Origin: Pseudomonadota bacterium
Lineage (GTDB): Bacteria; Myxococcota_A; UBA796; SXON01
Length of the DNA: 49,115 nucleotides
NCBI GenBank assembly: GCA_005778355.1
Contig: SXON01000168.1
Location: 1-49,115 of the forward strand
Direction of reading: 5' to 3'
Shown here: positions 1 through 49,115 of the stretch, in pieces
How the letters are laid out: the number at the start of each line of letters is the position of its first letter
Numbering within the stretch: the stretch's first letter is position 1
The notes under the pieces: generated by a model
What the model was told of the DNA's origin: nothing
The model's input: only the letters and a program-made list of their open reading frames with translations
Databases searched by the model: none
Made by a program: the position numbers and the translations under genes

Positions 1-44
1 CCGCCTACCGCGATCACGGCGTTGCCGCGCTGATCCGCCGGTGA
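1..44 (+). CDS. C-terminal end of an upstream gene (partial)
   Basis: An open frame enters from the left edge and reads AYRDHGVAALIRR before a TGA at 42-44. Thirteen codons are too few to assign a family. The codons are G/C-ending, as in neighbouring real genes, and no other feature explains this stretch, so it is probably the tail of a gene that starts outside the window. It could also be chance open frame. Confidence 0.35.
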   Translation, partial: AYRDHGVAALIRR

Positions 45-139
45 ATCTACGCGAGGGCGGTCGAGCGCGGGGCGTCAGGCCGGGGTGGCGACGGCGGGGA
101 GTGGCGGCCCACAGGAGGGCACGAGGTCGGCGGCGTCTA

Positions 140-166
140 GGGGGGAAACCCGGAGGGTTTCCCCCC
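140..166. repeat. G/C hairpin, first copy of the tRNA-downstream repeat
   Basis: GGGGGGAAACCC and GGGTTTCCCCCC form a perfect 12-bp stem around GGA. Ten bases further on comes a copy of the tRNA-Gln 3' end. The hairpin is a near duplicate of the one at 487-515. There is no T-run on either side, so it is not a textbook intrinsic terminator. It may act as a processing or transcript-end barrier. Confidence 0.6.
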
Positions 167-174
167 TCTACAAC

Positions 175-194
175 ATTGGGGCGGAAGGAATCGC
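175..194. repeat. Direct repeat of the tRNA-Gln 3' end (partner at 529-548)
   Basis: Twenty bases match 529-548 with one mismatch. The matching part 177-194 corresponds to the acceptor and T-arm 3' side of tRNA-Gln. The copies lie 354 bp apart in the same orientation, the geometry left by integrases that use a tRNA 3' end as attachment site. No integrase gene remains between them. A local duplication would explain it equally well. Confidence 0.5.
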
Positions 195-414
195 CGTCCG
201 GGCCGACGGTGCGGCCCTCCCGGCGGGTCGGGCGCCTCGCGGCCTTGTCGGCCGCGGGTCGCCACTGAGGTCGGCCGCGACGGGGCCCCTCGGCAAGCCG
301 TTGCCGACACCCCGTCGTGACCTCGGTGGCCGCCCGCCTTGGTGCCCGGAGGGCACAACGGCGGGCTCGCCCCTTCGAATCCTCCCGCCCCGCTGGAAGG
401 GGGGAGAGCCGCCA

Positions 415-441
415 CTTGGGCGCGTTACCAACGCGCCCAAG
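415..441. repeat. Perfect 12-bp inverted repeat
   Basis: CTTGGGCGCGTT and AACGCGCCCAAG pair perfectly around a 3-base loop ACC. It lies in the non-coding stretch downstream of the minus-strand tRNA-Gln. It could be a terminator-like or processing hairpin, but no T-run follows on either strand. Confidence 0.65.
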
Positions 442-486
442 TCCTGAAGCCCGGAGCTTGCGGAGGGCGTCAGGTCGGCGGCGGTA

Positions 487-515
487 GGGGGGAAACCCCG
501 ACGGGGTTTCCCCCC
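487..515 (-). terminator. Possible transcript-end hairpin behind tRNA-Gln
   Basis: GGGGGGAAACCCC and GGGGTTTCCCCCC form a 13-bp stem with a 3-base loop, starting 15 bases beyond the 3' end of the minus-strand tRNA. A run of ten or more C (G on the minus strand) sits next to it instead of a T-run. Its position argues for tRNA transcript termination or 3' processing; the missing T-run keeps the call tentative. Confidence 0.4.
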
Positions 516-530
516 CCCCCGGAGAAGCAT

Positions 531-601
531 TGGGGCGGAAGGATTCGAACCTTCGAATGAGGGAGTCAAAGTCCCTTGACTTACCACTTGTCGACGCCCC
601 A
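531..601 (-). tRNA. trnQ: tRNA-Gln (anticodon TTG)
   Basis: The minus strand folds into a complete 71-base cloverleaf. The acceptor TGGGGCG pairs with CGCCCCA. There is a 3-bp D stem with loop AAGTGGTAA, an anticodon stem AGGGA/TCCCT with loop CTTTGAC giving anticodon TTG, a 5-base variable loop, and a T arm GAAGG-TTCGAAT-CCTTC. The 3' CCA is not encoded, so it must be added after transcription. The TGGGGCG acceptor start is typical of bacterial tRNA-Gln. A partial copy of its 3' end lies at 177-194. Confidence 0.95.
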
Positions 602-707
602 GTGGCCCCCCTGGCTAACCACGGGGCGGCTTGGCGGCGAGCATCGAACGCGGCCGACGCCCCAGGTCGCCCCGGTGCCCGTGCGGTTCGTCGTGAGCGG
701 CATGGTG

Positions 708-730
708 CTGATACATGGCTCATGTATCAG
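708..730. promoter_or_regulatory. 10-bp palindrome upstream of the small secreted protein gene
   Basis: CTGATACATG and CATGTATCAG are perfect inverted repeats around GCT, ending 53 bases before the start at 784. The A/T-rich palindrome stands out from its surroundings and contains the TGATACA/TGTATCA pair that recurs inside the NYN gene. An operator for a dimeric repressor or an mRNA hairpin are both possible. No matching regulator can be named from sequence alone. Confidence 0.5.
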
Positions 731-783
731 TGGATGGCAGCTCGGGCGCCGGGGGTTAGGCGCCGCATTCCCAAGGAAACCCC

Positions 784-1080
784 ATGTCTCGTACCCTCCC
801 CCTCGTCGCCGCCGGCTTCGTGCTCGGTCTAGCCACCACCGCGCTCGCCATCGCGCCGGCCGAGATCCTGGCCTCCCGGAAAACACCCTCGTCGAAGGAG
901 GCCTTCGCCCTCCCGATGGCGGAGAAGCCCCCGGCGGCCTGCGATGCCACCCGGGCCGGCTGGATGTACTTCGACGTCAACATGCGAAAAGGCGGCTCGC
1001 AAGCCTGTGTCTGCCTCCAGGACAACGACGCCACCTGGCAGTGGTCGACCTTCGGCGGCACGCTCTACGAGTGCGACTAG
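784..1080 (+). CDS. Small secreted protein of unknown function
   Basis: Encodes 98 residues. The N-terminus (MSRTLPLVAAGFVLGLATTA) is a Sec signal peptide, with cleavage likely after ALA near residue 22. The mature part is about 75 residues with three Cys (near positions 57, 79 and 81) and a Trp-rich end. The two Cys in ACVCLQ suggest a disulfide or metal site. I do not recognise the family. The start is well set: AAGGA lies six bases before the ATG. The 708-730 palindrome lies just upstream and could control expression. The next gene starts 66 bases downstream from its own promoter, so this one is probably monocistronic. Confidence 0.75.
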   Translation: MSRTLPLVAAGFVLGLATTALAIAPAEILASRKTPSSKEAFALPMAEKPPAACDATRAGWMYFDVNMRKGGSQACVCLQDNDATWQWSTFGGTLYECD

Positions 1081-1110
1081 GCACGGCCGCGCGCCCCCGC
1101 GCCTGATGAC

Positions 1111-1138
1111 TTGACAGCACTACGTCGGTGTGTAGACA
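1111..1138 (+). promoter_or_regulatory. Promoter for the MerR-vWA operon, probably leaderless
   Basis: A perfect -35 TTGACA (1111-1116) is followed after 16 bases by TAGACA (1133-1138), eight bases before the ATG at 1147. No Shine-Dalgarno sequence precedes that ATG, so transcription probably begins at or next to the start codon. An imperfect dyad (GCACTAC and GTAG-TGC) spans the spacer, where a MerR-family protein would bind, so autoregulation is likely. Confidence 0.5.
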
Positions 1139-1146
1139 CTGCACCG

Positions 1147-1641
1147 ATGGAAGAGTACTCCCTGCTCGACTTGTGCGAGGCGGCCGACGTCACCCCGCGC
1201 ACGGTCCGCTACTACATCAGCTCGGGCCTGCTCCCGCCCGCCACCAGCCAGGGGCCCAAGGCCAGCTACCCCGGGGAGTCGCTCCAGCGACTTCGCCTCA
1301 TAAAAGCACTGCAACGCCAGCATCTCCCACTCGCCGAGATCCGCTCTCGTATCGACTCGTTGTCGCCAGCAGAGCGGAGCCAGCTCCTCGAGCCAAGCCA
1401 GTCCAACGCGCTCGACTACATCTCGCAGGCGCTCGGCGGCCTGCCTGCGGCACAACGGCAGGCCCCGCTCCTGGTCGCCGAGACCGCTCAGGTCTACGCG
1501 CCGGCGCGGAGCACCTGGGAGCGGCTCGCGATCCACGCCGACGTGGAAGTGCACGTGCGGCGCCCGCTCGACGCGGACACACGCCGCAAGCTCGACCGCT
1601 TGCTCGACCACGCGCGCACCCTCTTCTCGGAGAAAAAATGA
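1147..1641 (+). CDS. MerR-family transcriptional regulator
   Basis: Encodes 164 residues. Residues 1-70 form a MerR winged helix-turn-helix: LLDLCEAADVTPRTVRYYI is the HTH and ISSGLLPPA the family's GLLPP turn, followed by a QRLRLIKALQRQHLPLAEI helix. The C-terminal half carries a short helical stretch and no conserved Cys set, so a metal sensor is unlikely. ATG at 1147 is chosen because the fold starts there and a TTGACA promoter sits directly upstream. Its stop overlaps the next start (ATGA at 1638-1641), so it is co-translated with the vWA protein and presumably controls that operon. The signal sensed is unknown. Confidence 0.88.
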   Translation: MEEYSLLDLCEAADVTPRTVRYYISSGLLPPATSQGPKASYPGESLQRLRLIKALQRQHLPLAEIRSRIDSLSPAERSQLLEPSQSNALDYISQALGGLPAAQRQAPLLVAETAQVYAPARSTWERLAIHADVEVHVRRPLDADTRRKLDRLLDHARTLFSEKK

Positions 1642-2915
1642 GCCTCACTCTGGATACCGAGCGATTTCTCGTCTGGACGGGCGGGCAGAGCCACCGCCAC
1701 CTTCACGTGCGGTACGTGGCGCCGGTTGTCACCGACGCCCGGCCGCGTCCCCCCGTCCGACTGGCGTTCTGCCTCGACCGGTCAGGCTCCATGGGCGGCG
1801 GAAAACTCGACACCGCCAAGGCAGCGCTCATGGCCTGTCTCGACCGGCTCGCCCCGACCGATCACTTTTCTGTCACGACGTTCGACCACACCGTCCTCAC
1901 CGACGTGCCCATGATGCAGGCCACCGTCGCGAACGTGCAGCGGGCCCGGACGCTCTTGACCGAGGTGGGTCCAGGCGGCTCAACCAACCTCTTTCGCGGA
2001 TTCCTTACCGCCTGCGCTTCGGTGGCCGAGGGCCTAGACCCCGACACCTTCGCCCGCTGCCTCCTGCTCACCGACGGGCAGGCCAACTGCGAAGTCACGG
2101 GTGCCGAGGAGTTGTCGCGACACGCAAAGGAGCTGCGCCAACGGGGAATCACTCTTTCCACCTTCGGGGTCGGTACCGACGTCGACGAGGAGCTCCTCCG
2201 CGCCATGGCCGACGCGGGCACCGGCAACTACTTCTACGTCGAGTCGGCTCGCGACATCGAGAAGCACGTTCGCAACGAGCTGGGCGACGTGCTGGAAGTC
2301 AGCCAGCGCGACGTGCTTCTCCACGTGGAGCTTCCGCCGGGCGTGGAAGGCCGATGGGTGGGGCCGCAGCTGGGCGCCTACACCCGGGAGCGACTGAGCA
2401 TCCCCCTTGGAAACCTCGCGAGCGCCGAGCAGAACGACACCGTGGTGCAGCTGCGCTTCCCGCCGGGTCGCGAGGGAGAGGTGCTGGTTTGCGCCGTCAC
2501 CGTGGCCGACCGCGACCATCCCGGGATCACCACCTCCCGCCTCGCCTACACCTTCGCGGCGGGCGAGCATAACGACGCGCAGCTGCGCAGGGTGGAGGTC
2601 GATCGCGTCGCCGCCGAGCGCCACGCCGACATCGCTCGCCTTGCCGCGGTTCGCCTCAACCGCCAGCTCAGATTCGACCTCGCCGCCGCCGCGATTCGCG
2701 AAGCGCGCCTCCACCTGGCCCGCTACATGGGTCGCGACACAGTGCTACTTGAGCTCCATGAATCACTGCTCCGCGAGGAAGCGCGGTTCAGCGTGGACAT
2801 GAGCGAGCACGCGCGCAAGCAGCAGCAGTTCGAGTCGAGCAGCCGCACCCGGAGCAAGTCCGCGCTCGGCACCTCGTCCCGCGCCTTTTTCACGGGCTCA
2901 GGCGACGGTACGTAG
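1638..2915 (+). CDS. von Willebrand factor A domain protein
   Basis: Encodes 425 residues. A vWA domain spans about residues 38-215. The MIDAS metal site is visible as D47-x-S49-x-S51 in CLDRSGSMGG, with a threonine in GGSTN and an aspartate in LLLTDGQ. No signal peptide or membrane segment is seen, so it is cytoplasmic. A beta-rich middle (about 220-330) resembles the region after vWA in ChlD/YfbK-like proteins. The tail is helical, then Ser/Arg-rich. The start overlaps the merR stop. The last 18 bases overlap the 3' end of the CoxE-like gene on the other strand. The partner is unknown; vWA proteins usually recruit an AAA+ ATPase, and one is encoded nearby. Confidence 0.85.
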   Translation: MSLTLDTERFLVWTGGQSHRHLHVRYVAPVVTDARPRPPVRLAFCLDRSGSMGGGKLDTAKAALMACLDRLAPTDHFSVTTFDHTVLTDVPMMQATVANVQRARTLLTEVGPGGSTNLFRGFLTACASVAEGLDPDTFARCLLLTDGQANCEVTGAEELSRHAKELRQRGITLSTFGVGTDVDEELLRAMADAGTGNYFYVESARDIEKHVRNELGDVLEVSQRDVLLHVELPPGVEGRWVGPQLGAYTRERLSIPLGNLASAEQNDTVVQLRFPPGREGEVLVCAVTVADRDHPGITTSRLAYTFAAGEHNDAQLRRVEVDRVAAERHADIARLAAVRLNRQLRFDLAAAAIREARLHLARYMGRDTVLLELHESLLREEARFSVDMSEHARKQQQFESSSRTRSKSALGTSSRAFFTGSGDGT

Positions 2916-4040
2916 CCTGGACATCGCCCGGCGTAGGCCATCCAAGGTAAGAGGAAACATCGGGATCAAGGCGCCGATGGCCCGAACCGTGGGGTGGTCC
3001 CAGTAGCGGGCGGGATCGGGGTTGAGCCACACGCTCGCCGGACAGCGTTGCGCGAAGCGCTGGAGCCACTGGATGCCGGTGGGCCCGGGCTCGCCCCAGC
3101 CCGCGCCCTGGAACAGCTCCCACGGCGCCATGCTGGCATCGCCCACCCACACGCACCGGTGCTGCGGCGTGAGCTTCTCCAAGACCTGCGCCGTCGGCGT
3201 GCGATCGAAAGTCCGGTAGTCCTTGTAGAGAAAACCGTAGGGCGCGTTGTGGAAGTGCCAGGCCTCGAAGCTCTTGAAGGTCTTGAGCTCCTTGGCCGCC
3301 GTGAACAGCCGCGACACCAGCTGGGTGTGAGGCTCCATGCTGCCGCCGGTGTCCATCAACAAGACCAGTTTCACCCGGTTGATCCGTTCCTTCCGGATGT
3401 CGAGCTCGATCTCGCCCGCGTTCTTTGCGGTCTTGTCGATGGTGCCGTCGAGGTCGAGCTTCTCCTCGCCCTCGCGGCCGAACTTGCGCAGGGTGGTCAG
3501 CGCGGTCTTGAAGTCGCGCGTGCCCAGGGTCAGGTCGGTGCGGTACCCGGCCCAGCGGCGATCGCCCGCCACCTGCACGGCGCTGCGCCCCCCGCCCTCG
3601 CCGCCGATGCGGATGCCCTGGTCGGCCCGGCCCGAGTTGCCAAAGGGCGAGGTGCCGCCCGTTCCCACCCAGTACCCACCGCCATCGTGACGCTCCTTCT
3701 GTTCCTGGAGGCGTTTTTCCAGCTCCTGGCGCATCGCCTCGAGCGAGTCAAAGTCGTGGTGCACGCGCTCACCCGTGGCCTGCTTGGCCTCAGCGAGCCA
3801 CGCGGCGAGGTCGTCCTTGAGCTTCGGCGGCAGCTCGACGCCCTCGAAGGTGGCGGTGAAGGCCACGTCGAAGGCGTCGTAATGCGCCTCGGTGTGCACG
3901 AGAACCGCCCGCGCGAGGAAGTAGAGGCCATCGAGGTCCTCCACGAGCCCCTGCTCCACGCCTCGCAGGAAGGCCAGCCACTCCCCGGCCCCGACCTTGA
4001 GGCCCTGGGCACGCAGGTTGTAGAGCAGCGTGAGCAGCAT
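2898..4040 (-). CDS. CoxE-like vWA domain protein
   Basis: Encodes 380 residues of the CoxE-like vWA family that pairs with MoxR ATPases in metalloenzyme or complex maturation. The N-terminal 110 residues are helical and followed by a Gly-rich linker (119-152). The vWA-like domain has its metal-site motif at D230 as DTGGSMEPH, the DxGxS variant common in this family, followed by CVWVGDASMAP near residue 300. It is cytoplasmic, with no signal peptide. The start ATG shares one base with the MoxR stop (TGATG), so the two are translationally coupled. The client protein cannot be told from the neighbourhood, which lacks CO dehydrogenase or Rubisco genes. Confidence 0.85.
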   Translation of the reverse strand: MLLTLLYNLRAQGLKVGAGEWLAFLRGVEQGLVEDLDGLYFLARAVLVHTEAHYDAFDVAFTATFEGVELPPKLKDDLAAWLAEAKQATGERVHHDFDSLEAMRQELEKRLQEQKERHDGGGYWVGTGGTSPFGNSGRADQGIRIGGEGGGRSAVQVAGDRRWAGYRTDLTLGTRDFKTALTTLRKFGREGEEKLDLDGTIDKTAKNAGEIELDIRKERINRVKLVLLMDTGGSMEPHTQLVSRLFTAAKELKTFKSFEAWHFHNAPYGFLYKDYRTFDRTPTAQVLEKLTPQHRCVWVGDASMAPWELFQGAGWGEPGPTGIQWLQRFAQRCPASVWLNPDPARYWDHPTVRAIGALIPMFPLTLDGLRRAMSRLRTVA

Positions 4041-4849
4041 CAGCGTCGGCCCTTCACCGCCTCCAGGTCGGCTTCCTGCTTGAGCAAGACGCCCGAGAAC
4101 GGGAAGCGAGTGGTCACCTCCTCGGGGGGCACGCCGACCCGCACCAGCACGGTGAGCCAGTCAATCAGCTCGCTGGTGGACGGCTTCTTTCGCAGGCCCT
4201 CCCGGCCACGCAGGCCATAGAAGCGTTGGAACGCCGACTCCACCAGCTTCTCGGGCAAACCCGGCAGGTGCACGTCGACGATCCGCTTCATCCGCTCCCG
4301 GTCGGGGAAGGCGATGTAGTGGAAAACGCAGCGGCGGAGACAGGCGTCCGGTAGCTCCTTCTCCGCATTGCTCGTGATGATCACCACGGGACGATGCACG
4401 GCCTTCACCGTCTCGTCGATCTCGGGGACATGGAAGACCATCTCGTCGAGCTCGCGGAGGAGGTCGTTGGGGAACTCGAGGTCCGCCTTGTCGATCTCGT
4501 CGATGAGCACCACCGAGCGTTCCGGCGCCGCAAACGCCCGGCCGAGCACGCCCAGCTTGATGTAGCGGCGAATGTCCTTCACGTCGCCATCGCCGAAGCG
4601 CGCGTCGTTGAGGCGCTGCACCACGTCGTAGGTGTAGAGGCCTTCCACGGCCTTGGTTGTGGACTTGATCGACCACACGTGCAGCGGCATCCCAAGTGAC
4701 TCGGCCACCGCAGTCGCGAGCATCGTCTTTCCAGTGCCAGGCTCGCCCTTCACGAGAAGTGGGCGACCGAGCACCATTGCGGCGTTCACATCCGCCACCA
4801 GTCCCTCATCGGCCACGTAGCGGCCGGTTCCCTCGAAGCGCGTAGACAT
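4040..4849 (-). CDS. MoxR-family AAA+ ATPase
   Basis: Encodes 269 residues, a single AAA+ module. Walker A is GEPGTGKT (35-42), Walker B VLIDEID (near 114-120), and sensor 1 ITSNAEKELPDA near residue 160. The RRCVFHYIAFP segment carries the arginine finger region. MoxR proteins act as chaperone ATPases with a vWA partner, here the coupled downstream gene. A -10-like GATAGC lies eight bases before the ATG on the minus strand with no Shine-Dalgarno sequence, suggesting a leaderless start. The short length without extra domains is normal for the CoxD/NorQ-like branch. Confidence 0.9.
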   Translation of the reverse strand: MSTRFEGTGRYVADEGLVADVNAAMVLGRPLLVKGEPGTGKTMLATAVAESLGMPLHVWSIKSTTKAVEGLYTYDVVQRLNDARFGDGDVKDIRRYIKLGVLGRAFAAPERSVVLIDEIDKADLEFPNDLLRELDEMVFHVPEIDETVKAVHRPVVIITSNAEKELPDACLRRCVFHYIAFPDRERMKRIVDVHLPGLPEKLVESAFQRFYGLRGREGLRKKPSTSELIDWLTVLVRVGVPPEEVTTRFPFSGVLLKQEADLEAVKGRR

Positions 4850-4961
4850 CGGCGCGCGCTATCGCGGCAGACGGCCTGCGGCGCCCCAGCGGTCGCGCCG
4901 CGTCGGCACCTGCGTTATCGCCCGGAACCCGCCTCCCTTCCCCTCCCCTCCCGGATGCCCC

Positions 4962-6527
4962 TTGGAACGCAATCTCTGCGTGCTCTTCGACTTCGACAAC
5001 ATTGCCAAGGGCTCGCGCCAGGAAGGCCTCGGCGAGTTCGACGTCCGCGTGGTCATGCGCCGGCTGAAGGACCTCGGCCGCATCCTCGTCGCGCGCGCCT
5101 ACTGCGACTGGGACCGCTGGCTCCGTCACAAGACGCGCCTCGCCGAGCAGGGGGTCACGATGGTCGAACTCCCGGCCACGGGCCACGGCGACAAGAACCG
5201 GGGCGACATCGCGCTGGTGGTCGACGCGATGGAGATCGCGTTCAACCGTGAATATCTTGATACATTTGTGATTGTATCAGGGGACAGCGACTTCACCCCG
5301 CTCGTGACCCGCCTGAAGGAGCTCAACCGCCGCGTGATCGGCATCGGGACTCGCGGCAGCACCAGTCGGCTCATCGCCAACGTCTGCGACGAGTTCATGT
5401 TCTACGACACGCTGGTGAAGGCCACCAAGGTGGCCCCGGTGAGCACCCGCGACGACGAGGAAGATGAAGACGACGGCAGGAGCGCCGGCGCCAAGCCCAA
5501 GCTCGACGTGGCCTTCCATCTCCTAGTGGAAACGCTCCAGAACGTGCAGCGCGACGAGGGCGGGCCGGTGCACGCCAGCGTTCTCAAGTCGTCGATGAAA
5601 CGCAAGCTCCCAACCTTCGACGAGGATGATTTCGGTTTCACCACTTTCGCGCGCTTCCTCGAGCGCGCGCAGGCCGAGGGCATGGTGTCGCTGCGACGGG
5701 ATGATCGCGCGGGCGGCTTCCGCGTGGAGCTTCGCAACGATCGAGGGAACGACCGGCCCGGCGGCACCACCGACGTCGCCGCGCCACCTTCGGTGCCGGC
5801 GCCGGCAACCGAGGGGGAGCCCAGTGCGTCGCCACCGGAGCCCGAAGGTGGGCAGCCTCGGCGCCTGCCGCGAGTGGTGGTGGAGGCCCTCGACGCCCTG
5901 GTGGCCGAGGGGCTCGACATTGGCCTCGCGGTGGAACGCCAGCCCATCCTCGAAGCCCTTGTGGCCGCCTGCAACGACCGGGTATCGAACTCGCGTCGCC
6001 TCGCCGTGCAGTACCTCCAGGGCGACCTCGTGCAGGGCGGCTACGACCCCGAGGCGGTGCGCGCCGTGCTCGGCTCGCTCGTGCGCGTGGGCGCCATCCT
6101 TCACCCGGACGGCGAGCCTGTCAGGGCCCCGACTGCCCCCATCCAGCCACCGGCCTCGGCCGCGGAGCTCAACGCGTTGCTGGAGGAGCGTGCGCTCGAG
6201 ATTCTCGGCAGCAAGCGCCTGCGCGTGGGCCCCCTCATCCGCCGCTCCATCTTCGCCGAGGACGGGGGCTCCCCCGCCGAGACCTCGCGGCCGCCGGAGC
6301 CGACGGAGGCCACGGCCGACATGGATAGTGCCGGTCCGAGCGCGATGGTTGTCAGTGCTGATACAGCTGATACATCAGTCGTGAGTGATGTATCACACGT
6401 ATCAGAGCCGGAGTTGCCCCCTACGGTGGAGTCGTTGCCCAACGGGGTCGAATCGGCCGCCGCCGAGCCCGCGCCCGAAAAGAAGCGCCGCCCTCGCAAG
6501 AAGAAGGCCGAAGTCACGCCGGAGTAG
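4962..6527 (+). CDS. NYN-domain RNase-like protein with LOTUS (OST-HTH) domain
   Basis: Encodes 521 residues. Residues 1-150 form a NYN/LabA-like PIN-fold nuclease domain with acidic residues D10 and D12 (LFDFDN), DKNRGDIALVVDAM (77-90) and SGDSDF (106-111). After an acidic linker, residues about 183-256 match an OST-HTH/LOTUS winged helix. Two further helical segments follow (305-385 and 398-435). The tail ends in a basic KKRRPRKKK patch that may bind nucleic acid. The only sensible start is TTG at 4962; a pyrimidine-rich stretch precedes it rather than a Shine-Dalgarno sequence. Two clusters of inverted TGATACA/TGTATCA lie inside the gene and use codons rare elsewhere here. The probable role is RNA cleavage or RNA binding; the target is unknown. 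Confidence 0.85.
   Translation: MERNLCVLFDFDNIAKGSRQEGLGEFDVRVVMRRLKDLGRILVARAYCDWDRWLRHKTRLAEQGVTMVELPATGHGDKNRGDIALVVDAMEIAFNREYLDTFVIVSGDSDFTPLVTRLKELNRRVIGIGTRGSTSRLIANVCDEFMFYDTLVKATKVAPVSTRDDEEDEDDGRSAGAKPKLDVAFHLLVETLQNVQRDEGGPVHASVLKSSMKRKLPTFDEDDFGFTTFARFLERAQAEGMVSLRRDDRAGGFRVELRNDRGNDRPGGTTDVAAPPSVPAPATEGEPSASPPEPEGGQPRRLPRVVVEALDALVAEGLDIGLAVERQPILEALVAACNDRVSNSRRLAVQYLQGDLVQGGYDPEAVRAVLGSLVRVGAILHPDGEPVRAPTAPIQPPASAAELNALLEERALEILGSKRLRVGPLIRRSIFAEDGGSPAETSRPPEPTEATADMDSAGPSAMVVSADTADTSVVSDVSHVSEPELPPTVESLPNGVESAAAEPAPEKKRRPRKKKAEVTPE
5258..5279. repeat. TGATACA/TGTATCA inverted pair inside the NYN gene
   Basis: TGATACA (5258-5264) and TGTATCA (5273-5279) are inverted with an 8-base spacer. 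They encode LDTFVIVS with A/T-rich codons unlike the rest of the gene. The geometry resembles the palindrome at 708-730, whose spacer is 7 bases. Confidence 0.5.
6359..6404. repeat. Double TGATACA and inverted TGTATCA/CGTATCA cluster
   Basis: TGATACA occurs at 6359-6365 and 6368-6374. Inverted TGTATCA follows at 6389-6395 and CGTATCA at 6398-6404, with both sides stepping by nine bases. The segment encodes a Ser/Asp/Val linker in the NYN protein with unusual ACA, TCA and GTA codons. The symmetry suggests a functional site rather than codon drift. Confidence 0.5.
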
Positions 6528-6666
6528 GCCAGCACGGCGTCGATACCGACCACGCCGCTTCGGGGGCCACGCGCATCACGCCGACCCCGGCGTAGCTGTG
6601 CCCCGGGCAGCGACACCGCCACCCGAGAAGCTGCCTCACTACGAGCTCATCCCTACGGCCTAGAGC

Positions 6667-7407
6667 CTACCGGATCATCCAACGCTCGCCGGTGTGCTTC
6701 ACCTTGCGCTCGCGTTCCAGGCGGCGGAGCTCCGTCTTGATCTCGGCCTCCGTCATGTCCTTGAAGGGACTACGGTGCTTGATGCCGGCCACGAAGATGC
6801 TCTCCTTGAGCCCCTTCTCGCCGTACTCCTTCAGACGGTTCACCGCGTCGTCGCGCACGAAGGCGGCGCGGCGCGGATCCACGTCGGCAACCGGGGTCTT
6901 GGCCGCAGAAGCGCGCTTGGGCGCACCCGTGGTCTTGCGAGGCGCCGCAGCGGCCCCGGCGGCGCTCGCCCCGGTGACGGTCTTAGTGGGCTTGGTGGGC
7001 AGGATCACCGACTCGGCCTCCGCGGCCTCCCAGGCGCGAGCGAGCTCGTCAAGGGTCGCGATGGTCTCAGAGGAGGCGTTGACCGCCATGCCCTTGATCG
7101 CCTCGCGAAGGCGGTTCCCAACCTTGCCGGGGGACAACTCGCCCACCTCGGCGAGGAAGGCCCGGCGGGCGGGGCCTTCCGGGAGATCGACGACGTCGCG
7201 CGCGGCGCGGGTTGCCCAGTTCTTCAGGTCGGCCGACAGGGCCGACGGCAACTTCGCATCGGCCAGCGCGAACAGGTCGGCCACGCAGGTCGTCTCGATG
7301 CGCTCGATGTGGAGCCGAAGCAGGTCGGCCACGAGCACGCTCACGGTCGTGGCGTCCGACCGGCGCAAATTGTCCACGTTCTCCTTCTGCACGCCAAGCT
7401 CAGCCAC
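6667..7407 (-). CDS. Unknown protein with C-terminal winged-helix-like segment
   Basis: Encodes 246 residues and I do not recognise the family. Three parts can be seen: a mostly helical N-terminal region (1-135), a low-complexity Ala/Thr/Lys/Pro linker (about 140-175), and a charged C-terminal 65 residues whose helix pattern (VNRLKEYGEKGLKES, EIKTELRRLERERK, then GERWMIR) resembles a winged helix. It has no signal peptide. The GTG start at 7407 has a good Shine-Dalgarno sequence (GAGAGG, five bases away). It is the last gene of the minus-strand run that includes the adenosyltransferase 24 bases upstream. A DNA- or RNA-binding role is only a guess. Confidence 0.75.
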   Translation of the reverse strand: MAELGVQKENVDNLRRSDATTVSVLVADLLRLHIERIETTCVADLFALADAKLPSALSADLKNWATRAARDVVDLPEGPARRAFLAEVGELSPGKVGNRLREAIKGMAVNASSETIATLDELARAWEAAEAESVILPTKPTKTVTGASAAGAAAAPRKTTGAPKRASAAKTPVADVDPRRAAFVRDDAVNRLKEYGEKGLKESIFVAGIKHRSPFKDMTEAEIKTELRRLERERKVKHTGERWMIR

Positions 7408-7431
7408 GAAAACCTCTCAGGGGTGGCACGG

Positions 7432-8043
7432 CTAACTCGCCCCGCCCTCCGGCGGTGCCGGTTGCGGGCGCTCCCAGAGCAACTCCGGCTCACCGAGGTG
7501 CTTGGCGGCCCACCTTCCGAGGACGAACAAGAAATCAGAGAGTCGGTTGAGGTAGGTCATGGGGCCCGCGCCGGCTTCCGGCTCCTCGCGCAAGAGCCGT
7601 ACCACCTCGCGCTCCGCCCGTCGGCAAACCGTGCGCCCCTGGTGGAGGAACGCACCCACCGGGCCGCCCCCGGGCAGGATGAACTCCTTGAGCGGGCCCA
7701 CATCGTCATTGAGCTCGTCGATCCAGCCCTCGAGACGCTTCACATCGTCGCCCCCCACCCGGTACATACCCGGCCAGCGGTCCTCGGGACGAGTGGCGAG
7801 ATCAGAGCCCACGTTGAAGCAGTCGTTCTGCACACGATGAAGCATGGCGTCGATGCGCGCGACCACAGCGGGATCGGCGCCCGAGCGCCCATTCATCACG
7901 CGCGTGATGCCGAGGATGGCGTTGAGCTCGTCGACCGTGCCGTACGCGGCGATGCGGACGTGGTCCTTGGGAACAGCCTGGCCGCCGACGAGCCGGGTCT
8001 GTCCCTTGTCGCCGGTGCGGGTGTAGACACGGGTGATGCGCAT
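7432..8043 (-). CDS. pduO: PduO-type cob(I)alamin adenosyltransferase
   Basis: Encodes 203 residues. It transfers the adenosyl group of ATP to cob(I)alamin to make coenzyme B12. The family signature is clear: TRTGDKGQTRLVGG at the N-terminus binds ATP, YGTVDELNAILG follows, then EFILPGGG and the VCRRAEREVV helix with the conserved Arg and Glu. The length is usual for PduO-type enzymes. The start is set at MRITRVYTRTG; the frame stays open further upstream but those codons overlap the kinase gene. No B12-dependent enzyme or biosynthetic gene is nearby, so it probably serves salvage for enzymes encoded elsewhere. Confidence 0.92.
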   Translation of the reverse strand: MRITRVYTRTGDKGQTRLVGGQAVPKDHVRIAAYGTVDELNAILGITRVMNGRSGADPAVVARIDAMLHRVQNDCFNVGSDLATRPEDRWPGMYRVGGDDVKRLEGWIDELNDDVGPLKEFILPGGGPVGAFLHQGRTVCRRAEREVVRLLREEPEAGAGPMTYLNRLSDFLFVLGRWAAKHLGEPELLWERPQPAPPEGGAS

Positions 8044-8080
8044 GAACCCGTCGTAGCGCGCGCTCCGGCGACCGTCGCGC

Positions 8081-9646
8081 TCAGTCCGCGAGGCGGCACT
8101 TACCGAATCCGCACCTCCAGGTGAGCTCCTCCCCGGGCTCCACGCTGAAGCGGCCGTGCGACACGAAGCCGCCACCCTCGCCCGTCGCCGCGAACAGCTC
8201 ATAGCTCCCCGCCGGGATGGTCCCGGGTGAACGCCGTTTGCCACCACCCAGCAGGTAGGCCTCGGCGCCGAAGACCATCACGACGGCCGGCTCCCCGGTG
8301 ATGGCGGGCGACGCGGGCGTCCTCGACGCGGGGCTCGTCGTCGCCTCGGGGGGCGTGGCGGGCAGCCCCGGGTCGACCGGAGGAGGCTCGGCGAGGATCG
8401 CCTGAGCCTCGGCCGGAGTCGGCGCGGGCGCGGCGGGCACCTTCGCCGCCTGAGTGGACACGTACGCCACCCAGCCAAGGCCGAGGCAGCCCAGGATAGC
8501 CACCCCCGCGAGCCCCGCAAGAACCACCCCGGCCACGAGCCCCTTCACCCAGCCCCCGGCCGCGCCACGACGGGGTTCTGCCCGCTCCGCGGGCGCGCTC
8601 GGCGCCGGGGCAGAGATGGCGGGCGCACTGTTCCGGGGACCGGTGGGGCCGCCATCCACCCGGACCGCCAGCTCTCGCCACCGGATGGCCAGGGCCTCGA
8701 AGTCGCCCGCCATCTCCAGGGCGTCGACGTACCGGCGTGCTGGGTCGACCTGCAGGGCGCGGTCCAGCAAGTTGATGGCGTCGTTGGCTAGCCTCGCCTC
8801 CAGTCGCTGGTTGCCGAGGGTGCCCGCGACCGCCTCGATCACGGCGTCGCGATCGCGCTCCGGGAGTCGGTCTGGGCTTGGAAACGAGGACGCGTCGAGC
8901 TCGCGGTCGGCGAAGGCGTTGGGGCGTCGTAAGTGCACATCGGCCACCAGCGCGGCGCGATGGGTGCGGAAGTGGTGCGCGTGGGTGCCGTTGGGAGGCA
9001 GCTTGCCGCCGCCACGGAGGAGCACGCGCATGCGCAAGAGCGCGAAGAAGGTGCAACCGAGCGACCACGTGTCGGCCGCCGCCGGGTGGGGTTTGCGCGC
9101 GTTGAACAGCGCCTCCGGCGCGATGTAATTCTCCGTGCCGAGGATCATCTTGGTCGCCGCCCAGTTGGCATCGTCGACCGAGCGGGATTTGGACGCCCCA
9201 AAGTCGGTGAGCAACCAACGTCCCGACTCGCTGAGGAGCACATTTCTCGGCTTGATATCGGCGTGTATCACTCGGCGACCCAGCTCCATCTCCGCGACGG
9301 CCGCATACTCGCGCACGCGGCGGCACACCTCGGCGAGCGTGCTGCACAGCTCGCCAAAGGCGGCAGGCTCGCCGCAGCGATCAGCCCACCAGCGCTCGAG
9401 ATCCGAGGGGCACCATTCCATCACCAGGCCGCAGACCGGGCTGCCGACAACATCGAAGAGGCGCGGACAGGGTGGCTCGCCCGGTGCCCGGCACAAGGCC
9501 TCGAACACCTCCACCTCGCGACCGAGCGCCTCCACCGACAGCGGGTCGTCGGCGCGCGCCATCTTCAGCGCCACCACCACCCCCTCGCGCACCGAGGACA
9601 GTCCTACCGGCGCGCCGGCCGGCACGACGGGGCGGACGGACGCCAT
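8081..9646 (-). CDS. Membrane-anchored Ser/Thr protein kinase
   Basis: Encodes 521 residues. The kinase core spans residues 1-290. The Lys of VVVALKMA (K28) is present. The catalytic loop is HADIKPRNVLL with D130, followed by DFG (148-150) and an APE-like IAPEAL (near 176). A clear glycine loop is missing; the N-lobe starts abruptly with PAGAPVGLSSVREG. A Pro/Ala-rich stretch leads to one transmembrane helix (near 365-390), then a Pro/Ala linker. About 65 C-terminal residues follow with the pattern GTIPAGSYELFA and two Cys, resembling PEGA-type periplasmic modules. The kinase is therefore cytoplasmic and the C-terminal part outside. The start at 9646 fits best; the frame is open upstream into the next gene. 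Confidence 0.88.
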   Translation of the reverse strand: MASVRPVVPAGAPVGLSSVREGVVVALKMARADDPLSVEALGREVEVFEALCRAPGEPPCPRLFDVVGSPVCGLVMEWCPSDLERWWADRCGEPAAFGELCSTLAEVCRRVREYAAVAEMELGRRVIHADIKPRNVLLSESGRWLLTDFGASKSRSVDDANWAATKMILGTENYIAPEALFNARKPHPAAADTWSLGCTFFALLRMRVLLRGGGKLPPNGTHAHHFRTHRAALVADVHLRRPNAFADRELDASSFPSPDRLPERDRDAVIEAVAGTLGNQRLEARLANDAINLLDRALQVDPARRYVDALEMAGDFEALAIRWRELAVRVDGGPTGPRNSAPAISAPAPSAPAERAEPRRGAAGGWVKGLVAGVVLAGLAGVAILGCLGLGWVAYVSTQAAKVPAAPAPTPAEAQAILAEPPPVDPGLPATPPEATTSPASRTPASPAITGEPAVVMVFGAEAYLLGGGKRRSPGTIPAGSYELFAATGEGGGFVSHGRFSVEPGEELTWRCGFGKCRLAD

Positions 9647-9713
9647 GCCGCCATCGACCCCCGCGTGGCCGGCCGCTGGCCGGTAGCGGCGGCCGCTGCG
9701 ACCGACCCAGCCC

Positions 9714-10733
9714 TCAGAAGTGACCGGAGATCCCGACACCCGCCCCGCCGTCCAAGACGATTCCCCAGTAGCCGATGCCAGCGCCAACGAGGAAAACGCC
9801 GCCGGAGGTCAGGACCAGCGCATTGGTGAGGGTCTGCGCCACCACGAGGTCTTCAGTGCTGTTCGCATTTTCGAACTGATCGTGGGTGGCAAAGGTGGCC
9901 GCGTAGATGCCGGCGGCACCGGCGATGCCGACCGCGCCGAGCACCATGAGCGGCGTTTTTTCCGGGGGACGCAAACGCTCCACCTTCACCGCGCCGGAGT
10001 CCGTGTACTCCACTTCGGCCAGTTCTTCCTTCGGCTTCTTCTCCTTCGCCGACTTCTTCGCGGCCTTCTCCGCCTTGGCCGCCTCCTCGGGCGTCGGTCC
10101 GACAACGTCGGCGTCCTGGAGGAACTGCGCCGGGATGTCGTTGCCCTGGATCACCCAGGTGCCGCGGACTGAGCGGTCGCTGGTCGCGACCTGCTGCAAC
10201 ACGTGGGGACGATCAGGCGTCGCGGCCGCCTTGTCGAGCGTGCGCCCGTCGAGCGCCAGCGTGGAGCCGGCGGGCTGGGCCAGCACCTTTCCCTCGATGG
10301 CGACCACCGGCACCTGCGCCCGGGCACGCTCCTCCTCGAACACCTGCCGCATGGGGCTGTCGAGCTCGAGTTCGGAGGCGTCCCAGTTGTAGGTGGGATC
10401 GAGCTCAAGCGCTGATACAAACCACAAACGAGCGTTTGCCGTGTCTTTCTGAAGATACCGATACGCGCCGATGTATCGGTAGGCGCTGGCGAAGACCATC
10501 GGGGGCACAGGATTGCCCACGCAGCCGATGCCCGCCTCGAGCCGTGCACCCGCGGAGTTGAAGGACGCCTCGTCGAGGTTGCGGAGAGCCAGCTGGAGCG
10601 TGGTGAGGTCGTTGACCAGCTGCTCGCTGGTGTAGAGAGCGGGGCAGCCGGCCTCGGCGCGCTGGGGCGCCAACGCGGCGCATCCAAGCAGGGCGGCGAA
10701 GGCAAGGGTGCGGAGCGGGAGAGAGCGCAACAT
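9714..10733 (-). CDS. Exported protein with TPR-like N-terminus and C-terminal membrane helices
   Basis: Encodes 339 residues. The signal peptide MLRSLPLRTLAFAALLGCAA is followed by an AEA cleavage site. Residues 25-130 look like a short TPR-type helical region (LYTSEQLVNDLTTLQLALRN, then YRYLQKDTANARLWFVSALE). A Lys/Glu-rich segment (about 205-235) and two hydrophobic stretches follow (near 255-275 and 305-325). I do not recognise the family; similar proteins accompany Ser/Thr kinases in Myxococcota, which would fit its position directly upstream of one. The segment around 10410-10480 has unusually A/T-rich codons and several inverted repeats. A weak AGGA precedes the chosen ATG. Confidence 0.75.
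   Translation of the reverse strand: MLRSLPLRTLAFAALLGCAALAPQRAEAGCPALYTSEQLVNDLTTLQLALRNLDEASFNSAGARLEAGIGCVGNPVPPMVFASAYRYIGAYRYLQKDTANARLWFVSALELDPTYNWDASELELDSPMRQVFEEERARAQVPVVAIEGKVLAQPAGSTLALDGRTLDKAAATPDRPHVLQQVATSDRSVRGTWVIQGNDIPAQFLQDADVVGPTPEEAAKAEKAAKKSAKEKKPKEELAEVEYTDSGAVKVERLRPPEKTPLMVLGAVGIAGAAGIYAATFATHDQFENANSTEDLVVAQTLTNALVLTSGGVFLVGAGIGYWGIVLDGGAGVGISGHF
10413..10480. repeat. A/T-rich island with three inverted repeats inside a CDS
   Basis: It contains TGATACA (10413-10419), the palindrome CAAACG-AG-CGTTTG (10425-10438), and ACCGATAC/GTATCGGT with an 8-base loop (10457-10464 and 10473-10480). Synonymous G/C-rich codons are avoided here although the host gene otherwise prefers them. 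This suggests local selection on the DNA or RNA, or recent sequence import. Confidence 0.4.
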
Positions 10734-10766
10734 GGATCCTCGCACGCTCAACATAGCACCCCGGTC

Positions 10767-12404
10767 CTACCGCACGTCGAGATCGAAGGGCCACAAGGCC
10801 AGCGCCTCACCCGGCGCGTCGGATAGCAAGCGCGCCGAGAGCGGCACACGGTCGAGGACCGCAAGCTCGGGCAAGAGTACCCGGGAGTAACTCCGAAGTG
10901 CGCGAAGCACCCAGCCGCCGCGCGGGGCCACCGGCACGTCCCAAGTGCGGTAGCTCGACGCGCCGGCGAGCGCCGCCGCCCGGCCCAGCGCCACGTCGAT
11001 GCCGCCCAGGTGATCCACCAGGCCGAGCCCGTGCGCGCGGCGCCCCGACCAGACCCGCCCGCGCGCCAGGGGTTCCACCTCGGCGTAGGGGCGCTTGCGG
11101 CCGCTGGCCACCCGGTCGACAAACTGGCGGTACATCGCGTCGAGTCCCACGCGAACGCGGGCGCGAGCGCTGGCGGAGAAGGCGGTCTCGGAAAAGACGT
11201 CCGCGTGCGGAGCGGCGAGGATGTCTTCACTGTGAACGCCGTGCCTCTCCATCGCGGCGCGCAAGACCGGCTTGCCCGCGACAACCCCGATGCTCCCCGT
11301 GATCGACGAGGGGGCGCACAAGAGCTCGTGGCAGGCGGCGGTGAGGTACACCCCCCCCGAAGCGCACACGTCACCAAAACTCGCGACGACGGGCTTTTTC
11401 GCGGCGAGTCGCGACACTGCCCGCCACGCGAGGTCGCTGGCCGCGGCGCTGCCGCCCGGGGAGTTCACCCGCAGCACGACCGCCTTGATGGTGTCGTCTT
11501 CTTCCCAGCGCCGCAGTTGCTCAATGACCACCCCACCCGGCACCACTGGCGCGCCGGGCTGGCCCTGGCCATCGACGATCGCGCCTTCGAGCCTCAAGAC
11601 CGGCACCGCCGCGTGCCCGAGCATCCACGACCCGACCGCCCGGTGACGGCGAAACTGCGCGTACCACGCGGCGAAGGGCACCACGCGAGGCTCGGTTCCC
11701 ACGAGCTTCTCAACCTCGGCCGCCACCTCGTCGCCGTAGGCCACACCATCCACGAGGCCCGCGTCGCGTAGCTCCTCTCCGGTGCTGGGTCCATTGCGGA
11801 TGGCCGCCTCCACCTCGGCCACCGGGCGACGCCGTCCCTCGGCGATCGCCGCGATCCACTCGGCATGCAGGTCGTCGATCAACGCGCGCATGGCCTCACG
11901 ATTCGGCGTCGACGCGAAGCCGCGAGAGAACTGCTCGCCAAAGGCCTTGAACTCACCCACGGCCTCCACGTCGAAGGACACCCCATGCCGATCGAGCAAG
12001 TCGCCAAAGAACCGCAGTGTGCCCCCGAGCCCTACGCACCAGGTCTGCGAGCCGGGGCGCACGTAGGCGCGGTCGCAGGCGCTGGCCACCAGGAGCTCGG
12101 CGTTGCCCATCCAGTCGAACTCGCCGACAACGAGGCGCCCGGCTGCACGGGCCGCGCGCAGCGCCTCGGCCACGGCCACCAGCGTGGCCTGCCCGCCGCC
12201 GAGCCTGTCCACCTTCAGCCAGATCCCGCGCACGTCGGGGGCATGCACCAGCGCGCGCAGCACCTCCGGCGGCGGCAACGGCGAGCGCCCACCCACCCGC
12301 AACTCCAGCATCGGCGCGCGGAACTCGGCGATCGCGCGCCGGGCGCCGAGCAGGCCCCACCACGGTACGGCCAGGAGGCGTGGGCTCAAAGGAGGGGTCG
12401 CCAT
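10767..12404 (-). CDS. sppA: Signal peptide peptidase SppA, long (67K) form
   Basis: Encodes 545 residues with the two tandem peptidase S49 halves of long SppA, which degrades cleaved signal peptides in the inner membrane. The expected general base is K153 (GEFKAFGEQFSRGFAS), and the nucleophile is S349 in GDVCASGGVYLTAA. Their spacing of 196 matches the roughly 200 of the E. coli enzyme. The oligomer motif VNSPGGS sits near 313-319. An N-terminal membrane helix is poorly defined; only LLAVPWWGLLG is hydrophobic. A good promoter (12416-12444) lies directly upstream, leaving a very short leader. Confidence 0.93.
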   Translation of the reverse strand: MATPPLSPRLLAVPWWGLLGARRAIAEFRAPMLELRVGGRSPLPPPEVLRALVHAPDVRGIWLKVDRLGGGQATLVAVAEALRAARAAGRLVVGEFDWMGNAELLVASACDRAYVRPGSQTWCVGLGGTLRFFGDLLDRHGVSFDVEAVGEFKAFGEQFSRGFASTPNREAMRALIDDLHAEWIAAIAEGRRRPVAEVEAAIRNGPSTGEELRDAGLVDGVAYGDEVAAEVEKLVGTEPRVVPFAAWYAQFRRHRAVGSWMLGHAAVPVLRLEGAIVDGQGQPGAPVVPGGVVIEQLRRWEEDDTIKAVVLRVNSPGGSAAASDLAWRAVSRLAAKKPVVASFGDVCASGGVYLTAACHELLCAPSSITGSIGVVAGKPVLRAAMERHGVHSEDILAAPHADVFSETAFSASARARVRVGLDAMYRQFVDRVASGRKRPYAEVEPLARGRVWSGRRAHGLGLVDHLGGIDVALGRAAALAGASSYRTWDVPVAPRGGWVLRALRSYSRVLLPELAVLDRVPLSARLLSDAPGEALALWPFDLDVR

Positions 12405-12415
12405 CGGTGAGGCGG

Positions 12416-12444
12416 CGCGTACGCCCGCGAAAGAAGGGTGTCAA
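12416..12444 (-). promoter_or_regulatory. Promoter for sppA
   Basis: On the minus strand TTGACA (12439-12444) and TACGCG (12416-12421) are separated by 17 bases. The -10 lies 11 bases before the sppA ATG. It stands back to back with the promoter at 12461-12489, with 16 bases between the two -35 boxes. Confidence 0.5.
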
Positions 12445-12460
12445 TGGCCGGGCGCCCTGC

Positions 12461-12489
12461 TTGACACGAGGGGGCACCTTCTCTATGAA
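12461..12489 (+). promoter_or_regulatory. Promoter for the zinc-ribbon protein and mreB region
   Basis: TTGACA (12461-12466), a 17-base spacer and TATGAA (12484-12489) make a near-consensus sigma-70 promoter. The GTG start at 12514 follows 24 bases later, with GGAG upstream of it, so this transcript has a short leader. Confidence 0.65.
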
Positions 12490-12513
12490 TGCGGCCCTTC
12501 GTCCGGAGACCGG

Positions 12514-13002
12514 GTGTCCACCAAAGTCTGCCCGAATTGCAACGCCGAGGTGCCGCAGATCGCGAACCTCTGCAAGCACTGCTTCCACGACTTCCACGTC
12601 GTGGCGCCGAAGCGTAAGTCCCCCTGGTGGACCCTCCTCTTCCTGGGCGTGGGCACCTCGCTCGTCGCGTCGATGGCCTTCAGCTACATGTACGGCCAGT
12701 TCCGCACCCAGAACATCAGCATCGACAAGGAAACTCAGTCGATCGTGTTCACCACCAAGACGCCCGACAACATCGACGCGCAGCGGGTTTTCTGGAAGGA
12801 CGTCACCGCCGTCGAGTATGTGCGAAACACGCGCCCCATGGCCTTCATGGTGTACGTGGTCACCACCAAGGGGGAGCGCCACGTGTACGCCGGCGGCAAC
12901 GACCCCATCGACTTCAAGGCGCGCGAGCTCGCTGAGCTCATCGGCAAGCCGGTGGTCGAGATCGACGAGTACGACGGGCCGAAGATCGAGCGCCGGAACT
13001 GA
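12514..13002 (+). CDS. Zinc-ribbon membrane protein
   Basis: Encodes 162 residues. A zinc ribbon at the N-terminus has C6-x2-C9 and C20-x2-C23 (CPNC and CKHC). A single membrane helix covers about residues 36-54. The remaining 105 residues look like a PH-like beta domain, with VYVVTTKGERHVYAGG near its end. The ribbon is presumably cytoplasmic. The start is GTG at 12514 with GGAG about six bases ahead; the frame is open further upstream, but that region is the divergent promoter. It is the first gene of a plus-strand run leading into mreB, 46 bases downstream. Function unknown. Confidence 0.8.
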   Translation: MSTKVCPNCNAEVPQIANLCKHCFHDFHVVAPKRKSPWWTLLFLGVGTSLVASMAFSYMYGQFRTQNISIDKETQSIVFTTKTPDNIDAQRVFWKDVTAVEYVRNTRPMAFMVYVVTTKGERHVYAGGNDPIDFKARELAELIGKPVVEIDEYDGPKIERRN

Positions 13003-13048
13003 CGGGGCGGCCGTAGCGGGCTAGGCTCCAGCGCACTCGGAGTCAGGT

Positions 13049-14080
13049 TTGCTCGAATCGGCGCTCGGCATGTTCTCCAGCGACCTGGCGATCGACCTGG
13101 GCACGGCCAACACGCTGGTCTATGCCACGGGGCGGGGCCTCGTGGTCGACGAGCCGAGCGTGGTGGCCACGCAGAAGGGCCCGGGCACCGTCACCGGCAA
13201 GGTGCTCGCGGTGGGCGTCGAGGCCAAGCGCATGGTGGGGCGCACCCCGGGCAATATCGTGGCGATCCGTCCCCTGAAAGACGGGGTCATCGCCGACTTC
13301 GACACCACCGAGTCGATGCTGCGGTACTTCATCCAGCAGGCGCTCGGCAAGCGCAGCGTGTCCAAGCCTCGCGTCGTCGTCTGCATCCCCTTCGGCATCA
13401 CCGAGGTGGAGAAGCGCGCCGTCCAGGAGTCGGCACGCTCGGCCGGGGCGCGGGAGGTGCTCCTCATCTCCGAGCCCCTCGCGGCGGCGATTGGCGCGGG
13501 CCTCCCGGTCACCGAGCCCATCGGCAGCATGATCGTCGACATCGGCGGCGGCACCACCGAGGTGGCGGTCATCTCTCTCGGCGGCATCGCGACGAGCCAG
13601 TCCTTGCGAGTGGCGGGCGACGCGATGGACGATGCCATCGCCGCCTACGTCAAGCGCCGCTTCAACTGCCTCATCGGTGAGCGCACCGCAGAAGACGTGA
13701 AGCTCGCCGTGGGCTGCGCCGCGCCGCCGCCCGCCCGCCTTGCGATTCGTGTTCGCGGCCGCGACCTGAGCAACGGCACGCCCCGCGAGTTCGAGCTCAC
13801 CGGGGAAGACACCGCCGAGGCCCTGTCCGACAGCGTGGCCCAGATCATCGAGGCGGTCCGCTCCACGCTCGAGCGCACCCCACCCGAGCTCGCCGCCGAC
13901 ATCATCGACCAGGGCATTGTCCTCGCCGGTGGTGGTTCGCTCCTCCGCCATCTCGACGAGGTCTTGCGAGACGCCACCGGCCTGCCGGTGGTGGTGGCAG
14001 AAGACCCGCTGCGCTGCGTGGTGATGGGCGCCGGCGAGTGCCTGGAGCGCCCCGACTTGCTCAAGCGGGTGGCCCTGTAG
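13049..14080 (+). CDS. mreB: Rod-shape determining protein MreB
   Basis: Encodes 343 residues of the bacterial actin that guides elongation of the cell wall. Phosphate loop 1 is AIDLGTANTLVY, phosphate loop 2 VDIGGGTTEVAV, and the adenosine motif LAGGGSLLRHL. The length is normal. TTG at 13049 is preferred to the ATG at 13070, because GGAG lies six bases before it and the encoded MLESALGMFSSDLAIDLG aligns with the usual MreB N-terminus. The usual mreC/mreD/mrdA partners are absent; a DUF4236 mini-gene follows directly. The window's right edge has a RodZ-like fragment, but 35 kb away. Confidence 0.95.
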   Translation: MLESALGMFSSDLAIDLGTANTLVYATGRGLVVDEPSVVATQKGPGTVTGKVLAVGVEAKRMVGRTPGNIVAIRPLKDGVIADFDTTESMLRYFIQQALGKRSVSKPRVVVCIPFGITEVEKRAVQESARSAGAREVLLISEPLAAAIGAGLPVTEPIGSMIVDIGGGTTEVAVISLGGIATSQSLRVAGDAMDDAIAAYVKRRFNCLIGERTAEDVKLAVGCAAPPPARLAIRVRGRDLSNGTPREFELTGEDTAEALSDSVAQIIEAVRSTLERTPPELAADIIDQGIVLAGGGSLLRHLDEVLRDATGLPVVVAEDPLRCVVMGAGECLERPDLLKRVAL

Positions 14081-14254
14081 GTGGGATTCTTCCTCCGGCG
14101 TAGCTTCAAGATCGGACCGTTGCGGGTGAACGTGTCGACGAGCGGCGTGGGCTACTCGATGAGCTTCTGGTTTCTGACGGTCGGGAAGAACGCCCGCGGG
14201 CGCTGGTACTTCCGACTGGGCAAGTGGGGCCTCGGTTTTTACGAGGAGTTGTAG
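14081..14254 (+). CDS. Short DUF4236-like protein
   Basis: Encodes 57 residues. The GTG start directly abuts the mreB stop codon (TAG then GTG), so translation is probably coupled. The sequence opens MGFFLRRSFKIGPLRVNVST and continues with SGVGYS, which matches the DUF4236 signature (a Gly-Phe start, RKS, GP, and N-x-S-x-SG-x-G-x-S). It ends WGLGFYEEL. DUF4236 usually appears as a short beta-rich segment of unknown role at the N-terminus of bacterial proteins. Here it is the whole protein. No signal peptide is seen. Confidence 0.75.
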   Translation: MGFFLRRSFKIGPLRVNVSTSGVGYSMSFWFLTVGKNARGRWYFRLGKWGLGFYEEL

Positions 14255-14284
14255 CGCCCGCGCGGGCGTGAGAGCATCGGGCCC

Positions 14285-16171
14285 ATGTGGTGGCTGACGA
14301 TCGCGTGCTCGCTCGAGAATCAGGTAGGAAACAAAGACGCCCCGAGCGGGGAGGACTCGGCCGACGGTGGCTCCGAGCCCGAGTTCGACACCAGCTCGGT
14401 GTCCGAGCCCGAGCCCTGCAACGGCGTCGATGACGACGGCGATGGCGCGGTCGACGAAGACTCCCCGGACTGGGACGGTGACGGCATCGCTGACTGCGTC
14501 GATGAGGGCTGCGATGTGGAGGTCCCCGAGCCCCGGACCGAAACACGCGGGGGGTGCACGGGCGAGTGGGGCGGCGGCGACCCCGGCAACGCCGCGGTCC
14601 TGTGGCGCTGGGAGGCCAACGAGTTCGCATACGCCATGCCGGTGGTCGGAGACGTAGACGGCGATGGCTCGCCCGAGGTCGTGTCGAGTGATGGGCCCGA
14701 CACGAGTTCGGCGTGCGACCTGGTGGTGCTCGATGGGGCTACCGGCGCCGAGAAGCTGCGCATCGACGAGGGCGCGTTCTGCTGGAGCGGCATCTCGCTC
14801 GCCGACCTCGATGGCGACGGTGCGGCCGAGATCTTCGCCGTGGATGGCAACCGGGCGGTCGTGGCATACACGGGCGCCGGCAACACCATCTGGTCGTTCG
14901 CCAGTGGCAACCAGCTCGTCTACCCGAACGTCGCCGATCTCGACGCCGACGGCGACCCCGAGGTGGTCGCCGGTATCGTCGTCCTCGACGCGACCAGCGG
15001 TTCGCGCCTCTCCACGTGGTATCTGGGGACGGAGCCGTACCCCGACGTCACCTTGTTCGACGTCGGGGGCGACGGCCGACTGGAGGTTGGCTCCGCCGGT
15101 GGCGCCTACGAGCCGGACGGGACGGAAGCTCTCCGCTGCGGGAGCGGACAATATGGACTCAGCATCCCGGTCCAACTCGACGCCGACGCGGCGACGGAGC
15201 TCGTCACCGCGATGGACCAGACGGTGCATGCCTGCGACGACAGTGGTGCGGCGCTGTGGAGCGCGAGCATCACGGCGTGTGTCCGCGCCGGCGCCATGTC
15301 CGCCGGGAACTTCGACGGCGACGACATGTCCGAGATCGTGGTACCGGACTCGGCCCGGCTCACCCTCCTCGACCACGACGGTACCAAGCTCTGGTCGGCC
15401 GCCCACCGCGACAGCTCCGGCGCGAACGGCGCCGCACTCTGGGACATCGATGCCGACGGCGTGCCCGAGCTCGTCTACACCGACCAGGAGGAATTCCACA
15501 TTTTCTCCGGCCTCGACGGCAGCGTCCTGTTCACCCAGTTCGACCACCAGTCGCAGACGCCGTACAACACCCCCACAATCGCGGACATCGACGGGGATGG
15601 CGACGGCGAGATCCTCTACAACTCCGACCAGGACGTCACGGGTGGCGGGAACGCCTTCACGGGCGTGACGGCCCTATACGACCCGGACCACGACTGGCCC
15701 TCGGCGCCAGAGTACTACCCGGGCCAAGCCTGGGACAGCGTGACCCTCGACGACACCCTGTCGGTGGTCGCCGCCCCCGACCCCTGGTGGAGCCTTCCCG
15801 GCGGCGTCTTCCGAGGGCAACCACTCGTCCCGGGCGGTCCGAGGCCCAACCTGGCGGTGTCTGTCCACGACGTCTGCTTCAGCGACTGCGACGGCGACTA
15901 CGCGCGGGTGTCCGTGCAAGTGTGGAATGACGGCGACGCCGACGAACCAGCCGGCTCCAGGCTTCGCTTGTACTCGAGCCCCGGGGGCACCGCAGTCGAG
16001 CTCTTGTCCGTCGACTTGCCCGAGATCCCCGCGGCGACATCAGTGGAATACACCTTTGGCATGCTGGGGAACGAGCTGGGCGGCCAAGTCCGCGCGGTCG
16101 TCACACCCGCGTCCGTCGACTGCAACGACAGCGACAACGAGGTCAGCTATGACGACCTCGAGTGCGAGTAA
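14285..16171 (+). CDS. FG-GAP repeat lipoprotein with CARDB-like C-terminus
   Basis: Encodes 628 residues. The start MWWLTIAC is an ultra-short lipoprotein signal with Cys8. A Ser/Glu/Asp-rich spacer and MopE-type metal-binding segments follow (CNGVDDDGDGAVDED, DWDGDGIADC). Seven FG-GAP-like Ca-binding repeats then build a beta-propeller (GDVDGDGSPEVV, ADLDGDGAAEIF, DIDADGVPELVY, DIDGDGDGEILY and others). The last 110 residues (PRPNLAVSVHDVCF onwards) resemble a CARDB adhesion module. It is predicted to be a surface or periplasmic, calcium-stabilised binding protein; the ligand is unknown. The gene ends seven bases from a convergent gene. Confidence 0.85.
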   Translation: MWWLTIACSLENQVGNKDAPSGEDSADGGSEPEFDTSSVSEPEPCNGVDDDGDGAVDEDSPDWDGDGIADCVDEGCDVEVPEPRTETRGGCTGEWGGGDPGNAAVLWRWEANEFAYAMPVVGDVDGDGSPEVVSSDGPDTSSACDLVVLDGATGAEKLRIDEGAFCWSGISLADLDGDGAAEIFAVDGNRAVVAYTGAGNTIWSFASGNQLVYPNVADLDADGDPEVVAGIVVLDATSGSRLSTWYLGTEPYPDVTLFDVGGDGRLEVGSAGGAYEPDGTEALRCGSGQYGLSIPVQLDADAATELVTAMDQTVHACDDSGAALWSASITACVRAGAMSAGNFDGDDMSEIVVPDSARLTLLDHDGTKLWSAAHRDSSGANGAALWDIDADGVPELVYTDQEEFHIFSGLDGSVLFTQFDHQSQTPYNTPTIADIDGDGDGEILYNSDQDVTGGGNAFTGVTALYDPDHDWPSAPEYYPGQAWDSVTLDDTLSVVAAPDPWWSLPGGVFRGQPLVPGGPRPNLAVSVHDVCFSDCDGDYARVSVQVWNDGDADEPAGSRLRLYSSPGGTAVELLSVDLPEIPAATSVEYTFGMLGNELGGQVRAVVTPASVDCNDSDNEVSYDDLECE

Positions 16172-16178
16172 GGCCCAC

Positions 16179-16640
16179 CTACTCGCCCGTGTCCTCGTCG
16201 ACATACTCGTAGTACACGAGATCGCGCTCCACACCCGCGACGGCGAGGTGTACCGGGCCCAGGTCACGCGCGAAGACCCAGGACCCGGTGAGCTCGCCCT
16301 CGGATACTGTGGTCGAGACCGTGTCGGGAAAGGTGCCGTAGTAGGCGGTGTAGTCGCTCGAAGATCGCGGCTCGGCAGGAAGGAACTCCACACCGTCCAC
16401 CCGCAAGGGTCCGTCCACCGTCACCTCGTGTCGCGACCACACAGGCGCCTCGTCCCAGTCCGCCCCCTCGCGGAGCTCCCAGGCCTCCTCCAGGATGGCG
16501 AGCCAGAGGGGCACGTCGTCCGGCGTGGCGCCCGGCGCGTAGGCCAGGCGCGTGCCCGGCACGCCCGCGTAGTCCACGGCACGCCGCTGGTTCTCAGCGT
16601 CGACCGGGCCCTCGCCGCAGGCCAAGAGGAGACCGATCAC
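16179..16640 (-). CDS. Small lipoprotein, GTG start
   Basis: Encodes 153 residues. The GTG start overlaps the stop of the upstream gene (GTGA at 16637-16640). The product begins MIGLLLAC, an ultra-short lipobox signal with Cys8. The mature part is acidic and beta-rich and has no other Cys or recognised domain. It is co-translated with the haem-motif propeller protein and probably sits on the same side of the membrane. The upstream codons in this frame read through the neighbour's coding sequence, so the GTG is the likely start. Confidence 0.75.
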   Translation of the reverse strand: MIGLLLACGEGPVDAENQRRAVDYAGVPGTRLAYAPGATPDDVPLWLAILEEAWELREGADWDEAPVWSRHEVTVDGPLRVDGVEFLPAEPRSSSDYTAYYGTFPDTVSTTVSEGELTGSWVFARDLGPVHLAVAGVERDLVYYEYVDEDTGE

Positions 16641-18217
16641 TCGGCCCACATCGGGATGTGGTTGTTCTGCGCCGAGTCTTGTCCCGGCAGCCAGAAGGCC
16701 GGCCAGGAAGGGTCGACGCCGTCCGCCGCGCGTTCCGGGTCGAAACCGGCCACCCAGAGCTGCGGGTTGCCGGTGGTCACGCTGCCGTAAACCCGGTTGG
16801 ACGAGAACGCGAGCCACATCACCTCGTCGTCGGGCAGCGGTCCCCAGCGGGGCAGCGAGTTGGTGAGTCCGGCTGCCTGGTTCGCCGCGACGAGCTCCAG
16901 GACCGTGGCGCCGTCGGGGCTGGCCACGAACACGGCGGCGTCGGTGTCGGCGTAGCTGTCGCCCGTCGACACGTTGAACGCGATCCACTCGCCGTCCGGC
17001 GACCACGCTGGGTAGTAGGCGTTGAGCGGGTCGGCGGGGTCGTACACCACCACCGGACTCGACCAGCTACCCCCCGAGCGCTCCATTACCGCGATCTTGC
17101 CGCCGGAGAAGTACCAGTCGCCCCCGTCGCCGTTGTTGAGCACCATCGCCACGCGGCTGCCGTCGGGCGACCAGTCCGGGTGGGTGGCGTAGGCGCCGGT
17201 GGCAAGCGTCTCGAGGAAAGCCCCACTCTCGGCGTCATACAGGCTCAGTTGTCCCATGTAGGCGACCAGCAGCTGTTTGGCGTCCGGCGAGAAGGTGTTG
17301 AAGTTCCCGTAGGTACCGGACGCATAGGCCACGATGTCGCTCTGGTCGGCGAGGCGCTTCACGCCAAGGGCGCCGTTACCGCCGTCGTAGGTGAACGCGA
17401 TCTTGTCGCCGCGCACCGAGTGACAGCCCACGCAATAGCCGCTGGAGGAGGCGGTGAGAAAGTCGACCGCGTTCTCGCCGTAGGGGATCTCCCGGATGCC
17501 GCTCGCCGAGGTGGACCAGTAGTAGATGCTGCCCCGCGCGTCGAAACGATTCACGTTGACCGTAATGATCTGTTCGGACCACACCTCTGCGCCCACCACC
17601 ATCGAGAGCTCCACCTCCACCGAGCCGCCCGCGTTGGTGCCCACCAGCGCGGCCCAGGTGGCCTCGTCGGCCGTCCAACTCGTGCCGGTGGTGTACACGC
17701 TCAGGTCGGTCACGTCGCTGCGGAACCGAAGCTTCACCGCAGACTGTCCCACCTCGTTCCACATGAAGCGGATGGAGGGCGTGTTCCGCGGCAGGTTGAC
17801 GTTGTCTTCCGGGTAGAGCCAGAGCCCGTCGTGGGGGATGCGCGGCGCGTCGAAGAGCCCCGGATCGACGCCCTCGTCCACGAGGGCATTCTCGAAAACC
17901 ACGGTGACCAGTGCGCTCGCCTCCAGACCCGCGTACCGGGCCGTCACGTAGCTCAGCCCGCCGGTGCTCAACGAAGGCGCAAAGAGGCCGCTACTGTCGA
18001 TGTCGCCGACCGTCCGGTTCGACAAGGTCCACTCCGCCTCGGGGAGCGTTTCCTCTTCGCCGCTCGGACGCACGCCCGACACCACGAACTGGGTGGCGTC
18101 GCCGCCCTCCGGACTGGTGTACACCGTCGTTTCGGCCGGGGCGACGGTCAGCTCGGCGTACTCCCCCGGCCCGGTGCCGGGGAAAGGCTTGGAGCAGGCA
18201 AGGACGAGCAGGATCAC
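16637..18217 (-). CDS. Lipoprotein with CxxCH haem motif and PD40/TolB-like propeller
   Basis: Encodes 526 residues. The GTG start gives MILLVLAC, an ultra-short lipoprotein signal with Cys8. Residues 20-110 form a bacterial Ig-like domain. After a linker comes a single cytochrome c-type motif, CVGCH (C262, C265, H266). A WD40/PD40-type beta-propeller follows, with the repeated signatures TFSPDAKQLLVAY, HPDWSPDGSRVAMV and YPAWSPDGEWIAF. If haem is attached it requires the periplasmic Ccm system. The motif sits at a domain boundary, as in other propeller-cytochrome hybrids. A -10-like GATACC lies eight bases before the GTG. Substrate unknown. Confidence 0.82.
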   Translation of the reverse strand: MILLVLACSKPFPGTGPGEYAELTVAPAETTVYTSPEGGDATQFVVSGVRPSGEEETLPEAEWTLSNRTVGDIDSSGLFAPSLSTGGLSYVTARYAGLEASALVTVVFENALVDEGVDPGLFDAPRIPHDGLWLYPEDNVNLPRNTPSIRFMWNEVGQSAVKLRFRSDVTDLSVYTTGTSWTADEATWAALVGTNAGGSVEVELSMVVGAEVWSEQIITVNVNRFDARGSIYYWSTSASGIREIPYGENAVDFLTASSSGYCVGCHSVRGDKIAFTYDGGNGALGVKRLADQSDIVAYASGTYGNFNTFSPDAKQLLVAYMGQLSLYDAESGAFLETLATGAYATHPDWSPDGSRVAMVLNNGDGGDWYFSGGKIAVMERSGGSWSSPVVVYDPADPLNAYYPAWSPDGEWIAFNVSTGDSYADTDAAVFVASPDGATVLELVAANQAAGLTNSLPRWGPLPDDEVMWLAFSSNRVYGSVTTGNPQLWVAGFDPERAADGVDPSWPAFWLPGQDSAQNNHIPMWAE

Positions 18218-18242
18218 GGCCGCACGGTATCCTCAGGCGAGG

Positions 18243-19388
18243 CTATCGGCTCAGCGCCCGCATCGAACCCACGCGGGCGCTCTCGCAGAGCTGGACGTTT
18301 GTGCTGGAATAAACGGCGCAGTCCGAGGGCAAGAGCGTCAGGGCCGCGTCGTAGCGCCGCGCGTTGAAGAGGGCGACGGCCGCCGCCAGCCGCGCCACGG
18401 AGGTGGACGGCAGCTTCGCTGCGAGCGCGGTCATTTCTGCGTCGCGACCCATCGCCTGTAGGGCCCGCAGGGCGACCTCGGCCGCCTTGCTGTCGTCCAT
18501 GACGATGGCCTCCACGAGGTTGTACGCCGCCTCGTTCGCCCCTTGCAACAGCCAGATCTCCGCGTGCTCCGCCATGACACGAGCGTCGAGGCCCGCCGAG
18601 CCCTTGGCTACGATGGCGTTGGCTCGGTCGAGATCGCGCCCGTTCACCGCGCAGCGGTAGGAAACGGCGCGCAGCCGGTCGGCATACTCGTCGGGTACCC
18701 GCACGCTGTCCACCCGGGCAAGGCAGTCCCGGGCACGACCGCTCCGGGCGAGGCCGAGGAGGCCGTTGAGCTTCGCGGAGGGCCGGCCGCGCACCAGCAC
18801 CGCGTCGATGGCGTCGGCAGGCGCGCGCGCGCCGTCGTCGAAGATCACCAGCGCCACCTGCTCCAGCACGTCAGCGTCCTCGGGGTAGGTGTAGAGCGCC
18901 GTCGTGGCGTGCGTCCACGCCGACGCCGCGCCGTTCTGGCCCCGCTCCACCGCCACCCGTGCAGCCGCCAGGGGTGCCGAGGAGCCGACTCGCTTTTCCA
19001 TCTCGTAGAGCGCGAGCTGGGCGTCCGACCAGCGCCGCTGTTCCACGAGGGACCGCACGAGGAAACCAGCTGCTACCTGAACTTCCCTCACCAACTTTTC
19101 GCGATCACCGGGCTGGGTGTCGCGACGCTTGAGCAAGAGGCCCGGGTCGAAGGGGGCTCCGACCTGGTAGAGGCTGGCGAGGTCGGCCAGGGCGGACTCG
19201 AGCGCTGCCCCGCCCACGCGGCAGCCGTCCAGCGCGAGGCGGGCGGCGAGGTCGTCGGGATCGCGGTCGACCCGGTCCATGAGCCTGGGTTCGACGCTGG
19301 GGCAGTTGCCGAGGGCGGCACGGGCCACGCTGTCGTCGGACACGATGTCGAAGTTGGCGGCCATCGCCGTGGCGAGGAGGGCGAACAT
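18243..19388 (-). CDS. Exported TPR-like helical repeat protein
   Basis: Encodes 381 residues. A short signal peptide, MFALLATAMAA, is followed directly by the mature domain. The rest is Ala/Leu/Arg-rich and almost entirely helical with degenerate TPR-like spacing (for example RRWSDAQLALYEMEKRV, ALFNARRYDAALTLL). Four to five Cys pairs are scattered through it, consistent with periplasmic location. I cannot name the family. It lies between the ARPP-1 lipoprotein and the haem-motif propeller on the same strand, 25 bases from the latter, so a shared transcript is likely. Such proteins usually act as assembly scaffolds. Confidence 0.75.
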   Translation of the reverse strand: MFALLATAMAANFDIVSDDSVARAALGNCPSVEPRLMDRVDRDPDDLAARLALDGCRVGGAALESALADLASLYQVGAPFDPGLLLKRRDTQPGDREKLVREVQVAAGFLVRSLVEQRRWSDAQLALYEMEKRVGSSAPLAAARVAVERGQNGAASAWTHATTALYTYPEDADVLEQVALVIFDDGARAPADAIDAVLVRGRPSAKLNGLLGLARSGRARDCLARVDSVRVPDEYADRLRAVSYRCAVNGRDLDRANAIVAKGSAGLDARVMAEHAEIWLLQGANEAAYNLVEAIVMDDSKAAEVALRALQAMGRDAEMTALAAKLPSTSVARLAAAVALFNARRYDAALTLLPSDCAVYSSTNVQLCESARVGSMRALSR

Positions 19389-19531
19389 GGCGGCGGAGTG
19401 TAGCAGAACGTCGCAGAGCGGCTCCGCGAAGGGCTCAGCGGCGTCAAGACAACCCCTCGGGGCGACCCCCCGGGCTAAGTCTTAACCCTTAACCTCCGAC
19501 ACCTTTCGGCCACCTTTCGGCCCCCTCGGGG

Positions 19532-20593
19532 CTACTTCGCGTAGGCGTTGAGCTGAAGAATATCGCCGTCCTTCGACCGTAGTTGATAGGCGTTGGTCGA
19601 CTTGCCCTCGGTCTCGACCTTGAGCGAGGCCTCGGCGGGCGCGTCCTCGCTGCTACGAACTTGACCAGCCACGGCGTCGGCGAGGAAGGCATGGGCGAGC
19701 GGGTCGGCCGGGGCGAGGGCGGCGGTGTCGGTGCCGATGGCGTCGAGCGCGAGGGAGCGGAGGCTCGGCTCGCGCACCGAGTCGTACAGCCCCGGGCTGC
19801 CGTAGAGCTCCACCGCAACGAGCTTGTCGCCGATCGCCGCCACGTGCCCCACGGTGCGGTCGTCGCGATCAAGCGCGGGGCCAAGAGTGGCGAGGTAGCG
19901 CGTGGCCTCGCCGATCAGCTCCTCGTTCCGCACCGAAGCCATGTAGGTGCCGGTGGAGGGCGCGAGCTTCGCCTTCGCGTCGGCGGTGCTCACCTTGGCC
20001 CGCTTCTCCTGGTTGAGCTCGGCCACCTTGGCCCAGGTGGCCGACTGGTTCTTCTCCACCTCGACCGTCCGGCGCAGGTCGATCTCCCCCTTCCCGCCGT
20101 AGCCGAAGGCGAGGCCCTGCCCTCCCTGTTGCCAGCGGCCATGCTCCACGCAGTTGACCGCGACCATCACCTTCCCCGACTTCGGCGGCAACAGCGTGCT
20201 CTCCGTCAGGATGCGATCCTGCTTTCCCCCGGTGACGACGTCGCCCGCCGCCAAGAGGACGGGCACCTCGCCGAGGTTCTCCACCTCGAGCTCCGGCACG
20301 CTGCCGCCCTCGTCCACCTCGCTGATCGCCACCAGCTTCTTCGAGAGGCCGTCGGCCAGCGAGAGCGCGCCCGCCGGGAGCGACGGGCGACCGGTGTCGA
20401 GGACCGGCCACACCGCCAGCTTGGCGTGGAGCGCACGCGGCCCCAGCTGGTACCGATCCGCCAGCGCAGCGGGCAACTGGGGCGCAGGCGCGGGTTCCAC
20501 GGGCACACCGTCGCGACCAGCCGGGAGCACGTTCTCGGCCTGCGCGGTGGGGTGGTTCTCGGTGACGAGGCAGGCGAGGAGGAGGAAGAACAT
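19532..20593 (-). CDS. ARPP-1 (DUF6569) domain lipoprotein
   Basis: Encodes 353 residues. ATG at 20593 gives MFFLLLAC, an ultra-short lipoprotein signal (Cys8); an in-frame GTG five codons earlier is possible but less likely. After a Pro/Ala spacer, residues about 55-350 match the ARPP-1/DUF6569 family: SEVDEGGSVPELEVEN, then VPVLLAAGDVVTGGKQDRIL and VNCVEHGRW in the family's order. ARPP-1 was named for co-occurrence with ADP-ribosylglycohydrolase and rhodanese-phosphatase genes. No such gene is adjacent here; instead it follows PdeM by 60 bases. Biochemical function is unknown, and export by lipobox is unusual for a family whose other members are often cytoplasmic. Confidence 0.8.
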   Translation of the reverse strand: MFFLLLACLVTENHPTAQAENVLPAGRDGVPVEPAPAPQLPAALADRYQLGPRALHAKLAVWPVLDTGRPSLPAGALSLADGLSKKLVAISEVDEGGSVPELEVENLGEVPVLLAAGDVVTGGKQDRILTESTLLPPKSGKVMVAVNCVEHGRWQQGGQGLAFGYGGKGEIDLRRTVEVEKNQSATWAKVAELNQEKRAKVSTADAKAKLAPSTGTYMASVRNEELIGEATRYLATLGPALDRDDRTVGHVAAIGDKLVAVELYGSPGLYDSVREPSLRSLALDAIGTDTAALAPADPLAHAFLADAVAGQVRSSEDAPAEASLKVETEGKSTNAYQLRSKDGDILQLNAYAK

Positions 20594-20653
20594 GGGGAGG
20601 ATCTCCACCCTTGTCGACCACCCGTCCCGCGTCGCGGTTCGTCGCGCCTTGTC

Positions 20654-21277
20654 TCAATCGTCGAGCGCGAGGACTTCGCCGGGCCCGCAGGCGTAGCGCC
20701 GCCATCCGAGGTCGCCCCGCACCACTGGGCCCCCGGAGAACCGCGTGAAGGCCGGGAGCACGCCGAGCGCGGAGCCGAGGAGAAACGCTGGGAATCGCAG
20801 GCGATCCGCCGTCCCCCGGATTGCGGCCGTGGGGTGCAGGTGGCCGGCCCAGGTGTAGGCGCCGGCCACCGCCCGTGGCTCGTGCACAAACGCGAAAGGT
20901 CCATCGACGAGCACCTCGTCGACCATCTCGATGCGCCAGCTCCCCGGCACGCCGTGACGGTCGTGGTTCCCGCGCACCAGCACCACGTCGGCGTCGAGGG
21001 CAACCCGCCACCGGGTCACGCGCTCCACTGTCGCGGGAGACAAGGCGCCGTGTACCAGATCGCCGATCACCAACAGCCGCCGGGCCCGCGTGTCGGCCAA
21101 GAGCGCCGCCAGCCGCGCGAGGTCGTCGTCCAGCTCGCCGGGCGGCAGCGGCAGTCCTCGGGCGCGAAAGCTGTCCCCCTTGCCGAGGTGCACGTCGGCC
21201 ACCACCACCGTGTCACGCCAACACAGCGCCCGGTCTGGGTGCAAGAACACGCTCTCACCGCTAATCTCGAGCCTCAC
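20654..21277 (-). CDS. pdeM: PdeM-type metallophosphoesterase nuclease
   Basis: Encodes 207 residues. All calcineurin-like metal motifs are present: DVHLGK (D-x-H), GDLVHG, RGNHD and GHLHP. The opening (LHPDRALCWRDTVVVADVHL) matches the ligase-associated DNA damage response nuclease PdeM. In the classical cluster PdeM stands with the Lhr-type helicase, the exonuclease-like Lex and an ATP-dependent ligase. Here only the helicase is adjacent; the start overlaps its stop by four bases (ATGA). It probably trims damaged DNA ends. The missing ligase and Lex could lie elsewhere. Confidence 0.88.
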   Translation of the reverse strand: MRLEISGESVFLHPDRALCWRDTVVVADVHLGKGDSFRARGLPLPPGELDDDLARLAALLADTRARRLLVIGDLVHGALSPATVERVTRWRVALDADVVLVRGNHDRHGVPGSWRIEMVDEVLVDGPFAFVHEPRAVAGAYTWAGHLHPTAAIRGTADRLRFPAFLLGSALGVLPAFTRFSGGPVVRGDLGWRRYACGPGEVLALDD

Positions 21278-23682
21278 CGGCGACTCCGCACCGCCCGGCG
21301 CACCCGGGCCTCCAGGGTCTCGGTGGTGGCGACGTTCTTCGAGAGGCGGGAGGTGAGGATGGGGAGGGCGAAGGGCGTGGGCTCCGGCGGCGTGACGATC
21401 ACGACGCGACAGGCGGCGAGACGCACGAGGGCCGCTCCGAGCCTAGCCTGCTCGAAGTGTTGCTCGATCACCTCCTGCCGAGCCTGCTGCAAGAGTGGGT
21501 TCGCCGGGTCGTAGCGTGAAAAAACGTCGTAGAGCAGCGAGGCGGAGGCCTGTACCTGCCGAGCGCTCTTCTTCTCCCAGGGCACGCCCGGGTGGATGAA
21601 GCCGGCCACCCGGGCCACGTCTCGGAAACGACGTCGCATGAGCTCGCTGATGTGAACAGAGGCGAGGATATCGTCTATCAGCTGATCGTGGGCGAAGATC
21701 TGGGGTGTGAGAAAGGCCGACCAGTCGATGGGTTCCGGGTGAAGCAGCTCGATGCCGTGGTCGTCCACCGCGATGGTGAAGGTGGCCGGACAAACCCGTC
21801 CCACGCGAAAGGCGAGCAGGGCTCCAAGCCCCTCGTGAACCCGTCGTCCCTCGCAGGGAAACAGAAAACAATGGTGTCCTTCCTCGGTTTGCACCAGCTC
21901 CACCAGAAGCTCGTCCACCGCCGGCACCCGAGAGAGGCGCGCCTGAGCCGCGATCATCGGCCGCGCCGTGTCGATCTCGCCCCCAGCCCGGCCCTGCCCA
22001 ACCTCGCCGATGACCCGTCGCAAGGCATGGCCGAGCGCACCGGTGATCGGGAGCTTGTTGCCGGGCCAGTGCGGCGTAAAGCGGCTCTTCTTCTTGGCAC
22101 GCTTGGCATAGACCGTGGCCTCGCGCACCATCAAGAGCTGCAGCACCTCGCCCGCGAAAACGAAGGTGTCACCCACGGCGAGCTGGGCGACAAAACCCTC
22201 GTCGATGGTGCCGATCTTGCCTCGACCGGCCACGGTCACCACCAGGGAGGCGTCGCTCACGATTGTCCCCACGCTCGAACGGTGAAGCGCCGCGATGCGA
22301 CGGTCGGGCACCCCCAGTCGTCCGTCTTCCTCCACCACCTTTCGGAAGTCCGGGTAGGCGGCGAGCGCGGTGCCGCCCTCGCGCACAAGCGCAAGAGCGG
22401 CGTCGAACTGCGCCCGCGTCAGCTCGCGGTAGCTGTGGGCCCCCCGGACCTCGTCGTACATCTCGTCCACCCGGAAGCCGCCGCCGAGCGCGCAGGTCAC
22501 GAGGTGTTGTGCGAGCACATCCACGGGCCGCGACAACGGTGTGCGAGGCTCCACCTCGCCCCGGGCCACGGCGTCGCGCACGGCGACGATCTCCAGGAGC
22601 TGCAGCGCGTGCGTGGGCACGCACATGAGGTGGGCCGTGGCACCGGGACGGTGGGCGGATCGTCCCGCGCGCTGCAAGATCTTCGCGATGCCCTTGGGTG
22701 AGCCCACCTGGACGACGCGCTCCACGGGCGCGAGGTCGACGCCAAGATCGAGTGACGATGTGCACACCACCAGCTTGAGCTCGCCTGTCTTGAGGCCGTC
22801 CTCCACGCGGGCTCGCTCCTCGCCATCGATGCTGCCGTGGTGGAGGCCCATCCACTCGAACCACTCGGGACGGAGCTGCACGATCGCCTGGTACCAGAGC
22901 TCAGCCTGTGCGCGCGTGTTGCAGAAAATCAGCGTGGGCAAGCTCAGGTCGATCCACGCCACGAGGCTCGGGGCGAGCTGCGTGCCAAAGTGCCCCGAGA
23001 AGGGGAGCGCAAAGCCGGGGGGCAAGGGCAGCGTGTCGATCTGAACGGGCCGGTCCACGTGCGCGCGGATCACCCGGGCCGGTCGCCCGGTGCCCACCAC
23101 CGCCTGGGCCGCCTCCTCGGCGTTGGCCAGCGTGGCTGAGAGCGCCCATGTACGGAGCGCCGGCGCGAAAGATCGCAGTCGCGACAGCGCCAGCTCCACC
23201 TGCGTGCCCCGCTTGTTGTCGATGAGCTCGTGCCACTCGTCGACGACCACCAACGAGAGGTCGCGAAAACGTTCGGCGGCCTCTGGCTGCGTCAACAAGA
23301 GCGACAGCGACTCGGGGGTGGTGATCAAGACCTCCGGGAGCCGGGCCTTCTGCCGCGCACGCACGCTCGACGAGGTGTCGCCCGTTCGCGTTTCCACGCG
23401 CAGGCCGAGGCGGAGATCGTCGACCGGGCGGCGCAAGGCCTTCTCGAGGTCGCGCGCCATCGCACGCAGCGGCGAGAGGTAGAGGATGCGCGCCCCGGCC
23501 GAGAGCGCGGCCAGCGTGGCGGCGTAGGTCTTGCCGGCTCCGGTGGGCACGGTCAATAGGCCACTTTCTCCCTGCATCTGGGCGTGCCAGAGTTCTCGCT
23601 GGAAGCCGTGCACGGTCCACCCGCGACTCTGCATCCAGGCCTCGGCCCGGGCGAGGGCGGCTGGATACGCTGCGGCCACCAT
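21274..23682 (-). CDS. lhr: Ligase-associated Lhr-type DEXH helicase
   Basis: Encodes 802 residues from ATG 23682. Superfamily 2 motifs run in order: FQRELWHAQ (Q-like motif), Walker A PTGAGKT (46-52), TTPESL, DEWH (148-151), SATLAN and FCNTRAQAE, with motif VI as QRAGRSAHRPG. The winged-helix and Lhr-core C-terminal domains follow, as in the helicase of the LigD-associated repair set. The length is normal for that group. Alternative starts are ATG 23688 or GTG 23730; 23682 is preferred because a -10-like GATAGT lies nine bases upstream, giving a leaderless start. The first codon overlaps the first codon of the opposite-strand lipoprotein. It unwinds DNA with 3'-5' polarity. Confidence 0.9.
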   Translation of the reverse strand: MVAAAYPAALARAEAWMQSRGWTVHGFQRELWHAQMQGESGLLTVPTGAGKTYAATLAALSAGARILYLSPLRAMARDLEKALRRPVDDLRLGLRVETRTGDTSSSVRARQKARLPEVLITTPESLSLLLTQPEAAERFRDLSLVVVDEWHELIDNKRGTQVELALSRLRSFAPALRTWALSATLANAEEAAQAVVGTGRPARVIRAHVDRPVQIDTLPLPPGFALPFSGHFGTQLAPSLVAWIDLSLPTLIFCNTRAQAELWYQAIVQLRPEWFEWMGLHHGSIDGEERARVEDGLKTGELKLVVCTSSLDLGVDLAPVERVVQVGSPKGIAKILQRAGRSAHRPGATAHLMCVPTHALQLLEIVAVRDAVARGEVEPRTPLSRPVDVLAQHLVTCALGGGFRVDEMYDEVRGAHSYRELTRAQFDAALALVREGGTALAAYPDFRKVVEEDGRLGVPDRRIAALHRSSVGTIVSDASLVVTVAGRGKIGTIDEGFVAQLAVGDTFVFAGEVLQLLMVREATVYAKRAKKKSRFTPHWPGNKLPITGALGHALRRVIGEVGQGRAGGEIDTARPMIAAQARLSRVPAVDELLVELVQTEEGHHCFLFPCEGRRVHEGLGALLAFRVGRVCPATFTIAVDDHGIELLHPEPIDWSAFLTPQIFAHDQLIDDILASVHISELMRRRFRDVARVAGFIHPGVPWEKKSARQVQASASLLYDVFSRYDPANPLLQQARQEVIEQHFEQARLGAALVRLAACRVVIVTPPEPTPFALPILTSRLSKNVATTETLEARVRRAVRSRR

Positions 23683-24019
23683 GCTCATCGCACTATCGCT
23701 CCTGGCCTGCACGCCCGACGAGAAGGACACCGCCGAGATCGATTCCGCCGAGGAGATTGACTACCCCGAGGTGAACGAGTGCACCGAGGTGGTGCTCGAG
23801 TTCGATGGCAACGATCCTCCGCGGGTGGGCGACCTCTGGACGATCTGGCTCAATTGCGACGGCACTGTGCTCATGGGCGCCTCGCGCATCGCCGTGAACC
23901 CCGTCGAGGCCGCGACTCTGGACGAGAACGAGCTCACCTGGGCGCTGCCCGGAGAGGCGACGATCGACATGCAGACCGGGCAGACCAAGGGCAGCCGCAC
24001 GGTGACGGTCAGCGAGTAG
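23681..24019 (+). CDS. Small acidic lipoprotein
   Basis: Encodes 112 residues. MLIALSLLAC is a very short lipoprotein signal with Cys10 and no basic residue. An acidic tether (TPDEKDTAEIDSAEEID) leads to an 80-residue domain with two Cys (in VNECTE and LNCDG) and a mainly beta pattern. I do not recognise the domain. The ATG lies inside the CATG formed with the helicase start on the other strand, so its promoter must sit within the helicase coding sequence; TACGCT nine bases upstream is a candidate -10. It ends 14 bases from a convergent gene. Confidence 0.75.
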   Translation: MLIALSLLACTPDEKDTAEIDSAEEIDYPEVNECTEVVLEFDGNDPPRVGDLWTIWLNCDGTVLMGASRIAVNPVEAATLDENELTWALPGEATIDMQTGQTKGSRTVTVSE

Positions 24020-24033
24020 GCAGCGGCTAGAAC

Positions 24034-24798
24034 TCAGCTCCCGCTGCCGAAGACCTCGGTGAAGTCCGACACCATGCGGGTGCCGATGCCCACCAGCTTG
24101 TCGGCCTGCGGCCCGATCTCGCCGATCGCCTTGATGTTCTTGGTGACCGTGGTGGTGGCCTTCGCCGCGCCGAGCGGGTTGCCCTTGACCTCCGCGACGA
24201 TTTGCTTCGGGAAGTCCTTGGACTTCTCCACCAGCGACATGGCGTTCTCCTTGAGGCCCACCACGGAGGTGACGGTGGCCGAGGAGGCGTCGAGCAAGCC
24301 GTTCACCGCGTCGATGCCGACCTGCACATTCTCGGGGACGGCGTCCTTGGCCTTGAGCTTCGGCGTGGTGCCTTCCATCACGACCTCGAGCTTGTCGCCC
24401 GCCGTCTTCTGGAGCGACTCGAAGGCCTTGCTCATCGGCGCGTCGGTGCCCACGCCGAGGGCGGACTTCGCCTCCTGGCGCGCCGTCTTGAGCGAAACGC
24501 GCTGCTCTTCGAGCTTGGTCTGCACGTCCTTGGCCTCGCGGAAGATGGCGTCCATCGACTCGATGCCGCAGTCCTCGATCGGCGTGAGCTCGGTTTCCTT
24601 CTCCTCGTCCTTCCCAGACTTCTTCGTCTTCTTTTCCTTCTTGGTCTTGGTGGACTTGGTGTCGGTGGTGGTGTCCGCGGTGGTCTCGGGAGTGGACGAC
24701 GCCGGCTCCTCCGACTTGGGCTTGGCAACGGCCTCAGGGGCAGCGACGAGAACGGCACCGAGCACGGCAAGGCCGAGCAAACGAACGAGGGTGGACAT
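24034..24798 (-). CDS. Exported coiled-coil protein with Lys/Thr-rich linker
   Basis: Encodes 254 residues. A Sec signal peptide (MSTLVRLLGLAVLGAVLVAA, cleavage at AVA) is followed by a low-complexity Thr/Lys/Glu region (about 27-75) with strongly repetitive lysines. The remaining 175 residues are helical, with coiled-coil potential around IFREAKDVQTKLEEQRV and two further amphipathic segments. There is one Cys, in IEDCGIES. The start has GGAG seven bases upstream. The family is not recognised; it may be a periplasmic or envelope-associated structural protein. Confidence 0.75.
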   Translation of the reverse strand: MSTLVRLLGLAVLGAVLVAAPEAVAKPKSEEPASSTPETTADTTTDTKSTKTKKEKKTKKSGKDEEKETELTPIEDCGIESMDAIFREAKDVQTKLEEQRVSLKTARQEAKSALGVGTDAPMSKAFESLQKTAGDKLEVVMEGTTPKLKAKDAVPENVQVGIDAVNGLLDASSATVTSVVGLKENAMSLVEKSKDFPKQIVAEVKGNPLGAAKATTTVTKNIKAIGEIGPQADKLVGIGTRMVSDFTEVFGSGS

Positions 24799-24878
24799 GG
24801 CGTCTCCGGGAAGGGCCCCTGTCTAACGCAAACGCACGCGTCGATCCCTCGGCGCTTCGTGCGGATAGGCTGCACGCC

Positions 24879-24892
24879 AAGGAGCGCCCATC
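24879..24892 (+). promoter_or_regulatory. Strong Shine-Dalgarno sequence in front of an ATC codon
   Basis: AAGGAG (24879-24884) is followed after five bases by ATC (24890-24892). ATC is the first plausible codon of the NTPase reading frame after an in-frame TAG at 24866. No ATG, GTG or TTG exists in frame until a GTG at 24980, which would remove conserved N-terminal sequence. This points to a rare AUC start or an ATG-to-ATC change. Confidence 0.5.
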
Positions 24893-26644
24893 ACCCCGCC
24901 CTGGCTGCCGCTCGCCAGCTCCCTGCCCGGTCGCGACGACGCGATTCGCGAGGCGCTCGCCGCCCTGGCCGAGGGACCCGTGCTGTTGATCCATGGCCCG
25001 CCGGGGATCGGTAAGACCTCGCTGGCCGGGGCGGTCGCCCGCGCGACATCGCGTCCGATATTGGCGTTTTCTCTGGTGGGTGCCGACGACGGTGACGACG
25101 CGCTCCGCGCCCTAGGCGACGCGCTCGGTGCCTTGCCCTGCGGCGACGAGGCCGCCATCTTGGAGGCGCTTTTCGGGCTCGATGGCGCGCTCCTCGTGGC
25201 CGACGACGTGGCCGACGACGCCGCGCTCGCCGCCGTGGAGCGCGTGGTGGCCAACATTCCAGACGGACGCCTGCTGGCGGTGAGCGAGGGCCCGCTCGAT
25301 CGCCCGGGATTGGCCCTCGGCCCCTTGCCGGCGGCGGTGCTCGGCGACGACTCGGGCAACCCGCTCTGGGCTCGCCTCGCCGGCGCCCTGGGCGTGCCCA
25401 TCGAGGAGTCGCTGGCGGCGCTCGGCGACGACCTGACGCTCCTCGCCGCATTCCCCTGCGGGCTCCCCCGCGCGGCCGTTCCGCGGCTGCCCTCGGCGGT
25501 CTTGCGGCCGGATGCTCGTGACCGGGCAGTGCTCCGACGGGGCGTGGCCGCCGCCATCACGCCCATGGTGCTCGATCCTGCCCCCGAGGCGGCGCGGCGT
25601 GCGCTGTCGCCCCTCGCCGACCTGGCCCGAGGGGCACACCTCGCCCACTCGCCCGACCCTCGTGACATCCTCGCGCTGCGGCTCCTCGCACGCCAGAGTC
25701 GCGACCCAGTCCTGCGCGCGGAGCTGCTCGGCGCCGCAGCGCGCCTCGTCGTGGCCTGTGGCCAGGCCGGCCCAGCGCTGGCGCTCCTCGTCCCCACGGA
25801 GGGCGCGCCCTACGCGGCCCTCGCGCTCTACGACTGGGCGGCCTGCGACGTCTTCTTGAGCAGGGGCGAGACCCCCGAGGCCTGGACCCGCGCGGAGTCG
25901 GCCTCCGAGGCTTTCGGCTCGGCGGGCGACGCCTATGGTCGCGCCGCCCTGTGGCGCCGGGTAGCCGACCGCCTCGGAGAGCGGGGCGACGTGCACCGTG
26001 CCGAGGAGGCCTGGCGTCGCGCTCGCCAGGCGGCCCGAATCGTGGGCGACGATACCGGCGTCGCCGCGGCCCTGCGTGGTGCCGCCGCGCTCGCCACCAG
26101 CAGGGGAGAGTGGGTGGGCGCGGGGGCGCTCCACGACGAGGCCGCGGAGGCGGCAGGCGCGGGGCTAGCGGAGCGGACCAACTTGCGCCTCGGCGAGCTC
26201 TCGCTGGCGCTCGTGCGCGGCGAGGGCAATCGGATCCGCAAGGCGCTCGACAGCCTGGAAGCCAGCGCCGGCGACGACGTGCTCCTGCGTGCCAACCTCT
26301 GGCGACGACGCGCCGACGCGCTCTTGCGCGCGGGCGACGCCGATGGCGCGCTCATCGCGGTCGATCGGGCGGTGGGCCTCTACGGCAACCTCGGCGAGTT
26401 CGTGGCCCGCGGCGCCGCACTGCGCTTGCTCGGCGACATCTGCGGCGTGAGCGGTCGTGCCCAGGAGGCCCGCGAAGGCTATGCGCGGGCCCTCGACCAG
26501 CAGATGCGCGTTCGCGACTGGCGAGGCCTGGTGCGCACCCTCGATCACGCGGCGGCGCTCGAGGAACACCTGGGCGAGCTCGACCGCACCCGTATGCTCC
26601 GCGACCAGCGTGCCGCCGTGGTCCGCGTGTCTGCAGAGTCGTAA
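24890..26644 (+). CDS. P-loop NTPase with TPR-like repeats
   Basis: About 584 residues if started at ATC 24890; GTG 24980 would give 554. The N-terminal LPGRDDAIREALAALAEGP matches the GRE-type lead-in of STAND/AAA NTPases, and Walker A follows as GPPGIGKT. A probable Walker B is GALLVADDVADD about 75 residues later. The C-terminal half (from about residue 270) is helical, with TPR-like repeats (AYGRAALWRRVADRLGERGD, ADALLRAGDADGALIAVDRA). No DNA-binding or effector domain is attached, unlike LuxR-type or NLR-like relatives. It is cytoplasmic and probably a signalling switch or scaffold. The start codon is the main uncertainty. Confidence 0.8.
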   Translation: MTPPWLPLASSLPGRDDAIREALAALAEGPVLLIHGPPGIGKTSLAGAVARATSRPILAFSLVGADDGDDALRALGDALGALPCGDEAAILEALFGLDGALLVADDVADDAALAAVERVVANIPDGRLLAVSEGPLDRPGLALGPLPAAVLGDDSGNPLWARLAGALGVPIEESLAALGDDLTLLAAFPCGLPRAAVPRLPSAVLRPDARDRAVLRRGVAAAITPMVLDPAPEAARRALSPLADLARGAHLAHSPDPRDILALRLLARQSRDPVLRAELLGAAARLVVACGQAGPALALLVPTEGAPYAALALYDWAACDVFLSRGETPEAWTRAESASEAFGSAGDAYGRAALWRRVADRLGERGDVHRAEEAWRRARQAARIVGDDTGVAAALRGAAALATSRGEWVGAGALHDEAAEAAGAGLAERTNLRLGELSLALVRGEGNRIRKALDSLEASAGDDVLLRANLWRRRADALLRAGDADGALIAVDRAVGLYGNLGEFVARGAALRLLGDICGVSGRAQEAREGYARALDQQMRVRDWRGLVRTLDHAAALEEHLGELDRTRMLRDQRAAVVRVSAES

Positions 26645-26687
26645 TCCGCTTGTGGTAAACTCACTGGATCGACTCCGGTGGTCCCGC

Positions 26688-29600
26688 ATGCCGCACCGCG
26701 CCCTCGCGTTCCCTTTCTGCCTCCTCCTCCTCGCCTGCAACGACGCGACGCTCTCCGTGCAGAAGTCTCCCCCCTCGGCGGAGATCATCTCCCACGCCGA
26801 TGGCGACGCGGTGCAGGAAGGCGAGACCCTCACCTTCCGCGCGATCGTGTCCGACAGCGACGACCAACCCGACGAGCTCCTCGCCAGCTGGGTGGCCGGT
26901 AACCGCGAGCTCTGCCCGGCCGCCGCGCCGCTGCTCGATGGCACCACGCTGTGCCAGGCGGCCCTCGGGCCGGACGAGTCGACGGTGGCGGTCGTCGTGC
27001 AAGACCCCCAGGGCAACACGGGCGACGACCACGTGACGCTGGTGATCACCCCCACCTCGGCGCCCACGGTCGACATCACCGCGCCCACGGCCGAGGGCGT
27101 GTACTACTCCGACCGCCTCTTGAACTTCACCGCGCTGGTGGCCGACGCCGAGGACAGCCCGGACGTCTTGACGCTGGCCTGGACCGAGTTCACCCTCGGC
27201 GACCTTCCCATCGATCTCACCGTCGACACCAGCGGCGCCGCGAGCGGCGTGATGTACCTCGACGCCGGCGACTACTACGCCACCCTCACCGCCAGCGATA
27301 CCGACGGCAAGTCAGGCAGCGACGCCGTCACCTTCAGGGTCGGCCCCCCCAACACCGCGCCCGACTGCGAGATCACCTCGCCGGTCGAGGGCGACTACGC
27401 CGCAGAAGGCGACGTCGTCACGCTGCGCGGCGTGGTTTCCGACATCGACGTCCCCGAGGACTGGATCACCGTCACCTGGTCGAGCGACCTCGACGGCACC
27501 CTCGGCAGCAGCGGTGCCGACAGCGCGGGGAACTCCGTGCTCACCTCGAGCACCCTGTCACCGGGCACCCACACGCTCACGATGGTGGCGGCCGACGAGG
27601 TGGGCGCCACCTGCACGCAGTTTGTGCTCTTCGCGGTGAGCACGCCCCCGAGCCTTGACCTGCGCGCCCCGGTCGATGGCGACGAGTACGAGGAAGGCGA
27701 CAGCATCTTCTTCTGGGCCGAGGTCGACGACGGCGAGGACTCGCCCGACGACCTCTACGTCACCTGGGAGTCCGATCTCGACGGCATCTTCTCCACCGAG
27801 GGCGCGGACTCCTCGGGCGCGATCCTCTTCTCGTCGACCGACCTCTCCGTGGGCACCCACACGGTGGTGGTGACGGTGACCGACACCACGGGGCTCTCGA
27901 CCACGGGCCTCGTGAGCTTCGAGGTGAACGGCGCGCCAACAGCCCCCACCGTCTCGCTCAGCCCCGACCCCGCGGCGACTGGGGACGATCTCGTGGCCAG
28001 CATCGACAGTCCCAGCACCGATCCCAACGGCGACAGCGTGAGCTACAGCTATGCCTGGTACAAGAACGGCGCGCTCTCCGCGGCCTCCACGAGCGACACC
28101 CTCCCCGACTCGGCCACCAGCAAGGGCGACACATGGCGGGTTGACGTGACCCCCAACGACGGCACCGTGGATGGCCCCTCCGGCTCGGCGAGCCTGAGCA
28201 TCGGCAACACCGCGCCGAGTGTCACGAGCGCCGACATCACGCCCGACCCGGCCGATGTGTCCGACACCCTCACCTGCACCGCCACCGGCTTTGCCGACGC
28301 CGACGGCGACACCGACGTGTCCACCTTCGCATGGACGGTCAACGGGAGCGCGGCCGGCTCGGGCTCGTCGCTGGCGAGCGGCTTCGAGAAGGGCGACACC
28401 GTGGTGTGCACCGTCACCCCGTACGATGGGACCGACTACGGCACCGTCGTGACCGACACCCTGGTCATCGACAACGCGCCGCCCGAGGTGACGAGCGTCA
28501 CCCTGTCTCCCACCGACCCCACCACCGACGAGACCCTGAGCACGACCGTGGCCTCCAGCGATCCGGACGGCGATCGTGTCACTCTCTCCTACGCCTGGTA
28601 CGTCGATGGCACGCTCATCGGCAGCACTGCCACCGCGATCTCCGGCGTCACCTGGTTCGACAAGGACGAGGTGATCACCGTGGTGGTGACCCCCTACGAT
28701 GGCACCGACTACGGCGCCACGGGCACCGACTCGGTCACCTGTGCCAACACCGCGCCGACCGCGCCCACCGTGTCGATCGACCCCGACCCGCCGGCCGGGA
28801 ACGACGACCTGGTCTGTGTGATCGACACGGCGAGCAGCGACGACGACGGCGACGCGATCACCTACACCATCGAGTGGGATGTCGACGGCAGCGCCTACAG
28901 TAGCGCAACCACCACCTACGAGACCGGCGACACCGTCGACGCGGCCGACACCACCCGCGGCGAGGTGTGGACCTGCACCGCCACACCCAACGATGGAGAC
29001 GATGACGGCACGAGTGACAGTTACAGCGTGACCATTGGCAGTGGCGACTGCGACAGTCCCGGCTTCGCGGGCACCTACGCCACGAGCTGGACACGGCTCT
29101 CCTCCGCGCCGGACGCGACCTACTCGCTCATGACCTGGATGGGCGACGACATGGACTACCTGTGGAACAGCTACGGGAGCCGGATGCAGTACTACACGCC
29201 CTCGTCCGGAAGTTGGACGCGAGTGTCGTCCGGCACGCCCTGCAACCGCCCCTGGAACAGCATGGCGCCCTACGACGGCGACTTGTGGATGATCGGCTGC
29301 GGCAACATCTACAACTACGACATCGCCACCGACGTGTGGACGACGATGGCCACGTACAGCGGCGGCGACGACTACAATCAGACCGTCGCCGACTGCGACG
29401 GCAATATCTATGGCTACAGCAACAACGGCCGCATCATCATCTACGACGTCGACACCGACACCGTGAGCGAGGTCAACTCCGGCTTCGGCAGCCTCTACGA
29501 AACCCGGTTGGCCTACGATCCCACCGAGGAAGCCGTGTATTTCGGCGGCTACGCCTCGCAGGACCTCTACCGCTACGACACCAGCACCGGCGCCATCAGC

Positions 29601-29852
29601 CGCATGACGCGGATCCCCGAGTCCCAACTCAACGACATCTTCTGTGGCGACTGGTCTGGGCACCTCTACGCGGCCGGCGGCTCTTCCGGCACCTCCTTGT
29701 GGCAGTACGACATGGCGAGCGACTCCTGGTCGAACATCACCAACTACCCGGTCGACCACGGCAACAACGGTTCCTGCACGGTGTCGAGCGACGGCTACCT
29801 GTACATGTCGAGCGGCTCCTCCACCGAGGTTCACCGCCTGACGTTGTACTGA
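26688..29852 (+). CDS. Large lipoprotein with eight Ig/PKD-like domains and a propeller
   Basis: Encodes 1054 residues. The lipoprotein signal MPHRALAFPFCLLLLAC has its Cys at 17 and a basic residue. Eight tandem Ig-like/PKD-type domains follow, recognisable by recurring APTV-like starts and SWxSDLDG or YAWYxDG cores (for example SDSDDQPDELLASWVAG, SSDPDGDRVTLSYAWYVDG). Domains 5-8 are more similar to one another than to 1-4, which suggests later duplication. The last 270 residues form a Kelch-like propeller (YYTPSSGSWTRVSSG, YDIATDVWTTMATYSGGDD, YDMASDSWSNITNYP). It is probably a long surface adhesin or cell-surface binding protein. The ATG at 26688 is preferred; the longer open frame overlaps the NTPase gene. 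Confidence 0.85.
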   Translation: MPHRALAFPFCLLLLACNDATLSVQKSPPSAEIISHADGDAVQEGETLTFRAIVSDSDDQPDELLASWVAGNRELCPAAAPLLDGTTLCQAALGPDESTVAVVVQDPQGNTGDDHVTLVITPTSAPTVDITAPTAEGVYYSDRLLNFTALVADAEDSPDVLTLAWTEFTLGDLPIDLTVDTSGAASGVMYLDAGDYYATLTASDTDGKSGSDAVTFRVGPPNTAPDCEITSPVEGDYAAEGDVVTLRGVVSDIDVPEDWITVTWSSDLDGTLGSSGADSAGNSVLTSSTLSPGTHTLTMVAADEVGATCTQFVLFAVSTPPSLDLRAPVDGDEYEEGDSIFFWAEVDDGEDSPDDLYVTWESDLDGIFSTEGADSSGAILFSSTDLSVGTHTVVVTVTDTTGLSTTGLVSFEVNGAPTAPTVSLSPDPAATGDDLVASIDSPSTDPNGDSVSYSYAWYKNGALSAASTSDTLPDSATSKGDTWRVDVTPNDGTVDGPSGSASLSIGNTAPSVTSADITPDPADVSDTLTCTATGFADADGDTDVSTFAWTVNGSAAGSGSSLASGFEKGDTVVCTVTPYDGTDYGTVVTDTLVIDNAPPEVTSVTLSPTDPTTDETLSTTVASSDPDGDRVTLSYAWYVDGTLIGSTATAISGVTWFDKDEVITVVVTPYDGTDYGATGTDSVTCANTAPTAPTVSIDPDPPAGNDDLVCVIDTASSDDDGDAITYTIEWDVDGSAYSSATTTYETGDTVDAADTTRGEVWTCTATPNDGDDDGTSDSYSVTIGSGDCDSPGFAGTYATSWTRLSSAPDATYSLMTWMGDDMDYLWNSYGSRMQYYTPSSGSWTRVSSGTPCNRPWNSMAPYDGDLWMIGCGNIYNYDIATDVWTTMATYSGGDDYNQTVADCDGNIYGYSNNGRIIIYDVDTDTVSEVNSGFGSLYETRLAYDPTEEAVYFGGYASQDLYRYDTSTGAISRMTRIPESQLNDIFCGDWSGHLYAAGGSSGTSLWQYDMASDSWSNITNYPVDHGNNGSCTVSSDGYLYMSSGSSTEVHRLTLY

Positions 29853-29856
29853 ACCA

Positions 29857-31734
29857 CTACTCCCAGCCGGTCTGCGCCACGCCGGCGTCGAGGTGGCAGC
29901 GAGCCACCACGTCCTCGTTCTCTGCCATCACCAAGGCGTACTCGCGACGGTCGGTGGCGTCCCAGCCGCCGCCGCTCGGGCCCACCACGTCTTCGTAGGC
30001 CAGCGGGCGGGCCGGGAAGTCGAGGGGGTCGTCGCCGGCGCCGATGAGGCCGTCTTCGTCGTTGTCGATGCCGCTGATCACCAGGAGGCCGCGGTCGACC
30101 TCGAAGCTGAAGCGGTCGCCGTCGGTGGGCGGGAGCGTGCCGCCGATGATGTAGAAGCTGATCGCCCCAGTGTCGGACAGGTAGCGCTCGTCGGTGTAGG
30201 CGCGGCTCTGCTGCTCCCCCGAGAAGGAGCCCTCGACAATCCAGCTCACCGAGGCGCTGTCGTAGGTGACCGTCCACGCCTCGCCGCGGGCGACGCCGCC
30301 GCAAGCCGACACCGCCACCTGCTCGCCGGTGCTCGCGTCGACGGAGAGCTCGGCGTCGGAAGCCGGGCCCTGGTCTTCCAGGGCGGCGTAGGTGTAGGCG
30401 TCGGCGCTGTCGATGATCTCGTTGGGGCCGTGCGGACCGCGCAAGGAGGTGACCGCACAGCCAGTGCCCGCGTCGATCTGGAACACGAAGCCGTCTTGCG
30501 TGGTGGCAACCACCGTGGGCACGCGCGGGAGCGCACCCCAGGCGTTCGGCTGCTGCAGCCACACCGTGCCCGCGCTGGCGGCGAGCCCGGAGATGGGAGA
30601 GCCGAGGTCGACCCCCTCCACCGGGGCGTCGGAGGGGTTGGGATCTACCCAGGCTCCGGTGGCAAGGTCGTAGACGTCGACCCGGCGCGCGCCGAGCGGC
30701 GCGACGAAAAGGCGCTCGAAAGGCGTGCCGTTGGCGTCGCTGCCGCCCTGCCAGGCCACGTCGACCACCGGGCCGGCGGTGACGATCGTCTCCACGATCA
30801 CGCCCTCGCCCACGATGTAGACCGCCGGCGAGCGGCTGTCGGCCACGTAGAGCAGGCCGTCGCCACCCAGCGCGAGCCGCCAGGGCTCCGCGCCCACGGG
30901 GAGCGGCACGGAAACGAGGGTGGCCCCAGAGGCCGGGTCGAGGCCCACGACAGAGGGTGCGTCGCCGTCGATAGAGACCCACAATACGCCTTCTCCGCCG
31001 AGAATCGCCGTGGGACGGCCCCCGAGGCTGAACTCGCGCAGGCCGGTATCGGTCGTGAATTCGAAGCGATCCCCGAGGGTGGCCTCGCCCTCGATGAGGA
31101 ACTCGACCTCACCGTAGTCGGACTGGAAGGTCGTGCCCGCGACCGGCTCGGTTTCCTGCGTGCCAGAACGACTGCCGATGGCCCACCAGCGCGCGCCGTC
31201 GTACTCCACCGACCAGTCCTCGGTGGTGGTGAAGCCCTCGCGGAGCACGAGCTCGCTCAGCTTCGCGCTGTCGCCGCTACCGTCGGCATCGACGAAGGCC
31301 ACCTCGCTTGCCTCGGGCACCACCTCGGCGGGGCTCGCGTCGTCGGCCACGCCGGTGAGGTAGGGCGCCGCGACCAGCTGGTCGTTGGCCACGTCGAGGG
31401 CCCAGAGCCAGATCTCGCCGTCGCCCGCTTCGCCCCCGATGACAAAGGCAGCGAGGTCGCGCAGTTGCCGAGTCTGGCCGGTCGCGACCGCGCTGGCGCG
31501 CAGGAAGGAGGCCGTGGGGTCGTCCGTCAAGAGGCGGCCCTCCTCGAGGTCGAGGGGGACGATGGTGCCGCTGCGGCTGTTGGCCACGAAGCCAATGGGG
31601 CCGGGAAAGGGCGTGCGGCCGTCGGCCGGGAGCACCGCCGCCGCCACCGGGCCATCGAAATGCAACGGGATGGTGGGCGTGTCGTCGCAGCCGACGAGGC
31701 CGAACAGGCCGTGGATCGCCAGGAACGAGGTCAT
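29857..31734 (-). CDS. Propeller lipoprotein B downstream of ppdK
   Basis: Encodes 625 residues. MTSFLAIHGLFGLVGC is a lipoprotein signal (Cys16). The body has NHL/YncE-like beta-propeller blades (VSIDGDAPSVVGLDPASG, LALGGDGLLYVADSRSP). Two copies of a module of about 65 residues share the layout W-x-V-x-YD, a W/I-G-S core, then GDRF and a F-E-x-T/D-x-G strand. One lies near residues 165-235 and one near 510-585. The start ATG overlaps the stop of the 1096-residue lipoprotein (ATGA). The two are co-translated and share the module, so they probably act together on the cell surface. No known family member can be named. Confidence 0.82.
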   Translation of the reverse strand: MTSFLAIHGLFGLVGCDDTPTIPLHFDGPVAAAVLPADGRTPFPGPIGFVANSRSGTIVPLDLEEGRLLTDDPTASFLRASAVATGQTRQLRDLAAFVIGGEAGDGEIWLWALDVANDQLVAAPYLTGVADDASPAEVVPEASEVAFVDADGSGDSAKLSELVLREGFTTTEDWSVEYDGARWWAIGSRSGTQETEPVAGTTFQSDYGEVEFLIEGEATLGDRFEFTTDTGLREFSLGGRPTAILGGEGVLWVSIDGDAPSVVGLDPASGATLVSVPLPVGAEPWRLALGGDGLLYVADSRSPAVYIVGEGVIVETIVTAGPVVDVAWQGGSDANGTPFERLFVAPLGARRVDVYDLATGAWVDPNPSDAPVEGVDLGSPISGLAASAGTVWLQQPNAWGALPRVPTVVATTQDGFVFQIDAGTGCAVTSLRGPHGPNEIIDSADAYTYAALEDQGPASDAELSVDASTGEQVAVSACGGVARGEAWTVTYDSASVSWIVEGSFSGEQQSRAYTDERYLSDTGAISFYIIGGTLPPTDGDRFSFEVDRGLLVISGIDNDEDGLIGAGDDPLDFPARPLAYEDVVGPSGGGWDATDRREYALVMAENEDVVARCHLDAGVAQTGWE

Positions 31735-34700
31735 TGGTTCGCGATCCAGGTGAGCGGCTCGAGGAAGCTCGGGCTCGCGGGGTCGGCGTCGAGGACCACC
31801 AGCGTGCTCGACACGTGCTCGCCCACCTCGCCGCTGTAGTTGGCGACGATCGCGTAGGCGCCGTCGGGCGAGATGGCCACCGCGTAGGGGTTCTCGCCCA
31901 GGTTGTCGACCTGGCCCACCTGCGTGCCGAGAGGCCCGAGGCTGAGGTCGTACACCGAGAGGCTGTTGTCGTTGAAGTTGGTGACGAAAAGCAGGCTTTC
32001 CGTCGGGTGCATGACCATCTGCCCTGGGCCGACGTTGGCCTGCGTGGCCACGCCCTCGTCGCGCACGATGCCGCGAGGCAGGGGGAGCATGCCGATCACG
32101 CGGTCGCGCATGAGATCGGTGGTCGCGTCGTCGACGATGTCGTCGGTGCGGATGGCGAACAGCGCCTCGGGCTCGTCGGCGACGCCCCACAGCCAGCCGT
32201 TGTCGCGGTCGACCACGAGGTCGCGCATGCCGCTGTCGGCGCCGGAGGACGTCTGGACGACCAGCACCGACTCCACGCCGAGGTAGTTCAGGTCGGAGAA
32301 GGTGCTCGTGCTGTCGTCGCGCACGTCGAGGGCGAAGAGAATGGGCACGAGCTTGCAGCCCACGTACAAGAAACCTGCCGCGTCGTCGAAGGCCAGCGAG
32401 CTGCAGCCGCGGCCGGTGAAGTAGGCCTCGTCGATGTAGAAGTCGAGCGAGATGGCGTCGCCGTCGTTCGGGGGCACGACGGTGAAACCCCAGCTGTCGG
32501 CGAGGGTGGGCAAGGCCAGGTTGCGATGCAGGCGGTCGGCCTCCCGCGCAGCGGCGAGCCCCACGCGCGGCGTGGCGCCGTCGATGGCGGTGTAGGCCAG
32601 CCCCCAGCCCGTGGCCGTGGACCAGGCGACGGGCCGCTGCAGCCCCTCGGCGCCGAGCGCGCCACTGGCTGCCGCCATCACCGCGCGAGGCTCGTCGCCC
32701 ACCCCGAGGGCGGTGCTCCAGCTGCTCGCGCCGACCTCGCGTTCCGCGTAGCCAAGCTGCCACGTGGTGCCGTCGAACCCTGCGAACCACATGCGGTCGA
32801 GCTCGCCATCGCGAACCACGAAGGCGTCCCGCACGCCGGAGTCATCCCACGACCCGGGGGCGTCGCCGTCGAAGCTCCAGGCCGCGTCGGGGCCGTCGAC
32901 GCGGGCGAAGCGGTCGCCATCGTCGACACTCTCGAGCAGGCCCACCCGCCACGTGTCGCCGTCGTGGGCGGAGTACCAGAGTTGCACCGTGCCGTCGTCG
33001 AGCACCTGGACCGAGGAGGGGCTCACCTCGACGGACTCGAAGCTGTCGACGCCCTCGTAGAGAGGCAGGTCGTCGACATTCCAGTTGCCGCCGTCGACCG
33101 ACGTGGCCCGGCCGATCGTCGTCACGCCGTCGGCGTCGCCCGCGAAGTACATCGTGAGCGTGCCGTTGACGTCGGCCACCACGGCGTCGTGAACGCCATC
33201 GGCATAGAAAGTGCCCTCGGCCACGTCGATGAGCACGTCGTCATCGACGAGGAGCGCATCGCCGCTGAAGGTGGCGGTTCCGATCCTCGGGATACCGCTA
33301 TCGCCCACCACGTCGAGGTAGGCCTGGTCGCCCAGTCGGGAGGTGAGCGCCACGCCGCTCGGCGCGAGTGTCGGCGCGTCGTCGGGACCGAGCACGTGCC
33401 CGGCGGCCACCTGCAGCGACCAGCCCTCGGCGCTCTCGCTGTAGGTGACGCCGGCGGTGACCGCGTAGGGGAACACCGCGCCGTCGAGATCGACCATGCG
33501 GAAGGCCGACTCGTCGGCCACCTCGACGGCCACGCCGTCTTCAGGATGGGCGCCCTCCTCGGCGAGGTACCGGAGGCCCTGGTCGACCCAGGTGTAGCCA
33601 TCGACCGACGATGCCTCGTAGACCCCATCGATCCCGGCGTAGAGACAATGGAAACGGCCCGACCAGTAGGCCACGGCGGGGGCCACCAGCCCGGGCGTGG
33701 CGCTGTCGTCGACCGTCCAGGTGAGCAGATCGTCGCTGTAGGCGTGACGCAGGGCCACGCCACCCGCCCCGTCGGTGGCGGAGAACCACATTCGCCAGCG
33801 CTCGATCTGGGGGTCGTAGGCCACGCTCGGGTCGCCCAGCGCGGCACCCTCGATCTCCACGACACTGCCTACGCGATCATAATCAGCGCCGTCCGCTGAA
33901 GTCGCGACACGGATTGTCGACTTTGTGCCGTCGCCGCCCGCGTAGAAGAGGCTGAACGCGCCCTCGTCGTACACGAGGAAGGGATCCGCGATCACCGGCT
34001 CGTCGTCGTTCGGCTCCACCAGTGCGTACTCGTAGCTGGTGTAGGTGGTGCCATCGCCGGCCTCGAAGGCGGAGCGGATCGCGCCCTCGCTCACGAAAAC
34101 CATCGTGCCGAAGCCGTTAGTCTCCGCCCAGGCCGGGTCGCGGGTTTCCGGTAGGGGCACCCGACCGCTATCGACCTCGATCTCGTAGGGCACGCCGCTG
34201 CGGAGCCACTCCGCCTCGCCGTTGCCGACGGTGCGGAAGATACCCTCGTCGTGACTCGACCACGCGCGAACGGTGGCCGCCGCCCACGAAAGCGTCCAGG
34301 TGTTCGCCGCCACCGAGGAGCTGGTTTCCACCTCGATCCGTGCGAAGCTCGCCTTGCTGCCCGAGCCGTCCGCGTCGACGAATTCCTCGGGCGTGAGGCG
34401 CCCGTCTCCCCCGGGAGGCACGAGCCGCGCCGGTCGCGACGCGAGATCGATGCTGGCCACGCTGTGGTCGGTGCGGTTGATGGTCCAGGCGATGTCGGTG
34501 GCCTCGTCGTAAGCCACCTCGTTTGGGTCGTAGCCCACGGCGATGCTCGCGCCACCGTCGTCGGGTCCGAGCTCCGTCGACAGGGCCAGCTGCCCGGTAG
34601 CGGACACATCGACGAAGTACACGCTGTCGGTGGTCTCGCGGGTGCGCCCATCGCCGCTGTACCGATTGGTGACCAGGAGCGTGCTGTAGGGCTCCACCCA

Positions 34701-35017
34701 GGCCGACGCCCCGCTGAAGGTGGGCAGCGCCAGCGCGCTCGCGTCGAGGTCGGAGACGAGATTGCGGCCGGTGGCGAGATCGACATTGTCGAAGTCGAAG
34801 GCGAGCACGCTGCCCGAGGTGAAGTCGAGCCAGGGGTTGGCGTTGGTGACCGCCACGGTGCGCCCGTCGCCCACCCAGCTCACGGCGGAGGGGCCGGCGA
34901 GGCAGGTGCCGATGCCCACCTGGCCGTACTCGTACACGCCGCTCGGGTAGTCCGCGCAGTCGCCGAGGTCGGGGAGCGGCGCCGGCTGCACACAAGCCAG
35001 CGCGAGGTGAAGCAGGA

Positions 35018-35021
<4 letters not shown>
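31731..35021 (-). CDS. Propeller lipoprotein A downstream of ppdK
   Basis: Encodes 1096 residues. The TTG start at 35021 gives MILLHLALAC, an ultra-short lipoprotein signal (Cys10), and overlaps the ppdK stop (TTGA). AAGG lies four bases before the TTG. The N-terminal third is YncE-like propeller with a copy of the W-T-x-S/Y module near residues 225-300. The middle (about 330-850) repeats five-bladed, GH43-like signatures (PSVAYDPQIERWRMWFSATDG, LTMYFAGDADGVTTIGRATS, VQLWYSAHDGDTWRVGL). The end returns to lactonase/YncE-like blades (LFVTNFNDNSLSVYDL, PDGAYAIVANYSGE). A glycan-binding surface protein is plausible; catalytic residues cannot be assigned. Confidence 0.82.
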
Positions 35022-37651
<2,630 letters not shown>

Positions 37652-37973
37652 GGAGAGAAGACCTCGCGCGGGGGGGCGCGGGCCTAACGCGGCGTGGGGC
37701 GTGGCGCCCGACTCCCCGGAGGGTCCGGCTCCAGAGCTCGAAGGCGGTCCCCGGCAGTCCCGCTCTGGGCCGCTCACCCCCGCGCCGGCGGCAACAACAC
37801 CGCCGCACCCGCCGGTCCCACCGACTTGTGGCCGCGATCCCGGCTCACCGCGGCAACAACAACTCCGCACCCGCCGGTCCCCTCGACTTGTGGCCGCGAT
37901 CCCGGCTCACCGCGGCAACAACGACGCCGCACCCGCCGGTCCCCCCGACTTGTTGCCGCGCTCCTGCTCGGGC
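37652..37973. other. Intergenic region holding repeat array A
   Basis: Between ppdK and the RAYT-like gene there is no credible coding sequence. The proximal part (37652-37789) is G/C-rich with degenerate fragments related to the 62-bp unit, such as a GCCGCTCACC-like piece near 37770. The distal part is the three-copy array at 37790-37960. Confidence 0.7.
37790..37960. repeat. Array A: three copies of a 62-bp hairpin repeat
   Basis: Units begin with GGCAACAAC at 37790, 37852 and 37914. The shared core ACTTGTGGCC (last copy ACTTGTTGCC) falls at 37824, 37886 and 37948, an exact 62-base period. Each unit contains a perfect GCCGCG/CGCGGC stem (for example 37831-37836 with 37849-37854) and a second GCGGC/GCCGC stem around the AACAAC segment. 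The last copy breaks off 14 bases before the stop codon of the RAYT-like gene. There are no unique spacers, so this is not CRISPR. Confidence 0.85.
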
Positions 37974-38777
37974 TCAAACCGAGGCGTGAGAGTAGTCGAA
38001 GGTGGCCCCGTCGCGGACGAAGGTCCCCTGCTCCGGCGGCGCCACGAGCGCCCGCAAGCCCATCTGAAGTCGCACCGCGCGGACCAAGGTCGGGTCGGCG
38101 GGCTCCCCTCGACAGTGTCGCACGGTTCGCGTCGCGACACCAAGCGCAGCTGCAAGATCGGCGGCGCTCAGGTCTCTGGGTGCGGCCGCCACGCAGGCAC
38201 GGCGCGCTTGCACGACGTCGGCCCCTCGCCCCCCAAGTCGCGACACAGCAATGGCCGCCGCCCCGGCGTCGGCCAGTTGGCGCAGGCAGAACGCGGGCTC
38301 CAGTCCCTCGATCCCCCAATGCGCGAGCAAGTCGGTCCGTTTCACGCGAGGGAGCAAGGCGCGCACGCGCTCGGCAAGCCACAGCCCGCGCGGACGCAAA
38401 CCAAGCAGGTCCGGCAGGCTCGTCCCCTCGCGGAAGGGGTCGGCGCCGACGCCGTGGTGAACGTCCTGCCGATGCACATAGCCGAGGGCGTTCTCCGCGT
38501 GCCAGGTGTCGTCGATCGACCGCACGCTCGGGTCGACCAAGCGAACGCCGAGTCGCGACCGTAACGACGAGCGTAGATCGTGGATGAATCGCGACACGGC
38601 AGGGCGCTCGCAAGCGAGCACCGCGTGGCCGTGGGTGTCGCCGAGGCCGAAGCCGAACAGCCCGTGGGGGCCGCCGTGTTCCAAGAGCGCGCGCGACCAC
38701 GCCCGGCGGCGACCGACGTCTGGCGCGAGGATCCGGTCGTCCTCGGCCCGGAACACGACTTGGTAGCCCAGCGGCAT
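37974..38777 (-). CDS. RAYT-like (REP-associated) Y1/HUH transposase
   Basis: Encodes 267 residues. The N-terminal 125 residues follow the TnpA_REP layout: YQVVFRAEDDRIL, a helical stretch, then the HUH motif as DTHGHAVL (H49-G-H51). The helix with the probable catalytic tyrosine is GYVHRQDVHHG (Y100), matching the YIHxNPVxxG signature of RAYTs, followed by DPFREGTSLPDLLG. Residues about 186-245 form a DnaA-C/HTH-like helical domain found in some RAYTs (LSAADLAAALGVATRTVRH). ATG 38777 is chosen because further upstream the frame enters array B. The gene lies between two 62-bp hairpin arrays, the arrangement expected for a RAYT with its REP elements. Such proteins cleave and join single-stranded REP hairpins and are usually non-self-mobile. 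Confidence 0.75.
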   Translation of the reverse strand: MPLGYQVVFRAEDDRILAPDVGRRRAWSRALLEHGGPHGLFGFGLGDTHGHAVLACERPAVSRFIHDLRSSLRSRLGVRLVDPSVRSIDDTWHAENALGYVHRQDVHHGVGADPFREGTSLPDLLGLRPRGLWLAERVRALLPRVKRTDLLAHWGIEGLEPAFCLRQLADAGAAAIAVSRLGGRGADVVQARRACVAAAPRDLSAADLAAALGVATRTVRHCRGEPADPTLVRAVRLQMGLRALVAPPEQGTFVRDGATFDYSHASV

Positions 38778-38844
38778 GGCGGCGGCAGGCTGGGCACCGG
38801 CGGCGTGCTCGTCAAGGGGTGACGGCGACTTTGGCCCTGGCCAC

Positions 38845-39064
38845 CGAACCCGGCGGTCCCCGCGACTTGTGGCCGGGGTCCGGCCTCCCGGCGGCAACAC
38901 CTCCATCGAACCCGGCGGTCCCCGCGACTTGTGGCCGGGATCCTGTCTCCCGGCGGCAACAACGACGCCGCACCCGCCGGTCCCACCGACTTGTGGCCGC
39001 GTTCCTGCCTCCCGGCGGCAACAACGACGCCGCACCCGCCGGTCCCACCGACTTGTGGCCGGGA
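38845..39064. repeat. Array B: four copies of the 62-bp hairpin repeat
   Basis: The core ACTTGTGGCC recurs at 38865, 38927, 38989 and 39051, exactly 62 bases apart and in the same orientation as array A. Copies 1 and 2 form one subtype (CGAACCCGGCGG lead) and copies 3 and 4 another, close to array A. In copy 2 the stem is GCCGGGA/TCCCGGC (38934-38940 with 38948-38954) around a 7-base loop. Array A has GCCGCG/CGCGGC at the equivalent place, a paired change that keeps the hairpin. The array begins 68 bases before the RAYT start codon. Confidence 0.85.
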
Positions 39065-39170
39065 ACGCGGGACCGATGGCGCTCACCGCCTCCTGGCAGC
39101 GATACCTCCGCCGATGCCGCCGCCCCCCCACGACTCACCGCCATCGCGCCCCGCCTCGATACTGGGCCAC

Positions 39171-41051
39171 ATGCTGCTCGCGCTGTTTGGCGGTTGCCTC
39201 ATCAACACGGAGCTGTACCTCGAGCGCATGGCGGCGGTCACCGACGACGACGGCGACGGCTACAACGATGACGAGGGCGACTGCGCCGACGCCGACCCGT
39301 CGCGACACCCCGGTGCCGCCGAGTCCTGCGACGACGAGGACAACGACTGCGACGGCTACATCGATGAGGACATCACAGCGGTAGAGGTGTGCGACGACCT
39401 CGACAACGACTGCGACGGCGAGACCGACGAGGGCATCACCGACGTCGAGGTGTGCGACGAGCTCGACAACGATTGCGACGGCGAGGTCGACGAGGAACTC
39501 GACCAGACCTGGTACCTCGACGGCGATGGAGACGGCTTCGGCAACGCGGACCGCACCAGCGTCGCCTGTGCGCAGCCCGATGGTCATGTCGCGACCGGCG
39601 ACGATTGCGACGACACCGACGAAACGGTCTTCCCCGGCGCCATCGACAGTTGCAACGATCTCGACGACCACTGCGACGGCGAGACCGATGAGGAGCTCGA
39701 GACCAACGCCGGCTACACCGACGCCGACACCGATGGCTACGGCGCGGGCGACTACGCCGAGGGCTGCGAGGTGCCGGCCACAGTCGTGGCCACCGGCGAC
39801 GACTGCGACGACGCCGACCCCGCGGTCAACCCGGGCGCGGGCGAGGCCATCGACGGTCGCGACGAGGATTGCTCGGGCGCCGTGGACGACCTGAGCGCCG
39901 AGGACGACGCCATCACGTTCGTGACCAGCGAGCCCTACGGTTGGGCCGGTAGCTCCATCCTCTGGGCCGATCTCGATGAGGATGGCGCAGACGACCTGGT
40001 GTTCGGCGCGCCCGGTCGAGAAAGCGGTACCGACAACTGCGCCGTCTACGCCGTGTACGCCGCCGACCTCGCGAGCGGGGACATGGCGCGGGCGTCGACG
40101 GTGCTGGCAGGGTCGGGCACGCGGTGTGGGGCCTCCATTGCCAACGACGACACCCTCCTCCTGGTGGGCGCCCCCGAGAACGACGGCGGATCGACCACCT
40201 CCTTCGATGGAAACAGCCTATCGACCGTCGCGACCTGGTCGCACGCGACGGCCGGCGACGCCGGGAGCGCACTCGCGACGGGTGGCGACATTGACGGCGA
40301 CGGGCTCAACGACGTGGCCGTGGGCGCCCCGTCAATCAGCAACAGTGAGCCTCGCGACGGCACGGTGGTGATCCTCCCCGCCAATGCCAGCAGCGGCGAA
40401 CTGCTCGACCTCGCGACGGCCACCATCGTGGGCACCACGGCGCGCCAGCAATTCGGTGATCGTCTTGCCCTGGGCGACCTCGACGGCGACGGCTACGCCG
40501 ACCTCGCGGTGGGCGCACCCTCGGCGGAGGGTGGTGGCTGGGCCTGGCTCTTTCTCGGGGGCACCAGCCTGGCGGCGAGCGCGGCCGATGCCCACGCCAG
40601 CTACTCGGGCGGCGAGTATGCGACGGCCGGGAGCGCTGTGGCTGTCGCGACGGACTGGGACGGGGACGGGACTCGGGAGTGGTGGGTGGGGGCCTCCGGA
40701 GAGTCGGACGCCTTCGCCTTCGGGCCGAGCGCCCGTGGCGCCTTGTCCGCCGCCGACGCCCTCATCAGCGTGACCGGCGAGACCGGAATCCTCGCCGCCG
40801 AGGCCCTCGCCGGTAGTACCAGTGGCTTGCTCGTTGGGGCGCCTGCGGCGATGGGTCGCGACGGCGTTGCCGCCTGGTTCGCCGCCCCGGCCCCGGGGAC
40901 AGCGTTCGACGATGCGACCGCCACGCTCGCCGGCGAAGCGGGCGCGGAGGCGGGCAGCGGCGTGGCCCTCTCGTCCGGTTGGTGGGCCGTTGGCGCTCCC
41001 GAAGCCGGTGCGACCGACGAGGGGGCGGTCTACCTCGTTGCCCTCCCCTGA
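39171..41051 (+). CDS. MopE-like / FG-GAP (integrin-type) lipoprotein
   Basis: Encodes 626 residues. MLLALFGGC is an ultra-short lipoprotein signal (Cys9). Residues about 25-250 contain at least five MopE-type metal-binding motifs (DDDGDGYNDDEGDC, DNDCDGETDEG, DGDGDGFG, DTDGYGAGDY). The rest is an integrin-alpha-like FG-GAP propeller (LVFGAPGRESG, DIDGDGLNDVAVGAPS, DLDGDGYADLAVGAPSAEGG). It is probably a calcium- or copper-binding surface protein. A -10-like GATACT lies seven bases before the ATG with no Shine-Dalgarno sequence, indicating a leaderless start. The gene follows array B by 106 bases and ends three bases from glyS on the opposite strand. Confidence 0.86.
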   Translation: MLLALFGGCLINTELYLERMAAVTDDDGDGYNDDEGDCADADPSRHPGAAESCDDEDNDCDGYIDEDITAVEVCDDLDNDCDGETDEGITDVEVCDELDNDCDGEVDEELDQTWYLDGDGDGFGNADRTSVACAQPDGHVATGDDCDDTDETVFPGAIDSCNDLDDHCDGETDEELETNAGYTDADTDGYGAGDYAEGCEVPATVVATGDDCDDADPAVNPGAGEAIDGRDEDCSGAVDDLSAEDDAITFVTSEPYGWAGSSILWADLDEDGADDLVFGAPGRESGTDNCAVYAVYAADLASGDMARASTVLAGSGTRCGASIANDDTLLLVGAPENDGGSTTSFDGNSLSTVATWSHATAGDAGSALATGGDIDGDGLNDVAVGAPSISNSEPRDGTVVILPANASSGELLDLATATIVGTTARQQFGDRLALGDLDGDGYADLAVGAPSAEGGGWAWLFLGGTSLAASAADAHASYSGGEYATAGSAVAVATDWDGDGTREWWVGASGESDAFAFGPSARGALSAADALISVTGETGILAAEALAGSTSGLLVGAPAAMGRDGVAAWFAAPAPGTAFDDATATLAGEAGAEAGSGVALSSGWWAVGAPEAGATDEGAVYLVALP

Positions 41052-41054
41052 CCC

Positions 41055-43064
41055 CTACTCCGTCGCCAACCTCGAAAAATCCGCCAGCGAAGCGAACCTC
41101 GCCACGAGCACTCGGAGCAAGCCGAGCCGCGCCTCGCGGTCGGCGGGATCGTCGGCCATCACCATCACCGAGTCGAAATAGGTATCGACCAGCGGACGCA
41201 AGGCGAGTAGCGCCTCGAGCTGTCGCGACACGCCGCCGTCGTGCGAGGCGAAGTAGACCGCGCCAGACAGGGCACGGCCCGCGTCGCCGAGCCTGGACTC
41301 GTCGAGGGACGCCAGCTCGGGGGCCTCGCCGGGATGCTGCTTCACGAGGCCAGCGACGCGACGGAAGGTGGCGCGGACCGCACCGAAGCGGCCGTCGCGA
41401 ACGAGCGCTCCGAGCGACCTGGCCCGCTCGGCCATCGCGCGCAGATCCCCGGGCGACAAGGACGCCCCCATCGCCGCGTCGACCACGTCGGTGGGGATGC
41501 CCTCCTCCTGCAAGCTCGCACGGAGCCGCGCGAGCACGAAGTCGATCACGTCGGCGCGAGCCTCGAGGCCAGCGGCCTGGAACAGCGCTGGGAGCGCGGG
41601 GTCAGGCCCCAGCGTGAGCACCAGCGCCACCACCCCGTTCGCCGCGCGTCGTAAGCCCAGAGGGTCGGCGCCGCCCTTCGGCTGGAGCCCCGCCGCAAAG
41701 GTGCGGTCGAGAACGGTGAGCCGCTCCGCCAGCGCGAGCGCCAACCCGGCCGCCGACGTCGGCAGCGTGTCGCCCGCGAAGCGCGGGTGGTAATGCTCCT
41801 CGATGGCCACTGCGGCGGTCACGCCCTCGCGCGCGGCGAGCAGGTGCCCGACGTGACCCTGGAGCTCGGGGAACTCGCCCACCATCTGGGTGGCGAGGTC
41901 GCACTTGCACAGGAGTCCCGCCGCTAAGGTCGCCGCCGGGTCGGCCCCGAGCACCGGCGCGAGACGCTCGCCCGCCGTCGCCACCGCCACCTGGCGCTCC
42001 GCCATCGAGCCGAGTCCACGAATCCAGATCATCCCCGCGAGGCGCTGCCCGTGCTCGGCCAGCGGCTTCTTCCGATCTTCCTCGAAGAAGAACTTCGCGT
42101 CGGCGAAACGTGCCGCGAGCACCCGCGCGTTGCCCTCGGCGATGAGCGCCGCGTTGCCGTCGGGGTTGTTGCTCGCGAAGAGAAAGTGCTGCGTGAGCAC
42201 GCCGTCGCGGTAGGTCGGGAAATAGCGTTGGTTGACCTTCATGCTCTCGACGAGTAGCCGCGGCGGCAGGTCGAGCAAACCCGCGTCGAAGGCGCCGGCG
42301 AGCACCCGCGGGGCCTCCACGAGGTTCACCACCTCGGCGAGCAAGTCGTCGTCGACGCGCAAGTCGACCCCGAGGCGGCCCGCCTCGGCGTGGAGCTCCG
42401 TCAGGATGACGTCGCGACGCTCCACGGGGTCGACGATGACCCTCGCCGCCCGGCTGTCCTCGACCCACGCGCTCGCGGAGCGCACCCGGAAGCGACCAGG
42501 AGACAAAAGCCAGTGACCGTCGCTGTGATCGACCGTGGGGCGACCGCAAACCATGGCCTCGACGAGCTCGCCGTCGAGCACCGCGCACACGTGACGGATC
42601 GGGCGCGCGAAGCTCTCGCGGCGGCTGCCCCAGCGCATCGTCTTCTTGAACTGAATCCCCAGGATCGCGGCCTCGAGCCCGGCGGAGACGATCTCTTTCA
42701 GGGCCTGGCCGCCCTCCACGCTCCGCGCGGCGATCACCTCGCCTTTCGGACCCTGAACCCGCGTCAACTGCTCGGGCGCAAGGCCGAACTTGGCGGCGAA
42801 TGCTACCGCAGCCGGTGTCGCGACCCCATCACGGAAGGCCACGCTCACCGCAGGCCCGGTGACCAGCTTCTCGGTGCGTGGTGCCTGAGCCGCCACGTTG
42901 TCGAAGGCCACCGCGAAACGACGCGGCGTGGACCACTTTCGCGGCGGTGACGTGGCGAGGCCCCCTAGGAGCTTGGCCAGGTTGGTCGCGAGTCCGTCGA
43001 CCGCCGGACCCACGAAGCGCGCGGGCAACTCCTCGGTCCCTACCTCGATGAAGAGCTCAGGCAT
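41055..43064 (-). CDS. glyS: Glycyl-tRNA synthetase beta subunit
   Basis: Encodes 669 residues, close to the usual length of about 690. It is the tRNA-binding subunit of the alpha2-beta2 enzyme. The N-terminus [18 protein letters not shown] is diagnostic. The HD-like segment ([20 protein letters not shown]) and the C-terminal anticodon-binding part ([19 protein letters not shown]) are present. Its start overlaps the end of glyQ by eight bases, so the two are translated together in the cytoplasm. Confidence 0.97.
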
Positions 43065-43929
43065 CGAGCACCTCCGCCCCGGCCCAGGATCGGGCCACGT
43101 TGACTGCCAGGTCGCGCACCCGCTTGATGTACCCGGCGCGCTCGGCCACGCTGATCGCGCCGCGGGCCTGGAGCATGTTGAAGGTGTGCGAACAAATCAG
43201 CATGTTGTCGTATGCCGCAAGCGGCAGTCCCGCGCTGATCAGCGCGCGGCAGGCGGCCTCGTTGTCGTCGAACAGCCGCGCCATCCAACTCGCATCAGAC
43301 TTTTCGAAGTTGTCGCGCGACTGTTCCTGCTCGTTGCGATGGTACACGTCGCGATAGGTGATCCGCACGGGCTCGTCGACCCACACCAAGTCGTACACGT
43401 TGTCGACCCCCTGGATGTACATCGCGAGACGCTCCAGTCCGTAGGTGAGCTCGGCGCTGACTGGATCGCAGTCGAGCCCGGCCACCTGCTGGAAGGAGGT
43501 GAACTGCGTCACCTCCATGCCGTCGAGCCACACCTCCCAGCCGAGGCCCCAAGCACCAAGGGTGGGGGATTCCCAGTCGTCTTCCACGAAACGCACGTCG
43601 TGCTCGCGCAGATCGATTCCAAGCGCCTCCAAGCTCCCAAGATAAAGGCGCTGGATCTCGGGCGGGCTCGGCTTGATCAGCACCTGGTACTGGTAGTAGT
43701 GACCGAGACGGTTGGGGTTGACGCCGTAGCGACCATCAACGGGGCGGCGACAGGGCTGGACGTAGGCACATCGCCAATGCGCTGGACCTAGCGACCTGAG
43801 GAAGGTCGCCCAGTGGAAGGTGCCCACGCCCATCCACATGTCGTACGGCTGCAGGATCGCGCAGCCCTGGGCGGCCCAGTAGTTCTGCAAGGCCAGGATG
43901 AGGTCCTGGAAGGTTTTTGGCTTGGCCAT
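43057..43929 (-). CDS. glyQ: Glycyl-tRNA synthetase alpha subunit
   Basis: Encodes 290 residues, the typical length. It carries the class II catalytic core that activates glycine. Motifs include [35 protein letters not shown] and [16 protein letters not shown]. The start ATG follows 12 bases after a hypothetical membrane protein gene on the same strand, and the stop overlaps glyS. Alpha2-beta2 GlyRS is the bacterial form; archaeal/eukaryotic-type GlyRS, found in some bacteria, is not used here. Confidence 0.97.
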
Positions 43930-43941
43930 GGGGCCGCGGGC

Positions 43942-44952
43942 CTAACCTCTACCGAAGATCACCGTCGCCTTCTCGTCCATCAACTTCCACAGCACCCAGC
44001 CGCCCAGAGGCACGCCCACCAGCCAGCAGGTGCCCACGCAGGGGAAGAGGCCCACCGCCGCGCAGATTCGCACGAGCCACAGGTTGCGCAGCGCTCGCAT
44101 ACGGATCCCGCCGAGCACCTGCGCCACCCCGTAGAAACTGCCGCCGAGAAAGGCGAGCAGGGGCCAGAGGTTGGCCTCCCAGGCCTCAAGCACCATCACG
44201 TCGACCCGCTGGGAGAAGACGTTGTAGCCCGCCACCGTGAAGCTGATGGCGGCGACCAGGAGCCCCAGGCCGCCGGAGACGAGCATGACCGTTCCCAGCG
44301 TCTTGAGCGACTCGGCGTACAGTCGGTACTCGGGACGGTCGTGTATCGGGGCCTCGGCGTGCAACCTATAGGTGGGATCGTTGCCCACGCCGGTGGTGAT
44401 CTGCGCACCCCGGGCCTGTCGCGACATCCCAGCGATCCACCAGCCCTGGCCGGGCCCCTCGACGAGCAGCTGGTTCTGACGGTAACGACGCTCGATGAAC
44501 TCGCCGAGGTCGCGCGAACACTCGATGCCGCGTGCGTCGCCAACCGTCCGAGACTCGGCCACGGACACCTCGCCGCCCCCGGCTCGCCAGCGCACGAAGG
44601 CCTCGTTGTGCGCGCGCACATCCTGGAGCACCCTCGCCGCGATCGCGTCGACCGGGAGGCCCGCGTAGGACTGCGAAAAGAGCGTGTCGCGACAGCGCAC
44701 GTGCACCGCCGAGGCCGCGCCCGCCACGGCCACGCCATACACCCACTCCTCGCCCGGTTCGAACCCCGGGAAACACAGCAGGATCCCCTCGACCCCCCAA
44801 TTGAGCCGGATGTTCTCCGCGTTAAACGCGCCACCCTCGGGGACACTGCCCCCGAGGGTGACGTCGGGCAGCCCGCACTCCACGAACCCGCGGAGCAACC
44901 AGGCGTGCACGCACGAGGCGGCACCGATGGCGGGCGGGATGACCGTGGCCAC
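43942..44952 (-). CDS. Membrane protein of unknown function
   Basis: Encodes 336 residues from a GTG start. The N-terminal 225 residues look soluble and mixed alpha/beta, with several Cys and a segment GVEGILLCFPGFEPGEEWVY. The C-terminal part has about four hydrophobic helices (LGTVMLVSGGLGLLVAAISF, LWPLLAFLGGSFYGVAQVLG, LVRICAAVGLFPCVG, WLVGVPLGGWVLWKLM). No signal peptide is seen, so the N-domain is probably cytoplasmic. It lies 23 bases after a small TM2-like gene and 12 before glyQ, suggesting one transcript. I do not recognise the family. Confidence 0.75.
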   Translation of the reverse strand: MATVIPPAIGAASCVHAWLLRGFVECGLPDVTLGGSVPEGGAFNAENIRLNWGVEGILLCFPGFEPGEEWVYGVAVAGAASAVHVRCRDTLFSQSYAGLPVDAIAARVLQDVRAHNEAFVRWRAGGGEVSVAESRTVGDARGIECSRDLGEFIERRYRQNQLLVEGPGQGWWIAGMSRQARGAQITTGVGNDPTYRLHAEAPIHDRPEYRLYAESLKTLGTVMLVSGGLGLLVAAISFTVAGYNVFSQRVDVMVLEAWEANLWPLLAFLGGSFYGVAQVLGGIRMRALRNLWLVRICAAVGLFPCVGTCWLVGVPLGGWVLWKLMDEKATVIFGRG

Positions 44953-44975
44953 GGGTGCCGCTCAACTCGCCGCGA

Positions 44976-45278
44976 TCAGTCTTTGAAGATCGCGTTGAGG
45001 AAGTCGAGACCGTTCTCGTTCTCGCCGATCGACTGGCCGGCCTGGAGCTTCTGGCCGAGCAGGTAGGCGTCGTAGACGAAGACGAAGTTGATGAAGCCGA
45101 GGATGCCGCCGAGGCCGAAGGTGCACACCGCGACCACGATCACGCCGATCATGATGCCGAGGGTGATCATGAACTTCTTCTTCTGCCCCATCAGGAAGTA
45201 GCCGAGGCCCGGGACGAACCAGTTGGCGACAGCGAGAATGATGGGGTTGGCATCGGGCTTGGAAATCATCTGGCCCAT
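44976..45278 (-). CDS. Small TM2-like membrane protein
   Basis: Encodes 100 residues. A short N-terminal stretch (MGQMISKPDANP) is followed by a Pro/Gly-containing helix (ILAVANWFVPGLGYFLMGQ), a basic turn (KKK) and a strong hydrophobic segment (ITLGIMIGVIVVAVCTFGLG). The VPGLGYFLMGQKKK pattern resembles TM2/DUF5683-type small membrane proteins. GGAG lies about six bases before the ATG. It heads the run leading to glyQS. A terminator-like G-run and hairpin (CTTGC/GCAAG near 45361-45377) lie in the 151-base gap upstream. Confidence 0.8.
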   Translation of the reverse strand: MGQMISKPDANPIILAVANWFVPGLGYFLMGQKKKFMITLGIMIGVIVVAVCTFGLGGILGFINFVFVYDAYLLGQKLQAGQSIGENENGLDFLNAIFKD

Positions 45279-45429
45279 GGAAAACTCCGGCGGGAAGGAA
45301 GGTGGCCTGCGAACTACGACGCGGCGAAGCGCCGTGTGAGCGGCGCGAGATTAGTGCGGGCTTGCTCGCCGGGCAAGGGGGACGGGGGGGGTTTTTCGCC
45401 CGGCCGGTCAGAAAAGCGGGGCCTTCACC

Positions 45430-46134
45430 CTACAACTCCACCGGGGTGGGGAAAACCGGGATGAGGCCGTCCTCGAAGGCGACGAACTGGTAGAGGTCGG
45501 TGCCCGCCTCCCCGTTGCTCCGTGCCACCGTGAGCTCGATCACCACCTGTCCAGCCGGCACGCCGAAGATCGCGTACTCGCCCGTCTTGCCGGTCGACTC
45601 GCCGGCCGCGAGCACCACCCCCTCGTCGTCGAGGTAGCAGGCGTCGAGCGCGAGGTCGCCCGAGACATAGGCGAGCAACTCGGCGTCGGGCAACGGCGGC
45701 CAGGAGGTAAAGTCGTCGACCCCCGGGACGACGGCCAGCGCCTGCCCGCTCACGAAGCCGCCCTCGGCCGTGTAGTTCGCGCAGGCTTCCCAGCGAGCGC
45801 GCTCCTCGGTGGCCCAGTCCTCCGTCGAGAGCCAGGGATAGCCGGCGCCCGCGTCGAAGTCGCTCACCCCGGAGGTGCCGGAGAAGGCGGTCGGAACGTA
45901 GCCGTCTTTCTCCACGCCCACGAAGAACGGGGCGCCGGCCGGCACCGTCACCGAGAAGGCCCCGTCGGCGTCGGTCGTGGCCACGCCGAAGGGCTCGCCC
46001 GCGCCGTTGAGCGCGGTGACGGTGGCGTCGCCCACGGCGTTGCCCGCGTTGGCTGGGGCGTCGAGCACCGTGCCCGTCATCTGGACCTCGGTGATCATCG
46101 GGTCGCAGGCGAGGAGGAAGAGAATGATGGTCAC
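45430..46134 (-). CDS. Lipoprotein with carboxypeptidase-regulatory-like domain
   Basis: Encodes 234 residues. The GTG start overlaps the upstream stop (GTGA) and gives MTIILFLLAC, a very short lipoprotein signal (Cys10). Asp follows the Cys, which in enteric bacteria means inner-membrane retention. Residues about 20-75 match a CarboxypepD_reg/CNA-B-like beta sandwich (GTVLDAPANAG, DADGAFSVTVPAG, VGVEKDGYVPTAF). A second similar fold may occupy the C-terminal half (VSGQALAVVPGV, YAIFGVPAGQVVIELTV). It is the last gene of the mgtE-recO run. Role unknown, probably extracellular binding. Confidence 0.8.
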   Translation of the reverse strand: MTIILFLLACDPMITEVQMTGTVLDAPANAGNAVGDATVTALNGAGEPFGVATTDADGAFSVTVPAGAPFFVGVEKDGYVPTAFSGTSGVSDFDAGAGYPWLSTEDWATEERARWEACANYTAEGGFVSGQALAVVPGVDDFTSWPPLPDAELLAYVSGDLALDACYLDDEGVVLAAGESTGKTGEYAIFGVPAGQVVIELTVARSNGEAGTDLYQFVAFEDGLIPVFPTPVEL

Positions 46135-46796
46135 GACGAGTCTCCGAAGAAGTACAGCGCGAAAACCACGTCGCCGGCGTCGGCCACGTAGTGTTCCTCG
46201 GCGGTTCCCGCGTGCACGTAGATGTCGCCCGGCTGGGCGACGGCGGCGAAGTAGGTGGGGAGCCCCTCGGCGGCGCGGGCGACGGTGCCATCCTCGGCCA
46301 CCACCCAGCAGGTAGCGGGCTCGTCGTTCACGGTGAGCGTGGCGCAGTCGATGTCGGCGGTGGCCGGCGTGCCGAGCACGAGCACGCCGCCGTCGCGAGC
46401 GCCGTCGACCCACCGGTCGCCGTCGCCGTCGAGCGCGTCGAACAGGTCTTCCAGCCAGGCGTCGTCGGCCGCGAAGAGCGCGCCGCTGAACCAGCTGCCG
46501 TCGTCGGCTGGCGCGTCGCCCGCCCACACCGCCGGGCGAGACAGCTCGGTGCTCACCCGGACGTTGAGCGGCGTGGACGGGACAATCTCGACCTGCCAGT
46601 AGCCCGGGTAGTCCTCGTAGGGCTGGCTCGCCGCAACCGGCTCTTCCTCGAAGGGCTCGAGCCAGAAGCTCACGTGCCCCTCGGCGAGCACGGTCTCCTC
46701 GCTGGCGTCGGGGCTCGCGTACACCCAGCCCGACCAGGTGACGGCGGTGTCGCTGTCCTCACTGCTGTAGATGCAGGCCGCGAGCAGGAGCCACAT
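46131..46796 (-). CDS. Lipoprotein of unknown function
   Basis: Encodes 221 residues. MWLLLAAC is an ultra-short lipoprotein signal (Cys8), followed by an acidic SSEDSD tether. The mature domain is acidic and beta-rich with two Cys near residue 150 (CATLTVNDEPATCW), which probably form a disulfide. It contains no recognised motif. ATG 46796 lies four bases after the recO stop, and its stop overlaps the next lipoprotein start, so the pair is transcribed with recO and mgtE. Confidence 0.78.
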   Translation of the reverse strand: MWLLLAACIYSSEDSDTAVTWSGWVYASPDASEETVLAEGHVSFWLEPFEEEPVAASQPYEDYPGYWQVEIVPSTPLNVRVSTELSRPAVWAGDAPADDGSWFSGALFAADDAWLEDLFDALDGDGDRWVDGARDGGVLVLGTPATADIDCATLTVNDEPATCWVVAEDGTVARAAEGLPTYFAAVAQPGDIYVHAGTAEEHYVADAGDVVFALYFFGDSS

Positions 46797-46800
46797 GGCT

Positions 46801-47415
46801 TCAGCCTAGCCTGTCCACGAGCGCCCTCGCGCCAAGCTCATGGCCGAGATGGGCCCGGACGGCGTCGTACACCAGCGCCTCGGCCTCCGCGTCGAGATGC
46901 TCGTCGAGGCCATCGCGCAAGGGCAGCCGGCGTAGCCGCTCGAGGCGCTCGATGGCCCGCAGCACCTCGGGGCCCACGCCCGCGAAGGTGAGTGTCTTGA
47001 GTTGCACGGCGGCGAGGAACGCCCGGCCGGGCGAACCCTGCGCCGCGTCGAGCACGAGGAGCGCGGTCTCCAAGAGTGCATAGAGCCTAGGCTCCGGCTG
47101 GCCCTCGTGCACGAAGGCCCCCACCAGCTCGCAGGCGTACTGCGCCAGGGCCAACCGGCCATAGTCGCCACGCAAGCCGAGCCGGGCCTCCTCCACCTCG
47201 GCGTCCAAAAGGGTGTCCATCCCGCCCTCCCGGCCTCGCAACGACAAGCGCGCCCTCGTCGCGACATCGAGCCCCCGCGGGCGCTTCTGTCCCCCGCGCA
47301 GGAAGGCGACGACGCGTCCCTCGTCGGGGACCACGAATCGCAAGATGAGATCGTTGTCGCCGTAGGGTTGTCTCGACACCACCACGCCCACGCGCTCGCG
47401 CCCCGGATCGCGCAT
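46801..47415 (-). CDS. recO: DNA repair protein RecO
   Basis: Encodes 204 residues, short compared with the usual 230-250. The N-terminal OB fold is recognisable (VSRQPYGDNDLILRFVVPDEG, then VVAFLRGGQK and RARLSLRGREGG), followed by the helical domain (LALAQYACELVGAFVHEGQPEPRLYALLE). The zinc-binding Cys cluster found in many RecO proteins is absent. RecO loads RecA onto SSB-coated DNA with RecR. Start and mgtE stop share one base (TGATG). The coupling to a magnesium transporter is unusual. Confidence 0.9.
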   Translation of the reverse strand: MRDPGRERVGVVVSRQPYGDNDLILRFVVPDEGRVVAFLRGGQKRPRGLDVATRARLSLRGREGGMDTLLDAEVEEARLGLRGDYGRLALAQYACELVGAFVHEGQPEPRLYALLETALLVLDAAQGSPGRAFLAAVQLKTLTFAGVGPEVLRAIERLERLRRLPLRDGLDEHLDAEAEALVYDAVRAHLGHELGARALVDRLG

Positions 47416-48758
47416 CAGGACAGGAGCAGCGCCGCGACGCTCAGGTAGATCGTGAGCCCGACGCCGTCCATCGCGGTGGTGACAAAGGGGCCGGTGGCGA
47501 TCGCCGGGTCGACGCCGAAACGCCGGAGCGACAGCGGCACGAGCGTGCCCACCAGCGACGCGCTGGTCATCCCCGTGATCACCGCCACCGCCACGCTCGC
47601 CGCCACGTCGGCCTCGCCGAATCGAAGCAGGCAGTAGCCGCCGATTGCCACCGCGAAGACCACGCCCAGGAAGAGCCCGTTGAACACCTCGGCGCCCACC
47701 GCGCGCGCCACACCGGTGTCGATGCGACCGGTCGCGATGCCACGCACCGTCACCGTGGCGGCCTGGATGCCGACGTTGCCCTCCATGCCCATCACGATGG
47801 GGATGAAGCCGGCGAGCACGATCTCCGCCTTGATCATCCCGTCGAAGGCCGAGATCAGCTCGCTGATGAGCAGGCCGCCGAGCAGCGTGATGGTGAGCCA
47901 GGGGAGCCGTCGTAAGGCGTTGCGCACACGCCCGCCGGGCTCGTCCTCCGTCTCGCGCACACCGGCCATGAGCAGCATGTCTTCGGCGGCCTCGTCCTTG
48001 ATGACGTCGATGACGTCGTCGACCGTGACAATACCCAGCAAACGCCGCGCCTCGTCAACCACCGGCACGGCGAGCAAATCGTACTTGGCCGCCACGCGCG
48101 CCACTTCTTCCTGGTCGGTCTCCGCGCGCACGCTCAGCACGTCGGTGGACATGATGTCGGCGAGCTTGGTGCTCGGCGGGTGAGTGAGCAAGTTGCGCAG
48201 CGAGGTGACGCCCACCAGCTGCCCATCGTCGTTCTCGACGTAGGCGTAGTAGATGAGCTCGTGGTCCGCTGCTTCCTGTACGGCGGCGATCGCGTCGCGA
48301 CAGGTGAGGTTGTCCTGGAGCCGAAAGGCGAGCGGCGACATGATGCCGCCGGCGGTGTCGGAGGCGTAGCCGAGGAGCTCCTCCACCTCCTCGCGGGCCT
48401 CGCCCTGCATGCGCTGGAGGATGCTCTCGCGTAGCTCCTCGGGCAGGCGGCCGAGAAGGTCGGTCTGGTCGTCGGCGGCGAGGTGCTCGAAGAGCGCCAC
48501 GAAGCGCTCCGGCGGCATGTCGCCGGCGATGTGCAACAGATCGTCGCCCTGCAAGGACGTGAGCACGGCAGCCGCCATGCCGTCGTCTTTGACGTTGGCG
48601 AAGACGAGGCGCTGCTCCGGCGCCGTGAGGTGGCCGAGGACGGCGGCTAGGTCTTCAGCGCGAGACTTGGCGATGACCTTGGCGAGCGGCGCGGCGTGGC
48701 CGCGTCGTGCCAGGCGCCGGATCGCGTCGACCCGCTGGACGAGGAGGTTCTCGGCCAT
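47415..48758 (-). CDS. mgtE: MgtE-type magnesium transporter
   Basis: Encodes 447 residues, the family's usual length. The order is N-domain (superhelical, LPEELRESILQRMQGEAREE), two CBS domains (MSPLAFRLQDN, then MSTDVLSVRAETDQEEVA and LLGIVTVDDVID), a connecting helix, and five transmembrane helices (ITLLGGLLISELISAFDG, FIPIVMGMEGNVGIQAATV and others). Mg2+ binding by the N and CBS domains closes the channel. It starts three bases after the RodZ-like gene and overlaps recO. Confidence 0.96.
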   Translation of the reverse strand: MAENLLVQRVDAIRRLARRGHAAPLAKVIAKSRAEDLAAVLGHLTAPEQRLVFANVKDDGMAAAVLTSLQGDDLLHIAGDMPPERFVALFEHLAADDQTDLLGRLPEELRESILQRMQGEAREEVEELLGYASDTAGGIMSPLAFRLQDNLTCRDAIAAVQEAADHELIYYAYVENDDGQLVGVTSLRNLLTHPPSTKLADIMSTDVLSVRAETDQEEVARVAAKYDLLAVPVVDEARRLLGIVTVDDVIDVIKDEAAEDMLLMAGVRETEDEPGGRVRNALRRLPWLTITLLGGLLISELISAFDGMIKAEIVLAGFIPIVMGMEGNVGIQAATVTVRGIATGRIDTGVARAVGAEVFNGLFLGVVFAVAIGGYCLLRFGEADVAASVAVAVITGMTSASLVGTLVPLSLRRFGVDPAIATGPFVTTAMDGVGLTIYLSVAALLLS

Positions 48759-48761
48759 AGG

Positions 48762-49115
48762 CTACCCTCCACGGTCGTCCTCGAACACGATCCGCCGCGG
48801 TCGCGATTGCGCGCCGAGTGGCCGGAGGGTGTTCCCGTTGTACACGAGCGTGACGCCGCTCAGCTCGTCGAGCTCCACCTCGAGACGGTCATGCGCCGCG
48901 AACTTCACCTGCTTACCCGGGGCGAGTTTCCCCTCGTGCACCGGTCGACCGTCCGAGCTTACCCGGGCCCCGACACCGCTCGCCGACGTGATTAGCAAGA
49001 CCTGGTCGGGCGGAACGCCCAGCGCCTCCTCCCCGTCGGACCGCAGCCCACGAGCGGCCAGGAACACCGCGAGCAGCACCGAGGCGGCCAGCGCGGCGTA
49101 GAGTGCCTGGCGCGA
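48762..49115 (-). CDS. RodZ-like protein, C-terminal part (runs off the window)
   Basis: Only the last 117 codons are present. A transmembrane helix is visible (ALYAALAASVLLAVFLAARG), then about 90 residues that match the DUF4115 periplasmic domain of RodZ-like proteins: LLITSASGVGARVSSDGRPV, VKFAAHDRLEVELD and VTLVYNGNTLRPLGAQ. The N-terminal HTH_25 domain expected of RodZ would lie beyond the right edge. RodZ links MreB to the envelope; mreB itself is 35 kb away. The stop is three bases before mgtE. Confidence 0.7.
   Translation of the reverse strand, partial: SRQALYAALAASVLLAVFLAARGLRSDGEEALGVPPDQVLLITSASGVGARVSSDGRPVHEGKLAPGKQVKFAAHDRLEVELDELSGVTLVYNGNTLRPLGAQSRPRRIVFEDDRGG

Follow-up and report, generated by a model that had tools for sequence, protein, structure and literature searches.

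What is a transposase-like gene doing between two short trains of hairpins that all point the same way, and do the hairpins belong to it? The gene lies in a stretch of 49,115 nt, here called the window, which is contig C152 of a 6.6 Mb genome in 252 contigs. An initial annotation, made from the letters of the window, described a RAYT-like HUH transposase bracketed by two REP-like arrays. The answer favoured here, at rather better than even confidence, is a divergent single-tyrosine HUH (Y1) nuclease of the TnpA/RAYT superfamily that has the 46-nt hairpins as its cognate targets, arrayed on one face of the duplex. Computation gives (i) kinship with Y1 nucleases, with the catalytic residues kept, (ii) private repeats laid out in arrays of one orientation, and (iii) array periods close to whole helical turns.

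Layout of the locus

Three and four hairpin units lie around the gene (Table 1), and their coordinates bear out the common orientation and exact 62-bp period that the initial annotation had described. Array A was said to end 14 bases from the stop codon; it is indeed close to it, at a measured distance of 15 bases. Tandem Repeats Finder scores the arrays at 305 and 313. The outer arms of the unit are formed by CGGCAACAA pairing with TTGTTGCCG. Five of the six better-preserved window units carry TTGTGGCCG, which is one T-to-G mismatch in the outer stem, and among these six the stem is perfect only at 37913-37958. Folded as DNA, two window units give z -1.73 and z -0.57, the latter hardly above shuffles.

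Two other readings of the arrays can be set aside: a CRISPR is ruled out by spacers that repeat within an array, and a coding repeat by a period of 62, which is not a multiple of three as 51 of the 53 control arrays described below are. The neighbouring gene does contain a coding repeat, of 63 bp and with DNDCDG motifs (window 39327-39496), which has no relation to the hairpins.

Table 1. Features of the gene, its protein and the flanking arrays (window coordinates, or residues where stated)
Feature	Position	Strand	Remark
Divergent Y1/HUH (RAYT-like) gene	37974-38777	-	267 aa; ATG at 38777
Y1 core of the 267-aa protein	residues ~1-115		H49, H51, Y100, Q104, H108
HTH-like tail of the 267-aa protein	residues ~190-220
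Array A, whole	37789-37958	+	three units; 3' side (downstream) of gene
Array A unit 1	37789-37834	+	46 nt, period 62
Array A spacer	37835-37850	.	16 bp; identical in both A gaps
Array A unit 2	37851-37896	+	46 nt
Array A unit 3	37913-37958	+	perfect outer stem; 15 bases past stop codon
Array B, whole	38830-39061	+	four units; upstream of gene
Array B unit 1	38830-38875	+	5' half degenerate; covariance-model match 38823-38875, E 0.0024
Array B unit 2	38892-38937	+
Array B spacer	38938-38953	.	16 bp; 11/16 bases equal to A's
Array B unit 3	38954-38999	+
Array B unit 4	39016-39061	+

A divergent member of the Y1 superfamily

The HGH motif and the stretch YVHRQDVHHG pointed out in the initial annotation are both present in the protein, as H49-x-H51 and around Y100. 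The DnaA-C-like tail claimed alongside them is not borne out: DnaA_C is unmatched at E<=1, and the tail is a weak match to HTH_23 (E 0.005, below the cut-off). A Pfam scan of the protein leaves Y1_Tnp (PF01797) unmatched at E<=1 and returns weak HTH matches alone, while an NCBIfam scan returns a single match at chance level. Among 34 members of the protein family, two match Y1_Tnp at E<=1, the better with 19.1 bits against a gathering score of 23, and 21 match HTH_23 at the same threshold.

R25, H49, H51, H93, Y100, H108, L125 and P143 are invariant in the 34 aligned members. A wider alignment of 93 members (95 family genes minus two fragments) has H49 in 89, H51 in 91, Y100 in 89 and H108 in 89, with H107 in 48; position 104 holds Q in 69 members and N in another 21, hence one or the other in 90. 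The Y---NP motif of RAYTs is absent, and in the N104-bearing rows listed from the 34-member alignment the next residue is A or D, not P. The proteins are mostly ∼245-290 aa long.

AlphaFold2 (five sequences) yields a modest model, with a mean pLDDT of 70 and residues 106-148 below 50, in which strands and helices follow the Y1 order, with the HUH motif on a strand and the tyrosine on the next helix. The initial annotation had staked its reading on an HUH fold, and the predicted fold is of HUH type. Foldseek ranks 4er8_A first, a REP-associated transposase with REP hairpin, at a weak E 2.5e-3, with ISDra2 TnpA at rank 3, IS608 TnpA from rank 11, and acylphosphatases and others interspersed; no match falls below E 0.001. 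Profile comparison with hhalign, for which all proteins except that of contig C95 were collected with the family's own profile, aligns the family with six RAYT-like proteins at 96.8% (E 2.6e-10), the HUH motif and tyrosine in register, and with four Y---Q--HH proteins at 94.5% (E 7.5e-8). A single canonical RAYT is aligned in the right register at a probability of 0.4%, the comparison becoming significant once six sequences are used. These six include the canonical RAYT of the same genome (C95) and one protein with no Pfam match whatever. When seven comparison proteins are scanned with Pfam, four match Y1_Tnp at E<=1.4e-4, two more weakly (3.5e-4 and 0.082) and one not at all.

The C95 gene itself (L104:1459-2418) is a canonical-looking RAYT, with MPNHYHLM and YIHLNPVE, and has no tandem array in its 600-bp flanks.

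Family genes and their private arrays

Three paralogues occur in the same genome, on contigs C180 (53% identical), C226 (55%, interrupted) and C149 (44%), with hairpins that differ from those of the window. The family is found in 22 of 58 related genomes searched, and its profile matches 41 of 377 genomes sampled from the phylum with six candidates scored per genome, some of them over the Y1 core only; the genome of the window is included in both counts. The named relatives are Deltaproteobacteria MAGs and one Polyangiaceae MAG (4 loci). The C149 paralogue (L031:2878-3837) has a ten-copy array of 95-bp hairpin repeats upstream of the gene. The C180 paralogue (L029:1646-1814, 1863-2633) has three hairpins with the stem GGAACCAAGTC, spaced by 63 and 61 bp, and its counterpart in the relative G010 is 83% identical and has nearly the same hairpin.

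Flanks were compared for 95 family genes, from 82 of 98 places in related genomes, 12 loci of the phylum sample and one locus of a named relative. An array here means a tandem repeat of period 45-209 that lies within 600 bp and is detected with 40-nt windows at 80% identity; 62 of the 95 genes have one and 33 have none at this threshold. Of the 171 flanks that reach 300 bp, 63 contain an array; of 236 control windows, almost all taken from the loci of family genes themselves, 5 do (Fisher p 9e-22). Arrays occur both upstream (34/83 flanks) and downstream (29/88). Where arrays could be compared across the gene, orientation agreed in 16 of 17 cases (12 loci), with one tie, none opposite, and L064 and L157 near ties; given this single orientation, the inverted pairs in which REPs occur (REPIN/BIME) are not found. 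The period is equal on both sides at five of the 12 loci with two-sided arrays (the window, 62; L075 and L091, 51; L152 and L192, 73). Under RNA parameters, the mean z of the most stable 50-nt window is -3.2 for units and -1.6 for distal controls (n=74 each).

When two proteins are at least 0.7 identical, their units match at 0.7 or more in 10 of 20 comparisons; when the proteins are below 0.4, such matches make up ∼0.4% of 5,880. Judged by these comparisons, each family gene has a private repeat type. On contigs of several relatives, family genes often lie no more than a few hundred bases from a contig end, for example at L072, L081, L086, L092 and L100. Arrays may break short-read assemblies, in which case true array sizes could be underestimated.

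The 62-bp unit beyond the window

The initial annotation had proposed a genome search for the unit, expecting a dispersed REP-like element. A pattern search finds it on C11, C49, C238 and C250 as well, with a unit spacing of 62 bp in all four arrays. Search with a covariance model brings the total to at least 24 places (E<1e-3; seven contigs), 22 of them also the copies from which the model was built, and adds solo copies on C92 and C231; the figure is a lower bound, since 150 of 11,380 first-look candidates were scored. The unit is thus dispersed as expected, at low copy number and in the form of tandem arrays. Tandem Repeats Finder reports none of 62 bp for C11, C180 and C226, whose units are few or diverged; it does find the C149 array.

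Read by eye, each array has a hairpin as its first and its last element. Spacers are alike within six of the eight arrays read (A, B, C250, C238, and C82 and C2 of G010) and mostly unlike between arrays; C11 and C49 have decayed arrays in which each spacer is unlike the next and the 62-bp period is kept. A GT[AG]G at the hairpin foot occurs in one of 33 units of the window's hairpin class (24 from the same genome and nine from G010, both strands), namely the last unit of C11.

Within the genus, the unit is present at E<=0.001 in two of 11 genomes, that of the window and G010. The ppdK-like neighbour gene (name read by eye) is 95% identical in G010, whose arrays on C82 (five units) and C2 (three) retain the 62-bp period, with a solo unit on C383; the flanks of these arrays do not match the array loci fetched from the genome of the window. 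In 9 of 27 sequences, stem pairs 5-42 and 6-41 are G-C instead of A-T, both partners having changed; the two compensated changes probably arose in a single event. Pairs with a two-sided change are no more numerous than in 500 shuffles; the counts of paired cells and of cells with both partners changed are higher than in any of the 500. No cognate gene of the 62-bp arrays was found in the G010 assembly, where the ppdK contig begins 118 bp upstream of the match. The reading of the initial annotation was to fall if the unit were absent elsewhere and unrelated genomes carried the arrays without the gene; the unit does recur, but the relative G010 has arrays without an assembled gene.

In another relative, G008, the region corresponding to window 37708-40979 (array A, gene and array B) is absent and the ppdK-like gene adjoins a glyS-like gene. 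This is not a clean empty site, since the gap also removes most of the gene for the DNDCDG-repeat protein, and a clean IS insertion is ruled out by the imprecise difference. Plasmid carriage of close homologues is likewise ruled out, the 267-aa protein having no tblastn match in the plasmid collection.

Array periods tend to follow the helical repeat

Beyond what could be seen in the initial annotation, array periods across the family are quantised by ∼10.4 bp, that is, by the helical repeat, given as 10.4 or 10.5 bp for B-DNA (PMC6907758, PMC6639932). They cluster near 51-52, 62-64, 73-74, 82-83, 95, 116, 124-127, 135-137, 147, 157, 165-168 and 175-178 bp. For 69 periods from 62 loci, the best trial period in a scan from 6 to 16 is 10.5 (R 0.75), and 14 collapsed classes reach R 0.85 near 10.4, a value attained by 1 of 5,000 random sets at any trial period and by none at 10.3-10.5. 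These classes were formed with nothing left out. Seven values judged to be low-complexity or coding were removed for further tests. Of what remained, the 27 periods above 64 bp reach R 0.66 at 10.35, a value equalled by none of 20,000 random sets; sorting into 13 classes yields R 0.80 at 10.4, and into the 20 finest classes R 0.58. The phase is near zero, so that the period itself is close to a whole number of turns; periods of 48, 60, 70, 66 and 98 are off phase. Spacing differences within a locus also tend to whole turns (n=18 with five low-complexity loci left out; V 0.49; p ∼0.002 at 10.4 and 0.008 at 10.5), with clear misses at L103, L160 and L196. Periods are not independent of each other, 51-52 bp accounting for 24 of 59 loci, mostly from one clade. 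In this clade the period is constant though most unit sequences no longer match, so that length seems to be constrained.

Control arrays behave differently as a set. In 800 kb of family-bearing genomes, 51 of 53 have periods that are multiples of three, with R 0.04-0.05 at 10.3-10.5, and 378 kb of three genomes without the family hold seven arrays, all multiples of three. About five control arrays are non-coding by eye, with 63, 82 and 148 bp near whole turns and 69 and 69 bp not, too few for the phasing to be called peculiar to the family. Among the control arrays, a 63-bp one in G019 (L209:11514-11648) and an 82-bp one in G006 (L199:4569-4731) are apparently non-coding and may be dispersed arrays of other family members. 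At the Y---Q--HH Y1 genes L138 and L139 (G250), the strongest repeats, of 70 and 68 bp in the same 1.4-kb stretch, are off phase.

Relation to known systems

Quentin et al. (2018, PMC6006769) recognise three classes, with twelve subclasses, among TnpA_Y1 proteins. RAYTs (TnpA_REP, class 2) share with the family the HUH-tyrosine core and a predicted fold nearest to 4er8, hairpins that flank the gene, one hairpin type per gene, and copies elsewhere in the genome. The differences are these: Y---Q/N--HH here against Y---NP in RAYTs (PMC6006769), a GT[AG]G foot in 1/33 units, head-to-tail units of single orientation against the inverted pairs of REPs, REPINs and BIMEs, at least 24 places against the usual >100 REP copies, a whole-turn period and a long tail. 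Class 2 proteins were first retrieved with PF01797 according to the same source, whereas the two of 34 family members that touch this profile both fall below its cut-off. The label of a RAYT-like HUH transposase therefore holds as far as predicted fold and profile comparison go, and fails on Y---NP, the GT[AG]G foot and inverted REP pairs; because several RAYT-defining features are lacking, the protein is better called a relative of RAYTs than a member.

The motif Y---Q--HH of the window protein (among 93 members, Q104 in 69, H107 in 48 and H108 in 89) is that of subclass 1.2, described as having a median of 148 aa, as mostly from Cyanobacteria and Bacteroidetes and as lacking REP (PMC6006769), in contrast with the 267 aa of the window protein and the arrays at 62 of 95 family genes. 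A C-terminal HTH_23-like domain recalls subclass 2.1 (TIRYT), for which Y---NP-type motifs and no nearby REP-like sequences are described (PMC6006769). Y---Q--HH as in subclass 1.2, an HTH tail like that of 2.1, and REP-like repeats are combined in this family, which fits none of the subclasses compared and is a new branch rather than a standard RAYT. IS200/IS605 TnpA (subclass 1.1) shares the Y---Q motif and hairpins on the same strand on both sides; the family differs in its long tail, its tandem arrays and the lack of near-identical copies within the genome, where paralogues are 53, 55 and 44% identical. Plasmid iterons, direct repeats of ∼20 bp at whole-turn spacing beside the gene of a DNA-binding initiator, are not hairpins. 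The likeness lies in direct repeats at whole helical turns beside a gene, and the difference in units that are hairpins, with a period of 62 in the window, and that imply no replication origin.

Tandem arrays around such a gene had been called undescribed in the initial annotation. For the layout this goes too far, as tandem REP clusters beside RAYTs are known in Pseudomonas fluorescens (Bertels and Rainey 2011, PMC3116915); the REP spacings given there (71, 72, 110 and 112 bp) do not all fit the phasing. As for the phasing itself, none of the papers listed in searches of the open-access literature was recognised as treating it for REP or RAYT arrays, an absence that is not proof.

Competing explanations

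The arrays could owe nothing to the protein, a hairpin beside a RAYT-like gene having been multiplied by ordinary slippage or unequal exchange and the phasing stemming from the geometry of exchange or of cruciforms. Spacers that are alike within six of eight arrays and mostly unlike between them are what local duplication gives, REP clusters tandemly repeated together with flanking DNA have been described (PMC3116915, PMC3733652), and among the control arrays that lie away from family genes and seem to be non-coding, some (63, 82 and 148 bp) are near whole turns. This origin is nonetheless judged unlikely: the 62-bp period recurs in six arrays of the same genome and two of G010 with different spacers, it holds in C11 and C49 where successive spacers differ, 51-52 bp persists in 24 of 59 loci whose units mostly do not match in sequence, and the seven arrays of the family-free genomes (378 kb) are all multiples of three. 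A doubtful but more serious contender is a domesticated protein, its arrays being an operator or chromosome-handling site (iteron-like, or of the gyrase/HU type that has been suggested for REPs) that is bound and now immobile. Whole-turn spacing in one orientation would fit cooperative binding to duplex DNA, and the position of arrays at the start or end of the gene, the HTH_23 matches in 21 of 34 members at E<=1, the low copy number and the discussion of BIMEs as supercoiling barriers (PMC6907758) all point the same way. Yet the catalytic residues are kept in ∼95% of 93 members, palindromic units with compensated changes exceed the needs of a duplex operator, and arrays lie on other contigs too.

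Two further readings have little probability. Hairpins on one strand at both ends are the geometry of IS608, and the whole block might be an IS200/IS605-like mobile element with multiplied ends. The same orientation on both sides is closer to IS200/IS605 ends than to REPtrons, and the relative G008 does without window 37708-40979. The idea is improbable, as the genome holds no near-identical copies, which speaks against an active IS, but paralogues at 44-55% identity with other hairpins, and the G008 gap takes most of the neighbouring repeat-protein gene. Least probable of all is that the arrays act as RNA, as transcribed hairpins controlling the mRNA of the gene or its neighbour; array A starts 15 bases past the stop codon and units fold better than distal controls under RNA parameters, but helical phasing has no obvious meaning in RNA and arrays are about equally frequent upstream (34/83 flanks) and downstream (29/88).

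A proposed phased row of targets

With a Y1 nuclease and cognate hairpins as the favoured reading, the Y1 domain would cut and rejoin one strand of the hairpin, and this activity would have copied hairpins to a few other sites of the genome. With at least 24 places, the unit has few copies for a mobile repeat. Neighbouring units may be held as duplex by the HTH-like tail or by a dimer, and the spacings made or kept would be those at which units line up along one helix face. The arrays would then act as a row of phased binding sites that doubles as the substrate of the enzyme. A bolder version, put forward tentatively and on balance doubtful, is a new class of Y1 HUH enzymes acting on duplex arrays, in which the enzyme or its HTH tail sets a whole-turn copy distance when laying copies down. 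If this is true, hairpin, spacer and period all evolve while the count of turns stays an integer, and a transposase-derived 'ruler' would be writing arrays of phased binding sites into the chromosome.

Whole-turn spacing predicts recognition of several units in duplex form, which a purely single-strand view of Y1 enzymes does not require, and the spacing rule could be tested with a few synthetic arrays. In 2021 the spread of REP sequences was still called poorly understood (PMC8266576). Many divergent paralogues, each with its own repeats in arrays that favour whole-turn spacing, would give a direct handle on that spread.
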